From Rhabditophanes sp. KR3021 (Eukaryota; Nematoda; Chromadorea; Rhabditida; Alloionematidae): a stretch of DNA of 64,000 nucleotides. The number at the start of each line of letters is the position of its first letter. Within the stretch, counting starts at the first letter, position 1. The notes under the pieces were generated by a model. It worked only from the letters and a program-made list of their open reading frames with translations, did not search any database and was not told the DNA's origin. Position numbers and translations under genes: made by a program. Location of the stretch: the NCBI GenBank assembly GCA_963281155.1, contig CAUJLY010000002.1, positions 2,604,001 through 2,668,000 on the forward strand, in the 5' to 3' direction. Below, piece by piece: positions 1-64,000 of this stretch.

Positions 1-512
1 GTCGTCATTAAATGAAGTATCATAATATGCATACCTTCACGTGGAAATTTGCAATTTTCCGAATATGCAAATTAACTTAAAAGTTATTTTTAGTACTTTG
101 CTGGCATTAAATAAATTCAGTAACAAAAGATTTGTACTTACTTAAAGATAAAAAATAATTATACTTGTAAAATTGAATATAGTTTCATAAGTGTGCTAGA
201 TTTATTTAGTCTCAAACAATGACTTGATGAAACAACGTGTACTTTTAAAAGTCAAAACGTATTAAAATGCTATGAATTCAATGTGATTAGTAATTTGAAA
301 TTATTCTATGAACAATAATGCATTATGGACAATTTTTAAACTTAATGATTGGCCATAGTATTTATTACAAGATTTTTAAATATATAAGCAAATTATGCCT
401 TTCTTGATAGAATATAAAATGACAACCATGATTTACAAGTATAAATCACTTGTACAATAATCCAATTTAAACTACTAAATTTAAAATTACTTATTCTTAT
501 TTGGATTTACAG
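1..512. other. AT-rich non-coding sequence
   Basis: No convincing open frame, RNA gene or repeat is visible. It may be intron or upstream sequence of the plus-strand gene whose last exons follow at 513-705, because that gene must have earlier exons and they could lie here or beyond the left edge. Confidence 0.4.
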
Positions 513-705
513 CTTGTGGTTCTCTTAATAATTTTTTGTCGTAAAATTAATTACAATCGCTTTAAATTAGCATTTTTATAGGGAATTCTTTTTAATCGAA
601 TGTAATGATTCTGCAACTTTTCTTAAACAAAAGTTCAGGAATGTAAATATACAGAATGACACAGATTCTGAGTATGCATTAAGTGATTGGAGTGAACACG
701 AGTAG
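513..705 (+). CDS. 3' exons of an unknown gene (partial)
   Basis: Two exons can be joined: 513-540 (28 nt, after a TTTACAG acceptor) and 582-705, separated by a 41-bp GT-AG intron of the size seen elsewhere in the window. The joined frame stays open for about 50 codons and stops at TAG (703-705). The C-terminus is acidic and Ser/Asp-rich, ending in DWSEHE. No family is recognised and no start is found, so the gene is 5' incomplete. The very small 513-540 exon is the weakest part. Convergent with the minus-strand exons at 943-1132. Confidence 0.35.
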
Positions 706-942
706 ACACGATTATATGTATTTGTAAACATATTTATAAAATTGTATATTTTCCTATTTTTGCAACAGAATTTAGTTACCAAAAATAAACTTTTTTAACA
801 TGCTCTTTTTATTTGTAATTTTAAGGAAATATCAATAAATTAAACTTTCAATCATCTTCTTCACTGTACTCTTCATCAAAAAGTATTAATTCGTTAGTTG
901 AATCTTGATAACTCCAAGAATTAGCAAAATTATTCGAACTAA

Positions 943-1132
943 TCAGTAAAAAACTTTGAAGGTTGATGAGATGGCAGACAAGACAATGACTAAGAATAGA
1001 ATTGAACTAAAAAATATGTTAAGCAGTTTAAAGTTCAACCTACAAAGATAATCCCAAACCAAGATAACCTAGATCTTCTGAATTAATCTTTTCAATAGAA
1101 TAAGCGTCAAAATCCGAGTTTTCAATACATTT
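943..1132 (-). CDS. 3' exons of a membrane protein, possibly tetraspanin-like (partial)
   Basis: Exons 1044-1132 and 943-1006 join through a 37-bp intron (gtaggt...ttttttag). The joined frame has a Cys (KCIEN), acidic residues, then a hydrophobic segment (YLGLGLSFSILFLVIVLSAI) and stops at 943-945. A Cys-bearing loop followed by a last membrane helix with spaced glycines resembles the end of a tetraspanin, but this is a weak analogy. Upstream, the same frame continues open through TAG at 1133-1135. That TAG is either a stop in a decayed gene or the AG of an acceptor (tttgtag) just before the exon. Confidence 0.3.
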
Positions 1133-1570
1133 CTACAAACCATATCCTAGATTATATAAAACATTGCCTGTATAAGTATCATCAAAAAATCTACATCTGA
1201 CAAAAGGCACTTGAAATAGTAAAAACACAAAATGCTTAACATTATTATTGTGGTGCAAATAATTTGATACAATGACGGTAAAATATGATCAAAATTTGGA
1301 TGTAATATTTGTAAAAATTCAATTAGGTTAAATTAATGCAAATTTTGCCAATAAGAAGTTGTCGAATATTAAATATTCGGAGAAGATTTTGAATTCCCTA
1401 TTTTAACATGTTGAAAGATTATATTGTTATTAAATGGTTTTCTTTTTTCAAAGTTAAATTATTTAATTAGCATGTAATTTATTTGTTTTAAAGAGACATT
1501 TTAGATGAAATAAACATTTAATGCAAACAAATATATGATATTTAGTTTAAAGAGCCAGCTTTAAATTGAC

Positions 1571-2008
1571 TTATATTCCGAACAATCCTCCGTGACCTCA
1601 TCCTAAAATACTACCAAGACCACCACCTCCTAGAACACCGCCGGCAACTCCATCAACAACTCCACCTATAAACAATAATTTATAATTATAAAGTTTGAAG
1701 TCAAAATGTATACAATACCTATAGTATCAACGACTCCATTAGCAAGGCCCTGGAAATTAATTAATATAAAGTAGATATTTTAATTAGAATTTAAAATCAA
1801 TCAAGCAGTCGATTCGGTAAAATAAACATTTTTAAAACAAAATATTACTCACCGTTGCTACATTAGCAACAGCCTGAACTTGAAAAACTCTCCCTACAGG
1901 AGCTCCATTTGCATCGATTTAAACGAATTTTCTATTGACAATTACAGGGGTTCCAAGGGCTTGCATAACCATAAGAGAAGCAAAGAGGAATGAATAGATA
2001 AACTTCAT
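1571..2008 (-). pseudogene. Small Gly-rich secreted peptide gene with in-frame stop
   Basis: ATG at 2008 begins a 19-residue signal peptide (MKFIYSFLFASLMVMQALG). Three exons joined by two clean GT-AG introns would give a peptide of about 60-70 residues with a Gly/Val-rich tail (GGVLGGGGLGSILG). TAA at 1919-1921 interrupts the first exon after residue 29, yet the frame continues perfectly through both introns. A TGA at 1598-1600 is followed by eight more open codons (GHGGLFGI) before TAA at 1571. A TATA box lies just upstream at 2060-2067. Small Gly-rich secreted peptides occur among nematode defence and cuticle peptides; no orthologue is recognised. It is probably a recent nonsense pseudogene, or else encodes only a 29-residue product. 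Confidence 0.55.
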
Positions 2009-2059
2009 GCTTTTAAATGTCAAAACAAATTGAATATGATACCTATACAATTGTCTCCT

Positions 2060-2067
2060 CTTTTATA
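2060..2067 (-). promoter_or_regulatory. TATA box of the small secreted peptide gene
   Basis: TATAAAAG on the minus strand, about 50-60 bases before the ATG at 2008. It leaves room for a short 5' UTR of 20-30 bases and suggests the promoter is intact although the reading frame is not. Confidence 0.5.
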
Positions 2068-2244
2068 CCAAATGGCAATGTTTATCTTTTATTAATTTCA
2101 ATACTCTTTATAATTAAGACTTATTTGGCCAGACATAATATGTTTGAATTTAACATTAAAGTATTAAATTTAATGATATTAAGGTATTAAATATTATTTG
2201 GTACAAAACGGTTTATTAAACATATAAGATTATAAATTAAATTA

Positions 2245-3711
2245 TTATAATTTAGAATTAGAGTTTAATGCAAACATATTTTTTAGACTATTGTCATCTA
2301 CTTGATCGTTGTGGCCTCTGTCTACGTCCATAAAATATTTGTCGCATAAGGAGTAGACTTGGCTTTCAATTTGGTTGGTTGCAGATAATCCTATGCGATC
2401 AACGACACCCAGCCATTTGTCAACATATTTCATGGTTTCAGTATCTGAAAACATACCAGCGTGTCTGGTTGTGAGTAAGGATTTAAGCAAATCATTAGCT
2501 CTATTTGACGCTCTTCTTTCCTTTTCAGTCCCACTGTCATTGGTGATAATGATTTCGTCATGCATACGTCTGATTAATTTAACATCTCCCTTGTATGCAG
2601 CTAATTGCTTTGCTATAGGTAAATTCAAATGTGTACGGATGGCATGTGCAACGACCCCACTCAATTTTTGGGGCATTCTCATTTCAGCCAGAGGCAAAAC
2701 ATCGTCAAAAGTGGCATCTAATACAAGCTTCTTAATTTTTGGATAATTTGCAGCTAACCACGTTGCAGGGAAACCCCCAATAGACCAACCATAAATAATA
2801 ATATCTTCTTCATTAAATCCCTGAGCTAAAGCACTCTGAAAGACAGTATCAGCAGCAGCTAAGATTTTACTTGGAACGGCATACCCTTTACTTTCCACGA
2901 ATCCTGGTGGGTTCCATCCCATGACTGAGTACCCCAAAGGAATTACGGCATTGCAAAGTCCAACTTCGTAAAATCCGGCATTTCCTTCACAACAGATGAC
3001 TAAAGTCTTCCCATTAATATCACCACTATTTCTTTTGTCGACTAAGATGGAGTCAATTTGATCACCTTCAGGAGTAGCTAACACTAATCTTTCAGCCTTA
3101 TGGATGAGTAGCAATTTTTTTCTCATTTGAAGGATACTGGAGTCCATTAAATACTGTAATAAAGCTACCCCGCCTGGATACAATAGTCTTTTCCCGAAAC
3201 TGTGGACGGCAATAAAGGATAGAGTCTCTTGAATAAAGTTAAAATATCCCCAATCTTGAAGGCCGTCCATTCTGTCATCAAAGAACTTTCGTTTGGACAT
3301 GTCCTCGCCTGAATTGTCAAGAGAAATCGGGCATTCGTTTAACTGAAAGTCATATTTCTTGTAAATTTGTCTTGATGACTTTTGATTGGAGTTTATCAAC
3401 TCTGTTGCGAATACTCTATACTGTTCACTAGCAAGTCTTCCAAAAAATCGAATTGAAAAACCAACTCCGTAACACAAGAAAAAGACTTTGATTAATGTCT
3501 TGATAGTTGAAACAGTAATGAAGTTATGATTGACACCAACGAATAAAAGGACTGGCCAGGCTGCAATTGTAAAGTAATGAAAACCACGGAAACTATCCAA
3601 AATTTTGTCTCCAACAGTTTCACCTATATTCTTCACATAATAATAGTCTGGATTGAAAAGTATGCCATAAACTTTTGGACCAAAAATTAATGTCTTAATA
3701 TAGGAAAACAT
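2245..3711 (-). CDS. ABHD16A: ABHD16A-like phosphatidylserine lipase
   Basis: A 488-residue protein encoded without introns. ABHD16A (BAT5) is a membrane serine hydrolase that makes lyso-phosphatidylserine. Visible family marks: the N-terminal start with the YYYVKNIGETVGD stretch, hydrophobic membrane segments near residues 45-95, the GWNPPGF oxyanion region, the nucleophile elbow YGWSIGG, a downstream Asp in the LVLDATFDD strand, and a C-terminal His in an HNDQVD motif that also matches an HX4D acyltransferase motif. Length agrees with animal ABHD16A proteins. The ATG at 3711 follows a TTTTCAG acceptor at 3730-3731 with no obvious donor, suggesting trans-splicing. Lack of introns is unusual beside intron-bearing neighbours. 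Confidence 0.92.
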   Translation of the reverse strand: MFSYIKTLIFGPKVYGILFNPDYYYVKNIGETVGDKILDSFRGFHYFTIAAWPVLLFVGVNHNFITVSTIKTLIKVFFLCYGVGFSIRFFGRLASEQYRVFATELINSNQKSSRQIYKKYDFQLNECPISLDNSGEDMSKRKFFDDRMDGLQDWGYFNFIQETLSFIAVHSFGKRLLYPGGVALLQYLMDSSILQMRKKLLLIHKAERLVLATPEGDQIDSILVDKRNSGDINGKTLVICCEGNAGFYEVGLCNAVIPLGYSVMGWNPPGFVESKGYAVPSKILAAADTVFQSALAQGFNEEDIIIYGWSIGGFPATWLAANYPKIKKLVLDATFDDVLPLAEMRMPQKLSGVVAHAIRTHLNLPIAKQLAAYKGDVKLIRRMHDEIIITNDSGTEKERRASNRANDLLKSLLTTRHAGMFSDTETMKYVDKWLGVVDRIGLSATNQIESQVYSLCDKYFMDVDRGHNDQVDDNSLKNMFALNSNSKL

Positions 3712-4085
3712 GTTGAAAATTAATGTTTCCTGAAAATATCGATATAGGTATTATTACTTTCAAAATATCAATATCGAGAAACACGTAAACACTTGAATAC
3801 CTTTCCTTTAAATGCAAAATTTAATGCATCGTCAGGGAAACATAGACATTAGGAATCTAGCTACGAAATAATGTATTATATCAATAGTTTATTGCTCGTA
3901 GTGTTTTTGTATGGCGGCAGTGATCAACTAAAAACATGAAATCAGATAATTATTGGTAGTGACCAAATTTTAATAGTAGCAACGAACAAATTTAATTTAC
4001 TTCAAAATAGATCTTATTAGAACTCGTCAATAATGAATATTGCCTTGTTGAATTTAGGAATTGAGGGACTCGAATGTCGTTCCAA
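3712..4085. other. Intergenic, no gene seen
   Basis: Between the start of ABHD16A and the stop of PRKRIP1, both on the minus strand. Contains the putative trans-splice acceptor of ABHD16A (3730-3731) and presumably its promoter and the PRKRIP1 3' UTR. Nothing else is supported. Confidence 0.4.
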
Positions 4086-4664
4086 TTATTCGGGTTCTTC
4101 CACCTGCAAAATTTCTTCGTTGTTAGCATCTACACTTTCATTGTCAGATACTTCGTCATCTTCCTCGCCACTGTTTAAATCGTTGTTTTTCTTCCCTTTT
4201 CGTCTCAGCTCCTTAAGTTTTTCCTTCCTTTTACGATTCTTGGCAGCTTTTTTGGCTAATTTATCGTCTTCTTCCTTCTTGATAGCGTCTCTCCTTTCCT
4301 TATACTTAGCATCTAACTCTTCCTTTTCAGCCTGTTTGTCAATATAGGCTAGTCTATCATACTCCTTTCTTCTATTATTTCTGAATATATGAAACTCTGC
4401 ACTCCCAGCTGCAGCAGATGATCCAACTACATTACGCACAAATTCAGGGGGAGTTTTCGGCCTATCTTCATCAGGTATAGGTGGCAGCTCTACTAATTTA
4501 TCCTAAAAATCCAAAGCCATTGTAAATACAAGAGGTAAACAAAAACTTACAATATTCCTTTCTAAATGATTTAAACGAATCCTCATAGCATCTCTTGGGT
4601 TTTTGGCACATTTTTCCAACTCATCGACCGTTGGTCCTCTTCTTTTTCTTTGTGGTTTGTCCAT
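4086..4664 (-). CDS. PRKRIP1: PRKR-interacting protein 1 homologue
   Basis: Exons 4551-4664 and 4086-4502 with a 48-bp intron give about 176 residues. PRKRIP1 is a small, highly charged nuclear protein of the catalytic spliceosome that also binds double-stranded RNA and PKR. The N-terminus (MDKPQRKRRGPTVDELEKCA) carries a basic stretch, then comes the conserved block ending FVRNVVGSSAAAGSAEFH, a long Lys/Glu/Arg helix (about residues 85-140), and an acidic Ser/Glu/Asp tail. Length and order match the family. ATG 4664 is the first in frame. The gene is divergent from the secreted-protein gene at 4936, which may share its promoter region. Confidence 0.9.
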
Positions 4665-4935
4665 TTTAGGTAATTACAATAATAAACAAAAAGAAGTAAA
4701 GCAATTATAGCCAAACAAGTCTACCAAACTAACTTTATTCCAAAATCGGTTTAAACAGTTCGTTTGAAGATGACCATACTTGCAACTCCGCCCAACAAAG
4801 TGCTTATCAATTAATTTCGACCTAATGTTGATCTTAATTAGATGTCCAAATAACTCTCTATCAGTTGATATCAAAAATTGAAACATAAGCCCATCCAAAG
4901 CATGTTTTTCATTACATATTTCGTTTGCTACAACT

Positions 4936-5373
4936 ATGCTTGCTTGGAAAGCCTTGACTTTAATATTTATTTGGGTAAATTGCTTTGCCAGTTGTCTAAA
5001 TTCCGATGAAAATGCAGTTAAAGAAAAGAGAAAATATTTAAGAGCTTTGTTTAAGGCTCCTGAAACTGTTATTACAAAGCCACCAGTCATTGATAGTACA
5101 GAAGTTACTACAATTAATAGTGATGTAACTGAAGAATATATTGTTTTTATAAAAAATGCCTTCGTTATTACTAACTCAACGACAACTGAAGCTCCTTACT
5201 ATTTGGATGATGCAAAATTAGATGGGAAAAGTTGGGAAGAAATTGATTTGTCAAATGAATTGAATAAACTCCGAGAAGCTCATAAATCCAGGAAATCCAA
5301 TAAACTTCATAAATCAAGTGCTTCGTCCAGTTCATCTTCCAGTTCTTCTTCATCGAGTGAATCAAGCGACTAA
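4936..5373 (+). CDS. Secreted protein with poly-Ser tail, unknown family
   Basis: A single-exon frame of 145 residues. It starts with a signal peptide (MLAWKALTLIFIWVNCFASC), then a basic dibasic-rich stretch (KEKRKYLR) that could be a processing site, a Thr/Val-rich middle with potential N-glycosylation (TNSTTT), a charged helix, and a run of about 15 serines ending ESSD. The poly-Ser tract comes from tcc/agt/tct repeats and is low complexity. I do not recognise a family. The gene is divergently placed relative to PRKRIP1. AATAAA-like signals follow the stop. Confidence 0.65.
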   Translation: MLAWKALTLIFIWVNCFASCLNSDENAVKEKRKYLRALFKAPETVITKPPVIDSTEVTTINSDVTEEYIVFIKNAFVITNSTTTEAPYYLDDAKLDGKSWEEIDLSNELNKLREAHKSRKSNKLHKSSASSSSSSSSSSSSESSD

Positions 5374-5809
5374 TTATTTATTTAAACCTAATAAATTGAA
5401 TTTTGCAACCAACAAATTTTATTCTTTATATTTATTTATTGAACAATAAAAATATGATACCCAACAGCTGATAATAATAAATAATTGCATGGCAACTTAC
5501 ACTAAAGATCACTTTTCATTTAAGATAATAATGATGCTTTTAAAGATGTAATTATTTTTTTTACAACCCTTCTCCCTATGATTAAGAACATTGCAATATA
5601 CATATTATTCCTACTCAAAGAGGTTCAATTGATCCTGCCACAAAGTTAATACTCATTTTTGAGGGGAGAGGTAAGCCACATCAAAATATATAAACTTATT
5701 TATCTCCACATATTAGTACAGAGATAGTGAGAGAAATTATTTTTAAAAGTGCCTAATTTTTATTTATCATTCGTTCTCTACTATTAGATACTAATCTAAC
5801 TATTTGAAT
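5374..5809. other. Intergenic, no gene seen
   Basis: 3' flank of the secreted-protein gene, with several AATAAA-type polyadenylation signals in the first 100 bases, and the 5' flank of the gene at 5810. No other coding signal. Confidence 0.4.
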
Positions 5810-6575
5810 ATGTCTGCTTATCTTGGATGGAGTGAAGACAAACCAGATAAGGCTTATGTTCGTATGCAAAGAAAGTATGATACGGATTCCGCTGTTGGCG
5901 GACCAGTAACAAATGGTTACGAAGATTACATTAAGTCCGTTTTCAAGAGTGACAAAAATAATGATAGATCTCTTATGTCTGAGGAGCAAAAGAATCCCCA
6001 GGGAGTAACTGCTTCTTCCAAAGGCATTAGCGCCTCTGCAATGTTGAAGATGCAAGATCACTATGGGAAAGATTGTCTTGATGACGGTAGTAAGTATAAA
6101 TACGTATAACCATCTTAATATGCTTTTAGACGATTTAAATCTGGATCTCGATGAAGATGTTGAAAGCTTAGACAAAATCCTTGCTGATATGGGAGTGTCT
6201 ACTGGGAAACAGTATAAATTCCAAAAATATCCAGTGTATAAACCAAAATCGTCTAGTGAGTACTTCTCCACTCTCAATCAACGCAAATACACGCCCGTCA
6301 ACAATTCTACGGCCAATTGTGATGCCTACACCACTTTCAAGACCGTTGAACCCAAGCAATGGAAAGAAACTGATAGACAAATGATTGTTGACTACAAACA
6401 ATTTCAACACTCTCCCTTGTCGCCTTACATGTACAAAAACTACGATTATCTTAAAAATCAAGATAGCAGGATCGTATGCTCCAATTTTGTTCAAGTCACG
6501 ACTAGGCCTAGAGACAGATTCTTAGAAAAGATAGATAAGACCTTAGCTGAGGTAAGAGCAATGCCAAGATATTGA
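5810..6575 (+). CDS. Conserved-looking protein of unknown function
   Basis: Exons 5810-6089 and 6130-6575 with a 40-bp intron (donor A|gtaagt) give 241 residues. The protein is hydrophilic, with no signal peptide or membrane segment. It has a tryptophan/aspartate N-terminus (MSAYLGWSEDKPDKAY), a middle acidic patch (LDLDEDVESLDK), and a Tyr/Lys-rich C-terminal half (KFQKYPVYKPK, SPYMYKNYDYL). The composition suggests a cytosolic or cytoskeletal protein, but I recognise no domain. ATG 5810 is chosen because in-frame codons before it lack an ATG. Confidence 0.7.
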
Positions 6576-7594
6576 ATTTCAAAACAACTCATCACCTATT
6601 GGAGTTTGGCTTGGAAGTTTTACCAAACTCGTGTTTTATGATTGTTTAGGTTTAGATATTGTTGCGATTGCCTCTCACATTAAGTTAAAGCTAATAAAGA
6701 ATAAAAAGGTATTTTTCGTTTTGTTCGGCAAAGTTCATACACGTGTGTAACAGTAAATAAACTGGAAAATTAACAAGTTCCAGCATCATAAAACAGGTCT
6801 GTGTCATATTATTAATTGATTCGAGAAAAGTAGAAGTGATAACAAATAATATCGCACATTTATTGCATTCCAGTTGATAAGTTGATGAGAGTTGGGTTAG
6901 TTACGTTGGGCTGTATGTAAAGTGAGACGATTGCGACCTTTGCTCTATAAAAATACGTTTAATTAAGGAGATGTTAAAGTTGATTTAAAGTTGTTTAACC
7001 GGATATTCAAGAAAATGTTGTTTAGTGCATTACATCAAAATGTTTGTGCGTGTTTAGGTAATAAGCGAATGGCTTGAACTTGTTCATAAAAATACTCAAA
7101 TTAAGCTTAAAAAATGTACTATCCGTAAAATTGGTATAATAATTTAATTGTGCACAAAATATGATAGTTAAATCTGAACACTACAAATACTTAACATTTA
7201 ATTAGTTATTTTGTCACAACAAACACTTAAACAATCTCTTATCACCTTTAGGCATCAAACAGAGTATCGCATAAAATGTAATCTTTTGACATCTGAAAAC
7301 AATTTCATCATTATAACTTGTTGAATTGTTTGTTTCCAAAGAAGAAGAGTGCTTAGACTTCCCGTTTTCTTTTACCAAAATATGCGTCTACATTTTTTAA
7401 AAAACTAAAATTAAATACCTGGTAAATTATATTAATAAAACAAGCCCCACCAGGTCATACTTTTTTAATTAAAAAAGGAAAGTTCACAGAAGCAACTTTT
7501 TGAAGGTGTTTTGTGTCAACAGTCAATGCAACAAAAAAGGTGGAGTAATAATTTAGAACAAGCTTAACCAAAAGCATCATAAAATATTCTGCCA
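6576..7594. other. Intergenic, AT-rich; short perfect palindrome
   Basis: No coding signal is convincing. An 18-bp perfect palindrome (c-t6-aatt-a6-g) lies at 7460-7477, about 240 bases before the BPI-like start codon. The stretch is likely the promoter region of that gene. Confidence 0.35.
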
Positions 7595-7602
7595 TATAAA
7601 AG
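7595..7602 (+). promoter_or_regulatory. TATA box of the BPI-like gene
   Basis: TATAAAAG about 100 bases before the ATG at 7704, inside otherwise AT-rich DNA. Position fits a 70-80 base 5' UTR. Confidence 0.35.
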
Positions 7603-7703
7603 ATATCAAAATAATGGTGGGAGCAATAGAGTCATTCTTTACGAGTTTTCTTCTATTAAAAATATTCACATACCTTTACTAATAAAATAATATATTCAAA
7701 GTC

Positions 7704-10700
7704 ATGAAGTTTTCTGTGAAAACTTTTGTGGTAGGTTTATTGACACACATTGTACAAATTTAATTTCATTTTTAGATAGTTAGTTTGATAGGTGCAATTC
7801 TTTGTGATCTTCAAATTCCTGACCAATTAAAAGATGACAAACCCACAGGATCGCCAGGTGTTAAAATCAGAATTTCACGTAACGGAGTGTCCTATATTTC
7901 AGAGGTATGCAAAATAATATAATTAATCACCACAAGTCACTTAAACTCGAACATCTTTTTAACCAAGATGTCAGCAACGGCACAGGCATTGACATCACTA
8001 AGGAGGTCAGGCATACTACACTTTCCATGGTCGCAGTTGGCTATCTGTCTCTTGAATCTTCCAACTAAGATAAACTCTACGTTTTCAGCTAATTCTTTGG
8101 TAGGAACTGGCAACTTGAGATGGAGAGTATCAGCTGGGTAGTTTCTGATCTTGTCATTTTGGATTCTTTTCTGTCGAATAAATCACCATTATTTAGTGCA
8201 AGCTTGAATCCAACAAAGTGCTTGTAAATCCTGTCATCTTTTTCAGACTCACCGACATAAAAGACACTTTCCTCAGAGGCTTCTTCGATGTTGATGACAT
8301 TATCGCCGTTTGTTGGATCTAAAAATATAGATGAGCCAAATTATCATTAGAAGCAGTTCTCCATCCAGACCAAATTAAGTTCAGACAATTATAGGCATTG
8401 AGGTCGGTGTTGTGCTTTAGCTGAGCAATACATAATTCTTTACAAGCACGTAGTTGAATGTGAAAAGCTAATTCAGATTTGCCAGGCAATACCAACTTGC
8501 AATGTATGCAGTGGATTTCTTCTGAACATTCCTTTCTTCAGAATGGCACTCCAATGATACTGCAGTATCAAATTTGAGTTGGCACGTTTTACACTCGAAC
8601 CTAGGTTTATTATATTCAAAACATTGGGTCTGGTCATTTTGCAATCAAGTTTCTGAGCATTAGTAACATCCCTCAAATGTTGGCCTACTCTTTTCACTTG
8701 TCTCGTCTTCGAGTTGTTGACAAAGACGGAAGAAACGGCTCCCATTGATAAATTTAGCAAATTTTCAGATGAAATAATGTAGACTCTTTTGAGAGCATAA
8801 GCAGCTTTGGGTGAGTACCACAACTTTCCTTTCAATCCGAAGAATCTGGCTTCGACCATTTCCCTTCAGCTAGACACTGATCCCATAACTTGATGATTTC
8901 TTCTTCCTTTACTGTTAACAGACCAGCACCACGAAGTTTATAAGTTAAATACATTGAAAACAACGACACGTTTAAACATAGCTAATATTCAGAATTTAAA
9001 AAATGTTCTTTCAAAAAGAAACCTTTGACATATAGTTTCTTCAAAAATGTAATACAATATTATTAAGGTAATGGCATCCACATTAATGGGTGAAATTGTA
9101 ACAGCCGTGGTCGATTTACCTCCTGAGAGAGTTGAATTTCCAGGTGGTTCAGTTCAAATCACAGGCCTGCAATTGCAAATGAAAAATACTAAACACAACA
9201 CTAAATCAGCTTTAGCTTCTCCGAATCTCGTCAACATTGATGTTGATCAAATCCAACTTGGAGTCAAGGGCAAAATAACGGGAACAATGAATGATAATCA
9301 CTTTGACGGAGAACTCTCTATGACTACAATGAATCTCAAGGTAGCGCTAAGTTTAGCCATCCGAAACAATGGAAATGGCATTCCTAATATGCATTTAGCT
9401 GCCTGTAAGATATCTCAGCCAGTTCCTTCTCTCTTTGACATAGTTGCGGCTAAACTTACAGCCGGAAACAAACAGGTATTAGAAAAAAGCTTGACTGCTG
9501 GATCCAATCAAATATTCGAGGCTTTAATTTGTTCAAGAATTGAATTTGTCCTTGAGAATAGAATCAATGATCGTTTCAGTTTAATTCCAAATAAACTAGC
9601 CATGAATACGCTTGCTGAGCAGGCTATTATCGATGAAGTCATTTCAAAAATGGCCTTAAGAAGAAGACAAGTTAGAAGTAACACTCAAATTCGTTTAACA
9701 AGAGCCGTTGGGGCAAGATTCAACTTGACCAGAGCTAGTAATTTACTCTTAGACTACGGAGTTGTTGGAAATCCATCCGTCGTAGGTAATTTCCTTGAAA
9801 TTAATTCAGTCAGTGAGATATCATTAAATGGTCGTGGTGGAACGCCATTCGGCGCCCAACCTCTTATTCTCCCAAGTGACCTCAAGGAAGATGCTATGAT
9901 GCAGCTTATCGTTTCCGACTTTGTTCCAAATAGTTTATTATACCATGGCCATAATACTGGTATTTTCAACACTAGAATCGACTCAAAAACCCCCCACTTT
10001 GCTTCAATGATGAAGTCATCGTGTAGTATCAGTGATGGTGTCTTCTTTTGTCTAGGAACTTTGTTCAGAAATTTAAGTGTTACTTTCCCTGGTCGCGAAC
10101 TAATCATGATATTCAAAACATTGAAGGCTCCGGTAATGAAGTTCCATCCACTTAGCAAAGGCGGTATTCAATTCCACATTGTGGGTGAGTTTATTGAAAA
10201 TGACAAAAATAGGTTAACACTTTAGAATTACTTTATTAAAAATGACAAAAATAGTCTAAGGCTTTAGAATATACGCTTTGTTTTTGCAAAGGGAAAAATC
10301 ATTTAAAATTAACTTGGCAATATCATCATTTATCTTTAAATACGTGTGAGTCATAGAATTAAAAGAAGGGTTTCCTGAGTACGAGTTTGCGAGTTGACGA
10401 TGGTGATTAATAAGAATGCATTCAGTATTCTCAGCGATCTTTTTGAAGGGGTAACATTTCTTCAGGATGATACGTACCTTGCCAGTTTCAATGCTCCCAT
10501 GAAAGAAATTTTATTTATCACCCAAAGTGTACCGTCATTACAATTAAATTTATAATCATATCTGTTATCCATATCGAAGCACTCTCTAATATAGAAAATA
10601 GCTTTAATTGCAAAAGAAAAATGACATCCTGGATCCAATTTTAAGGTATTCATGGCTAAGTACACCCAGCTTTCTTTATCATTTTTAACAGTTTTCATTA

Positions 10701-11565
10701 CTCATGGTGACTTTCCATTGATTTTCCTGACAGCGGTTTTTGGATTGATTTCACCTCTTCCTTCAGCTGGTAGCATGTTTTCGAAAGAAAATGAGATGTA
10801 ATTAGTACAATTCTAACATACCAGCATTTACAAAGTTTGTACCTCATGTATCAACCAAGTTATTCTCATTACATTTAGTAACTTTTGTTTCAGCTGCCTC
10901 CAAACTACGTCCACTCTTTACTCTTGACATTTTTTCAGTACCTCTCTTGATTGGCTTGTTCTCCCATCATATATAAAATAACTGACAGTTTGACTGCAAT
11001 CTTTAAGCAAACTAAAATAATCAAGTTTAATTAATATACGTTAAATTTGGTCTTAATGACATGCCACACAAATATCTTAAAGCTAAAATTCAAATTATAA
11101 AACTTGCAAAGATACTTTGATATACATCCCCTTACATATAATTTGCATTCTCATTTTAATTTGTTTGCCATTGTAGGAAGAATTCAAATTCTTGGAATCG
11201 AATTAAGCGGACAAGAAGTTCCATTTGGATCATTTACAATTCGCGTGGACTCAACCCTCAAAATGAAATTATCCAACACCATGACTAAGCCAAAAGTGAA
11301 TATCGAAAAAATGACATTCAAAACAGAATCACCTGCCGTCATCACACAGGCCGAATTAGACCAAGCAGGCATCCTAACCAAGGAAGTTCTCCAAAGAATG
11401 ATCAACGACATGCTCAAAGAAGGCATCCCAATCCCAATTCATCCTCTCTACAGATTAGACAAACCAAAAGTCCGTGTTCTTGACAGAGCTCTCCTCCTCC
11501 AAACCAATTTTAGTTTAAATCAGAAACTACTAAAGCAACTGACTGCAGCCGAAGTTTTAAAGTAG
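7704..11565 (+). CDS. BPI/LBP-family lipid-binding secreted protein
   Basis: Exons 7704-7730, 7776-7904, 9068-10184 and 11177-11565 join in frame to about 553 residues. BPI/LBP/CETP-like proteins bind lipopolysaccharide or lipids in boomerang-shaped tandem barrels and act outside cells. Seen here: a signal peptide spread over exons 1 and 2, the family start (SPGVKIRISRNGVSYISE), a long first domain with alternating strands, and a C-terminal domain (GRIQILGIELSGQEVPFGSF). Length is close to vertebrate members. Two introns are unusually large (1163 and 992 bp) and each contains a decayed gene on the other strand. All splice phases agree, so the host gene looks functional. Confidence 0.85.
7937..8950 (-). 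pseudogene. Decayed gene inside BPI-like intron 2, antisense
   Basis: Protein-like sequence is visible in changing frames: a 5' part (LTVKEEEIIKLWDQC), an open frame at 8473-8859, a C2H2-like pattern (FECKTCQLKFDTAVSLECH) in another frame, then HIQLRACKELCIAQL, then DPTNGDNVINIEEASEES, and finally a Cys-containing end (RQIANCDHGKCSMPDLL) stopping at 7937-7939. At least three frame changes occur without usable GT-AG pairs, so this is a broken gene. The family is not recognised. It lies wholly within an intron of the plus-strand BPI-like gene. Confidence 0.5.
10199..10270. repeat. Two-copy tandem duplication, 42-bp period
   Basis: A block of about 30 bases starting AATGACAAAAATAG and ending TTTAGAAT occurs at 10199-10228 and again at 10241-10270. 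It begins just inside BPI-like intron 3, after the donor at 10185. The second copy overlaps the stop codon of the antisense nested gene. Confidence 0.6.
10256..10975 (-). pseudogene. Decayed gene inside BPI-like intron 3, antisense
   Basis: An open segment at 10462-10698 contains Cys and aromatic residues (IRECFDMDNRYDYKFNCNDG, then TLWVINKISF). The coding sense then continues in another frame (GSIETGKVRIILKKCYPF to AYILKP) to TAG at 10256-10258, so about one base is gained or lost near the AAATTTC run. Upstream, MSRVKSGRSLEAAETKV starts at 10930, but TGA codons interrupt the path (after ENNLVDT and after KINGKSP). The family is not recognised. It sits entirely within intron 3 of the plus-strand BPI-like gene. 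Confidence 0.5.
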
Positions 11566-12401
11566 GCTAACATAATAATTATGACGTATAATAGATTTCT
11601 GTATATATAATTAGCCATTTGTTGATGGTACATGTATTTAAATAAAGTTAGTCGTTTGGTAAATTTTGGATCTACTAATGATACTGCATATGAAATTTAT
11701 GTAAAAAGATGAGATGGCTTCTTTTTAGTCATTTTTGTTTTATACCAAGGTCTTTAAATTTCGATCTGAATCATCAGAAGAAAATACAGAACTTGCTAAG
11801 GAACTTATCTACTACGATACAATTACTACCCAACTAGCTTTTATTCAATAGTTGTAATGGTATTCAAAAACAATTTAACCGTACCAAGAGTTTTTGGTTT
11901 GCTTATTGTAATGGAGAGAATGGAAGTCGGCCGTCATACTCATGTGTCTTATTCTTTTGAGATTTTCATAATCTAATTGATACTTCCAATATATTTTTAA
12001 TAATAATGTGTAAATTGTTGTGTTGTGATACTAAATAAGATCACCACACTCTATGATTGGTGTCAAAGAAGTTGAAATTTAATTTCTTACTAAAACATTC
12101 ATTTTTTATTAATTATATTCAATGCTGCAATTTGATTCACTTATGATAAGTTAAAAGCTTTCAAGAAATTTCAATTTATTTCCTTATAATCAAACCTGAA
12201 ATTCCGTAAATTAGTATTTTCTTCTACTTAAACCGTAATTTCTGTAAGTAGTTGTCATGCAAATTTAGATCAGTTAAAGTTTCTAAATAAGCACAAGAAG
12301 CACAATGTTGCAAATATCGACGGTATATGCGTGTTTTTTAGGGAGTTTTAAGTCGCAACAAGAATATTTGAAATACTTCATTGACTTACATTTTTCATCT
12401 C
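11566..12401. other. Intergenic with faint coding remnants
   Basis: 3' flank of the BPI-like gene. Short plus-strand segments look coding (STNDTAYEIYVKR near 11.68 kb; SSEENTELAKELIYYDT near 11.8 kb) but are separated by stops and cannot be joined. No intact gene. Confidence 0.3.
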
Positions 12402-12983
12402 TTATCTTTTTCTTCTCCGAAGTTTGCTTTCAATGTTTTGGTAAATTGTGCAATTATAAACACTACTCGCATGGTTCATGCCGAATTTGATTGAAATGTG
12501 TGGTACGGTCAATTTTAATTTTTTTATGATGTTGGGATTATTTAACTGAACTTTTCCAATACAACCTAGATAAAGTATTTTTAAATTTTTGAATAACATA
12601 AGGAAATCGGGATCCGTGGGTTTGACGTTGAGAGGTAAACTTTTTGAAGTCTCGCTAAAAATAAAATCGAATATTTTCAAATCTGGAAATGCTTCAGCTA
12701 TTTGCTCACCATAGTCACTATCAAAATGTTTCATTCTTATTGCCAAATATTCAATTGTTTTCGGAAATATGCATAAAATGTTTGTTAATTTATTATATCT
12801 AAGAGAATCAGTAAAATATATATCAACCTCAATAATTAAATTTTTTCAATTAATCAATGAGGAAAAGCTTAATTTTATATTATTAAAATGTTTGATGTCA
12901 CTGAATTCAATGTATTTGTCAAATCCTTCAAATTCTAATTTTGCTATATACTTAGGATAGTTGAACGAATTAATTTTTGGCAT
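12402..12983 (-). pseudogene. Leucine-rich-repeat-like protein, one in-frame TGA
   Basis: ATG 12983 opens a frame of 193 sense codons that would be complete except for TGA at 12846-12848. The C-terminal part alone runs from 12746 to the stop at 12402. Hydrophobic spacing such as FPKTIEYLAIRMKHF and FPDLKIFDFIF followed by FKNLKILYLGC resembles the irregular LRR units that follow F-boxes in nematode proteins; no F-box is visible. Its style is like that of the intact LRR-like gene at 35513-36916, and the two could be distant paralogues. No splice pair removes the TGA. Confidence 0.5.
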
Positions 12984-13308
12984 ATATTATGCAAATTCCA
13001 CAATATATAAACAAAAGATATAAAAATAATTCCTTTACATGACCATAACTTTTCCTCCAATTTGGTTCCTTTGTAACGGAAAAACTTTCATACTTTGACG
13101 AAGTGACATCATCTACAATCACTTTGATATTATGACTGAATATCTATTATATCCAAATTATAGCTAATATGTGTTAATGTTAGTAATAAGGTAGTTGTCT
13201 TATATTATGAATAATCCATTTACATTAAATAATCGTTATCTACGACTTTTAAGCTTTCATTCAAATAGATAATGTAAATTTTACCAATTTAATTCTTTTC
13301 ACCCAGAA

Positions 13309-13592
13309 TCACTTTATGTAGATGTGATTTTTACAATTAAGTTCTGTTCCACATTTAGTTGATTCTATTTGACAGTCTCGAAATTTGTATGATGGTTTAC
13401 ACTTTTGAAGAATTTGCATTTACATTAATCTTATTTGTCCGAGTAATCTTAGATTCATAACGAGGCACATATGCCATCTGTAGAATTCCCAAATTTACAT
13501 TTTTTTCTCTTAACCAAACACTTTTTGAATTCTTTACCAAGACTGTCGTAAATGGGTTGACAACTACTGTCAACACTACTTAATGCTGCAGT
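13309..13592 (-). pseudogene. Remnant of a small Cys-rich secreted protein
   Basis: Two Cys-rich open segments lie close together: one ending CKFGNSTDGICASL then TGA, the other KCKPSYKFRDCQIESTKC continuing to TGA at 13309-13311. Cys spacing is like small nematode secreted proteins, but no start, signal peptide or in-frame junction is found. Probably a decayed gene. Confidence 0.35.
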
Positions 13593-14630
13593 TCAAACGT
13601 AGTTCTTCAATTACAATTTATAATAAACATTTACTTTGTCACAAGTTTATGATAATGAAAACTAAACTAGTAAAAGACTTCCTTGCAATGTCATATAAGC
13701 CAACAAAATATTCAATGAAAAGTCGATAAATTACGACCTCAAAATGAAGCATCTAAATTTTAAAAAAATGAAGAAAGTGTTGTTATTTCCGAAAATAATG
13801 AATAGTTTTTTTAACACAAGTATGTTGTAAAAAATATATATTATTATGTTGTGTATCTAGATAGCTGTTACAAAACCTTAGATAAAAAGAAATTCCCAAA
13901 GACTATTTGACTGCTGAAAATCAAAATGTACATGTGCATATATTCGAATGATAGCTTTATCTTTTAAGAGATGGATTAAATGTATACTTCATAGGAACTA
14001 TTTTGTTGTACACTTATTTTTAGGATTATTAATGACGCCAATATAATTGTAACACTTTTATGTTTTGATCTGTCTTATAAATGACTTCTTTTCAAGTTGT
14101 AACATTGGTAAAATCATAATGTAGCTTAAATAAACATTAAACCGTACATTTGTTTATAAAGATCAAATATGTTAGTTAAACCTTTTTTATTTGCATATTT
14201 TGTAAATAAGCTTATTCTTAGTTCAAACCATATATTTGAACCCATTTTTGTATGAAAACTTTTTGCGTGTGAACTAATTATTGTTTATTTATGTCGTTAA
14301 AAAGAAGATATAAGTCTGATATATTTTGCGTAAACGAATTATTGCTAACACCATATTATTCTTTTGTATATAGCATGATGAAGTATGAACGGGAAAATAA
14401 TTTCTCCCATAAAGAAAGATAACCCACAATGAGTGGACAGATGTTCGAAGTTATTTATCGACTATACATAGTTATTTGTTAATTCCAGCATTCTTTTTAA
14501 TAGTATGCTGTTTTCCAAATAGTGTAAATTAAGGTGCATTTCTTTCGCGGGCATTCCATATGCATTTTACTATTTTGCTACTATGTCATTGCGTTTATTT
14601 TTATATTTTTATTAATATCCACTGTATTAT
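13593..14630. other. AT-rich intergenic sequence
   Basis: More than 1 kb with no open frame of note on either strand. It ends with a TATTATAG acceptor-like site at about 14631, 16 bases before the HP1-like ATG. Confidence 0.45.
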
Positions 14631-14648
14631 AGACATATTGGTGCCAAA

Positions 14649-15224
14649 ATGGTAAAGATATCAAAACCTAAATCTGCTACTGATAAAAATAATGAACTTT
14701 ATGTTGCAGAGAAAATTGTTGACAAAAGAGAAATAGATGGTATGGAGGAGTACCGAGTTAAATGGGAAGGATACTCTATGAAAGAATGTACATGGGAGCC
14801 AAAAGAACATTTAATTGTAATACAAATATTAGATTCATTAATTTATTTATTTTCAGAACACAACACTTATCAGTGATTATGAAAGGATTCAAAAAAAGCT
14901 AATAAGGTTATTTTTTCCTCCACTCCAAGAACAACCTCATACAGACGTGATATTCAAGACGCAATAATGGCATTAAGTGCTAATAAAGAGCCTGAATTCA
15001 GAATTTCCAGATTGATGGAAAGTCAAGACAATAATAAGAAATATGCTGCCAAAGATATTTATGGGATTTGCGGAGTTCTTCACAAACGGGGAGCCATTGT
15101 CTATTCCACTATTCTCAAGAACAACAAATTGGTGTTCCTTACAGCAGACCAAGTGCCCAAAGAATGCCACTATATGATTGTCGATATGATTCCATATGTT
15201 TCTTGCTGTGCCAAACAACTTTAA
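14649..15224 (+). CDS. HP1-like chromodomain protein
   Basis: Exons 14649-14816, 14857-14906 and 14945-15224 give about 165 residues. HP1 proteins read methylated H3K9 with a chromodomain and dimerise through a chromo shadow domain. The chromodomain is clear (residues about 17-56): YVAEKIVDKR, then EEYRVKWEGYSMKECTWEP, with aromatic-cage positions Y, W and near-W. The C-terminal part (AKDIYGICG ... KLVFLTADQVPKECHYMIVDMI) aligns by eye with a divergent shadow domain. The short hinge and total length suit HP1. Intron 2 (38 bp) has a weak gttatt donor but keeps the frame. An acceptor-like TTATAG at 14631 hints at trans-splicing. Confidence 0.8.
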
Positions 15225-15489
15225 AACATATTCCATGTGGCATTCCTCCATTAATATGTCAGAAGAATATCAATATTTGATTCCCTTTTAAAAATCTTAT
15301 TTTTTTGTATTTATGTTCACTTAATTATTCCATTAAGACATTTATTTTTAATGTGAATAAACTGATTTACTTTTAATAAACTTATTTTATATAATATGCA
15401 TAATTTGAATAAATTGAAAAGAATTAAAAAATTACCCTGTTGTAAATAATCTGATTTTTAAAGCACCAATTTAACTAGATTTAAATTAC

Positions 15490-16850
15490 ACTTATATTAT
15501 GCAAAAAGAAACGAAAAAGAACGCAAGTCATATGTTGCAGCGTTGAAGGATCTTGTCATCAATATACTCAATCCAGCATCCTTGACTCGTAAATTTATTG
15601 AGCAGCATACCTACAGAATCAACGGTTAGCTCATACTCACATTTATAAAATCAGGACCACTTGCGGTTCTCTACAAGCCGTAGCTGACAGGTGATACACT
15701 TATAGAAGCCTCATATCATTCAATTCCTAGTTGGACTAGCTGAAACCTTTTACAATCAGTCTATAATGTATTGATATAAGCTTAGGGCCGATATACGCTT
15801 AGGACCCTATTATCTCGTGACGACCCGAATGTCCCTGGCCTTTGGCTCAATTATCTCGGGCGCTTTTGCCTCTGATCTAAATATCTTTGGTTCTTTTGAC
15901 TTTCGCTCAAAAGTCGCGGCCTACATAAAAAACTCTGATTATATGGAAATACCTTCACACGGAAAGAAAGGGGAACTGTTATTTAACTGGGTAAAGTCAC
16001 TGGCAGGGCCATGGTTAAAAAGAAAAGTTCCTATAAATGCATTCCAGACTGGATATTAGCAAAAACTTTCAATTCAGATGATATGAGTTATTTAGTGTCA
16101 AAAAGTCCGGCCAGCAACACCGAAACAAAAATGCAAGAGCTAATTTGGGGTTTGGTCATTTACGTATACTTTCCGGTCTCTTTAACATCGTATTTAGAAT
16201 ACTGATATTTTAATTGATACAGATGACAACAAGGTCAATGACACTTATTACGGATGTAAAATCCATATAATGTAGCAAATTGCAAATTAATTTTATATAA
16301 TAAATATCTTTTAGTCTTCAAATGCTAAAGTGGTTAGTAGAAATGCTATGGAAGTTGGAAAAATGAAATTGAAGTAATCAAGCTGAGTGATGGCATTGAG
16401 TTGACAATATGTTACAATGTGTAATGATATTTTTTCATCAGAAACCATTCACTGCTTCAGATTCGAATACTTACCAAAAGGTATCTTTTATAATTCAAAA
16501 AGCCATAGCTTATGTCCAAATGTAATATAAGAACTCAGTTGATGTTTTACATTATTCATTTTATTGAAAAATGTTGTTATTCAAAATGATCATCCGAAAT
16601 AAAGATATATCGTTAAAAATCTTGTTTATCATGGTTCGAATAACATTTATATATTGTAGGCTGAAATACCAGGAAAATAATGGTTGGATGACTACCACAT
16701 GGAGCAGGAAGCGGAAAATACTTCGAAACTTCGTTACGTGGGAAATGACTTCGAAATTGGGACATCTTTATGCCACTTGGATTACATGGGAAATGCAGGA
16801 CAAAAAAGTGGAGGTTTGCATTAAAGAGACTGGTTTTTAAATAAACTTTT
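15490..16850 (+). pseudogene. Unresolved, probably decayed multi-exon gene
   Basis: Several protein-like stretches lie in order on the plus strand but in shifting frames. They include ERKSYVAALKDLVINILN, continuing across a plausible 65-bp intron into RINGDTLIEASYHSIPSW then TGA; a long open segment at 15820-16059 (FGSFDFRSKVAAYIKNS); SYKCIPDWILAKTFNSDDMS in another frame; KNEIEVIKLSDGIELTICYN near 16.36 kb; and RYVGNDFEIGTSLCHLDYMG near 16.74 kb. I could not build one frame through them. Either a pseudogene or a gene whose introns I cannot place; family not recognised. Confidence 0.4.
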
Positions 16851-16927
16851 ATATTTTTTGATAAACTAAAATATTTTGTAAGTTCTAATTGATGAATTTT
16901 ATTGAAAGCTAAGCAAGAATGTTAATT

Positions 16928-17929
16928 TTAATACCCAGGAGCAGTCCTTGGTACTGGACAGTGTGAACAACCGCCAAAGTTTGATCCAGGAGCTCCCATT
17001 ATACCCTGGGCCCCATCAATTCCTTGTTTTCCATTGGGTCCAGGATTTCCTTTAATTCCGTTAACTCCGTCGATTCCTCGAGCACCAGGTAAACCATTTC
17101 TTCCTACAGCTCCAGGTAATCCACATGCTCCTTCATTTCCTCTTTTGCCAATTGGACCCTGCAAAGTTGAATTTAAATATATGGAGAATCAATTACAATT
17201 GGTCCATCAAAATTGACTTTTTGAATTCCATCTCTTCCATCTTTGCCTGGCAAACCGTCAATTCCTCTGGCTCCTGGAATTCCCGGCAAACCTCTTACTC
17301 CATTATCACCATCTATTCCAGCTTCACCCTACAAATTAAAAGTAGTAGTTTAAAATGTGTATGTAAAAGTTGTAGTAGGTAATTAAAAATAAAAAATGAA
17401 GTAATAAATTTACATCTCGGCCCGTAACTCCCGTTCTTCCTGAAACTCCCTTTGGCCCCGGATTTCCAGCAGGCCCAGGCTGGCCAACGGGGCAATCAAA
17501 GCAAAGAGAAATAAAAGGCCCTTGCTCAGCTTTCCCAATTTCAGTCAAATTATCAGATTGCATCGCTATTCCATAACTAAATCCGGGCATGCCTGGCCTT
17601 CCTGGAGGGCCTTGCTCTCCTGTAACTCCAACAGAACATCCACAACACGCAGGCTGACTATCAAATTGAGCAGTAGCTTCACGCTTTTTTCTACCACTAG
17701 TTTCACTTAATACCTGTGTTCTAACAATTTCCCGAAAAATACTATTGCTCTTTGTTTTGCAAAAGTGAATATCAACCTGCATCAAAGACTCCATCTGTTG
17801 GACATAATTATAGCACATAGGGACAGCAATAATTGAAAGCAAGACAGATGAAGAGGCAAACAGAACTACAAGAAAAGTTATCTTTCTCAATTTTTCAACC
17901 TTAATTATATCCTCATCAAGTTTAGCCAT
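16928..17929 (-). CDS. Nematode cuticle collagen
   Basis: Exons 17414-17929, 17218-17328 and 16928-17158 give 285 residues. Cuticle collagens are secreted, trimerised and crosslinked into the body-wall exoskeleton. Seen: the nematode cuticle collagen N-terminal domain with a membrane/signal-anchor segment (about residues 16-38), a subtilisin-type cleavage site RKKR at 80-83, a Cys pair (PACCGC), Gly-X-Y blocks interrupted near a CFDCPVG linker, a second Gly-X-Y run across exons 2 and 3, and a terminal Cys pair (GGCSHCP). The exon 2/3 junction gives one extra residue (IQK before GPI), a possible repeat interruption. A TATA box lies at 17978-17985. Confidence 0.95.
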
Positions 17930-17977
17930 GTTTGATTAAAATAAAGTCAACTTATGAAATGTTCCAACCATCGCCTC

Positions 17978-17985
17978 CTTATATA
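17978..17985 (-). promoter_or_regulatory. TATA box of the cuticle collagen gene
   Basis: TATATAAG on the minus strand about 50 bases before the collagen ATG at 17929, a normal spacing for a strongly transcribed stage-specific gene. Confidence 0.5.
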
Positions 17986-18440
17986 TCCTGCCTAAACTAC
18001 AAACCCATTTTCCTCTCTCCTCAAATAAATAAATAAAAGATCGAAGCACATAATACCTGTTTAGGTAACGATTAAGGAAATTGGTTTTGCGAAACGATAT
18101 ACTTTTTATTTTAATCAAACAATAGTCTTTCTGCACTCTCATTTTTACCACTTCCATTATAAAAAAGGTTATGCATCGTCTAATCATTTAATTGTATGCA
18201 AATGATTTTGCACTGGTTTTAAGGTGATTCCAAAATGTTGATATCATGTTGGTTTTGATATCTTTATTTGAATTAAGTATCCTTTTTTGGAATGGCTCTT
18301 AAATATGGAAAAAGTGACAAACGATCTGTTCAGCTGGTATAATTAAATTTTGCCCAATTTTGAATTTTAATCAGATGTCGTAAGACAGTTATAAGAAATG
18401 AGTATCGTCACACTAGCCATTTGTTTTAATCAATTTGATA
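17986..18440. other. Intergenic between divergent genes
   Basis: Separates the minus-strand collagen from the plus-strand SLC6 pseudogene. No coding signal beyond chance frames. Confidence 0.4.
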
Positions 18441-20328
18441 ATGATTTTCAAAAAAGACAAGTTTAGGGCCAAACAGGAAAAGATTTACCTGGACAATGGA
18501 AAATCTTTTCCAAATGACGATGTTTTGTTTGATCATCAAAACGCTGAGGAACGAGGGGAGTGGGGCAGCTGGCTGCAACACATCTTGGCAACTATCTCAA
18601 ACTGTTGCGATCTAGGAAATTTATGGAGATTTAGTAATGTTTGCTTCAATAATGGGGAGGTATGTAAAAAATCTTTGTAAATATCTTGATATCTTCTGGT
18701 CTTTTTTAATTGGTTAATGTTTGTTTATCTTCTTCATTTATTAATATTCTTCATCTTTCCAACATTTTTATTTTAAAATATTTATTAATTTGTTTTTTTG
18801 GTGCTTCTTTCCTTGTGGGCCTCCCTATTCTTACGTTAAAACTTTATATTGGTCAGATTAGCGCAACCGGGCCTAATGCCAGTGTTTCAAGGTGTTGGAT
18901 GGGCAATGCCAATTATTCCAATCATTTTATGTCTTACTACAACGTTGTCATTGCATGGACTTCTGTATACGTTTTTTACTCCATCACAGGCCAATCATCC
19001 ATCTCCATGTCTTGTAAAATGCTTGGAATTCTGAATTTTGTGTATCACAAATGGAAGATGACAATTGTCTAAGTGTTGTAAACAGCACACAACCAACACA
19101 CAAATTTGCTCAATTTTTCAACAAAACCTGTCACTATGGAAATAATGGTGATCTTTTAACGGCTCAAAAGACAGCTTTATGGAGAGTGGTAAAGCAATTG
19201 CAGCTGTGGAAGAATTTTTCGACAAATACATCTTATCCAGAACAGAAAGCATTGCTGATTTCGGAGATTTAAATTATCCCGTTTTAATTGCCCATGGATT
19301 GCCTTGGCTTGTTATCGGCTTTGTTCTTTGGAAAGGGATTAAATTGTTGGGTAAAATATCAATCTTTACCACCATTATGCCATACGTCGTCATTGCTGCT
19401 TTCTTTATTATGACGAGAAGTTTGGATGGTGCCGAAGAAGAATGGATTACTATATTTTTAAACCCAATTTTACCTATTTATTAGAACTAATGACATGCGT
19501 AACAGCAACAACACAGATAATGTTCAGTTTATCACTAGGCCAGGGATGTGGAATTAGTTTGAGCTTTTACAACCGAAAGAATCAAGTTGCTTTTTACGAT
19601 GCTCTCATTATAATGATGGCTGACACGTGCATGTATTTGTTTGGAGGATCTGTCGTATTTTCTATTTTGGGATTTTTGGTAAAGAAAACAAATAGACCGA
19701 TCGAGAGTGTTGTTACCAGTGGTCACAGTCTTGCCTTCATCACATACCCAGAAGCGTCGAGTATTCTACGCTATGGATCTATCTGGGGATTCTTGTACTA
19801 TTTTGTGCTCTATCTTATTGGGGTAAGCACTCAAATTTGTGGAATCGAATGTTTCCACTCTGGCATATTTGATTCGTTTAAATCAACCAGAAACAAGAAA
19901 GGAATTTGGATTATTGTAGTGGTTGGAGCTTGCTTTGTTTTGGGATTGAAAACAAGTACAACTTTCCAGTAAGCAATCATGTTTTTGGATGAGTAATTTG
20001 CCTGGTTGCCTTTCTAGCCATTCCAGTCTTTTTCCTTTTAAATGTGAGAAAACTAAGAAAGTTCAATCTTCCATTAGGAATTTTATTTGAATCAACAAAC
20101 CATTGGCCATCAGTTACCAGAATACGTGAGGATATTATTAACAAATATACTCCAAGCATTACTGATCGATTCGAACTTCTTGGTAGACAATTGTCGAAAC
20201 AAGAACTTTCAGCAAATAAAGAACTCTTTGGAACTAAGGAAAGCTCATCAAGTAAGAGGCGCTCCTTGTCCAAGAAACTTTCCTCAATTAAAGAACTTTA
20301 TTCAACTACAACAGGCACAAACGAGTAA
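18441..20328 (+). pseudogene. SLC6 (sodium-neurotransmitter symporter) pseudogene
   Basis: SLC6 transporters move amino acids or neurotransmitters with sodium across twelve helices. Family marks remain: RGEWGSWLQHILA and GNLWRFSNVCFNNG (TM1), YYNVVIAWTSVYVF (TM3), the VEEFFDKYIL loop, LGKISIFTTIMPYVV (TM5), the stretch from TATTQIMFSLSLG into SFYNRKNQ (TM6), SGHSLAFITYPEA and the TM12 tail with REDIINKY. They lie in different frames: breaks near 18.87-18.94 kb, before PNFTYLLEL at about 19.45 kb, and at TM12 (TGA in VFG-stop-VICLVAF). The acceptor before GASFLVGLPIL reads tttttttg instead of ending in AG. Several independent lesions mean a true pseudogene. The TM1 motif is also atypical (NCCDLGNLW). 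Confidence 0.85.
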
Positions 20329-20876
20329 TGTAATTATTTTTGATATTGTAATTATCTACTTTAACTAAATTAATGTAAGAGGTATGTTGTATAATGAATA
20401 AAATTTAACAAATACGTGTTTTCTATTAATAATAAACTGTTCTGTTCATATTGCATATTTACGTCTGCTTAAATATTTCCGACATTTCTAAATATTAACT
20501 AATACAGTTGATATGATATGAAGGAACTAATATTGCCATATATAGTTTTGGTAATGAAGTAATTTCATTAATTTGTAATCATTGTGTTAAGTTGCCCTGT
20601 ATACACTTCATTAAAACAATTACGACAAACGGGGTGTAATTTATGTGTAATAATTTTTAATTCTTAGTAATCATTGGAATTTATTCTATGCTTTGAGTTT
20701 ATGTTATTTTGATATGAATAATGTTTTAGTTAATTTTTTTAAACATCTTTTACGATGCAATTATAAACGACAGAGAGGATTATATACAAGAAATATGACT
20801 ATAATTACTCCAAGTTTATTAAATAAGGTATGAAATGACAATTTTGGTTAGAATTCTAAAAACTAATTATGAATAT
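20329..20876. other. Intergenic, no gene seen
   Basis: 3' flank of the SLC6 pseudogene and of the convergent histone-fold gene. AATAAA signals occur near 20397. No open frame of interest. Confidence 0.4.
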
Positions 20877-21425
20877 TTACAGTTTGACTCCAGATATTTG
20901 TAAAATTTGAGTGACAGCAACAAAGTCTTGAATTTTTACGGTTGCAGCTTGGCGTAAATGAGTTGCCTTTAAAGCTTGTTTGAATCTAATGCTTATAAAT
21001 TCTTCTGCTGAATATTGAATGACTTCCATAGCGTCAGCTGAAAAATAGTGATCTTGTGTAGAAACGCTTCTGGCGGCATCTTTAACAACTCTTTTGAAAG
21101 AAGCTTTCGGAATAAACAACCCTTCTTTTGTTGGACGTATTTTTTCAAATGCTTTCGATCTTTCAATGAATGACAGTTCAGGATTCAATAAATTACTGCT
21201 TGCATTTGATCTGGTGTCGGTGTTAGTACATGTACTCTCTTCAAAGGAATCATTGTTGTTAGTTGATAAAGTCGAAGGCACAACATTTTCATTTCTTTGT
21301 TTCTTAACGGGTACTTCCATTTTTAAATTACTAGTCATATGTAAAGATTTCCGCTTCTGTGTATTTCTTAATTTCACACCTCCATGTGTAGTTGAGAAAT
21401 TGCTCTGTTGGTTTTTTGTTAGCAT
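20877..21425 (-). CDS. Divergent histone H3 variant, CENP-A-like
   Basis: A single-exon protein of 182 residues. The N-terminal about 100 residues are basic and Ser/Asn/Thr-rich with no H3-tail identity. The C-terminal about 80 residues align with the H3 fold: IPKASFKRVVKDAA matches the H3 PFQRLVREIA helix; AMEVIQYSAEEFI matches AIGALQEASEAYL; and ALKATHLRQAATVKIQDF matches the H3 stretch with AIHAKRVTIMPKDI. Loop 1 appears one residue longer than in H3. A non-H3 tail with a recognisable but divergent core is the hallmark of CENP-A, which marks centromeres. Alternatives are another H3-like variant or a different histone-fold protein. Lack of introns suits a histone-type gene. Confidence 0.55.
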   Translation of the reverse strand: MLTKNQQSNFSTTHGGVKLRNTQKRKSLHMTSNLKMEVPVKKQRNENVVPSTLSTNNNDSFEESTCTNTDTRSNASSNLLNPELSFIERSKAFEKIRPTKEGLFIPKASFKRVVKDAARSVSTQDHYFSADAMEVIQYSAEEFISIRFKQALKATHLRQAATVKIQDFVAVTQILQISGVKL

Positions 21426-21686
21426 GGTGATGTAAAGTGTTAAATGAGGTTGGTTAAAGTGATCTCACTTATATTAACAATTAATACTCAAATATAAATA
21501 ACCAAATTTTGGATTAATAAACAAATTTTGAACATTAATGAAAAATGGATGAAGCATAATTTATTATGTAATATTCAAATCAAATTTCCAAAGACCCAAA
21601 AATATCTATTATTATTACACTTTTGTACGTCTACAATTTCATAATAGGTACATTATTTGCTTACAATTTAACCAAAAGATTATACT

Positions 21687-24518
21687 TTAAAAACGATTTG
21701 GCGACCATCGTCGCAAACTGGACACATTTACAGATGACTTTCCTAGTCTAGTAGAAATGACGGATGTTTGCTTCTACAAATAGGGGGAATGAATCAATTT
21801 AATATAAATTTAAAAATACCTCGTTTGTTTGCAAATTTGTTGTCTCCACTCTAATAATAAATATCAAGTTGTTGGTAAAATTGTCAACCAGATATTCTCT
21901 TGCTTCAACGGTAAAAATTTTGGTTGTCTTGCGAATGGGAAGAAGTTTCATGTCTTCGGAAATGTCAAAAATTTTATAAATATCATGGTTGGTGTCGTTT
22001 GTGTTAACCGTAACGTCATATCGAGAGAAGATGTAATTTGCGGAGAAATTACTGAATGAAACTTCGATTTGCCATGGATCACCAATAGACATTGTTTTTG
22101 AGTTGGTTTTGATCTTTATTAGTTGGCCTGCTGCATTCGGGGCATTGTTTTGATCTGATTCGGCTACGGGATGTTCGTAACTGTATCCTTGAGTACTATG
22201 CAGAGCTTTGTAATATTGCTGTCTCTCTTCAACAGTTCCCTCTTCAGGTTTGTATTGCAGAGTAATGTCTTCCACAGTTAGTGGATATTCTTTAGCTGGA
22301 CAAACAATCATACCTCCTACATGTGAATGATTTTCATCAAAACTATACCCCTTGTCTGTATAAATGCCTGAAGACTCATCAAATTCAAGAATGCGATCCA
22401 CAACATCAGCATTCATCTGTGAAAAAATATAAATGCCATCGTACTTTAGATTGATCTCGCCTTTATACAAAGCTTTCACGGGGTATGGACCGCATTGCCT
22501 TAAGCCATCAGATACCTCCTGAGGGGTAGCATCGAGAACTTGCCATCCATCAAACTCATTTCCCAAATCATCTCTTAGAACAAAAGTAAATTAAATGTTA
22601 ACGCAAAGAGATTACATGCTTTTAATTTTTTAATTATTGTGTTAGTGAAATACACTACCGACGTGGTCTAAGTCTGTGTATCTTTGAAATTTGAATATTA
22701 GCTAGAAGCTATTTACGTGTCATGTCGATATTTGAGATCAACTATAAATTTACTAATATCATTCTGTTTATTCTAGTGCTCAACATCGCCTCTTATTAGA
22801 TGTTTGTAAATCTATAATGGAAGATAAGAAGAAACTTGGTCTGAAAAGAAGTGATCCTGACATTTCTAGCCCATTTCGAAAAGTGCTAGTAAAAACGTGG
22901 GAGAGAAAATTGTCTGTACTGGTAATAGAAGTCTGCTTTTTAGTAGAAGTAAGAATCATGTCGAAATAAGCAAGTTAAAAGCTGATTATTTTGTAATAAT
23001 CATTTTGCTTTAGGTCAAGCTCAAAATTACTAATGAGGGAGGCAACAGGATTGTCGTTGGGAATCTTGGTTTGCTATAAAATAGTGGTCTTGGCGTAGAG
23101 GTAAGTTTAAATACATCTATTATTGTAATAAGTATTTTAGACAAATTTGAGCGTGGAAAGAATAAGCCTGACTTCAATGATGAGGAGTTGAATAATGAAT
23201 AACGAAAGGATTTTCTCGAATTGATTAAGATAATGGCTGAGGTACCCTATGTCAGCACAGCAACATTTGAAGAATGGAAATATTGAAACTACGGACAACA
23301 TTACGCCTGGGAGATTTGATGTTTTGGTTTTTGAGAGAAATTGGTAAATAATAATAATATTAAACATGATGATTAGTCCAATTTAAAAAAACCTTAATAA
23401 GCCCATTTTTTCAAATCTAATATTTTGCACAATAAAATTTAATTACACTACCTCCTAATCCAGACTTCTGTCCAACAATGGAAGTTCCAAATACCTTCGC
23501 TTTGTTCTGAACGAACATCTCCATTATTAGTTCTGATTAATCTCCTCTCAATAACTAGAGAACCATTGGTATCATGACCAGCATTTGAACAGGTTACAGT
23601 CCTAGAAGCAATACCGAGACATCTCAGTACGGAAGTAAATAAAGGGGCAAAAGTAAAACATTGTCCATACTTGACTCTTTCTCCGTCATCTAAGTACCTT
23701 TTGAAAATATCTTTGCTAGATTGCCAACGGCTAGGCTGAATTTCTTTCCCATTAAATTCAGTTTCTTTTTCTTCCAATCTCCGAATAACAAATATTCATT
23801 CACACAATAACTCAATCTTCTTGTCAATCTAACAACATCATTCCTGTCATCACAAGCAAGGTACTTGGTTTTTGCTAATTTGTGGAGCAAATCACAAACA
23901 ACGTCAACTCCCTCTCTCGAGAATTGACTATGATCCCATTGTTTAATGTATGGTTTTGATGACTCTTCATTTGTCATATAACAAACAGCGTCAATTTGTC
24001 TATTAATGTAAGAATGTACGAAAGAGGGATCTTCCACAAAGGTAGGATCTTTTTCATTGAAAGCATTAAAAATTAAAAAAATTGATACTGAATTGGAGTA
24101 AATTGTGTCACCGACTTTATTTCGACCACGGATATCTATTTCCCACATCCCAACTAATTCATCTTCTCCAATCAAAATAGTACAATAAAGAGAATCCTCT
24201 GTTTTGATAGACATTTGTTTCAAAGTAAAAGATTTGTTTGTTGGTGTTTCCAATTCATTTTGGTTGAGAGGAACTAATTTAGAAATTTGACCATCGCCTT
24301 AAATTACAATAAAGTATAATAGTAATGTTATACCTACGTAAGCTAAATCTAACAACCATTTGTTCCCCGATTTCGTCGAAATCCTTATCAACACAAAGCC
24401 TTACTTTACAACCTCTTCTGATGACATTATAGTTGGCATCCTGGTACAAGTACTTTTCACTTTTGCTTCTCCTGGCATTAGTAGATTTATCAAGGCGGAC
24501 AAAGCATTTGCCATACAT
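21687..24518 (-). pseudogene. Transglutaminase with one-base frameshift
   Basis: Transglutaminases crosslink Gln to Lys in proteins. Exons 24338-24518, 23452-24297, 21820-22573 and 21687-21773 fit by splice site and phase. All three catalytic positions are present: Cys in YGQCFTF, His in WNFHCWTEVW, Asp in GWQVLDATPQE. The frame breaks in exon 2 at about 23770: FGDW should continue EEKETEFNGK, but one base is missing beside GGAAGAAAAAG. Exon phases independently demand one extra base there. The C-terminus is short: one beta-barrel-like domain plus 28 residues, whereas the family has two barrels. Either a recent pseudogene or an assembly error. Intron 2 (878 bp) contains a plus-strand remnant. 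Confidence 0.8.
22817..23347 (+). pseudogene. Decayed gene inside transglutaminase intron, antisense
   Basis: Three or four short exons with good GT-AG borders: MEDKKKLGLKRSDPDISS from ATG 22817, then VKLKITNEGGNRIVVGNLG, then a third with FERGKNKPDFNDEELNNE and RKDFLELIKIMAE, and perhaps a last one ending FDVLVFERNW. TAA codons break the frame after GNLGLL and after EELNNE. In both places the reading resumes in the same frame. The family is not recognised. It lies within the 22574-23451 intron of the minus-strand transglutaminase. Confidence 0.45.
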
Positions 24519-26063
24519 GTTGATAAGTACAAATAATCTAATATATGAATGTATCGTGAGATATTATATTTATAGGAACAACAAGGCCCACTGAAGTCTC
24601 TATAGAAGTGTTTGCATTTGTATGTAACAACTTTAATAATTAAACAAAATATATTTAACATTTAAAAAAGTCTTTTGTTAATAGTAAAGCTAGAAGAAAG
24701 ATTCAAACCTCTCCAGTTTTTGTTTGATGATTCAAAATTTGAGTCTAAAATAAATGTGTGTAGGCAGTTGTGTCTAAGAGGATCTATTTGGGGCTGGTGG
24801 TGATATATGTTGTTGATAGAAAAGGCAAAAAACGGTGCCAAATAAACAAAAAGAGACCTGAATCAGATGGAGTCCAGGGACATTTAATGACTCGTTTAAA
24901 CTACGTAGTATTAAAAAATTATTAATGTGACGATATAGTTTTTGGTCTGTGTGAGGTATCGGAAATAGGGACTATGATATTACGGACAAAAGAATGTCGC
25001 ATACCTTGGAATTTTGTTGACATTTTGGTTATTGCTTTATGGATATATGTCTTTTGCATCATAATCATTTTCAGATGATATTTATATTTAATACTTTTTA
25101 TACTTTATTCCATAAAAAGGCCATTTGCTTGACATCACAAATCAAAAGATTATTTGAATGGTAAGTATTTGATGAGTCAACCGCCTTAATTAAAGTTTTG
25201 AAATTTAGCTGAAAAGGAAAATGAGTAACCTTACGAATGCATTGTCTGGAAATTGAAATTCCAATTTACTTTTAGTGTTACTGTCATATGTTTTGATTAA
25301 ATTTTTCCCCGAATTGAAAACTTTATATTTGGATAACTAAACTGTTATATTTAGACATTTGAATTTATATTCCTTAAAATGTCCATAAGCAACATTATAA
25401 ATCGTAGAACAAAGTGGAAATAATTATTTTCTTTCAATATACACGTGCTTTTAGGAAGATCACTTTAAAAGTTTATTTTAGAATGCACATGATTTAAGTC
25501 AGATGCTTCTTACTTCACGTTTTTATTCTTCTTAATTTACCCGCATGTTTTTATAAAGCAAAAACATCTCAAATAAATGCCAGAGTGCTGAATGCTTGCA
25601 GCGACATTTTCAACTCTTGTAGAGTGTTCAATGATTGGAAAGTACTTCCACACGTTTCTTTTAATCTTCTATTAATGATCCAAGTATCCATTTATTAAAC
25701 ATTGGGGCTGTTACGTAAAGTCTCCTCGTTCTCATTGAAATTTTCCAAAAAATGAATATTAAACATGTCTAAAAACGACAATTATGACAACTTTTTGGGA
25801 GCTTCGAACAAAACCGACTTTAAAATTTGTGTGTGGACAAAAAGGAAAGTTAAGGAGAAAGCTACATTTTCGTATAACATTGTTTACATTAGTTTAATCT
25901 TAAATCTATTACAAATGTAAGATGCAAGAAGCTTATTGTTGATTTTATTTATTTAAACAAAATTTCAATCTAATTAAAAAGGCAAAAGTGTATTAAGTAG
26001 GAAAGTTGATTAATATTTGTGGGATAAATAATAAGTGAATAATAAAAAAAGTTGCAGTACATT
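24519..26063. other. Intergenic, AT-rich
   Basis: No intact gene. A faint plus-strand coding remnant with stops lies near 24.76-24.89 kb. A partial copy of the LETM gene's last exon is at 25708-25743 (listed separately). Confidence 0.4.
25708..25743 (-). repeat. Fragment copied from the LETM-domain gene exon 6
   Basis: About 36 bases match the LETM gene at 28565-28605 with one substitution and a 5-base gap in the core (shared core tgttacg-aaagtctcctcgttctcat). Translated, ENEETLRN is common to both. The flanks do not continue the match well. This looks like a short duplicated exon scrap about 2.8 kb from its source. Confidence 0.6.
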
Positions 26064-27410
26064 TTATCGCCATGGACTTTTAATGATGGGAGTGCCGATT
26101 GTTTTGTACCGGAGCAGAGGGGATTTCTTTTGGGGTTGATCTTTTGTATTCATTTTTAAGATCGGCGCAAAGTGGTTAGATGGCTTTGCTTTTTCCTTTA
26201 GTAGTTTGAGGAAGTTTTCACTGGGAATGCCTGTCAAGAGAGTCTTCATTACTTGTTTGCCTGTTGAATCAGAAGTAGTTATGCTGAGGGATGATCTGCC
26301 ATGCCCAAGGACAATTGACCACAAATTTGAACAAAATGAATCCCTCATCCACAAAGGATTTTGAGATTTCCTTATTTGATTGCGCCAATGCAAAATTAGC
26401 ATCGCCATTGTGTGTTTGTTTGGTAAAGGAAGTTCCTTAATTGCTTTCAATATTTCCTCCCCATCTGATGCTCCGTAAAATTCTTTCCATGATGAAGCAG
26501 GAATCAAAGGTTCACTCAATTCCGACAAAAATAACATGACCGTGAAGGCAATGCATTTAGGTGAAAAACACGTCAGATCAGGAACTCTTCGGTGGTGAAA
26601 AGCTTTTAGTAAATGTACCGATAAAGTCTTTTCAGAACCTGACATGGCGTTCTTGTTGTACAAATCTTGACTATTTTCCCCAGTCAGCTTGTCGAGGTAA
26701 TGAGTGCAATTTTGGATTAGATGAGGAACGCAATAATTGACGGATTGGGTTGAAATGTTTGGGCAGTAGAAAATCAGTCTTTTTCTTTCCGAGTTCTCTT
26801 TAATTGACTTTTTTGTTTCATTCTTCCCATTTCTCATAAAACAAGGCTTATCTTTTACTTCATTTTTGCATTTTTCATGAATTGTTAACAAGCATCCGGA
26901 ACATCTGAGTTTAGGCTTCCCAAAGGAAAAAGACTTTTGGCAGTTGTCACAAGTGTCTGATGACAAACTTTTTATGGCTCCAAATGCATGGTGTTTGATA
27001 GGAACTTCGTCCAAGACCGATTTCGAATGCAGTATCGACGTCATTGAGTTTCGACGTGTATCCTCTTTTGAGTTTACCAATATTTTAGCAGCAGCGCGCT
27101 CGTAATCTTCTTCAGATACCAAGGAGTCATCGTTGTAGTCAGGGGAATTGTTTGAAGAGTTTTGACATTCTCGAAGTTTCTGATTATCTTCTTTCTCTTT
27201 TGCCAATTGACTTCGCAAATCTCTATAAAAAATTATTTTATTTGCAAAAATCAAATTAAATACCTACTTTATTATCGCATTCTGTTTTCGTATAAAATCT
27301 AAAGCATCTGTCAAATCATTTATAGGCTCTTCTCCCAAATAAGCATGATTCTGCCACAAAACTTCATTACAAAGTCGAATAACAGTCACAGAATCACTCA
27401 TAACAGTCAT
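26064..27410 (-). CDS. RACGAP1: MgcRacGAP / CYK-4 (centralspindlin RhoGAP)
   Basis: Exons 27268-27410 and 26064-27222 (45-bp intron) give 433 residues. RACGAP1/CYK-4 pairs with kinesin-6 as centralspindlin and drives the central spindle and cytokinesis. Seen: a short N-terminal coiled region (LRSQLAKEKEDNQKL), a C1 domain (residues about 105-155; HAFGAIKSL, CDNCQ, CSGC, HEKCK, CF) and a RhoGAP-like domain (FLSELSEPLIPASSWKEF, NLWSIVLGHG). The usual arginine-finger motif GLYRVSG is replaced by DLYNKNAMSG, so GAP catalysis may be lost. The protein is shorter than human (632) and C. elegans (about 680) homologues, mainly N-terminally. An upstream exon cannot be excluded. Confidence 0.85.
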
Positions 27411-27626
27411 CTTAATAAAGGTAATGTCACTTACAATTAGAATCAAAAGTTCATGAACCGAAATGGATTAACGTTACCACATCAATTAGGTTGACACGAA
27501 TTTATTAGAACACAGTATAGGGGTTAAAGTTTATTTAAAATCAAAAATAAGGTAACAAGATGTGTATTTATTTAAATTTCCAAAACAATCCTTATAATGC
27601 TTATGTGTTGTTAGTTTATTTGATAC

Positions 27627-27775
27627 TTAGTTAGCATTGAGATGATCTTCGAGATGGGATTCCTTTTGGCAAGATTTTTGAATAGTATGTTCGGAGGCGA
27701 AGTATTCGTGAGTGCAAATTTCTTCGGCGATTGGTTCGAGATGGATAACTAGAGATCTCCGTGTATGTAAAACAA
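27627..27775 (-). CDS. Possible terminal exon of an unknown gene
   Basis: An open stretch of about 49 codons after a CGGAAG acceptor ends at TAA 27627-27629. The translation is protein-like, His/Glu-rich (RRSLVIHLEPIAEEICTHEY, then SCQKESHLEDHLNAN). No upstream exon is found and a stop lies just before, so it is either a last exon or a remnant. Convergence with other genes gives no help. Confidence 0.3.
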
Positions 27776-28476
27776 CTTCCGATGTGAATTATAGAATGAT
27801 TTGTCTATAAAGCTTTGAAAAATATACGAAATAAACATCACAAATAAAATCATCGTATTTAATAAGAATAAGTATAAACAGCATTTTTCATCAAAGCATT
27901 ATTGTTCATTTAAATATGCATCAAGCACTCAAGCCAGTTTATGTGGATAAACTTACGTATGTCAAATTACAATTATCTTGCACATTGCATTAACTATCAA
28001 GAAACATAATGGCAATACTGAACCTAATTTAAGGACATATATTTACCGAATAAGCACTAATTTAAAACACATACTCAAAGCGCGATATGGTAAAAACTAA
28101 GATCCAATTAACAGATTTCACTTAAATAGCTACGCAATGATTAATAAAGTATAACTTACCTTTAATGCGACAATTTTATTTGCATTTTATAACTTCAATT
28201 TTACTTAATCAAAAACAATACAAAGACTATTTAGAATTCTTTTAATTTTGCATTGCAAAAATGACCATTATACATAGAATATATAAAATCAGCACGTAGG
28301 ACGTTTTGTATGTTAAACCAACAACAACGAGATTTTAATTATCTTCGGGACAACTTCAGTGCTTTTTTAATTATTTTTATAATAATAACTATATCAAACA
28401 ACAACTTTAATTTGTAATTCATTTTATTTATTCGAACAGTTTTTTATCAAACAAAAATGTTCGCCTATTCATATGA
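27776..28476. other. AT-rich intergenic sequence
   Basis: About 700 bases with no coding or RNA signal. Probably the 3' flank of the LETM gene. Confidence 0.4.
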
Positions 28477-30863
28477 TTAACTAGATTGCGCAACGACGGC
28501 AGCATGCAAATGCAACGAATCCTTTCCCCTGAACTTATCAGACACTTCAATCCATTGAACAAGCCTGTTACGCAAAGTCTCCTCGTTCTCATCCTCATTG
28601 AAGTTTATCTTTCTAATTTGAAGCTGAGTAATAACCTCTATTTCTTTCATCTCCGTAATTAATTCAGGACTTTCACGAAGTTTGTTATCTAATGTGGACA
28701 ATGCCAAGCTACGAGCTCTCAACTTTGTTAAGCCATTGAAGGGAGATACTTGGTGGAAGCGAAGTAGATGGTACTATAAAGATATGTACATAAGTTTTAC
28801 GATATTAGGAATATTTGATTACCATGTGAGCTGCATCTAAGGCTTCCAATTCGGGGACTATTACGTTCGTTGAATTAATTTGGGCAAAATTTATGGGCAA
28901 CTTGACAAAGTCTCCGTATTTCACTTTTGATGAAATTGCTGGGAAATGCTTAAATACTTATTAGTTTTTATTTTAATGGTCTTTTAGTTCTATTTGAATG
29001 AATAATGAATGTTTTTTGTAAATGTGAAAGGAAACTTTTTGATTACTTGTCTATGTTAGAAGAAACAGAAAGGAATGAACTAACAGACTTAGTAATGGCA
29101 GATTTACTTAATATTTCCAAATCGTCTTATTTGTTCGAAAAGAGAGTTTCTTCAAGCTTTAAGTGTATCTGTGTTTTTCTTCGAAGACAAGAGTGTTAGG
29201 AACCGTTTCGGTCACTTGATTCACCTTCAGAAAGCCTTGCGAACTTGATAGTAGAAGAAATGGATGAGCGTGGGAAAAGCTTTACAGAGGAGAAGGTGTA
29301 GTTGTTAAACCGATACGTCAATTTGAGGGCTTATAGGAAATTATATAATGACAAGCACAATAATATAATATTTAGACTTATTGCCTCGGCCACTTCTAAA
29401 CCTAAGTCCGAATGGTCAAAAGAAAGGCAAAGAACCAAAGAATTCATTGCATCGACTTAGTATAGTCTCGTTTAAACTTGGGGAGAGAGGAGCAGAAGAA
29501 TTGTTGGAAAATGGTCATAGTTTGGATCCAGTGCAACAAAAGAATTTAACGAGACTTACAAACGCAAGAGCGGGATCGAGGAAACAGACAAATAATAATC
29601 CGAGTTATGCCTACACCTCAAGGAGAATTGATAATCGAAATGAAGCTATGACTATGTTATCCCATTCCTGGAAACCGGAATACGACAAGGCATTTGAGGC
29701 ATCAGAAGCAATAAGAGCTCGTAGAACTACAGCTATTGGAAAGAAGACCGTAGACCCTTTGGAAGAAATCAAGAGACTTAATGATATTCGTCTTAGATCG
29801 AATAGAATAGCTAACCTTCACAGTTCCTTTTTGTTATGCATATTCATTATTACATTTTCATTTTTACTACATTCATATCTCATTATATTCATATGTATCC
29901 TTTATTACGGAATTATGATCAAGTAATGTGAAGGCAATACAGCTCATTTTGAAGTTAATTGATAGGATTGCTTAACTTATAGCATCAAAAGACACTTAGC
30001 ACTTACCTTTTCAGCAGCAACTTTCAAATTGTGAGACCAAAACTTCTTTCTTTGATTTTCATTCCAAAAATGTCTTGTTAATGTGATCCGTGGAGCGAAG
30101 ATACTGAAAAGAAGTAAGTTAGTACTCATAAGAAGCAGTACTTAATGTACATTGCTAGTGCAATTGGGTAAATTGCAAATGGTAAAGGAGCAATAATTGC
30201 TAAAGTAACAACTTTCACCAAGTCCTGTGAAGTCTGAAAAAACAAACAGCTATCAAATTATCAAATAAAAATAAGGATGCTTTTAATTTAAATCGTGCAT
30301 CCGTTTACCATTTGCCTTTTACACCAATATTTACACAAAAAAATGGACAAAACATATAAAAAAGATTGCAGCTTACGATATTAACATTATGGCTTCCCCA
30401 ATAACCGGAAACTCAATCAACACAAGAACTGTCAACATTTTGATGATGTCAGAAGGAAACTATATATAGGTAAATAAAAGGTAAATGATAAACGTTAGTT
30501 AGTTTGAATGACGTCAAAGCCAATTAAATTTACCTGTAAATAGACTTCCAGTTGTTCCTTTGTCATGGTCTCAATCTTGAGATGATCGCTTTTGAGGCCT
30601 TTACGGATGTGCCAGTAACACTTGAGGTCTGAAATACACCACTTACAACCGTCTATAATTTGGCGATGAAGGGCATATGTTTTGGGATGGTTTGCTTCTA
30701 GGTAATTTTCATATTTCTTCATTAAACCTATCTTTTCTTTCGGTTTTTCGGGTGTCATCTGTCTGCAGGATAATGACATGGCCATGGCATGTTTATAGGT
30801 ACCTAAATAATTTGGTTTGACAAGTGCCAAGGGACGTGTAGAAGAAAATCGTGACAATATCAT
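28477..30863 (-). CDS. LETM-domain mitochondrial membrane protein (LETMD1-like)
   Basis: Exons 30534-30863, 30151-30233 (or 30377-30459), 30007-30103, 28823-28948 and 28477-28773 join to about 310 residues. LETM proteins are mitochondrial inner-membrane proteins. Seen: an N-terminal basic presequence (MILSRFSSTRPLALVKPNYL), the helix with CKWCISDLKCYWHIRKGL and EQLEVYLQ, a hydrophobic exon, FAPRITLTRHFW (the LETMD1-type FPR-LL-RHFW motif) and a helical C-terminus (LRARSLALSTLDNKL; ENEETLRNRLVQW). Two 83-nt exons of equal phase lie in tandem for the membrane segment; only one can be used per mRNA without a frameshift. The 1058-bp intron 28949-30006 holds an antisense remnant. Confidence 0.82.
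29005..29926 (+). pseudogene. Decayed gene inside LETM intron, antisense
   Basis: Coding-like pieces follow each other in changing frames: FDYLSMLEETERNELTDLVM (from 29041), then SPSESLANLIVEEMDERGKS with a TAG after TEEKV, then LLNRYVNLRAYRKLYNDKHN. After a TATTTAG acceptor at about 29370 comes a long open stretch with GERGAEELLENGHSLDPVQQ and KRLNDIRLRSNRIANLHSS. The last part drifts into AT-rich hydrophobic codons. Family not recognised. The whole remnant lies inside the minus-strand LETM intron. Confidence 0.4.
30377..30459 (-). other. Alternative (mutually exclusive) exon of the LETM gene
   Basis: 83 nt between a TATATAG acceptor and a gtaagc donor, starting in phase 0 and ending in phase 2, exactly like the downstream exon 30151-30233. 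The peptides align without gaps: FPSDIIKMLTVLVLIEFPVI versus TSQDLVKVVTLAIIAPLPFA, sharing Asp4, Lys7, Thr10 and Pro18 with mostly conservative changes elsewhere. Either exon splices in frame from EVYLQ to IFAPRITL; both together shift the frame. Confidence 0.7.
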
Positions 30864-31252
30864 GTTGTAAAGGAAAGCCAGCTATCAATTAACAATAATT
30901 TAAAGACTCCCCTTTCAAAAGTTGTGGAGAAATGTCTGTTGTATGTATAGTTGTATAGTTGAGACGTATTGCAACTTTTTAGTTAAAAAATGATGCACTT
31001 TATTACAAATGTATCATTAATAATTTATCATCCATACTTTCTTTTGATGGATTATATGAACAGAATAAAAACGTGCTAATAAACATGAGATATAAAATAT
31101 TAAACAACAGAAATAATTATTATTTATTTCATCCAAAAAATTATAATCAAAATAAATAGTCCCTTTTTCTTAAATTTGGCACGTTCGCTATTATATGTAC
31201 AAATACCCAATAATCTAATTAAAATATAAATAAAAGTTCAATAGTCCAAGGC
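30864..31252. other. Intergenic, no gene seen
   Basis: 5' flank of the LETM gene and 3' flank of the PDZ gene, very AT-rich. Nothing supported. Confidence 0.4.
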
Positions 31253-32116
31253 TTAGACACTGATCTCGTCCGAGGCATCTTCGATAACAAGATTGGTAGT
31301 TTTTGGTTCCGTTGATGTGATATCTTCTTCTGTCACTGACAAAACAGAAGTCTTGTGACTGCTATTAACAGAGGGCAATGATGATGATGATGTGTGAGCT
31401 GATGTTGTCGAGATCGTTTCAGAACGAATTGAACTTCCGATGGCTGAGTCTTTCCCTGAAGATTCATTAGAACACATTGACATTCTCGAATCGGAATATT
31501 CAAAGTGAGTCTCCACACCCACAAAATTACTCTTCTCGTACTCTTCAATTTCCGCCAATTCCTTTAATTTGGCCTGCAACAACAAATCTAATTCATTTCT
31601 TCTTTTTGCTAATTCTATTCTTTTTTGCATATTCTCAAACAGCACCACAATCATCATCTCTGTCAACGACATTATCAGATCCCGCAGCTGTTCATGCGAA
31701 TAGTCAATGCAAATCTGTCCATTGATAGCGTAAATCACACTTCCGGAAACTAAACCAGCTTTGGCGGCAGGGCTGTTTGGCTTGATAGAGTCCACGAAAG
31801 TGATGGGTTCCTGAAATTACAACAATTAAATATAATCCCTCAAGTATTTTTAAATGAAATGCAATCTTAAATTAACTTCAAATTAAATCCGATCTTAAAC
31901 TAATTTTAAATAATTTAGAATCATACAAAAATTCATCTCCTAACTTACCACATCACTAAATCCACTTCTCTTTAATAAGTACGACTGAATAGTAAATCCA
32001 AAAGAATCCTTTTTGGATCTTTTTAGTAGGAGAGTTTGACGTCGATGACTTGATGAAGAATCGGCCTGAACTTGCTTGGAGCCATTTAATGTGTTGTCAA
32101 TCATTTTCATAAACAT
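31253..32116 (-). CDS. TAMALIN: TAMALIN/GRASP-like PDZ scaffold protein
   Basis: Exons 31949-32116 and 31253-31810 (138-bp intron) give 241 residues. TAMALIN (GRASP) and CYTIP link receptors to ARF guanine-exchange factors of the cytohesin family. The PDZ domain spans residues about 25-115: LLLKRSKKDSFGFTIQSYLL, then EPITFVDSIKPNSPAAKAGL and the VNG-like AINGQICIDYSHEQL helix. A coiled coil follows (RIELAKRRNELDLLLQAKLK), as in TAMALIN, then a long Ser/Thr-rich tail. The last residues (EISV) form a hydrophobic-X-hydrophobic PDZ ligand, matching the C-terminal ligand of TAMALIN. Confidence 0.8.
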
Positions 32117-34164
32117 TGTTCCTTGTTTATATACTTTTCTCAGCTTTTAGTGTTGAATATGTATAAGCTGTATGTACCTGATATTTTTAGCTAAAATAGA
32201 AACAAAATTTAAATATCTAAATAAAATAAGGCTGGCAGGGAAAAACGAATAGTAAGAATGTGAATCACTTAGATATGTATAAAATAGTTGTTTTCACTAA
32301 AAAATAAAGTGGTCGTCAATGGTAGAGGGCCTTTTTATGGGGCCAATTTGATAACAAATATATAGTTTAAAAGGAGATTGATTACAATTTGTTTTGGTTT
32401 TAATGTCGAAATGCGAATATAAAAAAGGTATAAGGGTATATAAGGAAGGTGTGTATGGATACTAATATTGTGATATACATATACCTGGCAGGGGTCTTTA
32501 AAATGCTAAAAGATAAAACCTTGGTGTGTTTCGATTTTTTGTTTGCTAGTGTTTGGTTTTTATAAATAACAGAGGTAAGGTCACTTTCACTCTGGTTAAA
32601 GGGTAAAAGATATGGGAACAACAAAAGAAATAATAACATGTTTTCCTTATATATAGATAAATATAGATGGGCATGTACAAAACATAAGTATAAAAAGTTT
32701 TGAAAGTCTAAAAAATTTCTTGGATGATAAGCACAAAAAGTTGGTTGGATGATAAGTATAGAAGTTGGTTGCATTTTAAGTCTTAATTACGAAACGATAC
32801 CACTACACATAACACTTACTTACTTACATCACCAAATTATTTCTAGAGACGAAATAAGAAAAAGGGTTGATTGGCTTAATAATAATATAGATAGATACTT
32901 AATTTCATTATATATTCTAAAAAAGGATGACGAAACAGTACACAATAAAAAATGCATGTAGATGTACCATCTCAAAAATATTATATAATATCTATTTCTA
33001 AGGTTCGTTAATATCTTATCATCATCATATGGAAGTCATTGGTGAATTGTTAGTTGGGTTGTGGTTGGTTCGTACATCTCCAAGACATAAATTTCATTCA
33101 CCCCCAAAACATACATCAATCGAAGATGTTGTAAGAGACCAAAAAATAAGTTTACAAAATGGTACATCTTTTATTGGTAGTAATAGTAAGTAGTTTTGTT
33201 GTTGGTATATAAAAACCTGATGCACATACTATTTATTTCATACTTTTCCATTCTTTTTCATACTATATATAGATGACTGCGCATGCATTAAATACATTAC
33301 AATAAATATATTTCAATTGCTCCAGGCTAAATTATTGAAACTTGTTGTATAAAGGTGTTTCCTTCACTGTTTTCACACCATTTTTCAATTCATCATTCTT
33401 TGTTTGGAAAGAATGCTATTTTTTGTACTCTTATCATTACCTCTAATACAATTAGGTTCTTTTTCTTATTTGATTCCTCTTTTTCTTACGTCGGTTTTCT
33501 TCTAACATTAGTTGGTTGAGTAGCCATGATATGTTGTACCCAAACTAATAAGTATTTATGTTTTACATTTTTGATGAGAAAGTTGCAAAAAACAATGACA
33601 CATCACATCGACAAATAATAAATAAATAATATATTACTACTATGAAAGGAAAGCAATTCAGCTGTTTTTACAAAGCCAACATCCTAACACACCCATCAAT
33701 CAACCGCGGTAATAATAATCAGAAAAATGCACAACATATACAACAATTATTGTTAAAATATTACACTAAAAATAATTTATACTAATAGTTACTTATATGG
33801 CTAAACATACCACATCTTCTGAAAAAGGACGATCAAAAAAGTTGGGTATTCTCGAAAGCCTTCCCCCCTATAGAATACTCATACACCGATACACCAAATG
33901 ATCACCTTAATGTCACATAATATAACTAATATATCTAATATATTAGAAGTGTAAGTATGCACAATGTACATAGTAATAATAAATTAATAATAGAGAGGGT
34001 AGCTAAGCAATTTGGGATGTTTTTTTGATGGATAGTTAATAGCTGCCATCTACTGGCACATCAAAAGTGTTAGTTAATTTACCGCAATGAATCAACTGCA
34101 CAAAAAAGAAGGCGCACAAATAAGGTCAACGGCAGTGTAAACTTAATTATGAAATTAAAATTTG
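32117..34164. other. Long gene-free stretch
   Basis: About 2 kb, the longest region here without a gene. Short chance frames only. It is rich in TA/AAT runs (for example near 33.62 and 33.93 kb) with pyrimidine-rich patches at 33.36-33.50 kb. It may hold the upstream regulatory DNA of the divergent PDZ and MIG-18-like genes. No tRNA or other RNA gene is evident by eye. Confidence 0.45.
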
Positions 34165-34172
34165 TATAAATA
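34165..34172 (+). promoter_or_regulatory. TATA box of the MIG-18-like gene
   Basis: TATAAATA about 75 bases before ATG 34243, followed about 25-30 bases later by a pyrimidine/CAGTTAC initiator-like site. Confidence 0.45.
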
Positions 34173-34242
34173 TAAGTGAGAAATCATTTTTGACAGTTAC
34201 TCGTGCGGTGTGCCTGATAGAATATACTTACTAGTGATAAGT

Positions 34243-35405
34243 ATGAGCGTGCATTTTACAAAGGTTGTTGTTGCTTTAATTGGCCTGCTAGCTGTAGTAG
34301 ATTGTGGTGAGGAGAGATCTCTTGTATTGGTGCCACTTGGACAGGACCCTAAGTCTTCTGTTCATAAGGTCGTGATACCGTTGGCTGCTGACGGAAGTAC
34401 GCCTAGCTTACCCTGCGTTTTGGCAGATTCTGGTGTTCATGAGCACGGCCAAACATTTACCAAGGGTGCTTTCCATTATCGGTGTGTAAATGGAACAAGC
34501 GAGGTTATCGGTAAGTGTTTTCGTATTTATATTTTAATGTCCTTTCTTAGCATGTATTTCAAAAGATAATGCCGTTATTCAAATCGGCAGAACTTTTATT
34601 AAAGAAGGAACTATGCACAAATGCATTACAAAGGGCAATTCAGTTGCCTACGAACAACAAAACACGTGCTATCAAAATGGTATCAACTACGACATTGGCG
34701 ATACTTGGAGAAACGGAACGTTCCAAGTTAAATGTCAAGCTACGGGAGTTGCTATTACTGGTAAGTGAAGAACAAAAACAAGTAAGACATCAAATTTAGG
34801 TTGCTACTCCAAAAATGAAAGCCCTGAATTTTTATTAAAATTAGGAGAAAGCAAAAGACAAAAAGCAATGAAGCATTCTTGCTTGGCAGAGAGTGATGGC
34901 AAAGTTCGTTATACGTCTGTAATGGTAGGGTGTGAAAGAGATGGTGAAATTTACAAGGAGGGGGATATCTTTTCAGATAAACATATAAGATTTATGTGCA
35001 ACTCCGACGGCTCTTCAAAAGGTAAATACATTCAAAATAACAGTTTTAAGAATCTGCATATAGATTCAAAAATGTTTTGTGAATATTAACACATTTCTTT
35101 ATAGTCCTAGGATGCTGGGATGAAGAAAATAAGGTTTTTGTTGAGTTGGGCAAAGACGTTTTGATAAAGGAAATTGTTTATAGATGTTATCGTTCCGACA
35201 AAACAACTTTTTTTCAAAGGTAAGAATGCATAATATTTAAGGATTATTTGCTTACTCTGTTTGTAATGCAAAAATAAGGTTGTGACGAAGTACAATTATT
35301 AAAATACACTTTTATAGATATCAATGTAAATCAAAATCATTTGATGAATGCATTAAATCGGCACCTAACGGGAAGAGAAAGAGAACCGTGAGTATGAAGC
35401 ATTAA
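34243..35405 (+). CDS. Secreted protein with MIG-18-like fibronectin-I-type repeats
   Basis: Exons 34243-34510, 34551-34760, 34800-35021, 35105-35219 and 35318-35405 give 300 residues; three introns are 39-83 bp. Nematode MIG-18-like secreted proteins carry short Cys-paired modules related to fibronectin type I and act in the extracellular matrix during cell migration. A signal peptide (HFTKVVVALIGLLAVVDC) is followed by four or five modules with the pattern C-x-n-G-x-G-x-C; clear ones are CYQNGINYDIGDTWRNGTF and GCERDGEIYKEGDIF, each ended by a Cys. Exon borders fall between modules in phase 1, typical of shuffled extracellular units. The C-terminus is basic (NGKRKRTVSMKH). Confidence 0.7.
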
Positions 35406-35512
35406 TAAGTATAAAAAAATTAGTACCACTTCAATTTAATGTGGTGAACTGGCAAAGAAAGTATAATTGAATTTTACATATTCTTAACATCATCTAACAA
35501 ATAATAATTAAA

Positions 35513-36916
35513 TTAACTGTTATTTTGTGTTGCCAATAAATCATATTCTCTTTGAATTACATCCTCAATTGTCCATTTATTTTTAACAACCAATTGTTCA
35601 TTATTTGAAACCATTATTTCTTTTATACATTTAGCATTGTCTTCTTGTTCGTAGTTGAAAAGTATCTTTGTGTATTTATTCCGAATCTGCTCGTAAACAA
35701 CATTATCATCATATAATTTTGATGTTAAATCACTGCTTAGTTGGAGATGAAACGTCTTAATGTTAGGTGGAAGTTCACCCTTTCCTAGGATTTGAATGCA
35801 ATTGCTAAAAAAGTTATTCCCACATTCCATAAATGACAGTGTGTTGATTGTTGTTGGCAATCCAGTTAAAATAGAAGACGCTGATGACGAGTCAAGGTTT
35901 TTACCATTAAGTCGGAGTATTCGCAAGTTTGTAAATTGCTGCAAAAAACACAAACATTATAAATATGTGCAAATTATGAATATCTACACACATGTATAGT
36001 TACATAATCTAATTAAAAAAGCGTATTAATTAATGAGTGTATTATTTTGTAAGATTTAATGAATATTAATGAGATGATTATTGCATACCTTAATACATAC
36101 TTTCCCGATTACGGAGATAAAGTCGTCATCCATGTAATTGTAATTAAGTGATAAACATTTGATGTTTTGTTTGTGGGCGATGCCTTCAATCAAGTCAAGC
36201 AGAGTTTCTTTTCGTGGACAAATAAAACCTTGATAAATGGAAAGGCATTGGAGTTGATTCCAAGTTGACAAAATTCTATTCATTCTTTCTTTTGACGGTA
36301 CTTCAAACTCGTCTTCTGGTTCTTTCATGCCTACGTCACTTTCTATTGTTAGCGAATGTTTGTTTTTGCAAGATTGTAAAATGGAAACAAAACAACAGAA
36401 TGTTTGTATTTTTATGTTTTTGAAAGTCCAAAAGCCAATATCAAGTACCAAGTCTGTACAATAAATGAAAAGGCAATTGTTTCTAAATTTGCGTTCCAAA
36501 TGCCCAGTATTGTTGTAAAGATAGGAAATTGAGAAATAATAAGTAATTTTTTTAATTTTTAAAAGTCTTACAACATCAAGTTCACTAATTTCACCAGTAA
36601 ATTCATCATTACCATGCTCATCTGCATCAACATCAGTAACATTCAAAACTAAATCACAATCGTCTTCACCCATCCAAAACAAATAATTGACACACCGTAT
36701 TTCTTCCTTTTTTAAAAAAATGTCTTTTAAGTTGGGGAATTGTTTTGCATATCCTTTAAGCCAATCAAAATCGTTTTTATTAGTAAGACCGCTAACAACT
36801 AGTTTTGTAACAACATTTTTTAGTGATGGCGTGTTCAAGTCAAATGTTTCAGCAATGTCATTTTCGTTCTTTTGCACTTTCAAAGTGTCTTTTTCTTCTA
36901 GCTTACCAAAAAACAT
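35513..36916 (-). CDS. Leucine-rich-repeat-like protein, unknown function
   Basis: Exons 36089-36916 and 35513-35938 (150-bp intron) give 417 residues. Repeating hydrophobic units such as FPNLKDIFLKKEEI, QLQCLSIYQGF, NIKCLSLNYNYMDDDF, FTNLRILRLNGKNL and TINTLSFMECGNNF resemble irregular LRRs (RNase-inhibitor or F-box-associated type). No F-box, signal peptide or membrane segment is seen. Nematodes have large families of divergent LRR/F-box proteins, often substrate receptors for ubiquitin ligases, but the role here is open. Convergent with the MIG-18-like gene, only about 110 bases apart. Confidence 0.65.
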
Positions 36917-37567
36917 CTAAAATGGATTGTTTAATTTACTAAAAACACAATAAGTTCATCAAATGACTAGTCAATTAGGGAAACGATAGAAATACACGTT
37001 TTTTGGTCATTAGAAGTTTACCCTAATTTTAATACACGGTCCAATAAAAAACATACTTAAATTTATGTATGTAAAATACTTAATATTTAAATAAAATCAG
37101 GAAGTATAGTAAGTATATCCACATAATAATTTATTACGTCCAAAAACCCAATTGGATTAAAAATGTGTGTTAATGGCTGGATTTGTCAAATTGACCGTGT
37201 TATAAAATAAATTAAAAGAACACAACAATTAGTATTATATAAGTCTTTTTTCAACAAATTTATTGTTATTTTGACTGTTTTGTGTCAGAATGATTAATTA
37301 AATGTCACATTTATAAGTTTATGTCTAAAGGCACGTTTGATTGTCTAGTCAAACCAAAATATCTCAAAAATTAAACTTCTGGCGGTAAAAATGTTGGTTG
37401 TTTGTAAGGAAAGACTCGTACATACGATAAAAGGGACCCTAATAAACATGTAAATATGCTTCCTTCCAATTTGAAGCCTTATCATCGATACAACAATCCA
37501 TTTTGACACAAATATACGCTTAACTAGATATATTTATTAATAATTTATATAAACACCACCAACAAAG
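36917..37567. other. Intergenic between divergent genes
   Basis: AT-rich, with no open frame of note. Likely promoters for the LRR-like and synergin genes. Confidence 0.4.
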
Positions 37568-38716
37568 ATGAAGGCTATTTTGAAGAGTAGGAAAAAAGTT
37601 ACATCACAATTTGCTGCTGGTAATATATTTTCCTCTGACAAGAGTAGTAAAAACAATAAAAACACTGAACCCGGTACGTAATAGCTGATGACAATATGTA
37701 AAATAATCTATTTTTGTCTCTTTTCAGCACCTTTTTTCAATGGAGGTCTGCTCCCACCATCTTTACTGAATGAAGCATTAATTCCAAAATTTTATCAAGA
37801 AGCTATTTACTGCTGTGGAGCCACAACATCCACATCCAATCCCATAACGCCACAAGTATATAATATGATGGTAACTTCTCAGCTTCCGAGGGACATATTG
37901 GGGGACATATGGTCTTTGGTCAATCGAACGCTGCCCGGCCAACTAACTCGCCAAGAATTCTTCTCATGCCTCGCTTTAATAGCTTTAGCACAAAAGGGTC
38001 AAACTATTTCACATTTATCAACGCTTTCTCAGTTACCGATTCCGTATCTACAACCTTACTCTGGTGTTTCCTGTAGCAAGATTAATAATCCACTAAGAAA
38101 AGACGCAAACAAGTCAATTAATCATGGCGAAAAGCTTGGAGAAAGTTCTTCAAGGTTAGACAGTGAAAAGGTTGATGACGTCAAGAGTGTAACTGTTTTG
38201 TTACCACAGTACATGACAAACATTAAATCGGGTGATGGAATAAACTTGGTTATTAATAACTGGACAAGCATGCTGATGAAAGCAGTTAAAATTATTGAGG
38301 AGGCCAATGGAATGTTAACTGAAAACCATTATGCTTCAATTGAAGTCGTTCAAACAGAACGAGGGTTAATGTTTGTTCATTCTTTGGCAGCAATTCATAA
38401 AGTAGTCAAACGGTTAATGGGTTCAATAGCTAATTATTGCCCAGAGAATATTCAGCTCCTGGAATACGTTCAAAATTTCAGTGAAACATGGGCCAACTTA
38501 TTAGAACTGCAATTTTTCAATGAAGCAATTGAGAAAATGGAGAAAGTTGAAGTATCAGGTGAATATCAAAAAGAAATGAGCCACTGTTCAATTTGTGCTC
38601 GTCCGATTGTTTCTCCAGACAAACCAATCCACCATTCAATCAAACCATACCATCTCGAATGCCTCAACTTCTGGTCCAATTTAATTTCACAATCCATTCC
38701 AATTCACTGTATATAG
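37568..38716 (+). CDS. SYNRG: Short gamma-synergin (AP-1 clathrin adaptor partner)
   Basis: Exons 37568-37673 and 37728-38716 (54-bp intron) give 364 residues. Gamma-synergin binds the AP-1 clathrin adaptor at the trans-Golgi/endosome. Two family ends are present: an EH domain (residues about 45-125) with LPRDILGDIWSLVNRTLPGQ and LTRQEFFSCLALIALAQKGQ, and the C-terminal module with helical TEVIQ-like residues (IEVVQTERGLMFVHSLAAIH) and a Cys/His cluster (HCSICARP, YHLECLNFW). The long disordered middle of vertebrate synergin (over 1000 residues, with AP-1-binding DFxDF-type motifs) is almost absent, leaving a Ser-rich linker of about 60 residues. Confidence 0.78.
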
Positions 38717-39307
38717 TCTATTTATGAATAAATATATACGGTCTTCTCTATTTACAATCACCACCATAATAAACAGGTAGAATAGGAGTATGTGTCACCT
38801 TATCACGGAATAGCTCTTTTTTACGTATCCAGATATTTCCAATTATATGATCGTAAAGTAAAAGCGAAAATGTGGTTGTAATCTTTAGTTTGTGTTAGCC
38901 AAAAAATTGATATGTATTTATTTGCAGATGTGCACAATACAAATTTATTACAATAGTACGATCTTTATTTATAATTGTTTTTATTATTATTCAATTTGAA
39001 CTTAAGCAAATAAAGCAGTTCTGTCTTGAGTAAGGCAGGTGTTATTAACTTTATTACAATCGGGTTAATTAAAAAATAATCATTTCTTATTTATTAACTA
39101 ATAGTGTTAAATAGTATTAAATAGTATTAGATAATATTAAATATCATTAGTTAAGACTTAAAGTCGACTTAAAGCTCTGCTTATAAGTATATTCATTGAT
39201 AAAAAGAAGCAAAAATAGGTAACCCCATTTATGTTATCAATTTACCAATCTTGGCCTTCAAAGGATTAGCACTAAGCTGATTTAATTTCGAACTACCGCT
39301 TATAATC
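38717..39307. other. Intergenic, contains a small tandem repeat
   Basis: No gene. It carries the five-unit 10-bp repeat at 39101-39150 and the putative promoter of the GPCR gene. Confidence 0.4.
39101..39150. repeat. Tandem 10-bp repeat, five units
   Basis: Five adjacent 10-base units drift from atagtgttaa and atagtattaa through atagtattag and ataatattaa to atatcattag. A degraded minisatellite about 160 bases upstream of the GPCR start. Confidence 0.7.
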
Positions 39308-40959
39308 ATGGCTTATACTATATGTTTTGATTATTCAACTATTCCTAATAACTTTGAACCTTTGATCTCAAAGAATGATGTTTCTCCTCCTGTTAATAAT
39401 AATTGGACAAATATTTGTTCACCCGGAGAAGATCAAACTATCCTTCAATATGATGAAGCCAAAAATTATGTAAGTCGCATATTTCGTAATTAAAGATAAC
39501 ATAATTTAGCTTGCAGACTCAGTTATTCCTACCTCGACGATGATTCTTTCCTTAATCGGATTTATAGTTAATCTATTTTTTATTTATATTGTTTATATTG
39601 GAATCAAGAAAAAAATACTGCCATTTAAGGGTTATTCTTTAATGTTTAATCGATCCATAACAGACGCTGTCGTCGCTTTTGTCACTTTTGTATTTGTGGT
39701 TCTACATAAATTTGATGTAGTTCTTGAAAACAGTCCTTCACCACAAGGAGACAACTCAACCAATCAAACACAGCATTGTTATGTTTTAGAGTACATGATC
39801 CCCCATGGCAAGACAGTCTTCACACTTTTACTAACGATAGACTTTTGGTCTGTCTCGGGCGCATACAGTGCCTTAGCTATAATCACATACATCGCGGTTC
39901 GGCATCCAGTTTACACAAGAAGCAATATGACAGACCGAAAAATCATCTTTGGCATGATCATCATATGGGTGATCGGAGTCATTTACAGCATTATTGTGGT
40001 TCTAATCAGCTCAAATAATGCCTTCAATGTGTTTAGTTCTTCCGCTGATCTTATCCAATGGACTGTCTCAACGAATGACTACGTCTTGTCAATATCAAAC
40101 ATTGGAATCGTATTTTTGGCATTTTGCGCAGTTGTTGTTTCATACCTGTCAATTGTTATATATTTATGGAGACATAAGCAAGCATCTGGCAGTGCTCACC
40201 TTCATTTCCTTAAGTTAGGAAGGATGGGTCTGAATATATCGATGTTTGCAGTTACTTGTATGGTCATGGCTGCATTTGTGGCGTTGCCTATTTTTTTGAA
40301 ATCGAAGATAGATGATTTGAAGCATTTGTCAATGGTAAGATTCTTTGTGTAAGATTTATGTGCTCCCGTTTTTAAATTAATTAAGTAAGTATGTTCTTAA
40401 TATGCTCATGATTAATTGTTTCTTTAATTTAATTGATATACCCATATCACTAGAATGATGACGTTAACCCGATTAAATATACATACCTTATCATAAAATG
40501 TCCTGTTGATGGTGTGAAAGTATGGTGATAAAAATGTACTAATTTCAGAAATCTACTTGCCAATCAGCTCTTTCAACATATGAATTAAGTTATTCTATGA
40601 CAGTGTGGACAACAATCGCCATGATTGGGTGGATGGCTAGAATAATCATTGATCCAATGCTAAATATAGTGTTAGATACTAGGTTTATGCAAGTAGTCAA
40701 GACGACAGTTTTATTTGAGACCGTAAGATCAACATCAGCTTCCTTATTGAAAAGCAGTAAAACATCAACTCCAAACCTTGATAGCAGTAAAGACTTTTTG
40801 ACCAAGTGTGCTCGCCTGAACGTTTATCCTAGTAGTGTCACGGTCCCAGAGGGGAATCATTACTTCCGTTACAACACAACGCCCCAGGCAGTCATTGATA
40901 AAATAGAAGCTAAAAAGAAACGCTTCGCCCATGTACATATGGACCAACGAGTACTATAG
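39308..40959 (+). CDS. Rhodopsin-like seven-helix receptor, nematode type
   Basis: Exons 39308-39469, 39510-40334 and 40549-40959 give 465 residues. An extracellular N-terminus with an NWT glycosylation site precedes seven hydrophobic segments: TM1 MILSLIGFIVNLFFIYIVY, TM2 around AVVAFVTFVFVVLH, TM3 ending AIITYIAVRHPVYT, TM4 IIFGMIIIWVIGVIYSIIVV, TM5 NIGIVFLAFCAVVVSYLSIV, TM6 ISMFAVTCMVMAAFVALP, TM7 IAMIGWMARIIIDPMLNIVL. The DRY position reads TYI followed by AVRHP, and the NPxxY position reads DPMLN. These are common departures in nematode chemosensory-type receptors. Ligand unknown. A long Ser/Thr-rich C-tail follows. Confidence 0.85.
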
Positions 40960-41087
40960 AAACACAAACAGTAATATGTACATAACGATTACAACTTTTT
41001 ATTGATAATAATAATTTTTGTCATAAATATAATTTAAGTATTTAATAAATTATTTGGAATCTTTACCCGTGACATCTGGAAATTTGA

Positions 41088-42095
41088 TTAAGTAGGGACC
41101 AATTTACAATATGGAGTCCATTTTAAATCGCAGTGCAGATTAACATTAATGATGACTGCTTGATATGATTTATTGGTGTTGGCAAATGTTTGGACAGTTC
41201 TTGATTTAATTTCATAGGAAGTTGATTCAAGGCCAGATATACGATCTCTTTGACGGGAAAACTAAAAAATGTTGCCATTAAATATTTCGTTACCACTTAC
41301 CTTTTTTTGAATTCCTACTTGGACATAGTCGCGTTTTCGTTCTTTCCCATGAATATGCTTGAACGTATTTGATCTATCTGTGGTCAAATTTTGTGGTCTT
41401 ACGATGTGATCCGTTAAACCTGCGTCTTTCAATCGTAAAAAGAACTCATCATCTTCTAGCCCCCATCCCCAATATTTATTTGACATTCCATTAACTTTTT
41501 TGTAATCAGCCATCGTTAACATCAAAACACCGCCGATAAATTTTTTATAGTCATACCTTCAAAATTTAGTGAATTTCAATAATGTAAGGGTTACCTCTTA
41601 ATAGGATGATAAGGACCAGCCGAAATATGTTTAACTGATCCATTTCCGGGGAACGTGTATGACAAATTTTGATTCAAGGGTAATAGGTCCACATCATGCA
41701 TCACCATATAATCACATCTTAATCGATCAGACTCTTTGTAACCAACATTAATCATGGAAGCTCTGTTAAATCTGAATTGGTCTGTCTGATTCATCACCAA
41801 TATAGAATGCACAACTTTTTGTTTATCCAGAAACTCACTGATATGTGGAACGAACTCTGTTAACTCTTGATACCTGTCTCTATAAGGTACAATTACACAT
41901 AGTTTGTGTGTGTTAATGTTCAAGATAATGGACCTAAATTTGTGGTATTATTAATAAATTAAAAAGCACCACTTACGGGTAATTTTTGATATCATCCTTT
42001 GAAAAAACAATTAAATTAGCCAACAAATAAACGAACAGGCATATAACGATAGTAATAATACAATTTTTCAATCTTCTTTTTCCATATCGATCCAT
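41088..42095 (-). CDS. B4GALT7: Beta-1,4-galactosyltransferase 7 (glycosaminoglycan linker)
   Basis: Exons 41977-42095, 41595-41933, 41301-41556 and 41088-41261 give 295 residues. B4GALT7 (SQV-3 in C. elegans) adds the first galactose to xylose in the proteoglycan linker in the Golgi. Seen: a type II signal anchor (IITIVICLFVYLLANLIVF), the LCVIVPYRDR start of the catalytic domain, the metal-binding MHDVDLLPLN, the FIGGVLMLT block and the acceptor/metal motif WGWGLEDDEFFLR. The C-terminus ends in a Cys pair region (HCDLKWTPYC). Length matches animal B4GALT7. Confidence 0.93.
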
Positions 42096-42391
42096 GATCC
42101 TAATCAGTCTTCTACTCAAAAAAAGTAAACTCAAAAAGGAAGCAACAAAAATTTAATATTCAATTTTGGACACTGCATACGTTGAAGATATAATGTTAGG
42201 GTGTGGTGGAAAGATGTCTTCTTATTTTATGTAAAAGCATATGTTGGGTTGGGTGACTTAAAAATGCATAGACAAACACACGTTTTATTACTTCACACTA
42301 AATACAAGTAATATGCATAGTTAATTTAAACCATACATAACTTTAGTTATTATTTTAAACATGAAAACATTTATTAGAAAAATAACAATCA

Positions 42392-43935
42392 TTATAGATA
42401 AAAACTTTTTTTAACTTTAAACGTATAAAACAACAACAAATTAACAAATAACGAAATGTAAAGGTTTATCTTTTCTTGGCGAAGAAAGCTTTCTTTTCCA
42501 GGAACATTTTTCAAAGTGGCCATATTTTTTGTTTTGAACTTCATCTCCTCGCTTATAGTGGCGTTGGTCTTCATACATCCTATATTTTCTAACATGACTG
42601 AGCATCTTCTTTCTGGCAATCCCAGTTCGTGGGAAAGAGTTGATATTGGAACATTCATTGTGGGTTGATTGATAATGAGGTACAAGACCATGGTATGTGC
42701 TATTAATTTATCTATAGTAAGAACATTTAACCTGAGGCCCGTTTTTGCTGGCTCGCAATCTCCGAAAAACTCATGTTCTACCAAGCTCCTAAAGTCAGCT
42801 GGGACGTCAGGAAGACCAACCTCATCAGCTTTGTAGTATCTTTTGCTTTTGCCAACAGAAATTGCGATTTTGAACATTATATGGCACTTCATCAATAAAT
42901 ATCCAAATTTCTTCTTATCGCTTTGCTTTCTAAGGGATGAAATCAATGCAATGATCATCTTTGACACACCCAAAGTAGCTAACTCTTCTGTCTCCTTGGA
43001 TTCGAAGAAATCAACACTCAACTCAGACAATTCATTGTAATTTTCTTCGCTAATAAACTGGTCAACTGGATAGATATTTTCCGGTTTCTTGGCGTCCCCA
43101 TTGAATTTAGGGAGAATATTTCCTTGAGTTTGTTTTTCCATGGAGGTGATGGCAGCGATTCCAGAGACATTGTGATCTACTTTTTTGTCCATATTGGTAA
43201 TGGACGAGAAGGCAGTGTCAGCAAGAGCCAACATAGTATCTTGGTCAACTCTTCTCTTGTCTACATCATTCAGCATTTGGCGTTTCTTGGTTGATCCAAA
43301 GTCGTTTGTTAGGTTGTTTCGTTTAGACAAAAATTCATCTGTCTTGATGGCATTGTTAGTACCATAGTCGACATTCTTAACAGCAATTTCCCCCTTAAGC
43401 CAGGCATCCTTGTCGCCTACAACTTGCGATGACATTGAAATTAATTCAACTGGTTTGAAAGTAGCCTTTTTAGTTTTCTTATTGACGTATGCAACTAAAT
43501 ATTCGTTCCCTGAATCAGTGAGGTTTTTTCGTTTGAGAGATCCAACATTCAAGGTACTTGATTGGTTGTTCTAAACGAAATTAATTAGAGATAAATTAAA
43601 TTTAAACTTACTGGATCATTAAGACAATATTGGACTTCTCCATTTTGAAACGTAACCTCTCTAAAGGTAACAGATTGGATATTTTTGACCGTTTGATCGC
43701 CAAATAACATCACCAAATCCTTCTTAGACTTTTTTCTTTCGACTAATTGAGTGTGACGAGCAGGTGTCTCAAAGGTGGCATTATCCGACTCGGAAAACTC
43801 CACAATACTATCTACGACACTCATAGACTTCTTACCCATCTTTCGTTTATAAATATTGTAAAAGTGATTACATTCCAAGGGATTCATAGTTGATTCAAAG
43901 TTTCGTGGCGAGAGTCCTTGGTTTAGAGCATTCAT
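42392..43935 (-). CDS. POLR1E: RNA polymerase I subunit RPA49
   Basis: Exons 43612-43935 and 42392-43570 (41-bp intron) give 500 residues. RPA49 with RPA34 forms a TFIIF-like module of RNA polymerase I, and its tandem winged helices act like TFIIE. Seen: the N-terminal dimerisation barrel (SVVDSIVEFSES to TFREVTFQNGEV), a linker with the family basic motif FGSTKKRQMLNDVDKRRVDQ, and a helical C-terminal domain (LRLNVLTIDKLIAHTMVLYL; ELGLPERRCSVMLENIGC). The last 25 residues are odd: a hydrophobic run-on after KNVPGKES, whereas a one-base shift gives the more typical basic ending FLEKKAFFAKKR. A small C-terminal frameshift is possible. Confidence 0.8.
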
Positions 43936-44759
43936 ATTAAATTTGATTTAACTAAGTACCCAAATAAACTTTGAAGCTCAAATTAAAAACGCTTCTCAAA
44001 TGATATGTAAAATAGATTAAGAAACCGTTTTAAAATGAAGTTGATCTAATTAATTGGACGTGAACAGCACACAAAGATCTACTATATACATGCATGTCCA
44101 TTGCATAGCTTTTTTGGTCAACTTCTTTACGAACATCCAATTAATAGATGGTAGTTAATGTTAACATATAAACAATGGTAAAGATACATCACCTAACTTT
44201 TAATTTAACAAGCCGGCATCAAGTCTTTAAAAAAGATCTTTTTCTCATATGACATAAAACACAGCAGGATCGTGAAAGTAGGATGATTTAAAAAGATTGT
44301 CGGCTTCCTTCAAAGGAATCAACATAAAATTTTGAACTGGCATATTCATCTGTCTGACTTAGATAGAGATGCGTACTAATAGTGGAGGAGAGCGAGTCCG
44401 ATCTACACACAAACATACACACACCACATCACAACAATCATATTTATACATTATTAATCTATCCCTTTCCAAGCATCTGGGCAGAGAATTTACGCGGCAA
44501 AATGTTATAATATAATGTTGTTGGCTTGTTCGTTAAAGCAGCCTTTTAAGGTGGTTTTATTTACCATTTAAGTCTTTTGTCCGTTTGGGGAACTTTGTTT
44601 AAAGTTTTATTGTTCCCAAATATTAGTAAATAACTTTTTGATTTGAGAGGCTTTTTTTATTTAACATTTTATTGCTGCGTATATTAATCGATCACGACAG
44701 TATATTGGCATTTTCTGACCACTTCTATTATTCAGACTAACCATTAACAACAGGACAAA
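43936..44759. other. Intergenic between divergent genes
   Basis: No gene. It contains a CA-rich patch (about 44400-44440) and AT-rich DNA, with an ATTATTCAG acceptor-like site about 30 bases before the ATG at 44760. Confidence 0.4.
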
Positions 44760-46700
44760 ATGGGCTTTAATATTTTTAAACGCGGATCAAAGAAAACTGA
44801 AAAAGAGAACAACAATCCAAGTGTAAGTGTAAAGCCATTATTTCTAGTTTTTATTTGTATTTAGGGACGCAGCAGCAAAGATAACAGAAGTTCAACTAAG
44901 AATAGTAATGATGAATTCAATCATACTACACACAGCAGAATGAATACCGACGGAGGTGTTTATTTAGGAGATGATTCCGACGTCATGAGGCCAGGATACG
45001 CTTATTCTGTCCCTACCGCACCAAAAAAGCATTTCGGGCCTAAAAGCTTACCAGGCAACGCATTTGCATCAAAAAATCAACGTGAATCAGTTAGAAAGCC
45101 AGCTTTTGCTGATGATTACTGCTACGAATCTAATAGACACCATACAAAGAGAGAATTTCAAAGAGAACCAAATTTTTATGCCAACCAATCTATGCAACCA
45201 AACAACAACATGAACAACTCAATGTATGGCCAAAGACATATTGCTTTATCCTCCAGAGATCAAAACAGAACATCCGAATACGGAAGTGGTGAACAAAGCC
45301 CATCAACTCCAAAGCATTTCAAAAGTGATCGTCGCGAAAACAAAAGACACGATCGGATGATTATGGAAGAAGATGAGGATGACGACGTGACTACTGATTT
45401 TACTGATAACGATGACTCAGACTTCAATAGAAGCGTCTCTCATCGCCATAGTTCAAATATGAGTAGGGTCCATTATAACAAAGCACCGTCCTACATACAC
45501 GAAGACGACATTCGGCAAAAGTTAAGAGAACTTAGCGACAAATGTAAGCACTACAAGAGGAAATACAGAGAACACAAGGAAAAGTCTTCCCGTCTTGAGG
45601 ATCAAGTTACAATTTGTATGACCAAGTATCAGACTTGTAAAAGCCAGCTTCATGACACTAAGAATATGTATAGTCAAGCCCATAATAAGTGCAAATCACT
45701 GGAAGGCCAACTTAGGATGGTCGAGGCTGAGTTGGCAAAACAAAGACAAATAAATATTTATCAAAATTCAACGGCAGGCTACAATGGAGGTAATTCAGTT
45801 CTGAATCCAGGTTCCAGAGAAAAAATGTCTACTTTGAACGGATCTGAGATTAACATAAATTCTGACACCAACTCAATCTCTGGCTTTTCAAATTTTAATA
45901 TTCACAACCAAGGTGGCACTCAGCATAGCAATGTCCGTTTTAGCTTAAATCAAGCGCAACCTTCACAATACTTCATGAACACAATTGTAGACGATGATGC
46001 TGATGAGCAAAAGCAATTTAGAAGTCAAAGAGAGGATGACTACTATATTGAAGGTACCCGTGATCAAAGCTTTTTGGCAAAGTCAGTTAATTCAGTTATA
46101 GGATGCAGCAAGATCTCGCCGACAATTAACTTCGATGATCACGTAAGTTTACAAAGTACAGATGGCACACTGATTGGAGAAGGTTGCGAGGTTGCGCAAC
46201 AACAAGCAGGACCTGGTCAAGTGGGGGGAAATGGGCAGGGGATTGATAGAGAGTCCAACTTTAAAAGACATGCTGTTTGTTTAAATCCGTCGCCACTGAG
46301 AAAGTCATTGTCCAACGATGATGTCAGTCGGTTCCCAAAGTATTTGGTTGAACAAGAACACATGGCTTCTTCACCTGTTTCAAGAAGAAAAGAGTACCGT
46401 GGAACAAGACGTGGTCTAGACCCGGAATTATCCAGAAATATGCCCAAACATTCAATGATCGAAGAAACCTCATCAAGTGAAAATGAAGATACAGTTAGAA
46501 TTGTTGATAAACAGCTAAAAAAGAAGGGTGATCGTGTAAGATATGATCCACCACGCCGTACTGTCAACGACAGCACCTACAGAAGATATGGAAAAGCCGA
46601 AAATAAAGCAACAAGTGAACTTGACTTTTTAAATGACATGAGTACTGAACACTCTAGTTTCAGTTCTTCACCAAACTCATCAAGAAGATACCTTTATTGA
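44760..46700 (+). CDS. Large hydrophilic coiled-coil protein, unknown family
   Basis: Exons 44760-44822 and 44865-46700 (42-bp intron) give 632 residues. No signal peptide. The protein is rich in Ser, Asn, Asp and Arg and probably mostly disordered. An acidic patch (MIMEEDEDDDVTTDFTDNDD) precedes one clear coiled coil (residues about 200-285; IRQKLRELSDKCKHYKRKYR and KSLEGQLRMVEAELAKQRQ). Ser/Thr-rich C-terminal segments look like phosphorylation substrates. The N-terminal MGFNIFKR has Gly2 but lacks the usual Ser/Thr at position 6 for myristoylation. Possibly a cytoskeletal or centrosomal scaffold, by composition only. Confidence 0.7.
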
Positions 46701-47021
46701 AAGGACTAGTTGATTATTATAATATTTATTATTTACCTTTGTTGTCTATTAGTATCATATTTTCTTTTTATGTAATAAATTTTTCTGAATACAAAAATAC
46801 TTGCAAATGTTATTAATTTAAAGCAAATAATATTGAGTGCACTAGGTTCTATAAAATGACCTACAAATTGAATAGACAGAAAAGCCTTTAATAATAATTG
46901 TTTATACACATTGAACTAAGATTTATTGATACAAATTTACGCAAGGGATGATTAATCACTAGCTTTTTATTTTTTTGATAGTAAAGCAATTATTTATGTA
47001 GTTTGTGTACTTAATTTTATA
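46701..47021. other. Intergenic between convergent genes
   Basis: Two convergent 3' ends with AATAAA-type signals. Nothing else seen. Confidence 0.4.
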
Positions 47022-48519
47022 TCACTGATTCTTTTTTCCTTCTTCGATAGCTAAAGGGGTTGTATTTGTTGGACCAAGTTGTAAGTCACTAAACTCATTA
47101 ACAACTTTCATTCCAGCACTCATACCCATTCTTCTGACGACTGAAATGGGTCTTAATTCAATAATGTGTATGGCTGATATTCCAGCATGACCAAGACAAT
47201 ATACGCCTTTATGAACGGTTGTAGCAGCATCTGTAAAGCAAACAATATATCAGTTTATTTTTTAATCCAATCAATTTACCTTGTCCATATTTATGATTCA
47301 CAAATTCAATACTCTCATCGGCAATATTCTTTAATAAAGTTTTGTTCGCTTCGGCTAACGCAATAAAAACCATCGCTAGTCCGATTATACCTCCTTCTAT
47401 GATATTTGAAGTTCCAGTTGCTAAACGACCAGGCGAAACATCACATTTTTTAACCAATTTTTCTCCAAGATTAGCTCCAAGATTTCCGACGCTTTCTACT
47501 GGAGAAGTATTTAATATTCATAATTAATGATAGTGAAACTTACGCCATTTCCCAGTAGCTTTAGAAACCGCTTTGCTACTTTTATGAATGTAAAATATAG
47601 AATGCTTGACGATTGGATTCATGATAGTAGGAACTTGATTCGGAGTTGAGTTGGATCTTTTTCTAGCCCTTTTTTTAAAATAAATTTGCTACCTTTGTTG
47701 GCAGCTTTGCGAATTTTAGCTCCAGCTCTTCCCCCATTTCTTATGCAACATAGTGCAATTCTTTCACTCATCCTTTTTTTCTCGGTTTCCGTCATTTGAG
47801 TAGTAGCATCGTCATTCACTCTAAATTCAGTTAATGATTTTAATAATTTGACAAAATCATTTTTAAGTGCGATGTCAATTTCTTGAGGAAGCATTATACT
47901 GACACACATATTTGGCTTATCATGAATTGGATTGGGAACTACAAAAGTATTAAACTCAGACTCCAAAACAGGAGTTTTATTTGTAATTAGTGGGTAGACC
48001 CAGGATCCAACTTTGATGTATGCTTCGGCTTTCATTTCTTCATCACCATCTTTAACTATTAAAGGAGGATTATATTTGAAAATTTCCAATGAAGTAGAAT
48101 CTGCTAAAACAGTAGTCGAATCTCCATCAATTATAAACAATTTTACATCACCGGGAATGAAAAAAGTTAATTCATCTTCCGTATCTTTTGTAACAACAAT
48201 ATCAACTTTGACCTCCGGCAGATTTTCGGCTGATAATTTGGTCAGTATTTTTTTTTGCATAGACTCGATTTGAGGAAATAAAGTATGTGATTGAATTTCA
48301 GGCATTTTTTTAATTTTGTCAAACTTCGTCAAACCATTGTTGTACATCAGTTGAGACAAATCCTTAAATGTAATAAGATTATTAAAATGAAGCAAATTAA
48401 GAATTGAAATAATTGAAATCAAATGTACTTACATCCTGACCGTCTTCCTCGTAAACATTTCCCTGCTCAAAATTAGTAAGGACTTCTTTTAATAAAATTT
48501 CAATAATTTGAGTGTCCAT
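47022..48519 (-). CDS. SPART: Spartin-like senescence-domain protein, frameshift at A7 run
   Basis: Exons 48433-48519, 47544-48362, 47280-47498 and 47022-47230. Spartin acts on lipid droplets, endosomes and mitochondria; its C-terminal senescence domain is marked here by ERIALCCIRNGGRAGAKIRK, NPIVKHSIFYIHKSSKAVS, LATGTSNIIEGGIIGLA and NHKYGQDAATTVHKGVYC. The N-terminal half contains a plant-related beta-rich region (DVKLFIIDGDSTTVLADS). Exon 2 changes frame at a run of seven A (47670-47676): KGSKFI must pass to KRARKRSNSTPNQ by one base. Downstream exons and phases fit the shifted frame. So it is a one-base assembly error, a new pseudogene, or slippage on A7. No MIT domain is seen at the N-terminus. 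Confidence 0.65.
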
Positions 48520-49596
48520 AATGTACAACTGAGGTAAGGAATTTAAATTACATACAATTAAGTTGCAATTTATACCATCATAAAAACAAATAAACTTACA
48601 GAAAGACACGAAGCTTTAGAAAAGAGGATAATTTTTGTGTTTATTAGTCATTGTTTAAAAAAGTATTACAGAAAATCATACATTTTCACAAAAATCGTAA
48701 GCTTTCAACCAACTACATAACTTCTTTGATATTTACTTAGGTAATTGAATATTCTAAAACAAATGGAAATCGCCTAGATATTTTACACGTATATTTATTT
48801 ATGAAAGTGAATCTAAGATAAGATACTATAATGGGAAATATTAAGCTACCAGATACGGAATGCACCTTTTCGAGACTTCTTTCCATTATCATTGCCTTGC
48901 AGACGGCATATCCCTAACCAATGAGCCTTTCTCTTTATACATAAGAGTTTTTATTAATACAAACCTATTTTGACTCTTATAAACATGCTACAAAAAATAT
49001 CTTATTTTGCCAAAACTCGTCTACATATATGCCCCTCATGCTTGGCTACTGTCTGTACTTGATGGCTATATCGTTATGGCATTAGAATCAGTATTTGAAA
49101 CGATACAAAACTGTTAAGACCGATTTTTTGAATCTTTCCAAGCACAAACTTAAAAAATCCCTACTTTCTTGCCCTCCGTCTTCATAAACAAATGTTTTTC
49201 AAAATCTGTTAACACCATTAAATAGTGCTAGTCTTCCTTTACAAAACTGATCTGGCACATTTTTTATACGTCTGGCGTAGCAGCCTGGAGAGCTATTTTG
49301 AAAGTTTACACAAAAAAGATACCATAACTAATTTAAGAATTATATAGTGGTAAATTATCTGCTGCATTAACCTTCTTATATTTCATCTTATTATACGCAT
49401 GCATCGAAATCTCTGCGATATTTATAAGAATGTAATCATAAATAAAAGAAGTAATTTGTTTTGTTCAGGATGACATTGTTAATAATCATTTATTATACAG
49501 TTCATAAATAAACGAAATATTAATAAATACGATAAATAAGCATTAATATGGTAACTTTAAGCATCATTTAAACAAGTTCATAAAATACTCTAAAAA
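48520..49596. other. Intergenic, no gene seen
   Basis: About 1.1 kb upstream of the spartin-like gene and downstream of the annexin gene. A CCTCAG acceptor-like site lies about 10 bases before the spartin ATG. No coding signal. Confidence 0.4.
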
Positions 49597-50715
49597 TTAG
49601 TTTCCTTTGAAAATAGCAACCAAGGCACTTTCGTAATCTCCAGATGTTTCTCCTTTGACTTCATCAATTAAGGACTTCTTGTAAAGTTTTTCATAAGCCA
49701 TAGCAATATCCTTAAGATCAATTTCGGATCTTGAAACAACAATTCTGATCAAGGTTTTGTCATCAGTCCCAAGCCCTTGCATTGCACGGTGAAGTCGTTC
49801 GGCAAAATAAGTAGGAGTATCTCTGACAATTTGGACGATTGCCAAAAGCGCTTCCTAAAAAGAATAAGTTTAATAAAATGAACCCAACAAACGCTTTGTT
49901 AATCAAAAATACAGTTGCAATCCTAACTTACCAAAAGGTCACCTGAGAATTCGGATCTTAAGGCAAATTCAATGGTATGATTTGCAACCTTTTCATATTC
50001 CTGGAAGACCAAAGCCAATTGACAATAAGCCCTATTGGCTAAAATAGTAAGGAAGGTACTTTCATCCGTCCCAAATTTCATTTCTCCTGCTCTATAAAGT
50101 TCACGAGCATCTTGGTTTGCTTTCAATTGGTCAAGGTGATGACAATCTTCGCGATTGCCAACAGATAAAGCTACCAAGATTCGTTCGAAATAGCCACTAG
50201 TATCTGATTTGATATCGCGTTCTAATTCATGCCCATACTTGGTACGATAGGCTTGCTTGATAGCATGTAATTGTTGGTTATTACGGCTGCAAAGAATCTC
50301 GATCAAGACACTTTCATTGGTTCCTATAAACATCACAAATATTACGTTTGACTTAAATTCAATTACCTAAACCACTCATGGCTTTATAAAGCTGTTCGGC
50401 ATCATATTCAGCTGTTGGGATAGTCAAAGAAACCATTAAGTCTTCGAAATCTCCTCTAAGCTCACTTTTAATATCCTTGATTAAATCTTTTCCATGGAGT
50501 GTTTTGTAAGCAACCGCGATTTGTTGTCTCTAAAAATATACACTACATATAATACACTCATTTAAACGTACTTGAAAGTTAGATCTTTGTGTTAAAGTGC
50601 GGATAACAGATCCTTCATCAGTACCAAATCCTTTGAAAGCCTTTCTTAAAGAAGCGGCATCTTTGTTGGCATCGAAGTCGTGATGTGGAACAATGCTTGG
50701 TCTAGATGTATGCAT
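49597..50715 (-). CDS. Annexin
   Basis: Exons 50572-50715, 50367-50529, 49932-50323 and 49597-49854 give 318 residues. Annexins bind acidic membranes through calcium. Four repeats of about 70 residues are present with type II calcium loops: GFGTDEGSVI, GLGTNESVLI, KFGTDESTFL and GLGTDDKTLI, each followed about 40 residues later by an acidic residue (LRGDFED, TSGYFER, FSGDLLE, TSGDYES). The N-terminal tail is short (about 25 residues). Repeat 3 begins KFG instead of GxG, often seen in a weak site. A TTTTTAG acceptor lies 6 bases before the ATG, as for trans-splicing. Confidence 0.95.
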
Positions 50716-52153
50716 ATTATTCTAAAAATAAATAACAATTAGTAATTGTAGCAAAATCCATTTGTTACAAGACATTATACGAAAAAACTTTACAGATGTA
50801 AAAATCATAAAGAAATCGAGAGATCAGACATTATCCAAAACTTGTACAGAACACGGAAATAGTTTTTTGATATCAACATAAAAATAAATAACTATTGTGT
50901 CAATATAAAAATGATAATCAAAAATCGAACGACGATTAAAATAAATGGTGATAAAAGGCAACGTAATACTGTTGAAAATATATTTACAACATCCGTTGAT
51001 TATGATTATATGTGCAAAACGAGTTAAAACGAATTCTGAAAGAGGTAAAACTAATAAACAATTTAAAATCGAATATTTGGAAGAGAATAAGGCCTTTGAT
51101 TGTAAAAAATGATGATAGTCCTTGAGCTGTCAAACAGCAAAGTGAAACGCAATTATTAAGAGAAAAAGATGCGAGCGACAGTGTGTTGCTGATAAACAGC
51201 AGTGAAACAATAAATATATTTATAACATAAGCATTTATACAATATTCATCTGGAATAGAATGAAGAGTGTGGGTGAAAGGATTACTTTATTATGATGAGA
51301 GTTGTCTTTACATAACAAATGGTTGCGTAACGAAAATTGCTGACTCACATATGAATCATTTTAGCCAGATTGATGAAAAAAATAATGAATCAATCATTGA
51401 CTTCATTCAAATGACTAATTAAATGTCATTTGAAACAACAAATATAGTCTTCAACGATCAGTTGAAGATGTTATCATAAATCATCGTAAAATATAAATAC
51501 CAATAAAAGTATGGGTTAGACTTGTTTTATTTTAGATCGGAATAAAGAATTTAAAGTCTTTGTCAAATGCAATTATGCTTTAATTTACAAAAAGAGAATA
51601 CACGTAATGGAATTACATTTTATTTGGACGAATGAATAATATTTACTTAATGGAATCTTATTTCAATAGATGTAAATATTTAGTATCTCTTTCATACTGA
51701 TAAACTCATTTTAGGAAAAAGACGCAATTTAAAAACAAAAATATAAGTCAAAATGTCGAATACTTAGTTTAAAGGTAGAACCAGTAACAAATCTAAATGA
51801 CCCTTGATTCGACTATCAAAACTTTTCATGCGAGCTTTTATTTATCGGGGTCATACTTGATTATTTATATTTATTATGCGAAAGGACTGCATTCTCATAA
51901 TAAATTCTATAAACAACTAACATTCAATTGTACTTAAAGAAATATACTTAGGCGGTTATCGTCATTCACTTTTAAGAAAACAACATTTGAAAAGATGTAT
52001 TAGACAAAGAAATTATGTGATAAAACTTCTTAGAATTAATATTTGAGAGTACATTAATGAAGACAAGGTGTGAACATATTGCAGTTTAAATTTAATTTTA
52101 CAATTGCATGTACCGTGTTGTAGATAGTTATTAAGTCGTATTATAAAAAACCC
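50716..52153. other. Intergenic, no gene seen
   Basis: About 1.4 kb between two minus-strand genes. No open frame, repeat or RNA gene is convincing. Confidence 0.45.
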
Positions 52154-53412
52154 TTATTCAGTATAAGCCCAGGAACTATTTAAGAAATTATCGTTATCAG
52201 TTAAATCATCAAAAATGTTCCTAACATCGAAAGGAGCTTTCTGGATTTTGTCCTCATAAGCCATCCTTTTAATAAAGGGATTAAATTTGACAGATGGAAG
52301 AGATTGCTCCGATTGAATAGAAGCTGCAACTGAATGTGTTTTCACATCAGCCGGTTTAACGCCACCACCCATAGTATAAACTTTCTTGTTGTAGTCTTGA
52401 AATGGTCTAGCTTTCTCCTTATCTTCTTTGTAAAAGTTATATTTCAATGTTTTTCCCTTAAAAGGCTCCACCATATTAAGATTTGCCACTCTCTTTTCAT
52501 TTTCAATGTCAAGTTTCACATAATTATTAACTATATCATCAAAAACACATTTTACGAAACGCTGATTTGTTAATTGAGTTTCTGAGTTTGATTTATTCTT
52601 CAAAGAATTAAATTCGGAATCAATTTGCACATCTTTTGCAGCAATAGGATTACAAATACTTCTTGATTCTATACTTTTAAGTGTATCCGCTCTACGAAAG
52701 TTGATATCACAGATATTCTTTTCTGAATCAAGGTTTCCAGGTTGTGGTATTGCAGTCTTAGCATAATGTGGTGTGCAAATCAATGGCTTATAATACGAAT
52801 TTTCTGGTTTAATTGGCCGTACACTGGTGGTCTTGCTGCTTTTTGATCCATTTTCACTTCCAAAAGAAATTTTGGCTGGTTGAATTTCCACATTATAAGT
52901 GTTATTGAAGGAAGGTCTTGCAACAAACGGTTGTTTTCCAGAGTCATGATAAGACTGAGATGGTCTCGGATTGAGGTTTGACGCAGCTCTTTCTCCAGAG
53001 ACATTATATTGGAAGGGTCTAAAAGGAACAGACCTAGAGTTGCTTTTCTTTTTAGATTTTTTAGACTTAGAACTATCAATCATTCGACAGAGTTCTAATT
53101 GTGCACCAGATCGTCTTATAGAGACATAATAATCTCGGTTATTGTCAGATTGCAATATAATATCTGGATCCTCTCTAATCAGGGTATGGACAATAGTAAA
53201 ATCTCCACCCTTGACTTGGAACAATGATCCTAAATGTTGTATATTGCAATTCCAATCCTTCCTAAAAATGAAATTAAATAATACAAGAAATAATACTGTT
53301 CTACTTACTTGACATCCTTGATCAGATGAGACAAAAGAAGTCCTTTCCTGTTTGAGTGAGTGGATCTGAACTTGGTCATGAAGTCTTCAAAAACAGCTCC
53401 AGCGTCAGCCAT
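52154..53412 (-). CDS. Unknown protein with possible LOTUS/OST-HTH domain
   Basis: Exons 53309-53412 and 52154-53261 (47-bp intron) give 403 residues. The first 75 residues form a compact helical unit (FEDFMTKF, GLLLSHLIKDVKKDW, LGSLFQVKGGDFTIVHTL) ending EDPDIILQSDNNRDYYVSI. The arrangement, a winged helix with a final hydrophobic strand, resembles LOTUS (OST-HTH) domains of germline RNA proteins, but sequence identity is low and this is a guess. A basic patch (KSKKSKKKSNSRS) follows, then about 280 disordered residues with many Asn, Lys and Ser and short repeated acidic/aromatic motifs (FDDIVNNY, FDDLTDND). Divergent from the gene at 53633. Confidence 0.6.
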
Positions 53413-53632
53413 ATTAACTTGCAAGTTAACTTCAATTGCAAAATGTGATAGAGTGGTTCGTTTGCACGAAATGATCAACCATGATTTTTATAACAGCCAC
53501 CTCTTTCATACTCAATTGCCAGGCACACCTTCAACTATTGGGAAAGTTGTTATACTTCTTAAAATCGATTAAATTAAAACATAATCATATCAAGCTTATA
53601 TAGCGAGGTGCAACATTCCTTTTAATGTGAAG

Positions 53633-54533
53633 ATGCTAGTGCGTGGTCATCAAGTCTCGAACAATGGATTTGTAGTCAACTACAGGAACCTCTGCTACAC
53701 TGCTCACTCAAAACCTCGAGCAGGTACTGGAAACTTCAAAGGAGCGATTGGAAAGTTAGTTAGGAATGGAAAAGGCTTAAAAATCAAGGAAAAGTATATT
53801 ACTTGCCATTCGACTGATGTTGAGGAAACAAAGATTCTCATAAAATGCATGGGACTATGGGAAAACACTGCCAAATCGGAGCCGTCGAATTGGAATGGAG
53901 CCTGTCAAACTTGTGATAACCAAGCTAAATTTATTGGTGAACTCGCTTGCCAGGAACGAATCCTTGTTACTCATACTCAGTCGGTTCAATGGACCTCTCA
54001 CGCCTCTAGTTCATATGGATCTTGGTAAAGGGTTTAAGGCGGATCCAGTTAACTCGGTCAAACTTTCGGCCAAGATTCCGAATTATATCGAATATTTGTT
54101 AGACGGATCGGAAACAAAATTTATAAAACTTCCTCGCACCAGAGCTGAATCTAAGTTGTTCCACAAATTTGACAAAGACATTCCCAAAGATATCAAGGAA
54201 AACAAATTCAAATACTACCCTCAAATTTCGATTGATTCTTTGCCGCTCCTCAACCCCGACTTGAAAATCAAGGGACGCACAAAAGGATTTACTCAGGATA
54301 GTGATGATACTAGTGGTGAATCCAATACTGACTCCGACAATAAAGATATGTCTGAGGAAGACGAGACATCGGTAGGAGCTAAAGAAAGCACTGAAAATAG
54401 TAACGACAGCAACAAGGTTGCCATGGTCAAGAAGTCCTATAAAGATAAGATAAATAACCAAAGTTTATTTTGTCTTATTAACATCTACGTATTCAATCAA
54501 CAACCATTTAACGTAAACTGTCATAAGCTCTGA
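53633..54533 (+). pseudogene. Unknown gene with frame change in the middle
   Basis: The first frame from ATG 53633 runs to 54028 (LVRGHQVSNNGFVVNYRNLC ... NWNGACQTCDNQAKFIG). The second frame, open from 53895, carries the rest (LGKGFKADPVNSVKLSAKIP ... KLFHKFDKDIPKDIKENKF) and an acidic Ser/Asp-rich tail, stopping at 54533. Sense of coding passes from one to the other between about 53.95 and 54.0 kb, with no splice pair of correct phase. So either one gene with a one-base lesion or two overlapping frames. A Cys pair (CQTC) is present; family not recognised. The N-terminus could be a mitochondrial presequence. Confidence 0.5.
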
Positions 54534-54614
54534 TTTTAATTAAACAATAAATAAATTTTTAAAATAACTTATGTATGTTCTTTATTAGCAAAAATATCTT
54601 TTGAATATATTAAT

Positions 54615-56082
54615 TCACTCAAACATGTGTGGGTCCATCGTTGCAGTTCTTAATTCATCATGATCATGCATTTCCAAGAGCACTTCCGTTCCTTGATTAA
54701 AGTTTATAGATTGATTTCCATCTAGTACAATATGAGCCTTTGTACACCTAGACTTGATACGAATACTCTTGCAGAACCCACGAGATTCAGTGTGTGGGAA
54801 AGTAGCATTGAATACAGGATCTCTAACAGAAAAGGCCATTTCTGAAAATAACAACATTGAATGAAAAAGTCAATATTACTTACGGTCATAAGAAGGATCG
54901 AAAATTAGGGTATGATTGTACTTGTTACAAACATTCTCAACCAAGTCGTCTCTATTCATAGTCCCCAAGTCGACACCCATATCTTTCAACACATCAAAAA
55001 TGCCATTCATCTTTTGTTCGTTGATTCTATTGATGTTGTAATGCCAAGATGTAGATCCAGTTCCTGTGCAAACGGTCATACCACTGCTTTTTTGCTTCAA
55101 CATAGGGCTATCGTCAATTTGAAGTTCGTAATAACTTACACGCGCGGCATGTGTTTCTCCGATAAAGACTTCATTTAAGGCTAAGAATTCTTGTTCGGCA
55201 GGCTCAGTATGGTTGTTGTTGTTTTTATTTTTGATAAAAGGTAAAATAGAGGACGGAGTTGACGGCGGTGACCCATTTGGAGTACTTAAAATAGTTACTC
55301 TGATTCTTTGTCTAAACAGCCACTTGAACTGGTTATCCAGAAATTTAGCTATAACCTTTTCAGCTTTGACGTTTGCTTTTCCAGTAATGCATAAATGTCC
55401 TTCCGATCCAATAGGGTCAGTATTGATACCTATTAAAGGAGTGTTGTTTTTAACTTTTGATGCTGCAGTCAAGAATGTTCCATCTCCCCCTGCTGAGATA
55501 ATTAGTCCACAAGATTCAACTAATTCTTGGGTATAATCATTTCTTAAAACAACTACTACTTCGATATTCCTACGTTCGAGTTCATCTTTTAAATCTTTTA
55601 CATATTCTTCTTGTTTGGCATGTTTGGCCTCAATCTCGGCCATGTTGATTCCCATCTTCTTAAGTTTCTGAACAAACTTCTCCTGGTGCCTACTATTGAA
55701 ATCTAGTTTGTGTTTGGAAAGCTCATATTGGAGTCTGGTTGTCTTGCTCAAAATCAGTACTTTTGTGGGTGTTTCAAACTTTTGCTGAAAGTAATTAATT
55801 AACACATCATAAATATAGACAAACAACCAAAATAATAGACAAATAAGTAATTATTTCATCACAACTTACTCTTGTTTCGTAATAATCAGCAGATTTACTT
55901 GTACCAGCCATCTTTCGTAATCCAGTTGTAGGGTCGGTTTTCAACAAGCTGTATGAATTGTTGATTGCTTTATTGGTAAAGCCAGCAACTCTATATATGG
56001 GAACAAATTTGCTCGGAATAGATGGGGAAAAGAAGGAATGATGTAGATTCAAAACTTGGAAATGTTTCACCGACTGGAACAT
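54615..56082 (-). CDS. NADK2: Mitochondrial NAD kinase 2
   Basis: Exons 55870-56082, 54884-55784 and 54615-54841 give 446 residues. NADK2 phosphorylates NAD to NADP in mitochondria. Seen: an N-terminal basic, hydroxylated presequence (MFQSVKHFQVLNLHHSFFS), the catalytic GGDGTFLTAAS motif, the NADK2-type NTDPIGSEGHLC, LFRQRIRVTI, ALNEVFIGE, the CTGTGSTSWHYNINRI substrate region, and a C-terminal RSRCTKAHIVLDG beta segment ending with DELRTATMDP. All are in order and intact. The ATG at 56082 is chosen because it opens the presequence; an in-frame ATG lies further upstream. Confidence 0.93.
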
Positions 56083-56831
56083 GGCAGAAAGGATGTAATA
56101 ATGATGTAGTAACTGATTTTTAATATGTGGTAATAAAAAGATGATCGTGTAATAATAGAAACCAATGGGTAATGAGACGCAAGAAGAATTTGGCAAGAGA
56201 AAGGTCACCTCGCCTGGTTCTTGATCTTGACTTTACGTAAGATGGTAAGTTTTGTGTGTAATGTATCAAAGAAGCTGGAATCGTTTGATGGAACAGTCTT
56301 AAATCAAGTATAGATTTAAATTATTGGAAAAGTGATAATAATAAAGTAAATGCACACTACTAAAGATAGGGAAATGTTTTGACAAGTGTGTATGTTTCAC
56401 AGTGGACCAAAGATGCCTTTTACAAATAATTTGTTATCCAAAAAGACCGAAATAAAGTGTTTATGGCATTAAAGATATCTATATGGTGGATATTGCAGTA
56501 TTAGTTTACGACACTTAGAATCGGAAGTAAAAGGATAGTGCGAAAAGAAACATTGATTTGTAGGAAGGTGCAAAAGACTTTAACAAAAATCTAGTTTTAG
56601 ATAATTTAATAAGTCTGACATAGTTTGGTTTTAAGAGCCTCAAATTATTCACTTTAAAATGACTTTTACAGGGGTTAAGATGTAGTTTTATTAGTGGAAT
56701 GAATCACCAAGTAATTTTTTAAAATAAAAACACAATTTTGATAACAATTTTTTATTTAACAACAAAAAGAGACTTGACAAACGAGGGTGTCCCGAAGTTT
56801 GAAATGACCGTTGAGTTTAAACCGCAAGAAA
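56083..56831. other. Intergenic, no gene seen
   Basis: 5' flank of NADK2 and 3' flank of RPLP1. No coding signal beyond chance frames. Confidence 0.4.
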
Positions 56832-57204
56832 TTAGTCGAAAAGACCGAATCCCATATCTTCATCTTCAGATTCTTCCTTGACTGGTTCCTTTTCTTTCTT
56901 GGCAGCGGCTGGGGCGGCGGCGGCAGCAGCAGGAGCAGCAGCGGCTGGTCCAGCAGATCCAGCTCCGGATCCAATGTTGGAGATGAGATCCTAAAGGTAA
57001 TTTATTTAAAGGTACTCCAAATTAGAAACTTACAGCAACATTGACTCCTTCGAGGGCCTTGGCGAAAAGTCCTGGCCAGAATGGCTCAACGGTGACGTTG
57101 GCGGCCTTGAGGATGGCTGAGATTTGGTCAGCAGTAATAGCTTTCTTTTCATCTTGAAGGATGAGGGCAGCGTAAACGCAGGCGAGTTCTTGAGTTGAAG
57201 CCAT
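56832..57204 (-). CDS. RPLP1: 60S acidic ribosomal protein P1
   Basis: Exons 57034-57204 and 56832-56990 (43-bp intron) give 109 residues. P1/P2 form the ribosomal stalk that recruits elongation factors. Seen: the helical dimer domain ([35 protein letters not shown]), the Ala/Pro hinge, an acidic Lys/Glu run and the invariant C-terminal [10 protein letters not shown], recognised by factors. Same strand as RPL27A, starting about 225 bases after its stop, so the two could share an operon. Confidence 0.97.
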
Positions 57205-57428
57205 GTTTTGTAGTGAAAGTCGCAAAAGTTATATGCCTAAGCTCGAAAAAGAGAACAAACACTCTAGAAGGGTAAGAATATAATTAATTAGATAAGGTAA
57301 ATAAGATATATGAACTGGCTAGGTGACCAAGTATAAGCGGATGATTATAAATAGTAAACAAGTAACAATTTATTGTATAACAATGTCTCCCAAACATCTT
57401 GTGATGTCAATATACAGCAAATTTGACC

Positions 57429-57921
57429 TTAGGCGACTAAGATACAAGCTCCACCGGCCTTCTTGATCTTTTGTTCGGCGATGTGAGAGAAGAATTTTGC
57501 TTTTACAATCATTGGTTGAGTTGGGATAAGTCCTTTTCCGAGAACCTTGTGGTATCCTGCGGCAGTGACATCAATAACTGGGGCCTTGTCTTTTTGCTTA
57601 ACAAGATCAGTTTTGGTGACTTCTGGGACCAAACTCCAAAGTTTATCAATATTGAGGGATGGCTTGTAAAGAGCATTCTTGTTTAAATGGAATACTCTCA
57701 TTCCGACCTAAATAGCATAGCAAAATTAGGCTTTGTTATAATAGAGTAAAAATTACCTTTCCGAAATAACCTGGATGGTATTTGTCGAAGTTGATTCTGT
57801 GGTGATGGGCACCTCCAGCGTTACCGCGACCTCCAGCATGCTTTCTGTGCTTTCCAACTCTACCGTGTCCGTGGGAAACGTGACCGCGAAGTTTGCGGGT
57901 TTTACGAAGGGCGTGGGCCAT
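57429..57921 (-). CDS. RPL27A: 60S ribosomal protein L27a (uL15)
   Basis: Exons 57757-57921 and 57429-57707 (49-bp intron) give 147 residues, the normal length. Seen: the basic N-terminus [20 protein letters not shown], the Gly/His-rich [20 protein letters not shown], and the C-terminal [27 protein letters not shown] acceptor lies one base before the ATG (57923-57924), which fits spliced-leader trans-splicing with a one-base leader. Head of a possible two-gene ribosomal-protein operon with RPLP1. Confidence 0.97.
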
Positions 57922-57924
57922 TCT

Positions 57925-58356
57925 GAAATTACAAACCTAAATTAGACAAAATTTAAAATTGCAATTTCAACTTCAAAATAAATAACCGAAATCACGTAAA
58001 ACATTTAAACCAAATTATTTAGAATTAATAAAATTAGGGAATCCAATTCTAAATTAATTTACATTCCTTTTTCCAACATAAATAAACTGGAATGGAGATG
58101 AAAAAATATTTAAAGATGAAAAATAGTTGAATTTCAAATCGGTCTTAAACAGTACACTAAATAGTGTGGAAGAACGCACTCTCGTTGCAGGATACCTGAT
58201 GGTGCTTGAACGGAAAAACCTGCACATCATATTGCTTTATGAACGACTTACCAACGGCAAGCAAAAATAGTGTGAGCGTCGGTTGTTTTGAAATATAGAA
58301 CAAATTTGTGCCAAATATCACAAAGTATTTACATTTAGTGATCTTTAATCTTTTAT
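57925..58356. other. Intergenic between divergent genes
   Basis: Promoter region for RPL27A (minus) and prohibitin (plus). It ends in TTTTATAG (to 58358), a trans-splice-type acceptor 11 bases before the prohibitin ATG. Confidence 0.4.
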
Positions 58357-58369
58357 AGACAATCAAATT

Positions 58370-59378
58370 ATGGCATCTGTTGCACAAAAGCTTTTAGGCA
58401 AACTTGGTCAAATCGGTGTTGGCGTAGCCGTTATTGGAGGTATTGCCCAATCTGCATTATTCAACGGTTAGTATTAAGCTATATGATACTGGAATTATTT
58501 ATATTGTTGTTTGCTTATAGTTGATGGCGGTGAACGCGCTGTTATTTTCGATAGATTTTCTGGAGTTCACAAAGAAGTTCAAGGTAAGACAATTGTTAAT
58601 ATATGTAACCTTATTGATGATACATATGTTAATGAAAAAGAATAAATGAATAATAACTATTTTTCAGGAGAGGGAACACACTTCGTTATTCCATGGTTGC
58701 AACAACCAATTATTTTTGATATCAAGAGTACTCCAAGAGCTATCTCAACAATTACCGGATCTAAAGGTAATAACACTAAAACTATTAACAAACCAAATAA
58801 TATCTCTTTTAGATCTCCAAAATGTTACCATCACTCTTCGTATTCTTCACCGTCCTGAGCCAAGTAAACTTCCAGACATTTATTTGAATATTGGTACTGA
58901 TTACGCTGAGCGTGTATTGCCATCTATCGTCAATGAAGTCCTTAAATCTGTTGTTGCCCAATTTGATGCCAAAGACATGATCACATTGAGAGAAACTGTT
59001 TCTCAACAAGTATCCACCGAACTATCCACGAGAGCCGCTCAATTCGGAATTCTCCTTGACGACATCTCAATTACCCATTTATCATTCGGTCGTGAATTTA
59101 CTGAAGCCGTTGAAATGAAACAAGTTGCTCAACAAGAAGCCGAAAAAGCCAGATACTTGGTAGAAAAAGCTGAACAAATGAAGATCGCTGCCATCACCAC
59201 CGCTGAAGGAGATGCGCAAGCTTCGAAACTTTTATCAAAGGCTTTCGCTGATTGCGGAGATGGCTTGATTGAACTAAGAAAACTTGAAGCCGCTGAAGAA
59301 ATCGCTGAAAAGATGGCTGGCAAACAAGGAGTTGTATATTTACCTAAAAATATCCAACCACTCATGGCCATGCAATGA
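58370..59378 (+). CDS. PHB1: Prohibitin 1
   Basis: Exons 58370-58466, 58521-58583, 58668-58766 and 58813-59378 give 274 residues. Prohibitins form ring complexes of PHB1/PHB2 in the mitochondrial inner membrane. Seen: the N-terminal anchor ([20 protein letters not shown]), the PHB/SPFH domain ([65 protein letters not shown]) and the coiled coil ([20 protein letters not shown]). The length and sequence fit PHB1 rather than PHB2. Confidence 0.97.
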
Positions 59379-59666
59379 GAAGGCATTTTTCAATAATATT
59401 TGTTTTTGTTAATGGTGTTAGGTAAAAAGATTAATATTTTAAAGGCAAACTACAAACTTCCCATGAGCCTTAACTAATAGAATATTTTTGAAGTAGTAGA
59501 ATTTATTTGATGTTTTGAAGAAGTTAAACTCAACCTTAAATAAAGATTAGTCCTGATCAAAAGATATTTCATGAATATCTGCCTTTCTTACAGCGTTACA
59601 TGATCGCTTATTACTTGTTCTTATTATTTTATCTTGTATCTTTAACATTATTATTATTTAGAGAAA

Positions 59667-62120
59667 ATGGTCTTAACATGCAGATATTATTCTGAAAAGT
59701 ATCCAGATATGGAGGAGGCCCTCAGCAAGTTTAATTTCACATTTAAAAATCCAAAAAATTGGTCTAAAATGAAAAGTTATTCGGGCAAAGCTTTCATTAA
59801 GTAATACGAATTAGAAAAAAGTTATTTCAATAGAAACTTTGATATTGAGTGCCTGTACAGTAAAATTTCGTTAAAATTCCACCACTTTTTAATCCAGAAC
59901 TCCATCTGCCTAAAACATGCTTCAAAGTAGTTTCCATATCCTTGCTTCTGGTAAAGGAAATCCGAATGAGGTGAAGATTGTTGTTTTGACAATAATTATT
60001 TCTTTCAATGTTATAACTCTGAGATAGTTGAAAAGCATCTTCAAAACTTGTGATCTGAACCTCTTGGACGGAAGTGTTATCCTCCATCAATCTCAAGCAA
60101 TGCATCTTTTCCGATGCAGAAATCAAACCTTAATTTCTTCGAATTTCCAATCAATCCAGAAAATTCTTTCCACTTAATTTGAAATTTTTCAAAAATAATT
60201 TGTGGCATTATGAAGTATTGATACCTTGGCACAATCAGGACATCCAGTTTCATGATACGTTTTGGTATCAACCCTAGACACATAATGTTTCTGACATTCT
60301 TTTTTGGCCATAAAGTACTTATTCTCCAAAACAAATTTTTTGATTACGTTAATATGACTAAAGGTTCGTTTAGTGAGTTTGCGTCTAGAAATAGCATACT
60401 TGAATTGACTCTGTTTTACAGAAATTTCATTTGATATCTTGAGGACTGAAAAATTCTTACTAGCAAATGACTTCTGATAGCTATAAAATCATCTTTCATT
60501 TGAGTCTCCTCTTCAAGTGAACATTGAGTGTTACTTTTTCAAATCTGGATGCCATTGTCTTTCTACAAGAATTTCTACATTAGATTCTTGCAAATCTAAA
60601 CTATCGTGAGTCTCTTCTTTATCAACTAATAGAAGTTATCCATTTCTTTGTGGGGTAATAGCTCCAAAAGATCCTTCTTCGATAATTGGAGTGTTAGTTG
60701 ATTCTTTATAATCATTGCTCTTATTTAACTCCTTTACTTTTTCTTCTTCAGTAAGATTTTGAGCATTCCCTTCAGTTTCTGGCATCATTTAGACAATCTT
60801 TTCGGCTAAGTTCTTTTTGCAGCAAGAATATACGCTTGTTTTAAGTAAGGGTCTTTTAGCTATGATTAAGCACCACAATTTTAAATGATTTAAATATATT
60901 TTTCAACTACTTTTATGGTAAAAGTTGATGGTGGCTATACCCATTAAATTTCACTGTAAGATCTTTTAAAACCATCAAATTACAATAAAAATTACCTCGT
61001 TTTTTGTAAATCGTTATTGGTTAATCTGCATTCTACTCAAAAAATGCAGTGCTTTAAAAGTTACATAAAAACTCATCATTTGTTTATGCTTAATGATTAT
61101 TTAATTATTTTTAGTGGTCAGTGTCCGTCGTATCGCCGAAATGGGAGCTTACGTAACTTTAGTTGAATACAACAACATTGGTAGGTGACTAACTTTGATT
61201 CTTCAATAAACTTTCTTTCAGAGGGTATGATCTTATTGTCCGAACTTTCCCGTCGTCGTATTCGTTCCGTCAACAAGTTAATCCGTGTCGGGCGTTCTGA
61301 ATGCGTAGTTGTTATCAGAGTCGACAAAGATAAGGGATACATTGATTTGTCGAAACGTCGAGTTTACGCCAAAGATTCTATTCAATGTGAGGAAAGATAC
61401 TCAAAAGCCAAGGCCGTCAACTCAATTTTGAGACATGTTGCCGAGCAATTGCATTACGAAACTGATGCTCAATTAGAAGAGTTGTACAGAAAAACTGCCT
61501 GGCACTTTGATGACAAAATGAAAAAAAAGGCACACTCTTATGAAGTCTTCAAAAAGGCTATTTCCGACCCAACAGTATTTGACGAATGTGATATCTCCGA
61601 CGAAATCAAGGCACACTTAATCGGTGAAATCGTGAAGAAATTAACGCCTCAAGCTGTTAAAATCAGATCCGATATTGAAGTTTCTTGCTTCGCCTATGAA
61701 GGTGTCGAAGCTGTTAAAGCTGCTCTTATTGAAGGAAAGAAACTGTCCGATGCTCAATTCAACATTGAAATTAACTTGATTGCTGCCCCAAGTTTTGTTG
61801 TTACCTGTCAAACTATGGATAAGGAAGAAGGACTTGCTGCCATCAACAGATGCTTAGACGCAATCAAGACAAAGATTGAAGAATTCAAGGGGGCCTTCAA
61901 ATTGGTTATGGCACCAAAGGTAGTGACTGACTATGACGAAGAAGCTATCAAGAAGAAGTTGGAGGAAATGGAATTGAACAGTGATGAGGAGGAAGAGGAG
62001 GATGTTGATGATGATGGTCTTGTAGCTTCTGCCGCCTTAGACAAAGCCGCTGATGCCGAAGAAGCAAGAGTAAAGAAACTAGCCAAGAAAAATGCCGTTG
62101 CTGCCGAAGATAGCGACTAA
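59667..62120 (+). CDS. EIF2S1: Translation initiation factor eIF2 alpha
   Basis: Exons 59667-59724, 61115-61180 and 61222-62120 give 340 residues. eIF2-alpha is the regulatory subunit that delivers initiator tRNA and is switched off by Ser51 phosphorylation. The phosphorylation loop ILLSELSRRRIRS is intact, as are the S1 fold (GAYVTLVEYNNIEG), the TPQAVKIRSDIEV block and an acidic tail. Exon 1 (MVLTCRYYSEKYPDMEEAL) joins exon 2 (MVSVRRIAEMGAY) only if intron 1 starts with GC: ctca|gcaagt, the standard GC-AG donor consensus. A TTATTTAG acceptor lies 5 bases before the ATG. The 1390-bp first intron holds an antisense remnant. Confidence 0.95.
59827..60788 (-). pseudogene. Decayed gene inside eIF2-alpha intron 1, antisense
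   Basis: ATG 60788 opens an acidic frame (MMPETEGNAQNLTEEEKVKE), interrupted by TAA within GAITPQRNG-stop-LLLVDKEE, then open again to WHPDLKK. A second long exon-like stretch (YQKSFASKNFSVLKISNEIS ... FMAKKECQKHYVSRVD) ends in HETGCPDC. A third (ISASEKMHCLRLMEDNTS ... TKFYCTGTQYQSFY) stops at 59827. Cys/His spacing suggests a small zinc-binding protein; family not recognised. The frames can only be joined with weak splice sites. Confidence 0.5.
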
Positions 62121-62288
62121 ATGGTTTGATATTGTTGAATATTATCATGGTTTGATGTTGTTTCGTTAATATTGTTCGATGATTTGTTTATTTATGCTCT
62201 AATACAAAATTAAATTACTTTTATTTTTATATAACCAAAAAATTTATTAAAACAAAATTTATAAAGCAACAAAAATTATAAATAGATA

Positions 62289-63428
62289 TTAGTTATTACA
62301 AATGGTACAACGTTTAGCATGCCCAATACCATTTGCTGTTGAGCAACCTTTTGCAAGAGGTTTGCAATCACGCTTAAATTTTCCATCAGCCATGCTCATT
62401 GTCGGAGTATAAAATATCTCTGTTGCAATTGCGGAGTTTGTGTTCCAATAGTACTTGTAATTCCCATCTAACTGTTTAATAATTCGCAAATTAGGGCCAT
62501 TGATAAGGTCAATCTTTTCAAAATATCTTGAACAAAAATCATTCTCGTACGAATTTTTATCTGTAACAACTAACGTGATGTAATGTCTATGGCCAGTTTC
62601 GGTAAAATTTGATAATAAATGGTTTCTCTTTGCGTAATCACTTCTGACGCAATAAAAATCAGAAAAATAAATGTTTGATTTTTCAGGATTGAGCATTTTG
62701 TGGACTTCAACTTCAAATCGCGTATCTCCAAAGGGGGACTTTTCCGGCATTTCATTAAATTTGTTAACAGTTCCAGCAAAAAATACTCCTCTGATGTGGT
62801 CAATTGTTGGATTTGCGAAATGACCTGTTTTATCTTTTTTGTGTTTTGGTAAGGGAGATCCTTCGTTATGGAAATATACATTTTCAAAATAATTTTTACT
62901 CTTAAATCTGTATAAAAAGTTGATTTCTTGGAATGAATCTACTTTTTTTTTGGCAAAAAGTAGTGCCTTTTCTTTCAGGCAAATCATTTCAGACAAGTTG
63001 AAAACAGTTCTGAAGGTAAAACTTGTCTTTGATACAATTTTATCCGCAAGTGATATTTTCTTCATTATAAATGTATAATCGGTACCAGGAGTGAGTTGGC
63101 GAAATTCAACTTCATTTGTTTGACTTGGAATCCTTTTTCTTTTCCCCTTATCTTCTTCTAGTGTACCATCACTTTTTGTTTCATATAAATTGCAACTAAT
63201 GTGTTGAACTTTTAATAATGCGTCTTCTTTTAAATTATTGGTCCATTTGATTGAAGCGCTATTCGATGATAACCCATTTTCTGTAAAGTAAAATTCGGTA
63301 TTTGAGGCTTGTGTTGATTTAGCGCTGTAGACTTCGGAAAAATATTCTTTCTTGTAAATGCAAGGTTTCAGTATTTTGGGACTACTACTAATTGTAACCT
63401 TATTTCTTTTCAAAAATGTATAATCCAT
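62289..63428 (-). CDS. PHYHIP: Phytanoyl-CoA hydroxylase-interacting protein homologue
   Basis: A 379-residue protein encoded without introns. The N-terminal half has a fibronectin-III-like unit (SNSASIKWTNNL ... FRQLTPGTDYTFIMKK). The C-terminal half matches the PHYHIP domain: YFENVYFHNEGSPL, GVFFAGTVNKFNEMPEKSPF, NIYFSDFYCV, ITLVVTDK, FCSRYFEKIDL, AIATEIFYTP, and the ending STANGIGHAKRCTICNN. Vertebrate PHYHIP binds phytanoyl-CoA hydroxylase and is brain-enriched; a role in the worm is unknown. A TATA box lies 35 bases before the ATG. Confidence 0.88.
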   Translation of the reverse strand: MDYTFLKRNKVTISSSPKILKPCIYKKEYFSEVYSAKSTQASNTEFYFTENGLSSNSASIKWTNNLKEDALLKVQHISCNLYETKSDGTLEEDKGKRKRIPSQTNEVEFRQLTPGTDYTFIMKKISLADKIVSKTSFTFRTVFNLSEMICLKEKALLFAKKKVDSFQEINFLYRFKSKNYFENVYFHNEGSPLPKHKKDKTGHFANPTIDHIRGVFFAGTVNKFNEMPEKSPFGDTRFEVEVHKMLNPEKSNIYFSDFYCVRSDYAKRNHLLSNFTETGHRHYITLVVTDKNSYENDFCSRYFEKIDLINGPNLRIIKQLDGNYKYYWNTNSAIATEIFYTPTMSMADGKFKRDCKPLAKGCSTANGIGHAKRCTICNN

Positions 63429-63460
63429 CGTGTAATAAAAGACTAATTGCAGAGAGTTAA

Positions 63461-63466
63461 TTTATA
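63461..63466 (-). promoter_or_regulatory. TATA box of the PHYHIP homologue
   Basis: TATAAA on the minus strand within TATATAAATTAA, about 35 bases before the ATG at 63428. This implies a very short leader. Confidence 0.35.
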
Positions 63467-63786
63467 TATTCACTTTAATATGGTAAAAATCCAGAAGGGG
63501 TAGACTAACATATATGAGATAATTTTGTGAGAAGATACTGAAGGTTTATTAAAAAATACTAAGTATGTATTGTGAAATAAATAAACATTTTACCAATAAA
63601 AGGGCAAATTCGAATTTACATGGAGTAAAATGTGTATGTAAAGAGGCTGCAACCAAGTATTCAAATAATTCTCATATTTACTATGTGTGTATAAAATGAT
63701 AAAAGCAATTTTCTATAAAAATTTTATTATAGTTGGTCAAATTAAATTAGAGTTAAGAATATATTTTTATACAAAAATAGTTAAAA
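63467..63786. other. Intergenic, no gene seen
   Basis: AT-rich gap upstream of the PHYHIP homologue and downstream of the edge gene. No open frame. Confidence 0.35.
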
Positions 63787-64000
63787 TCAATTATTAAAAT
63801 TTTGTGTAGTGAGAATATCATACTCATCCTCAAACGATATATCCTCCCGCTCTCCATTAAAGTTGTTTCCGTTGGGTGAAGGAACGACAAAATAATTGTC
63901 CTGGGTAGCGTGGAATAATTCCAGATCATTTACATTTTGAAGAATTTGAGTATTTATATAGCCATTTTCTTGAGTTGGTTGGTCTCTAGATGTGCCAAAG
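63787..64000 (-). CDS. C-terminus of an unknown gene (runs off the right edge)
   Basis: An open frame of 70 codons ends at TGA 63787-63789. It is hydrophilic and Asn/Glu/Asp-rich (TSRDQPTQENGYINTQILQN, then REDISFEDEYDILTTQNFNN). No domain is recognised. The other exons lie outside the window. Confidence 0.55.
   Translation of the reverse strand, partial: FGTSRDQPTQENGYINTQILQNVNDLELFHATQDNYFVVPSPNGNNFNGEREDISFEDEYDILTTQNFNN

What the first reader, a model, noticed from the sequence alone, without database searches (positions are those of the whole stretch)
30151..30459. Mutually exclusive exon pair in a mitochondrial LETM-domain gene
Two adjacent exons are both exactly 83 nt, both start in phase 0 and end in phase 2, and encode alignable membrane-segment peptides (shared Asp4, Lys7, Thr10, Pro18). 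Either one joins EVYLQ to IFAPRITL in frame; using both shifts the frame. This is the signature of tandem exon duplication with exclusive choice, giving two forms of a mitochondrial inner-membrane protein that differ in one helix. I know of no such pair in LETMD1-type genes.
Basis: partly seen in the sequence, partly recalled or inferred. Interest (0 to 1): 0.75.

Follow-up and report, generated by a model that had tools for sequence, protein, structure and literature searches.

The report
Either-or exon pair in worm LETMD1
A roundworm gene for a mitochondrial LETM-family protein carries two interchangeable 83-base exons, only one of which can be used at a time without breaking the protein, and the surrounding RNA is predicted to fold in two competing ways that could make that choice; no transcript data were available to show that both are used.

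Summary
On the minus strand, exons A (30459-30377) and B (30233-30151) are both 83 nt with GT/AG borders and the same phases. Either completes a 310-aa LETM-domain protein; both together, or neither, give an early stop. The organism is Rhabditophanes or very close: the public KR3021 protein equals exons 1+4+5 of this gene from Met27 and skips A, B and exon 3. B is the ancestral type, as in three Strongyloides proteins. A is diverged (6/28 residues shared with B, 10/28 with S. venezuelensis) but keeps Asp4, Lys7 and Pro18; 0 of 225 other open 83-nt cassettes resemble B as well. Part of the likeness is hydrophobicity, and no duplication is visible in the DNA. New here: one intron segment can pair either with the region before exon A or with exon B, a predicted switch not matched in 1,049 genomic controls, though tested after the fact. 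A UbiA gene taken for coq-2 in the same genome shows the tandem exon layout published for helminths. Best reading: a real mutually exclusive pair, a new member of a known kind. Use of A and conservation elsewhere are untested.

The parts
30534..30863 (-). Exon 1 (330 nt, ATG at 30863)
   Evidence: Open from ATG to donor GTAAAT; from Met27 on it is part of the public KR3021 protein P0003
30377..30459 (-). Exon A, 83 nt, phase 0 to 2: FPSDIIKMLTVLVLIEFPVIGEAIMLI(S)
   Evidence: AG/GT borders, open, in frame to exon 3; PF07766 27.5 bits with A
30151..30233 (-). Exon B, 83 nt, phase 0 to 2, ancestral type: TSQDLVKVVTLAIIAPLPFAIYPIALA(I)
   Evidence: Aligns without gaps to Strongyloides proteins P0004 and P0005 and reads alike in P0006; PF07766 38 bits with B
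30007..30103 (-). Exon 3 (97 nt), IFAPRITLTRHFW...AAEK
   Evidence: Borders and frame; aligns to Strongyloides
28823..28948 (-). Exon 4 (126 nt), HFPAISS...
   Evidence: Present in P0003 with this border
28477..28773 (-). Exon 5 (297 nt incl. stop), YHLLRFHQVS...
   Evidence: Present in P0003
30469..30494 (-). Selector-like element S1 in intron 1, just downstream of an ACTAACTAAC branch-like motif and upstream of the A acceptor
   Evidence: Inverted complement of the intron-2 element; prediction
30297..30331 (-). Docking-like element D in intron 2 (143 nt), contains GCAAATGGTAAA at 30315-30304
   Evidence: Can pair with S1 or with exon B; prediction
30163..30208 (-). Selector-like element S2 inside exon B, contains TTTACCATTTGC at 30186-30175
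   Evidence: 12-base perfect complement to D within a longer gapped inverted match; prediction

Best explanation
A and B are a mutually exclusive exon pair in a LETMD1-type gene of a Rhabditophanes nematode. Each transcript that makes full-length protein contains exactly one of them, giving two 310-aa LETM-domain proteins that differ in one 28-residue hydrophobic segment. B gives the ancestral form. A gives a diverged form that keeps Asp4, Lys7 and Pro18 and adds two acidic residues (Glu16, Glu22) that B and the three Strongyloides proteins lack. Exclusivity rests at least on frame: double inclusion or double skipping gives an early stop well upstream of the last junction, so such mRNAs should be removed by nonsense-mediated decay. 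The choice itself may be made by RNA structure: element D in the intron between the exons pairs either with S1, covering the region before the A acceptor (A hidden, B used), or with S2 inside B (B hidden, A used). Shown by sequence: anatomy, frame logic, homology of B, the complementarities. Inferred: use of A, decay of the other products, the RNA switch, and any difference in function.
For: Anatomy and frame. Both forms pass the PF07766 cut-off of 25.3; as 310-aa proteins 46.8 bits for A and 57.3 for B. With the segment masked in the 170-aa version no match remains. A resembles the S. venezuelensis segment (10/28; 0.015% of full shuffles and 1.1% of class-preserving shuffles score as well). 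0 of 225 other cassettes resemble B as well. A's G+C equals B's (36%) against 27% in introns 1 and 2. In the same genome a UbiA-family gene that I take for coq-2 has two tandem exons of 143 and 134 nt in the same phase with a 156-nt intron between, the layout of the experimentally established coq-2 pair of helminths (PMC7434440, passages); I did not align them to the published exons. RNA: intron 2 against exon B inverted match 45, reached by 3 of 10,000 shuffles; intron 1 against intron 2 match 41, reached by 10 of 5,000. At random genomic places 0.33% and 0.32% reach these, both together 0 of 20,000. Folding puts D with S1 until exon B is transcribed and with S2 afterwards, and back mostly to S1 if the exon-1 donor region is kept unpaired; 0 of 1,049 genomic controls show a double pairing as strong.
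Against: No transcript evidence for A or B. The three relatives with this segment (P0004-P0006) are B-type; a fragment search with both forms found only P0003, which has neither. Codon usage does not separate A from noncoding cassettes (26 of 119 score as high; 15 of 119 for B). 1 of 9 shuffled versions of A scored above A in Pfam (30.3 against 27.5 bits). Holding hydrophobic positions fixed, 8.4% of shuffles reach A's score and 18.7% its identity to B. A/B ranks 25th of 11,316 tandem pairs by likeness. The RNA-switch tests were devised after seeing the fold, and 21 element pairs were scanned. The full-length equilibrium fold has essentially no D:S1 pairing, so on its own it would predict the ancestral exon B hidden. 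The coq-2 pair shows no unusual complementarity (10 element pairs), so such structure is not a general mark of exclusive exons in this species. There is no covariation test.
Confidence: 0.7

Rival explanations
1. A is a non-productive (poison) or decoy exon: it is spliced in, but its main effect is to lower or delay expression, for instance by double inclusion with B and decay, and the A protein does not matter.
For: A+B gives a stop inside B, 287 nt upstream of the last junction. Each exon has one splice site away from the commonest types (A acceptor ATATATAG, B donor GTACAT), though exon 5 of this gene also uses an acceptor ending TATAG. No A-type protein was found.
Against: A alone is fully in frame and keeps Asp4, Lys7 and Pro18; a poison exon needs neither an open frame of exactly B's length nor LETM-like residues.
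Confidence: 0.13
2. A is not an exon: a chance open stretch in an intron, its hydrophobic T-rich codons mimicking B.
For: An open 83-nt AG..GT cassette is expected in about 5-8% of shuffled intervals of this size; class-preserving shuffles reach its likeness to B in 8.4%; codon usage is uninformative.
Against: 0 of 225 real cassettes match B as well; identity is higher to S. venezuelensis (10/28) than to B (6/28); G+C is exon-like.
Confidence: 0.13
3. A is a relic: a former alternative exon now decaying after loss of use.
For: High divergence from B and an acceptor without a pyrimidine run.
Against: No stop, no frameshift and intact GT/AG although third positions are near background (7/27 identical).
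Confidence: 0.04

Closest known systems
coq-2 exons 6a/6e of C. elegans and parasitic helminths (PMC7434440; passages seen)
   Same: Nematode mitochondrial protein (by established knowledge); two tandem internal exons that swap a core segment, one of them like the exon of all eukaryotes and one distinct. The apparent copy in this genome has exons of 143 and 134 nt in one phase, out of frame if both are used (arithmetic).
   Different: A polyprenyltransferase, not a LETM protein; the published pair is backed by RNA and exon-deletion mutants; no unusual RNA pairing in this genome's copy.
Docking-selector RNA structures (Dscam exon 6, 14-3-3zeta, Mhc, MRP1; bidirectional srp; PMC6071210, outline, introduction and discussion read)
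   Same: One element with two competing partners around exclusive exons.
   Different: Here the shared element lies in the intron between the two exons and one partner is inside an exon; no conservation evidence; the pairing is predicted to hide, not promote, the nearby exon.
LETM1 (own copy in L008; mouse LETM1, PMC5037442, passages seen)
   Same: Same Pfam domain; Asp4 and Pro18 in register.
   Different: The segment lies within one exon, with no alternative seen in the stretch read; it carries Glu at position 21 (by spacing, mouse E221), where A has Glu at 22 and B has none.
unc-32 exclusive exons of C. elegans (PMC3585155; title and start of abstract in listings only)
   Same: Nematode mutually exclusive exons.
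   Different: Choice regulated by the RNA-binding protein UNC-75 in neurons; unrelated gene.

Membership tests
Mutually exclusive exon pair | Adjacent internal exons with same phase and matching length | tested here: met
   83 and 83 nt, phase 0 to 2
Mutually exclusive exon pair | Either one keeps the frame; both or neither break it (where lengths are not multiples of three) | tested here: met
Mutually exclusive exon pair | Homologous peptides (for the duplicated kind) | tested here: inconclusive
   6/28 with B, 10/28 with S. venezuelensis; 0 of 225 cassettes as good, but 8.4% by class-preserving shuffle
Mutually exclusive exon pair | Transcripts contain exactly one of the two | not testable with these tools
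   No RNA reads; the one database protein found for this gene contains neither
Mutually exclusive exon pair | Both exons conserved in relatives | not testable with these tools
   No related nematode genome available to search; three Strongyloides proteins show the B type only
LETM1_RBD family (PF07766) | Score over curated cut-off | tested here: met
   46.8 and 57.3 bits against 25.3
LETMD1 subfamily | LETM-domain gene distinct from LETM1, without the LETM1 glutamate in the segment | tested here: inconclusive
   A LETM1 is elsewhere (L008); this protein is 310 aa; B lacks the Glu, A has one a residue further on; likeness of the C-terminus to human LETMD1 is recalled, not tested
Docking-selector regulated exons | One element with two competing partners | tested here: met
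   (prediction on one sequence)
Docking-selector regulated exons | Pairings conserved with covariation across species | not testable with these tools
   No related DNA available

The most novel reading that the evidence does not exclude
A bistable pre-mRNA switch decides, kinetically or through U1 binding at exon 1, whether a LETMD1-type mitochondrial protein carries its usual segment or one with glutamates resembling the transport helix of LETM1, so that one gene alternates between a LETMD1-like and a LETM1-like protein, perhaps with oxygen or life stage as coq-2 does.
Probability: 0.12. Interest if true: 0.75.

Novelty: new member of a known kind. Interest (0 to 1): 0.47.

Why it matters
If A is used, this would be another mitochondrial protein, besides COQ-2, that nematodes retune by exclusive exons, and a natural swap of exactly the segment that is disputed in LETM biology (membrane helix or not, glutamate or not). 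The predicted two-state RNA fold would also be a compact case for testing how pre-mRNA structure enforces exclusive choice in nematodes. The public gene model currently misses the whole segment.

Tried and rejected
Structure prediction on three Strongyloides proteins gave a model of mean pLDDT 38.5: not used. A PDB search by sequence gave one match up to E 10, a mitoribosomal protein at E 1.2, no LETM relative. Codon-usage scoring did not discriminate. The 60 short introns collected were chosen with a score that favours consensus sites, so they are only a rough guide to splice-site strength. Rfam gave nothing over gathering thresholds at 28400-32200. NCBIfam gave only a match far below its cut-off. 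Considered and dropped: a repeat or transposon in intron 2 (its only match in the genome is itself; that search skips simple and very common words); an in-frame A+B protein (no frame-restoring GT seen near the A donor, and the alternative AG in B is 9 nt in; read by eye, not scanned); a duplicate of the gene (5 of 5 matches lie in this gene). A first reading of exon 4 with acceptor at ..CCCAG was wrong by phase; P0003 shows the border at ..TTTAAG, so the query and the first row lacked four residues. In one search exon 3 was taken one base too long; one search has the right border.

Full report
What is there. The gene lies on the minus strand: exon 1 30863-30534, A 30459-30377, B 30233-30151, exon 3 30103-30007, exon 4 28948-28823, exon 5 28773-28477. 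A and B are both 83 nt with GT/AG borders and identical phases. Exon 1 + A + 3 + 4 + 5 and exon 1 + B + 3 + 4 + 5 are each 933 nt, in frame to the same stop, 310 aa. A+B stops at nt 430, inside B and 287 nt upstream of the last junction; skipping both stops at nt 373 in exon 3. By the general rule for nonsense-mediated decay (established knowledge) both are expected decay targets.

Whose gene. A protein search found 3 relatives (one from Rhabditophanes sp. KR3021, two from Strongyloides) and a profile search one more from Strongyloides (4 in all). The Rhabditophanes protein P0003 is letter for letter exons 1+4+5 of this gene from Met27 on, so the window is this species or a very close one; NCBI places it in Alloionematidae, Strongyloidoidea. 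That public model skips A, B and exon 3, an in-frame skip; I take it for a prediction artefact, but a third isoform is not excluded. A family search of the genome found one LETM1-type gene, whose corresponding segment lies within one exon; that search did not ring on the present gene, which is split over exons, so it may miss others. A search with the A-form protein gave 5 matches, all in this gene.

Homology of the two exons. The Strongyloides segment reads TSSxLSKxLxxxVxAxxPxTIYPxxLAI in three proteins, and B is colinear with it. A shares 6/28 residues with B and 8/28, 7/28 and 10/28 with S. papillosus, S. stercoralis and S. venezuelensis. Shuffling all residues of A gives as good a score against B in 0.13% and against S. 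venezuelensis in 0.015% of cases. Holding hydrophobic and other positions fixed gives 8.4% against B, 3.1% and 4.3% against S. papillosus and S. stercoralis, and 1.1% against S. venezuelensis. Among registers -8 to +8 only zero scores high (25, next best 4). Pfam LETM1_RBD gives 27.5 bits with A and 38.0 with B. The masked segment gives no match, and nine shuffles gave 30.3, 16.9, 17.2, none, 15.0 (class-preserving) and 12.7, 18.9, 14.2, none (full) (9 of the 18 shuffles). DNA identity is 31/83, mostly at second codon positions (18/28; first 6/28, third 7/27), which I read as shared hydrophobicity. So the pair is either an old duplication or a convergent exon; common descent is likely from position, phase and the kept Asp4, Lys7 and Pro18, but not proven.

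Chance controls. Dinucleotide shuffles of the 300-nt interval between exon 1 and B hold an open 83-nt cassette in 7.6% (4.5% with intron composition). In real sequence there are 64 such cassettes in the window including A and B and 163 in twenty 10-kb pieces of contig 1. None of the 225 others reaches A's 27 against B (best 18 in the window, 6 outside). Against S. venezuelensis A scores 36 (best others 13 and 6), against own LETM1 20 (best others 17 and 4). In a broader scan of 11,316 tandem equal-length pairs in 266 kb, A/B ranks 25th by likeness; most pairs above it read as repeats within coding sequence, for example a collagen-like repeat at 17328/17158, but I did not check each. Codon usage is uninformative. 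G+C is 36% for A and B against 27% for introns 1 and 2 together.

Comparison gene. A UbiA-family gene of this genome that I take for coq-2 (L035; PF01040) has two tandem exons of 143 and 134 nt, same phase, 156 nt apart, encoding ATLNWGVLISW..YDTIYSQM and LTFNWGVILGY..YDTIYALQ. This is the layout published for helminth coq-2, where the choice switches quinone synthesis and inclusion of the special exon rises in stages that meet hypoxia (PMC7434440, passages). I did not align these exons to the published ones. If it is coq-2, exclusive exons in a mitochondrial protein are at home in this lineage.

A possible switch. Among 21 pairs of seven elements (exon 1 end, introns 1-3, A, B, exon 3), intron 2 with exon B (-44.0 kcal/mol, z -3.8) and intron 1 with intron 2 (-32.7, z -3.6) stand out; next are exon 1 end with A (z -2.3) and intron 3 with exon 3 (z -2.2). 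The two use the same part of intron 2, D (about 30331-30297). D contains 12 bases perfectly complementary to exon B at 30186-30175 (8 of 3,000 shuffles have one as long) within a longer gapped inverted match (3 of 10,000 as good), and matches intron 1 at S1 30494-30469 (10 of 5,000; duplex energy 2 of 3,000). At random genomic places with the same layout each match is reached in 0.33% and 0.32%, both in 0 of 20,000. Folding the growing transcript gives about 22 expected pairs between D and S1 until B is made, then about 25 between D and S2 and none with S1; keeping the exon-1 donor region unpaired, as U1 would, moves it back to S1 (19.4 against 2.7). A double-pairing measure of 26.9 was reached by 0 of 1,049 controls, highest 19.0, 8 at 15 or more (2,400 drawn, the rest not reached in the time limit); its two halves alone are reached by 1.8% and 1.3%. 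S1 lies just after an ACTAACTAAC motif (branch-like; recalled consensus) and before the A acceptor; S2 lies inside B. Each pairing should therefore hide one exon. These tests were designed after seeing the fold, rest on one sequence, and have no covariation support; and at full-length equilibrium the fold hides B, the ancestral exon, so some factor or kinetics would have to favour B. The whole 481-nt stretch folds at z -2.84.

What the swap would do. In this genome's LETM1 the segment reads SDLFRLVPFSVFVIVPFMELALP: Asp4, Pro18, Glu21 (my translation). In mouse LETM1 D204 and E221 have the same spacing; E221Q abolishes Ca2+ transport in cells, whereas D204N behaved like wild type in the passage seen (PMC5037442). 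A review notes that LETMD1 lacks this glutamate (N151) and has the proline (P148) (PMC7761412, passages). B has no acid after Asp4; A has Glu16 and Glu22, the latter one residue past the LETM1 position. This is a lead only. Hydropathy maxima are alike (2.27 and 2.32). Whether the segment crosses a membrane is disputed for mammalian LETMD1 (PMC10290150, passages).

Literature. No paper on exclusive exons in LETM genes was seen in the listings for 'mutually exclusive' + 'LETMD1' (6 papers) and 'mutually exclusive exon' + 'LETM1' (3 papers); 'mutually exclusive exon' + 'Strongyloides' gave 5 papers, among them the coq-2 paper. The library lacks most subscription papers. Whether the pair is listed in an exon catalogue that I did not search is unknown.

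Verdict. It is a new member of a known kind with an attractive, untested regulatory model.

Noticed in passing
L035 (G000:C3:1104800-1107300), minus strand: A UbiA-family gene, probably coq-2, with a tandem exon pair (143 and 134 nt) laid out like the exclusive pair known from helminths; if so, Rhabditophanes may keep the rhodoquinone switch.
   Followed up: partly
29369-29926, + strand: A 185-aa open frame nested antisense in the intron between exons 3 and 4; no Pfam family over its cut-off.
   Followed up: partly
30533-28949, - strand: The public KR3021 protein P0003 joins exon 1 directly to exon 4, in frame, dropping A/B and exon 3; probably a gene-model error that removes the LETM segment.
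   Followed up: yes
17328 and 17158, - strand: Collagen-like Gly-X-Y coding repeats that appear as a tandem cassette pair.
   Followed up: no
34427 and 34566, + strand: Two similar equal-length cassettes (77 nt) with cysteine-containing peptides score above A/B in the tandem scan; could be a repeated small domain.
   Followed up: no
L027 (G000:C1:8300001-8310000), 7138 and 6640, - strand: A tandem pair of similar 116-nt open cassettes with starts 498 nt apart, the best of the 266-kb scan; exclusive exons or a repeated domain not distinguished.
   Followed up: no
G000:C1:3690192-3690975 and 3724818-3725601: UbiA-family matches with identical scores in opposite orientation about 34 kb apart, as in an inverted duplication.
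   Followed up: no
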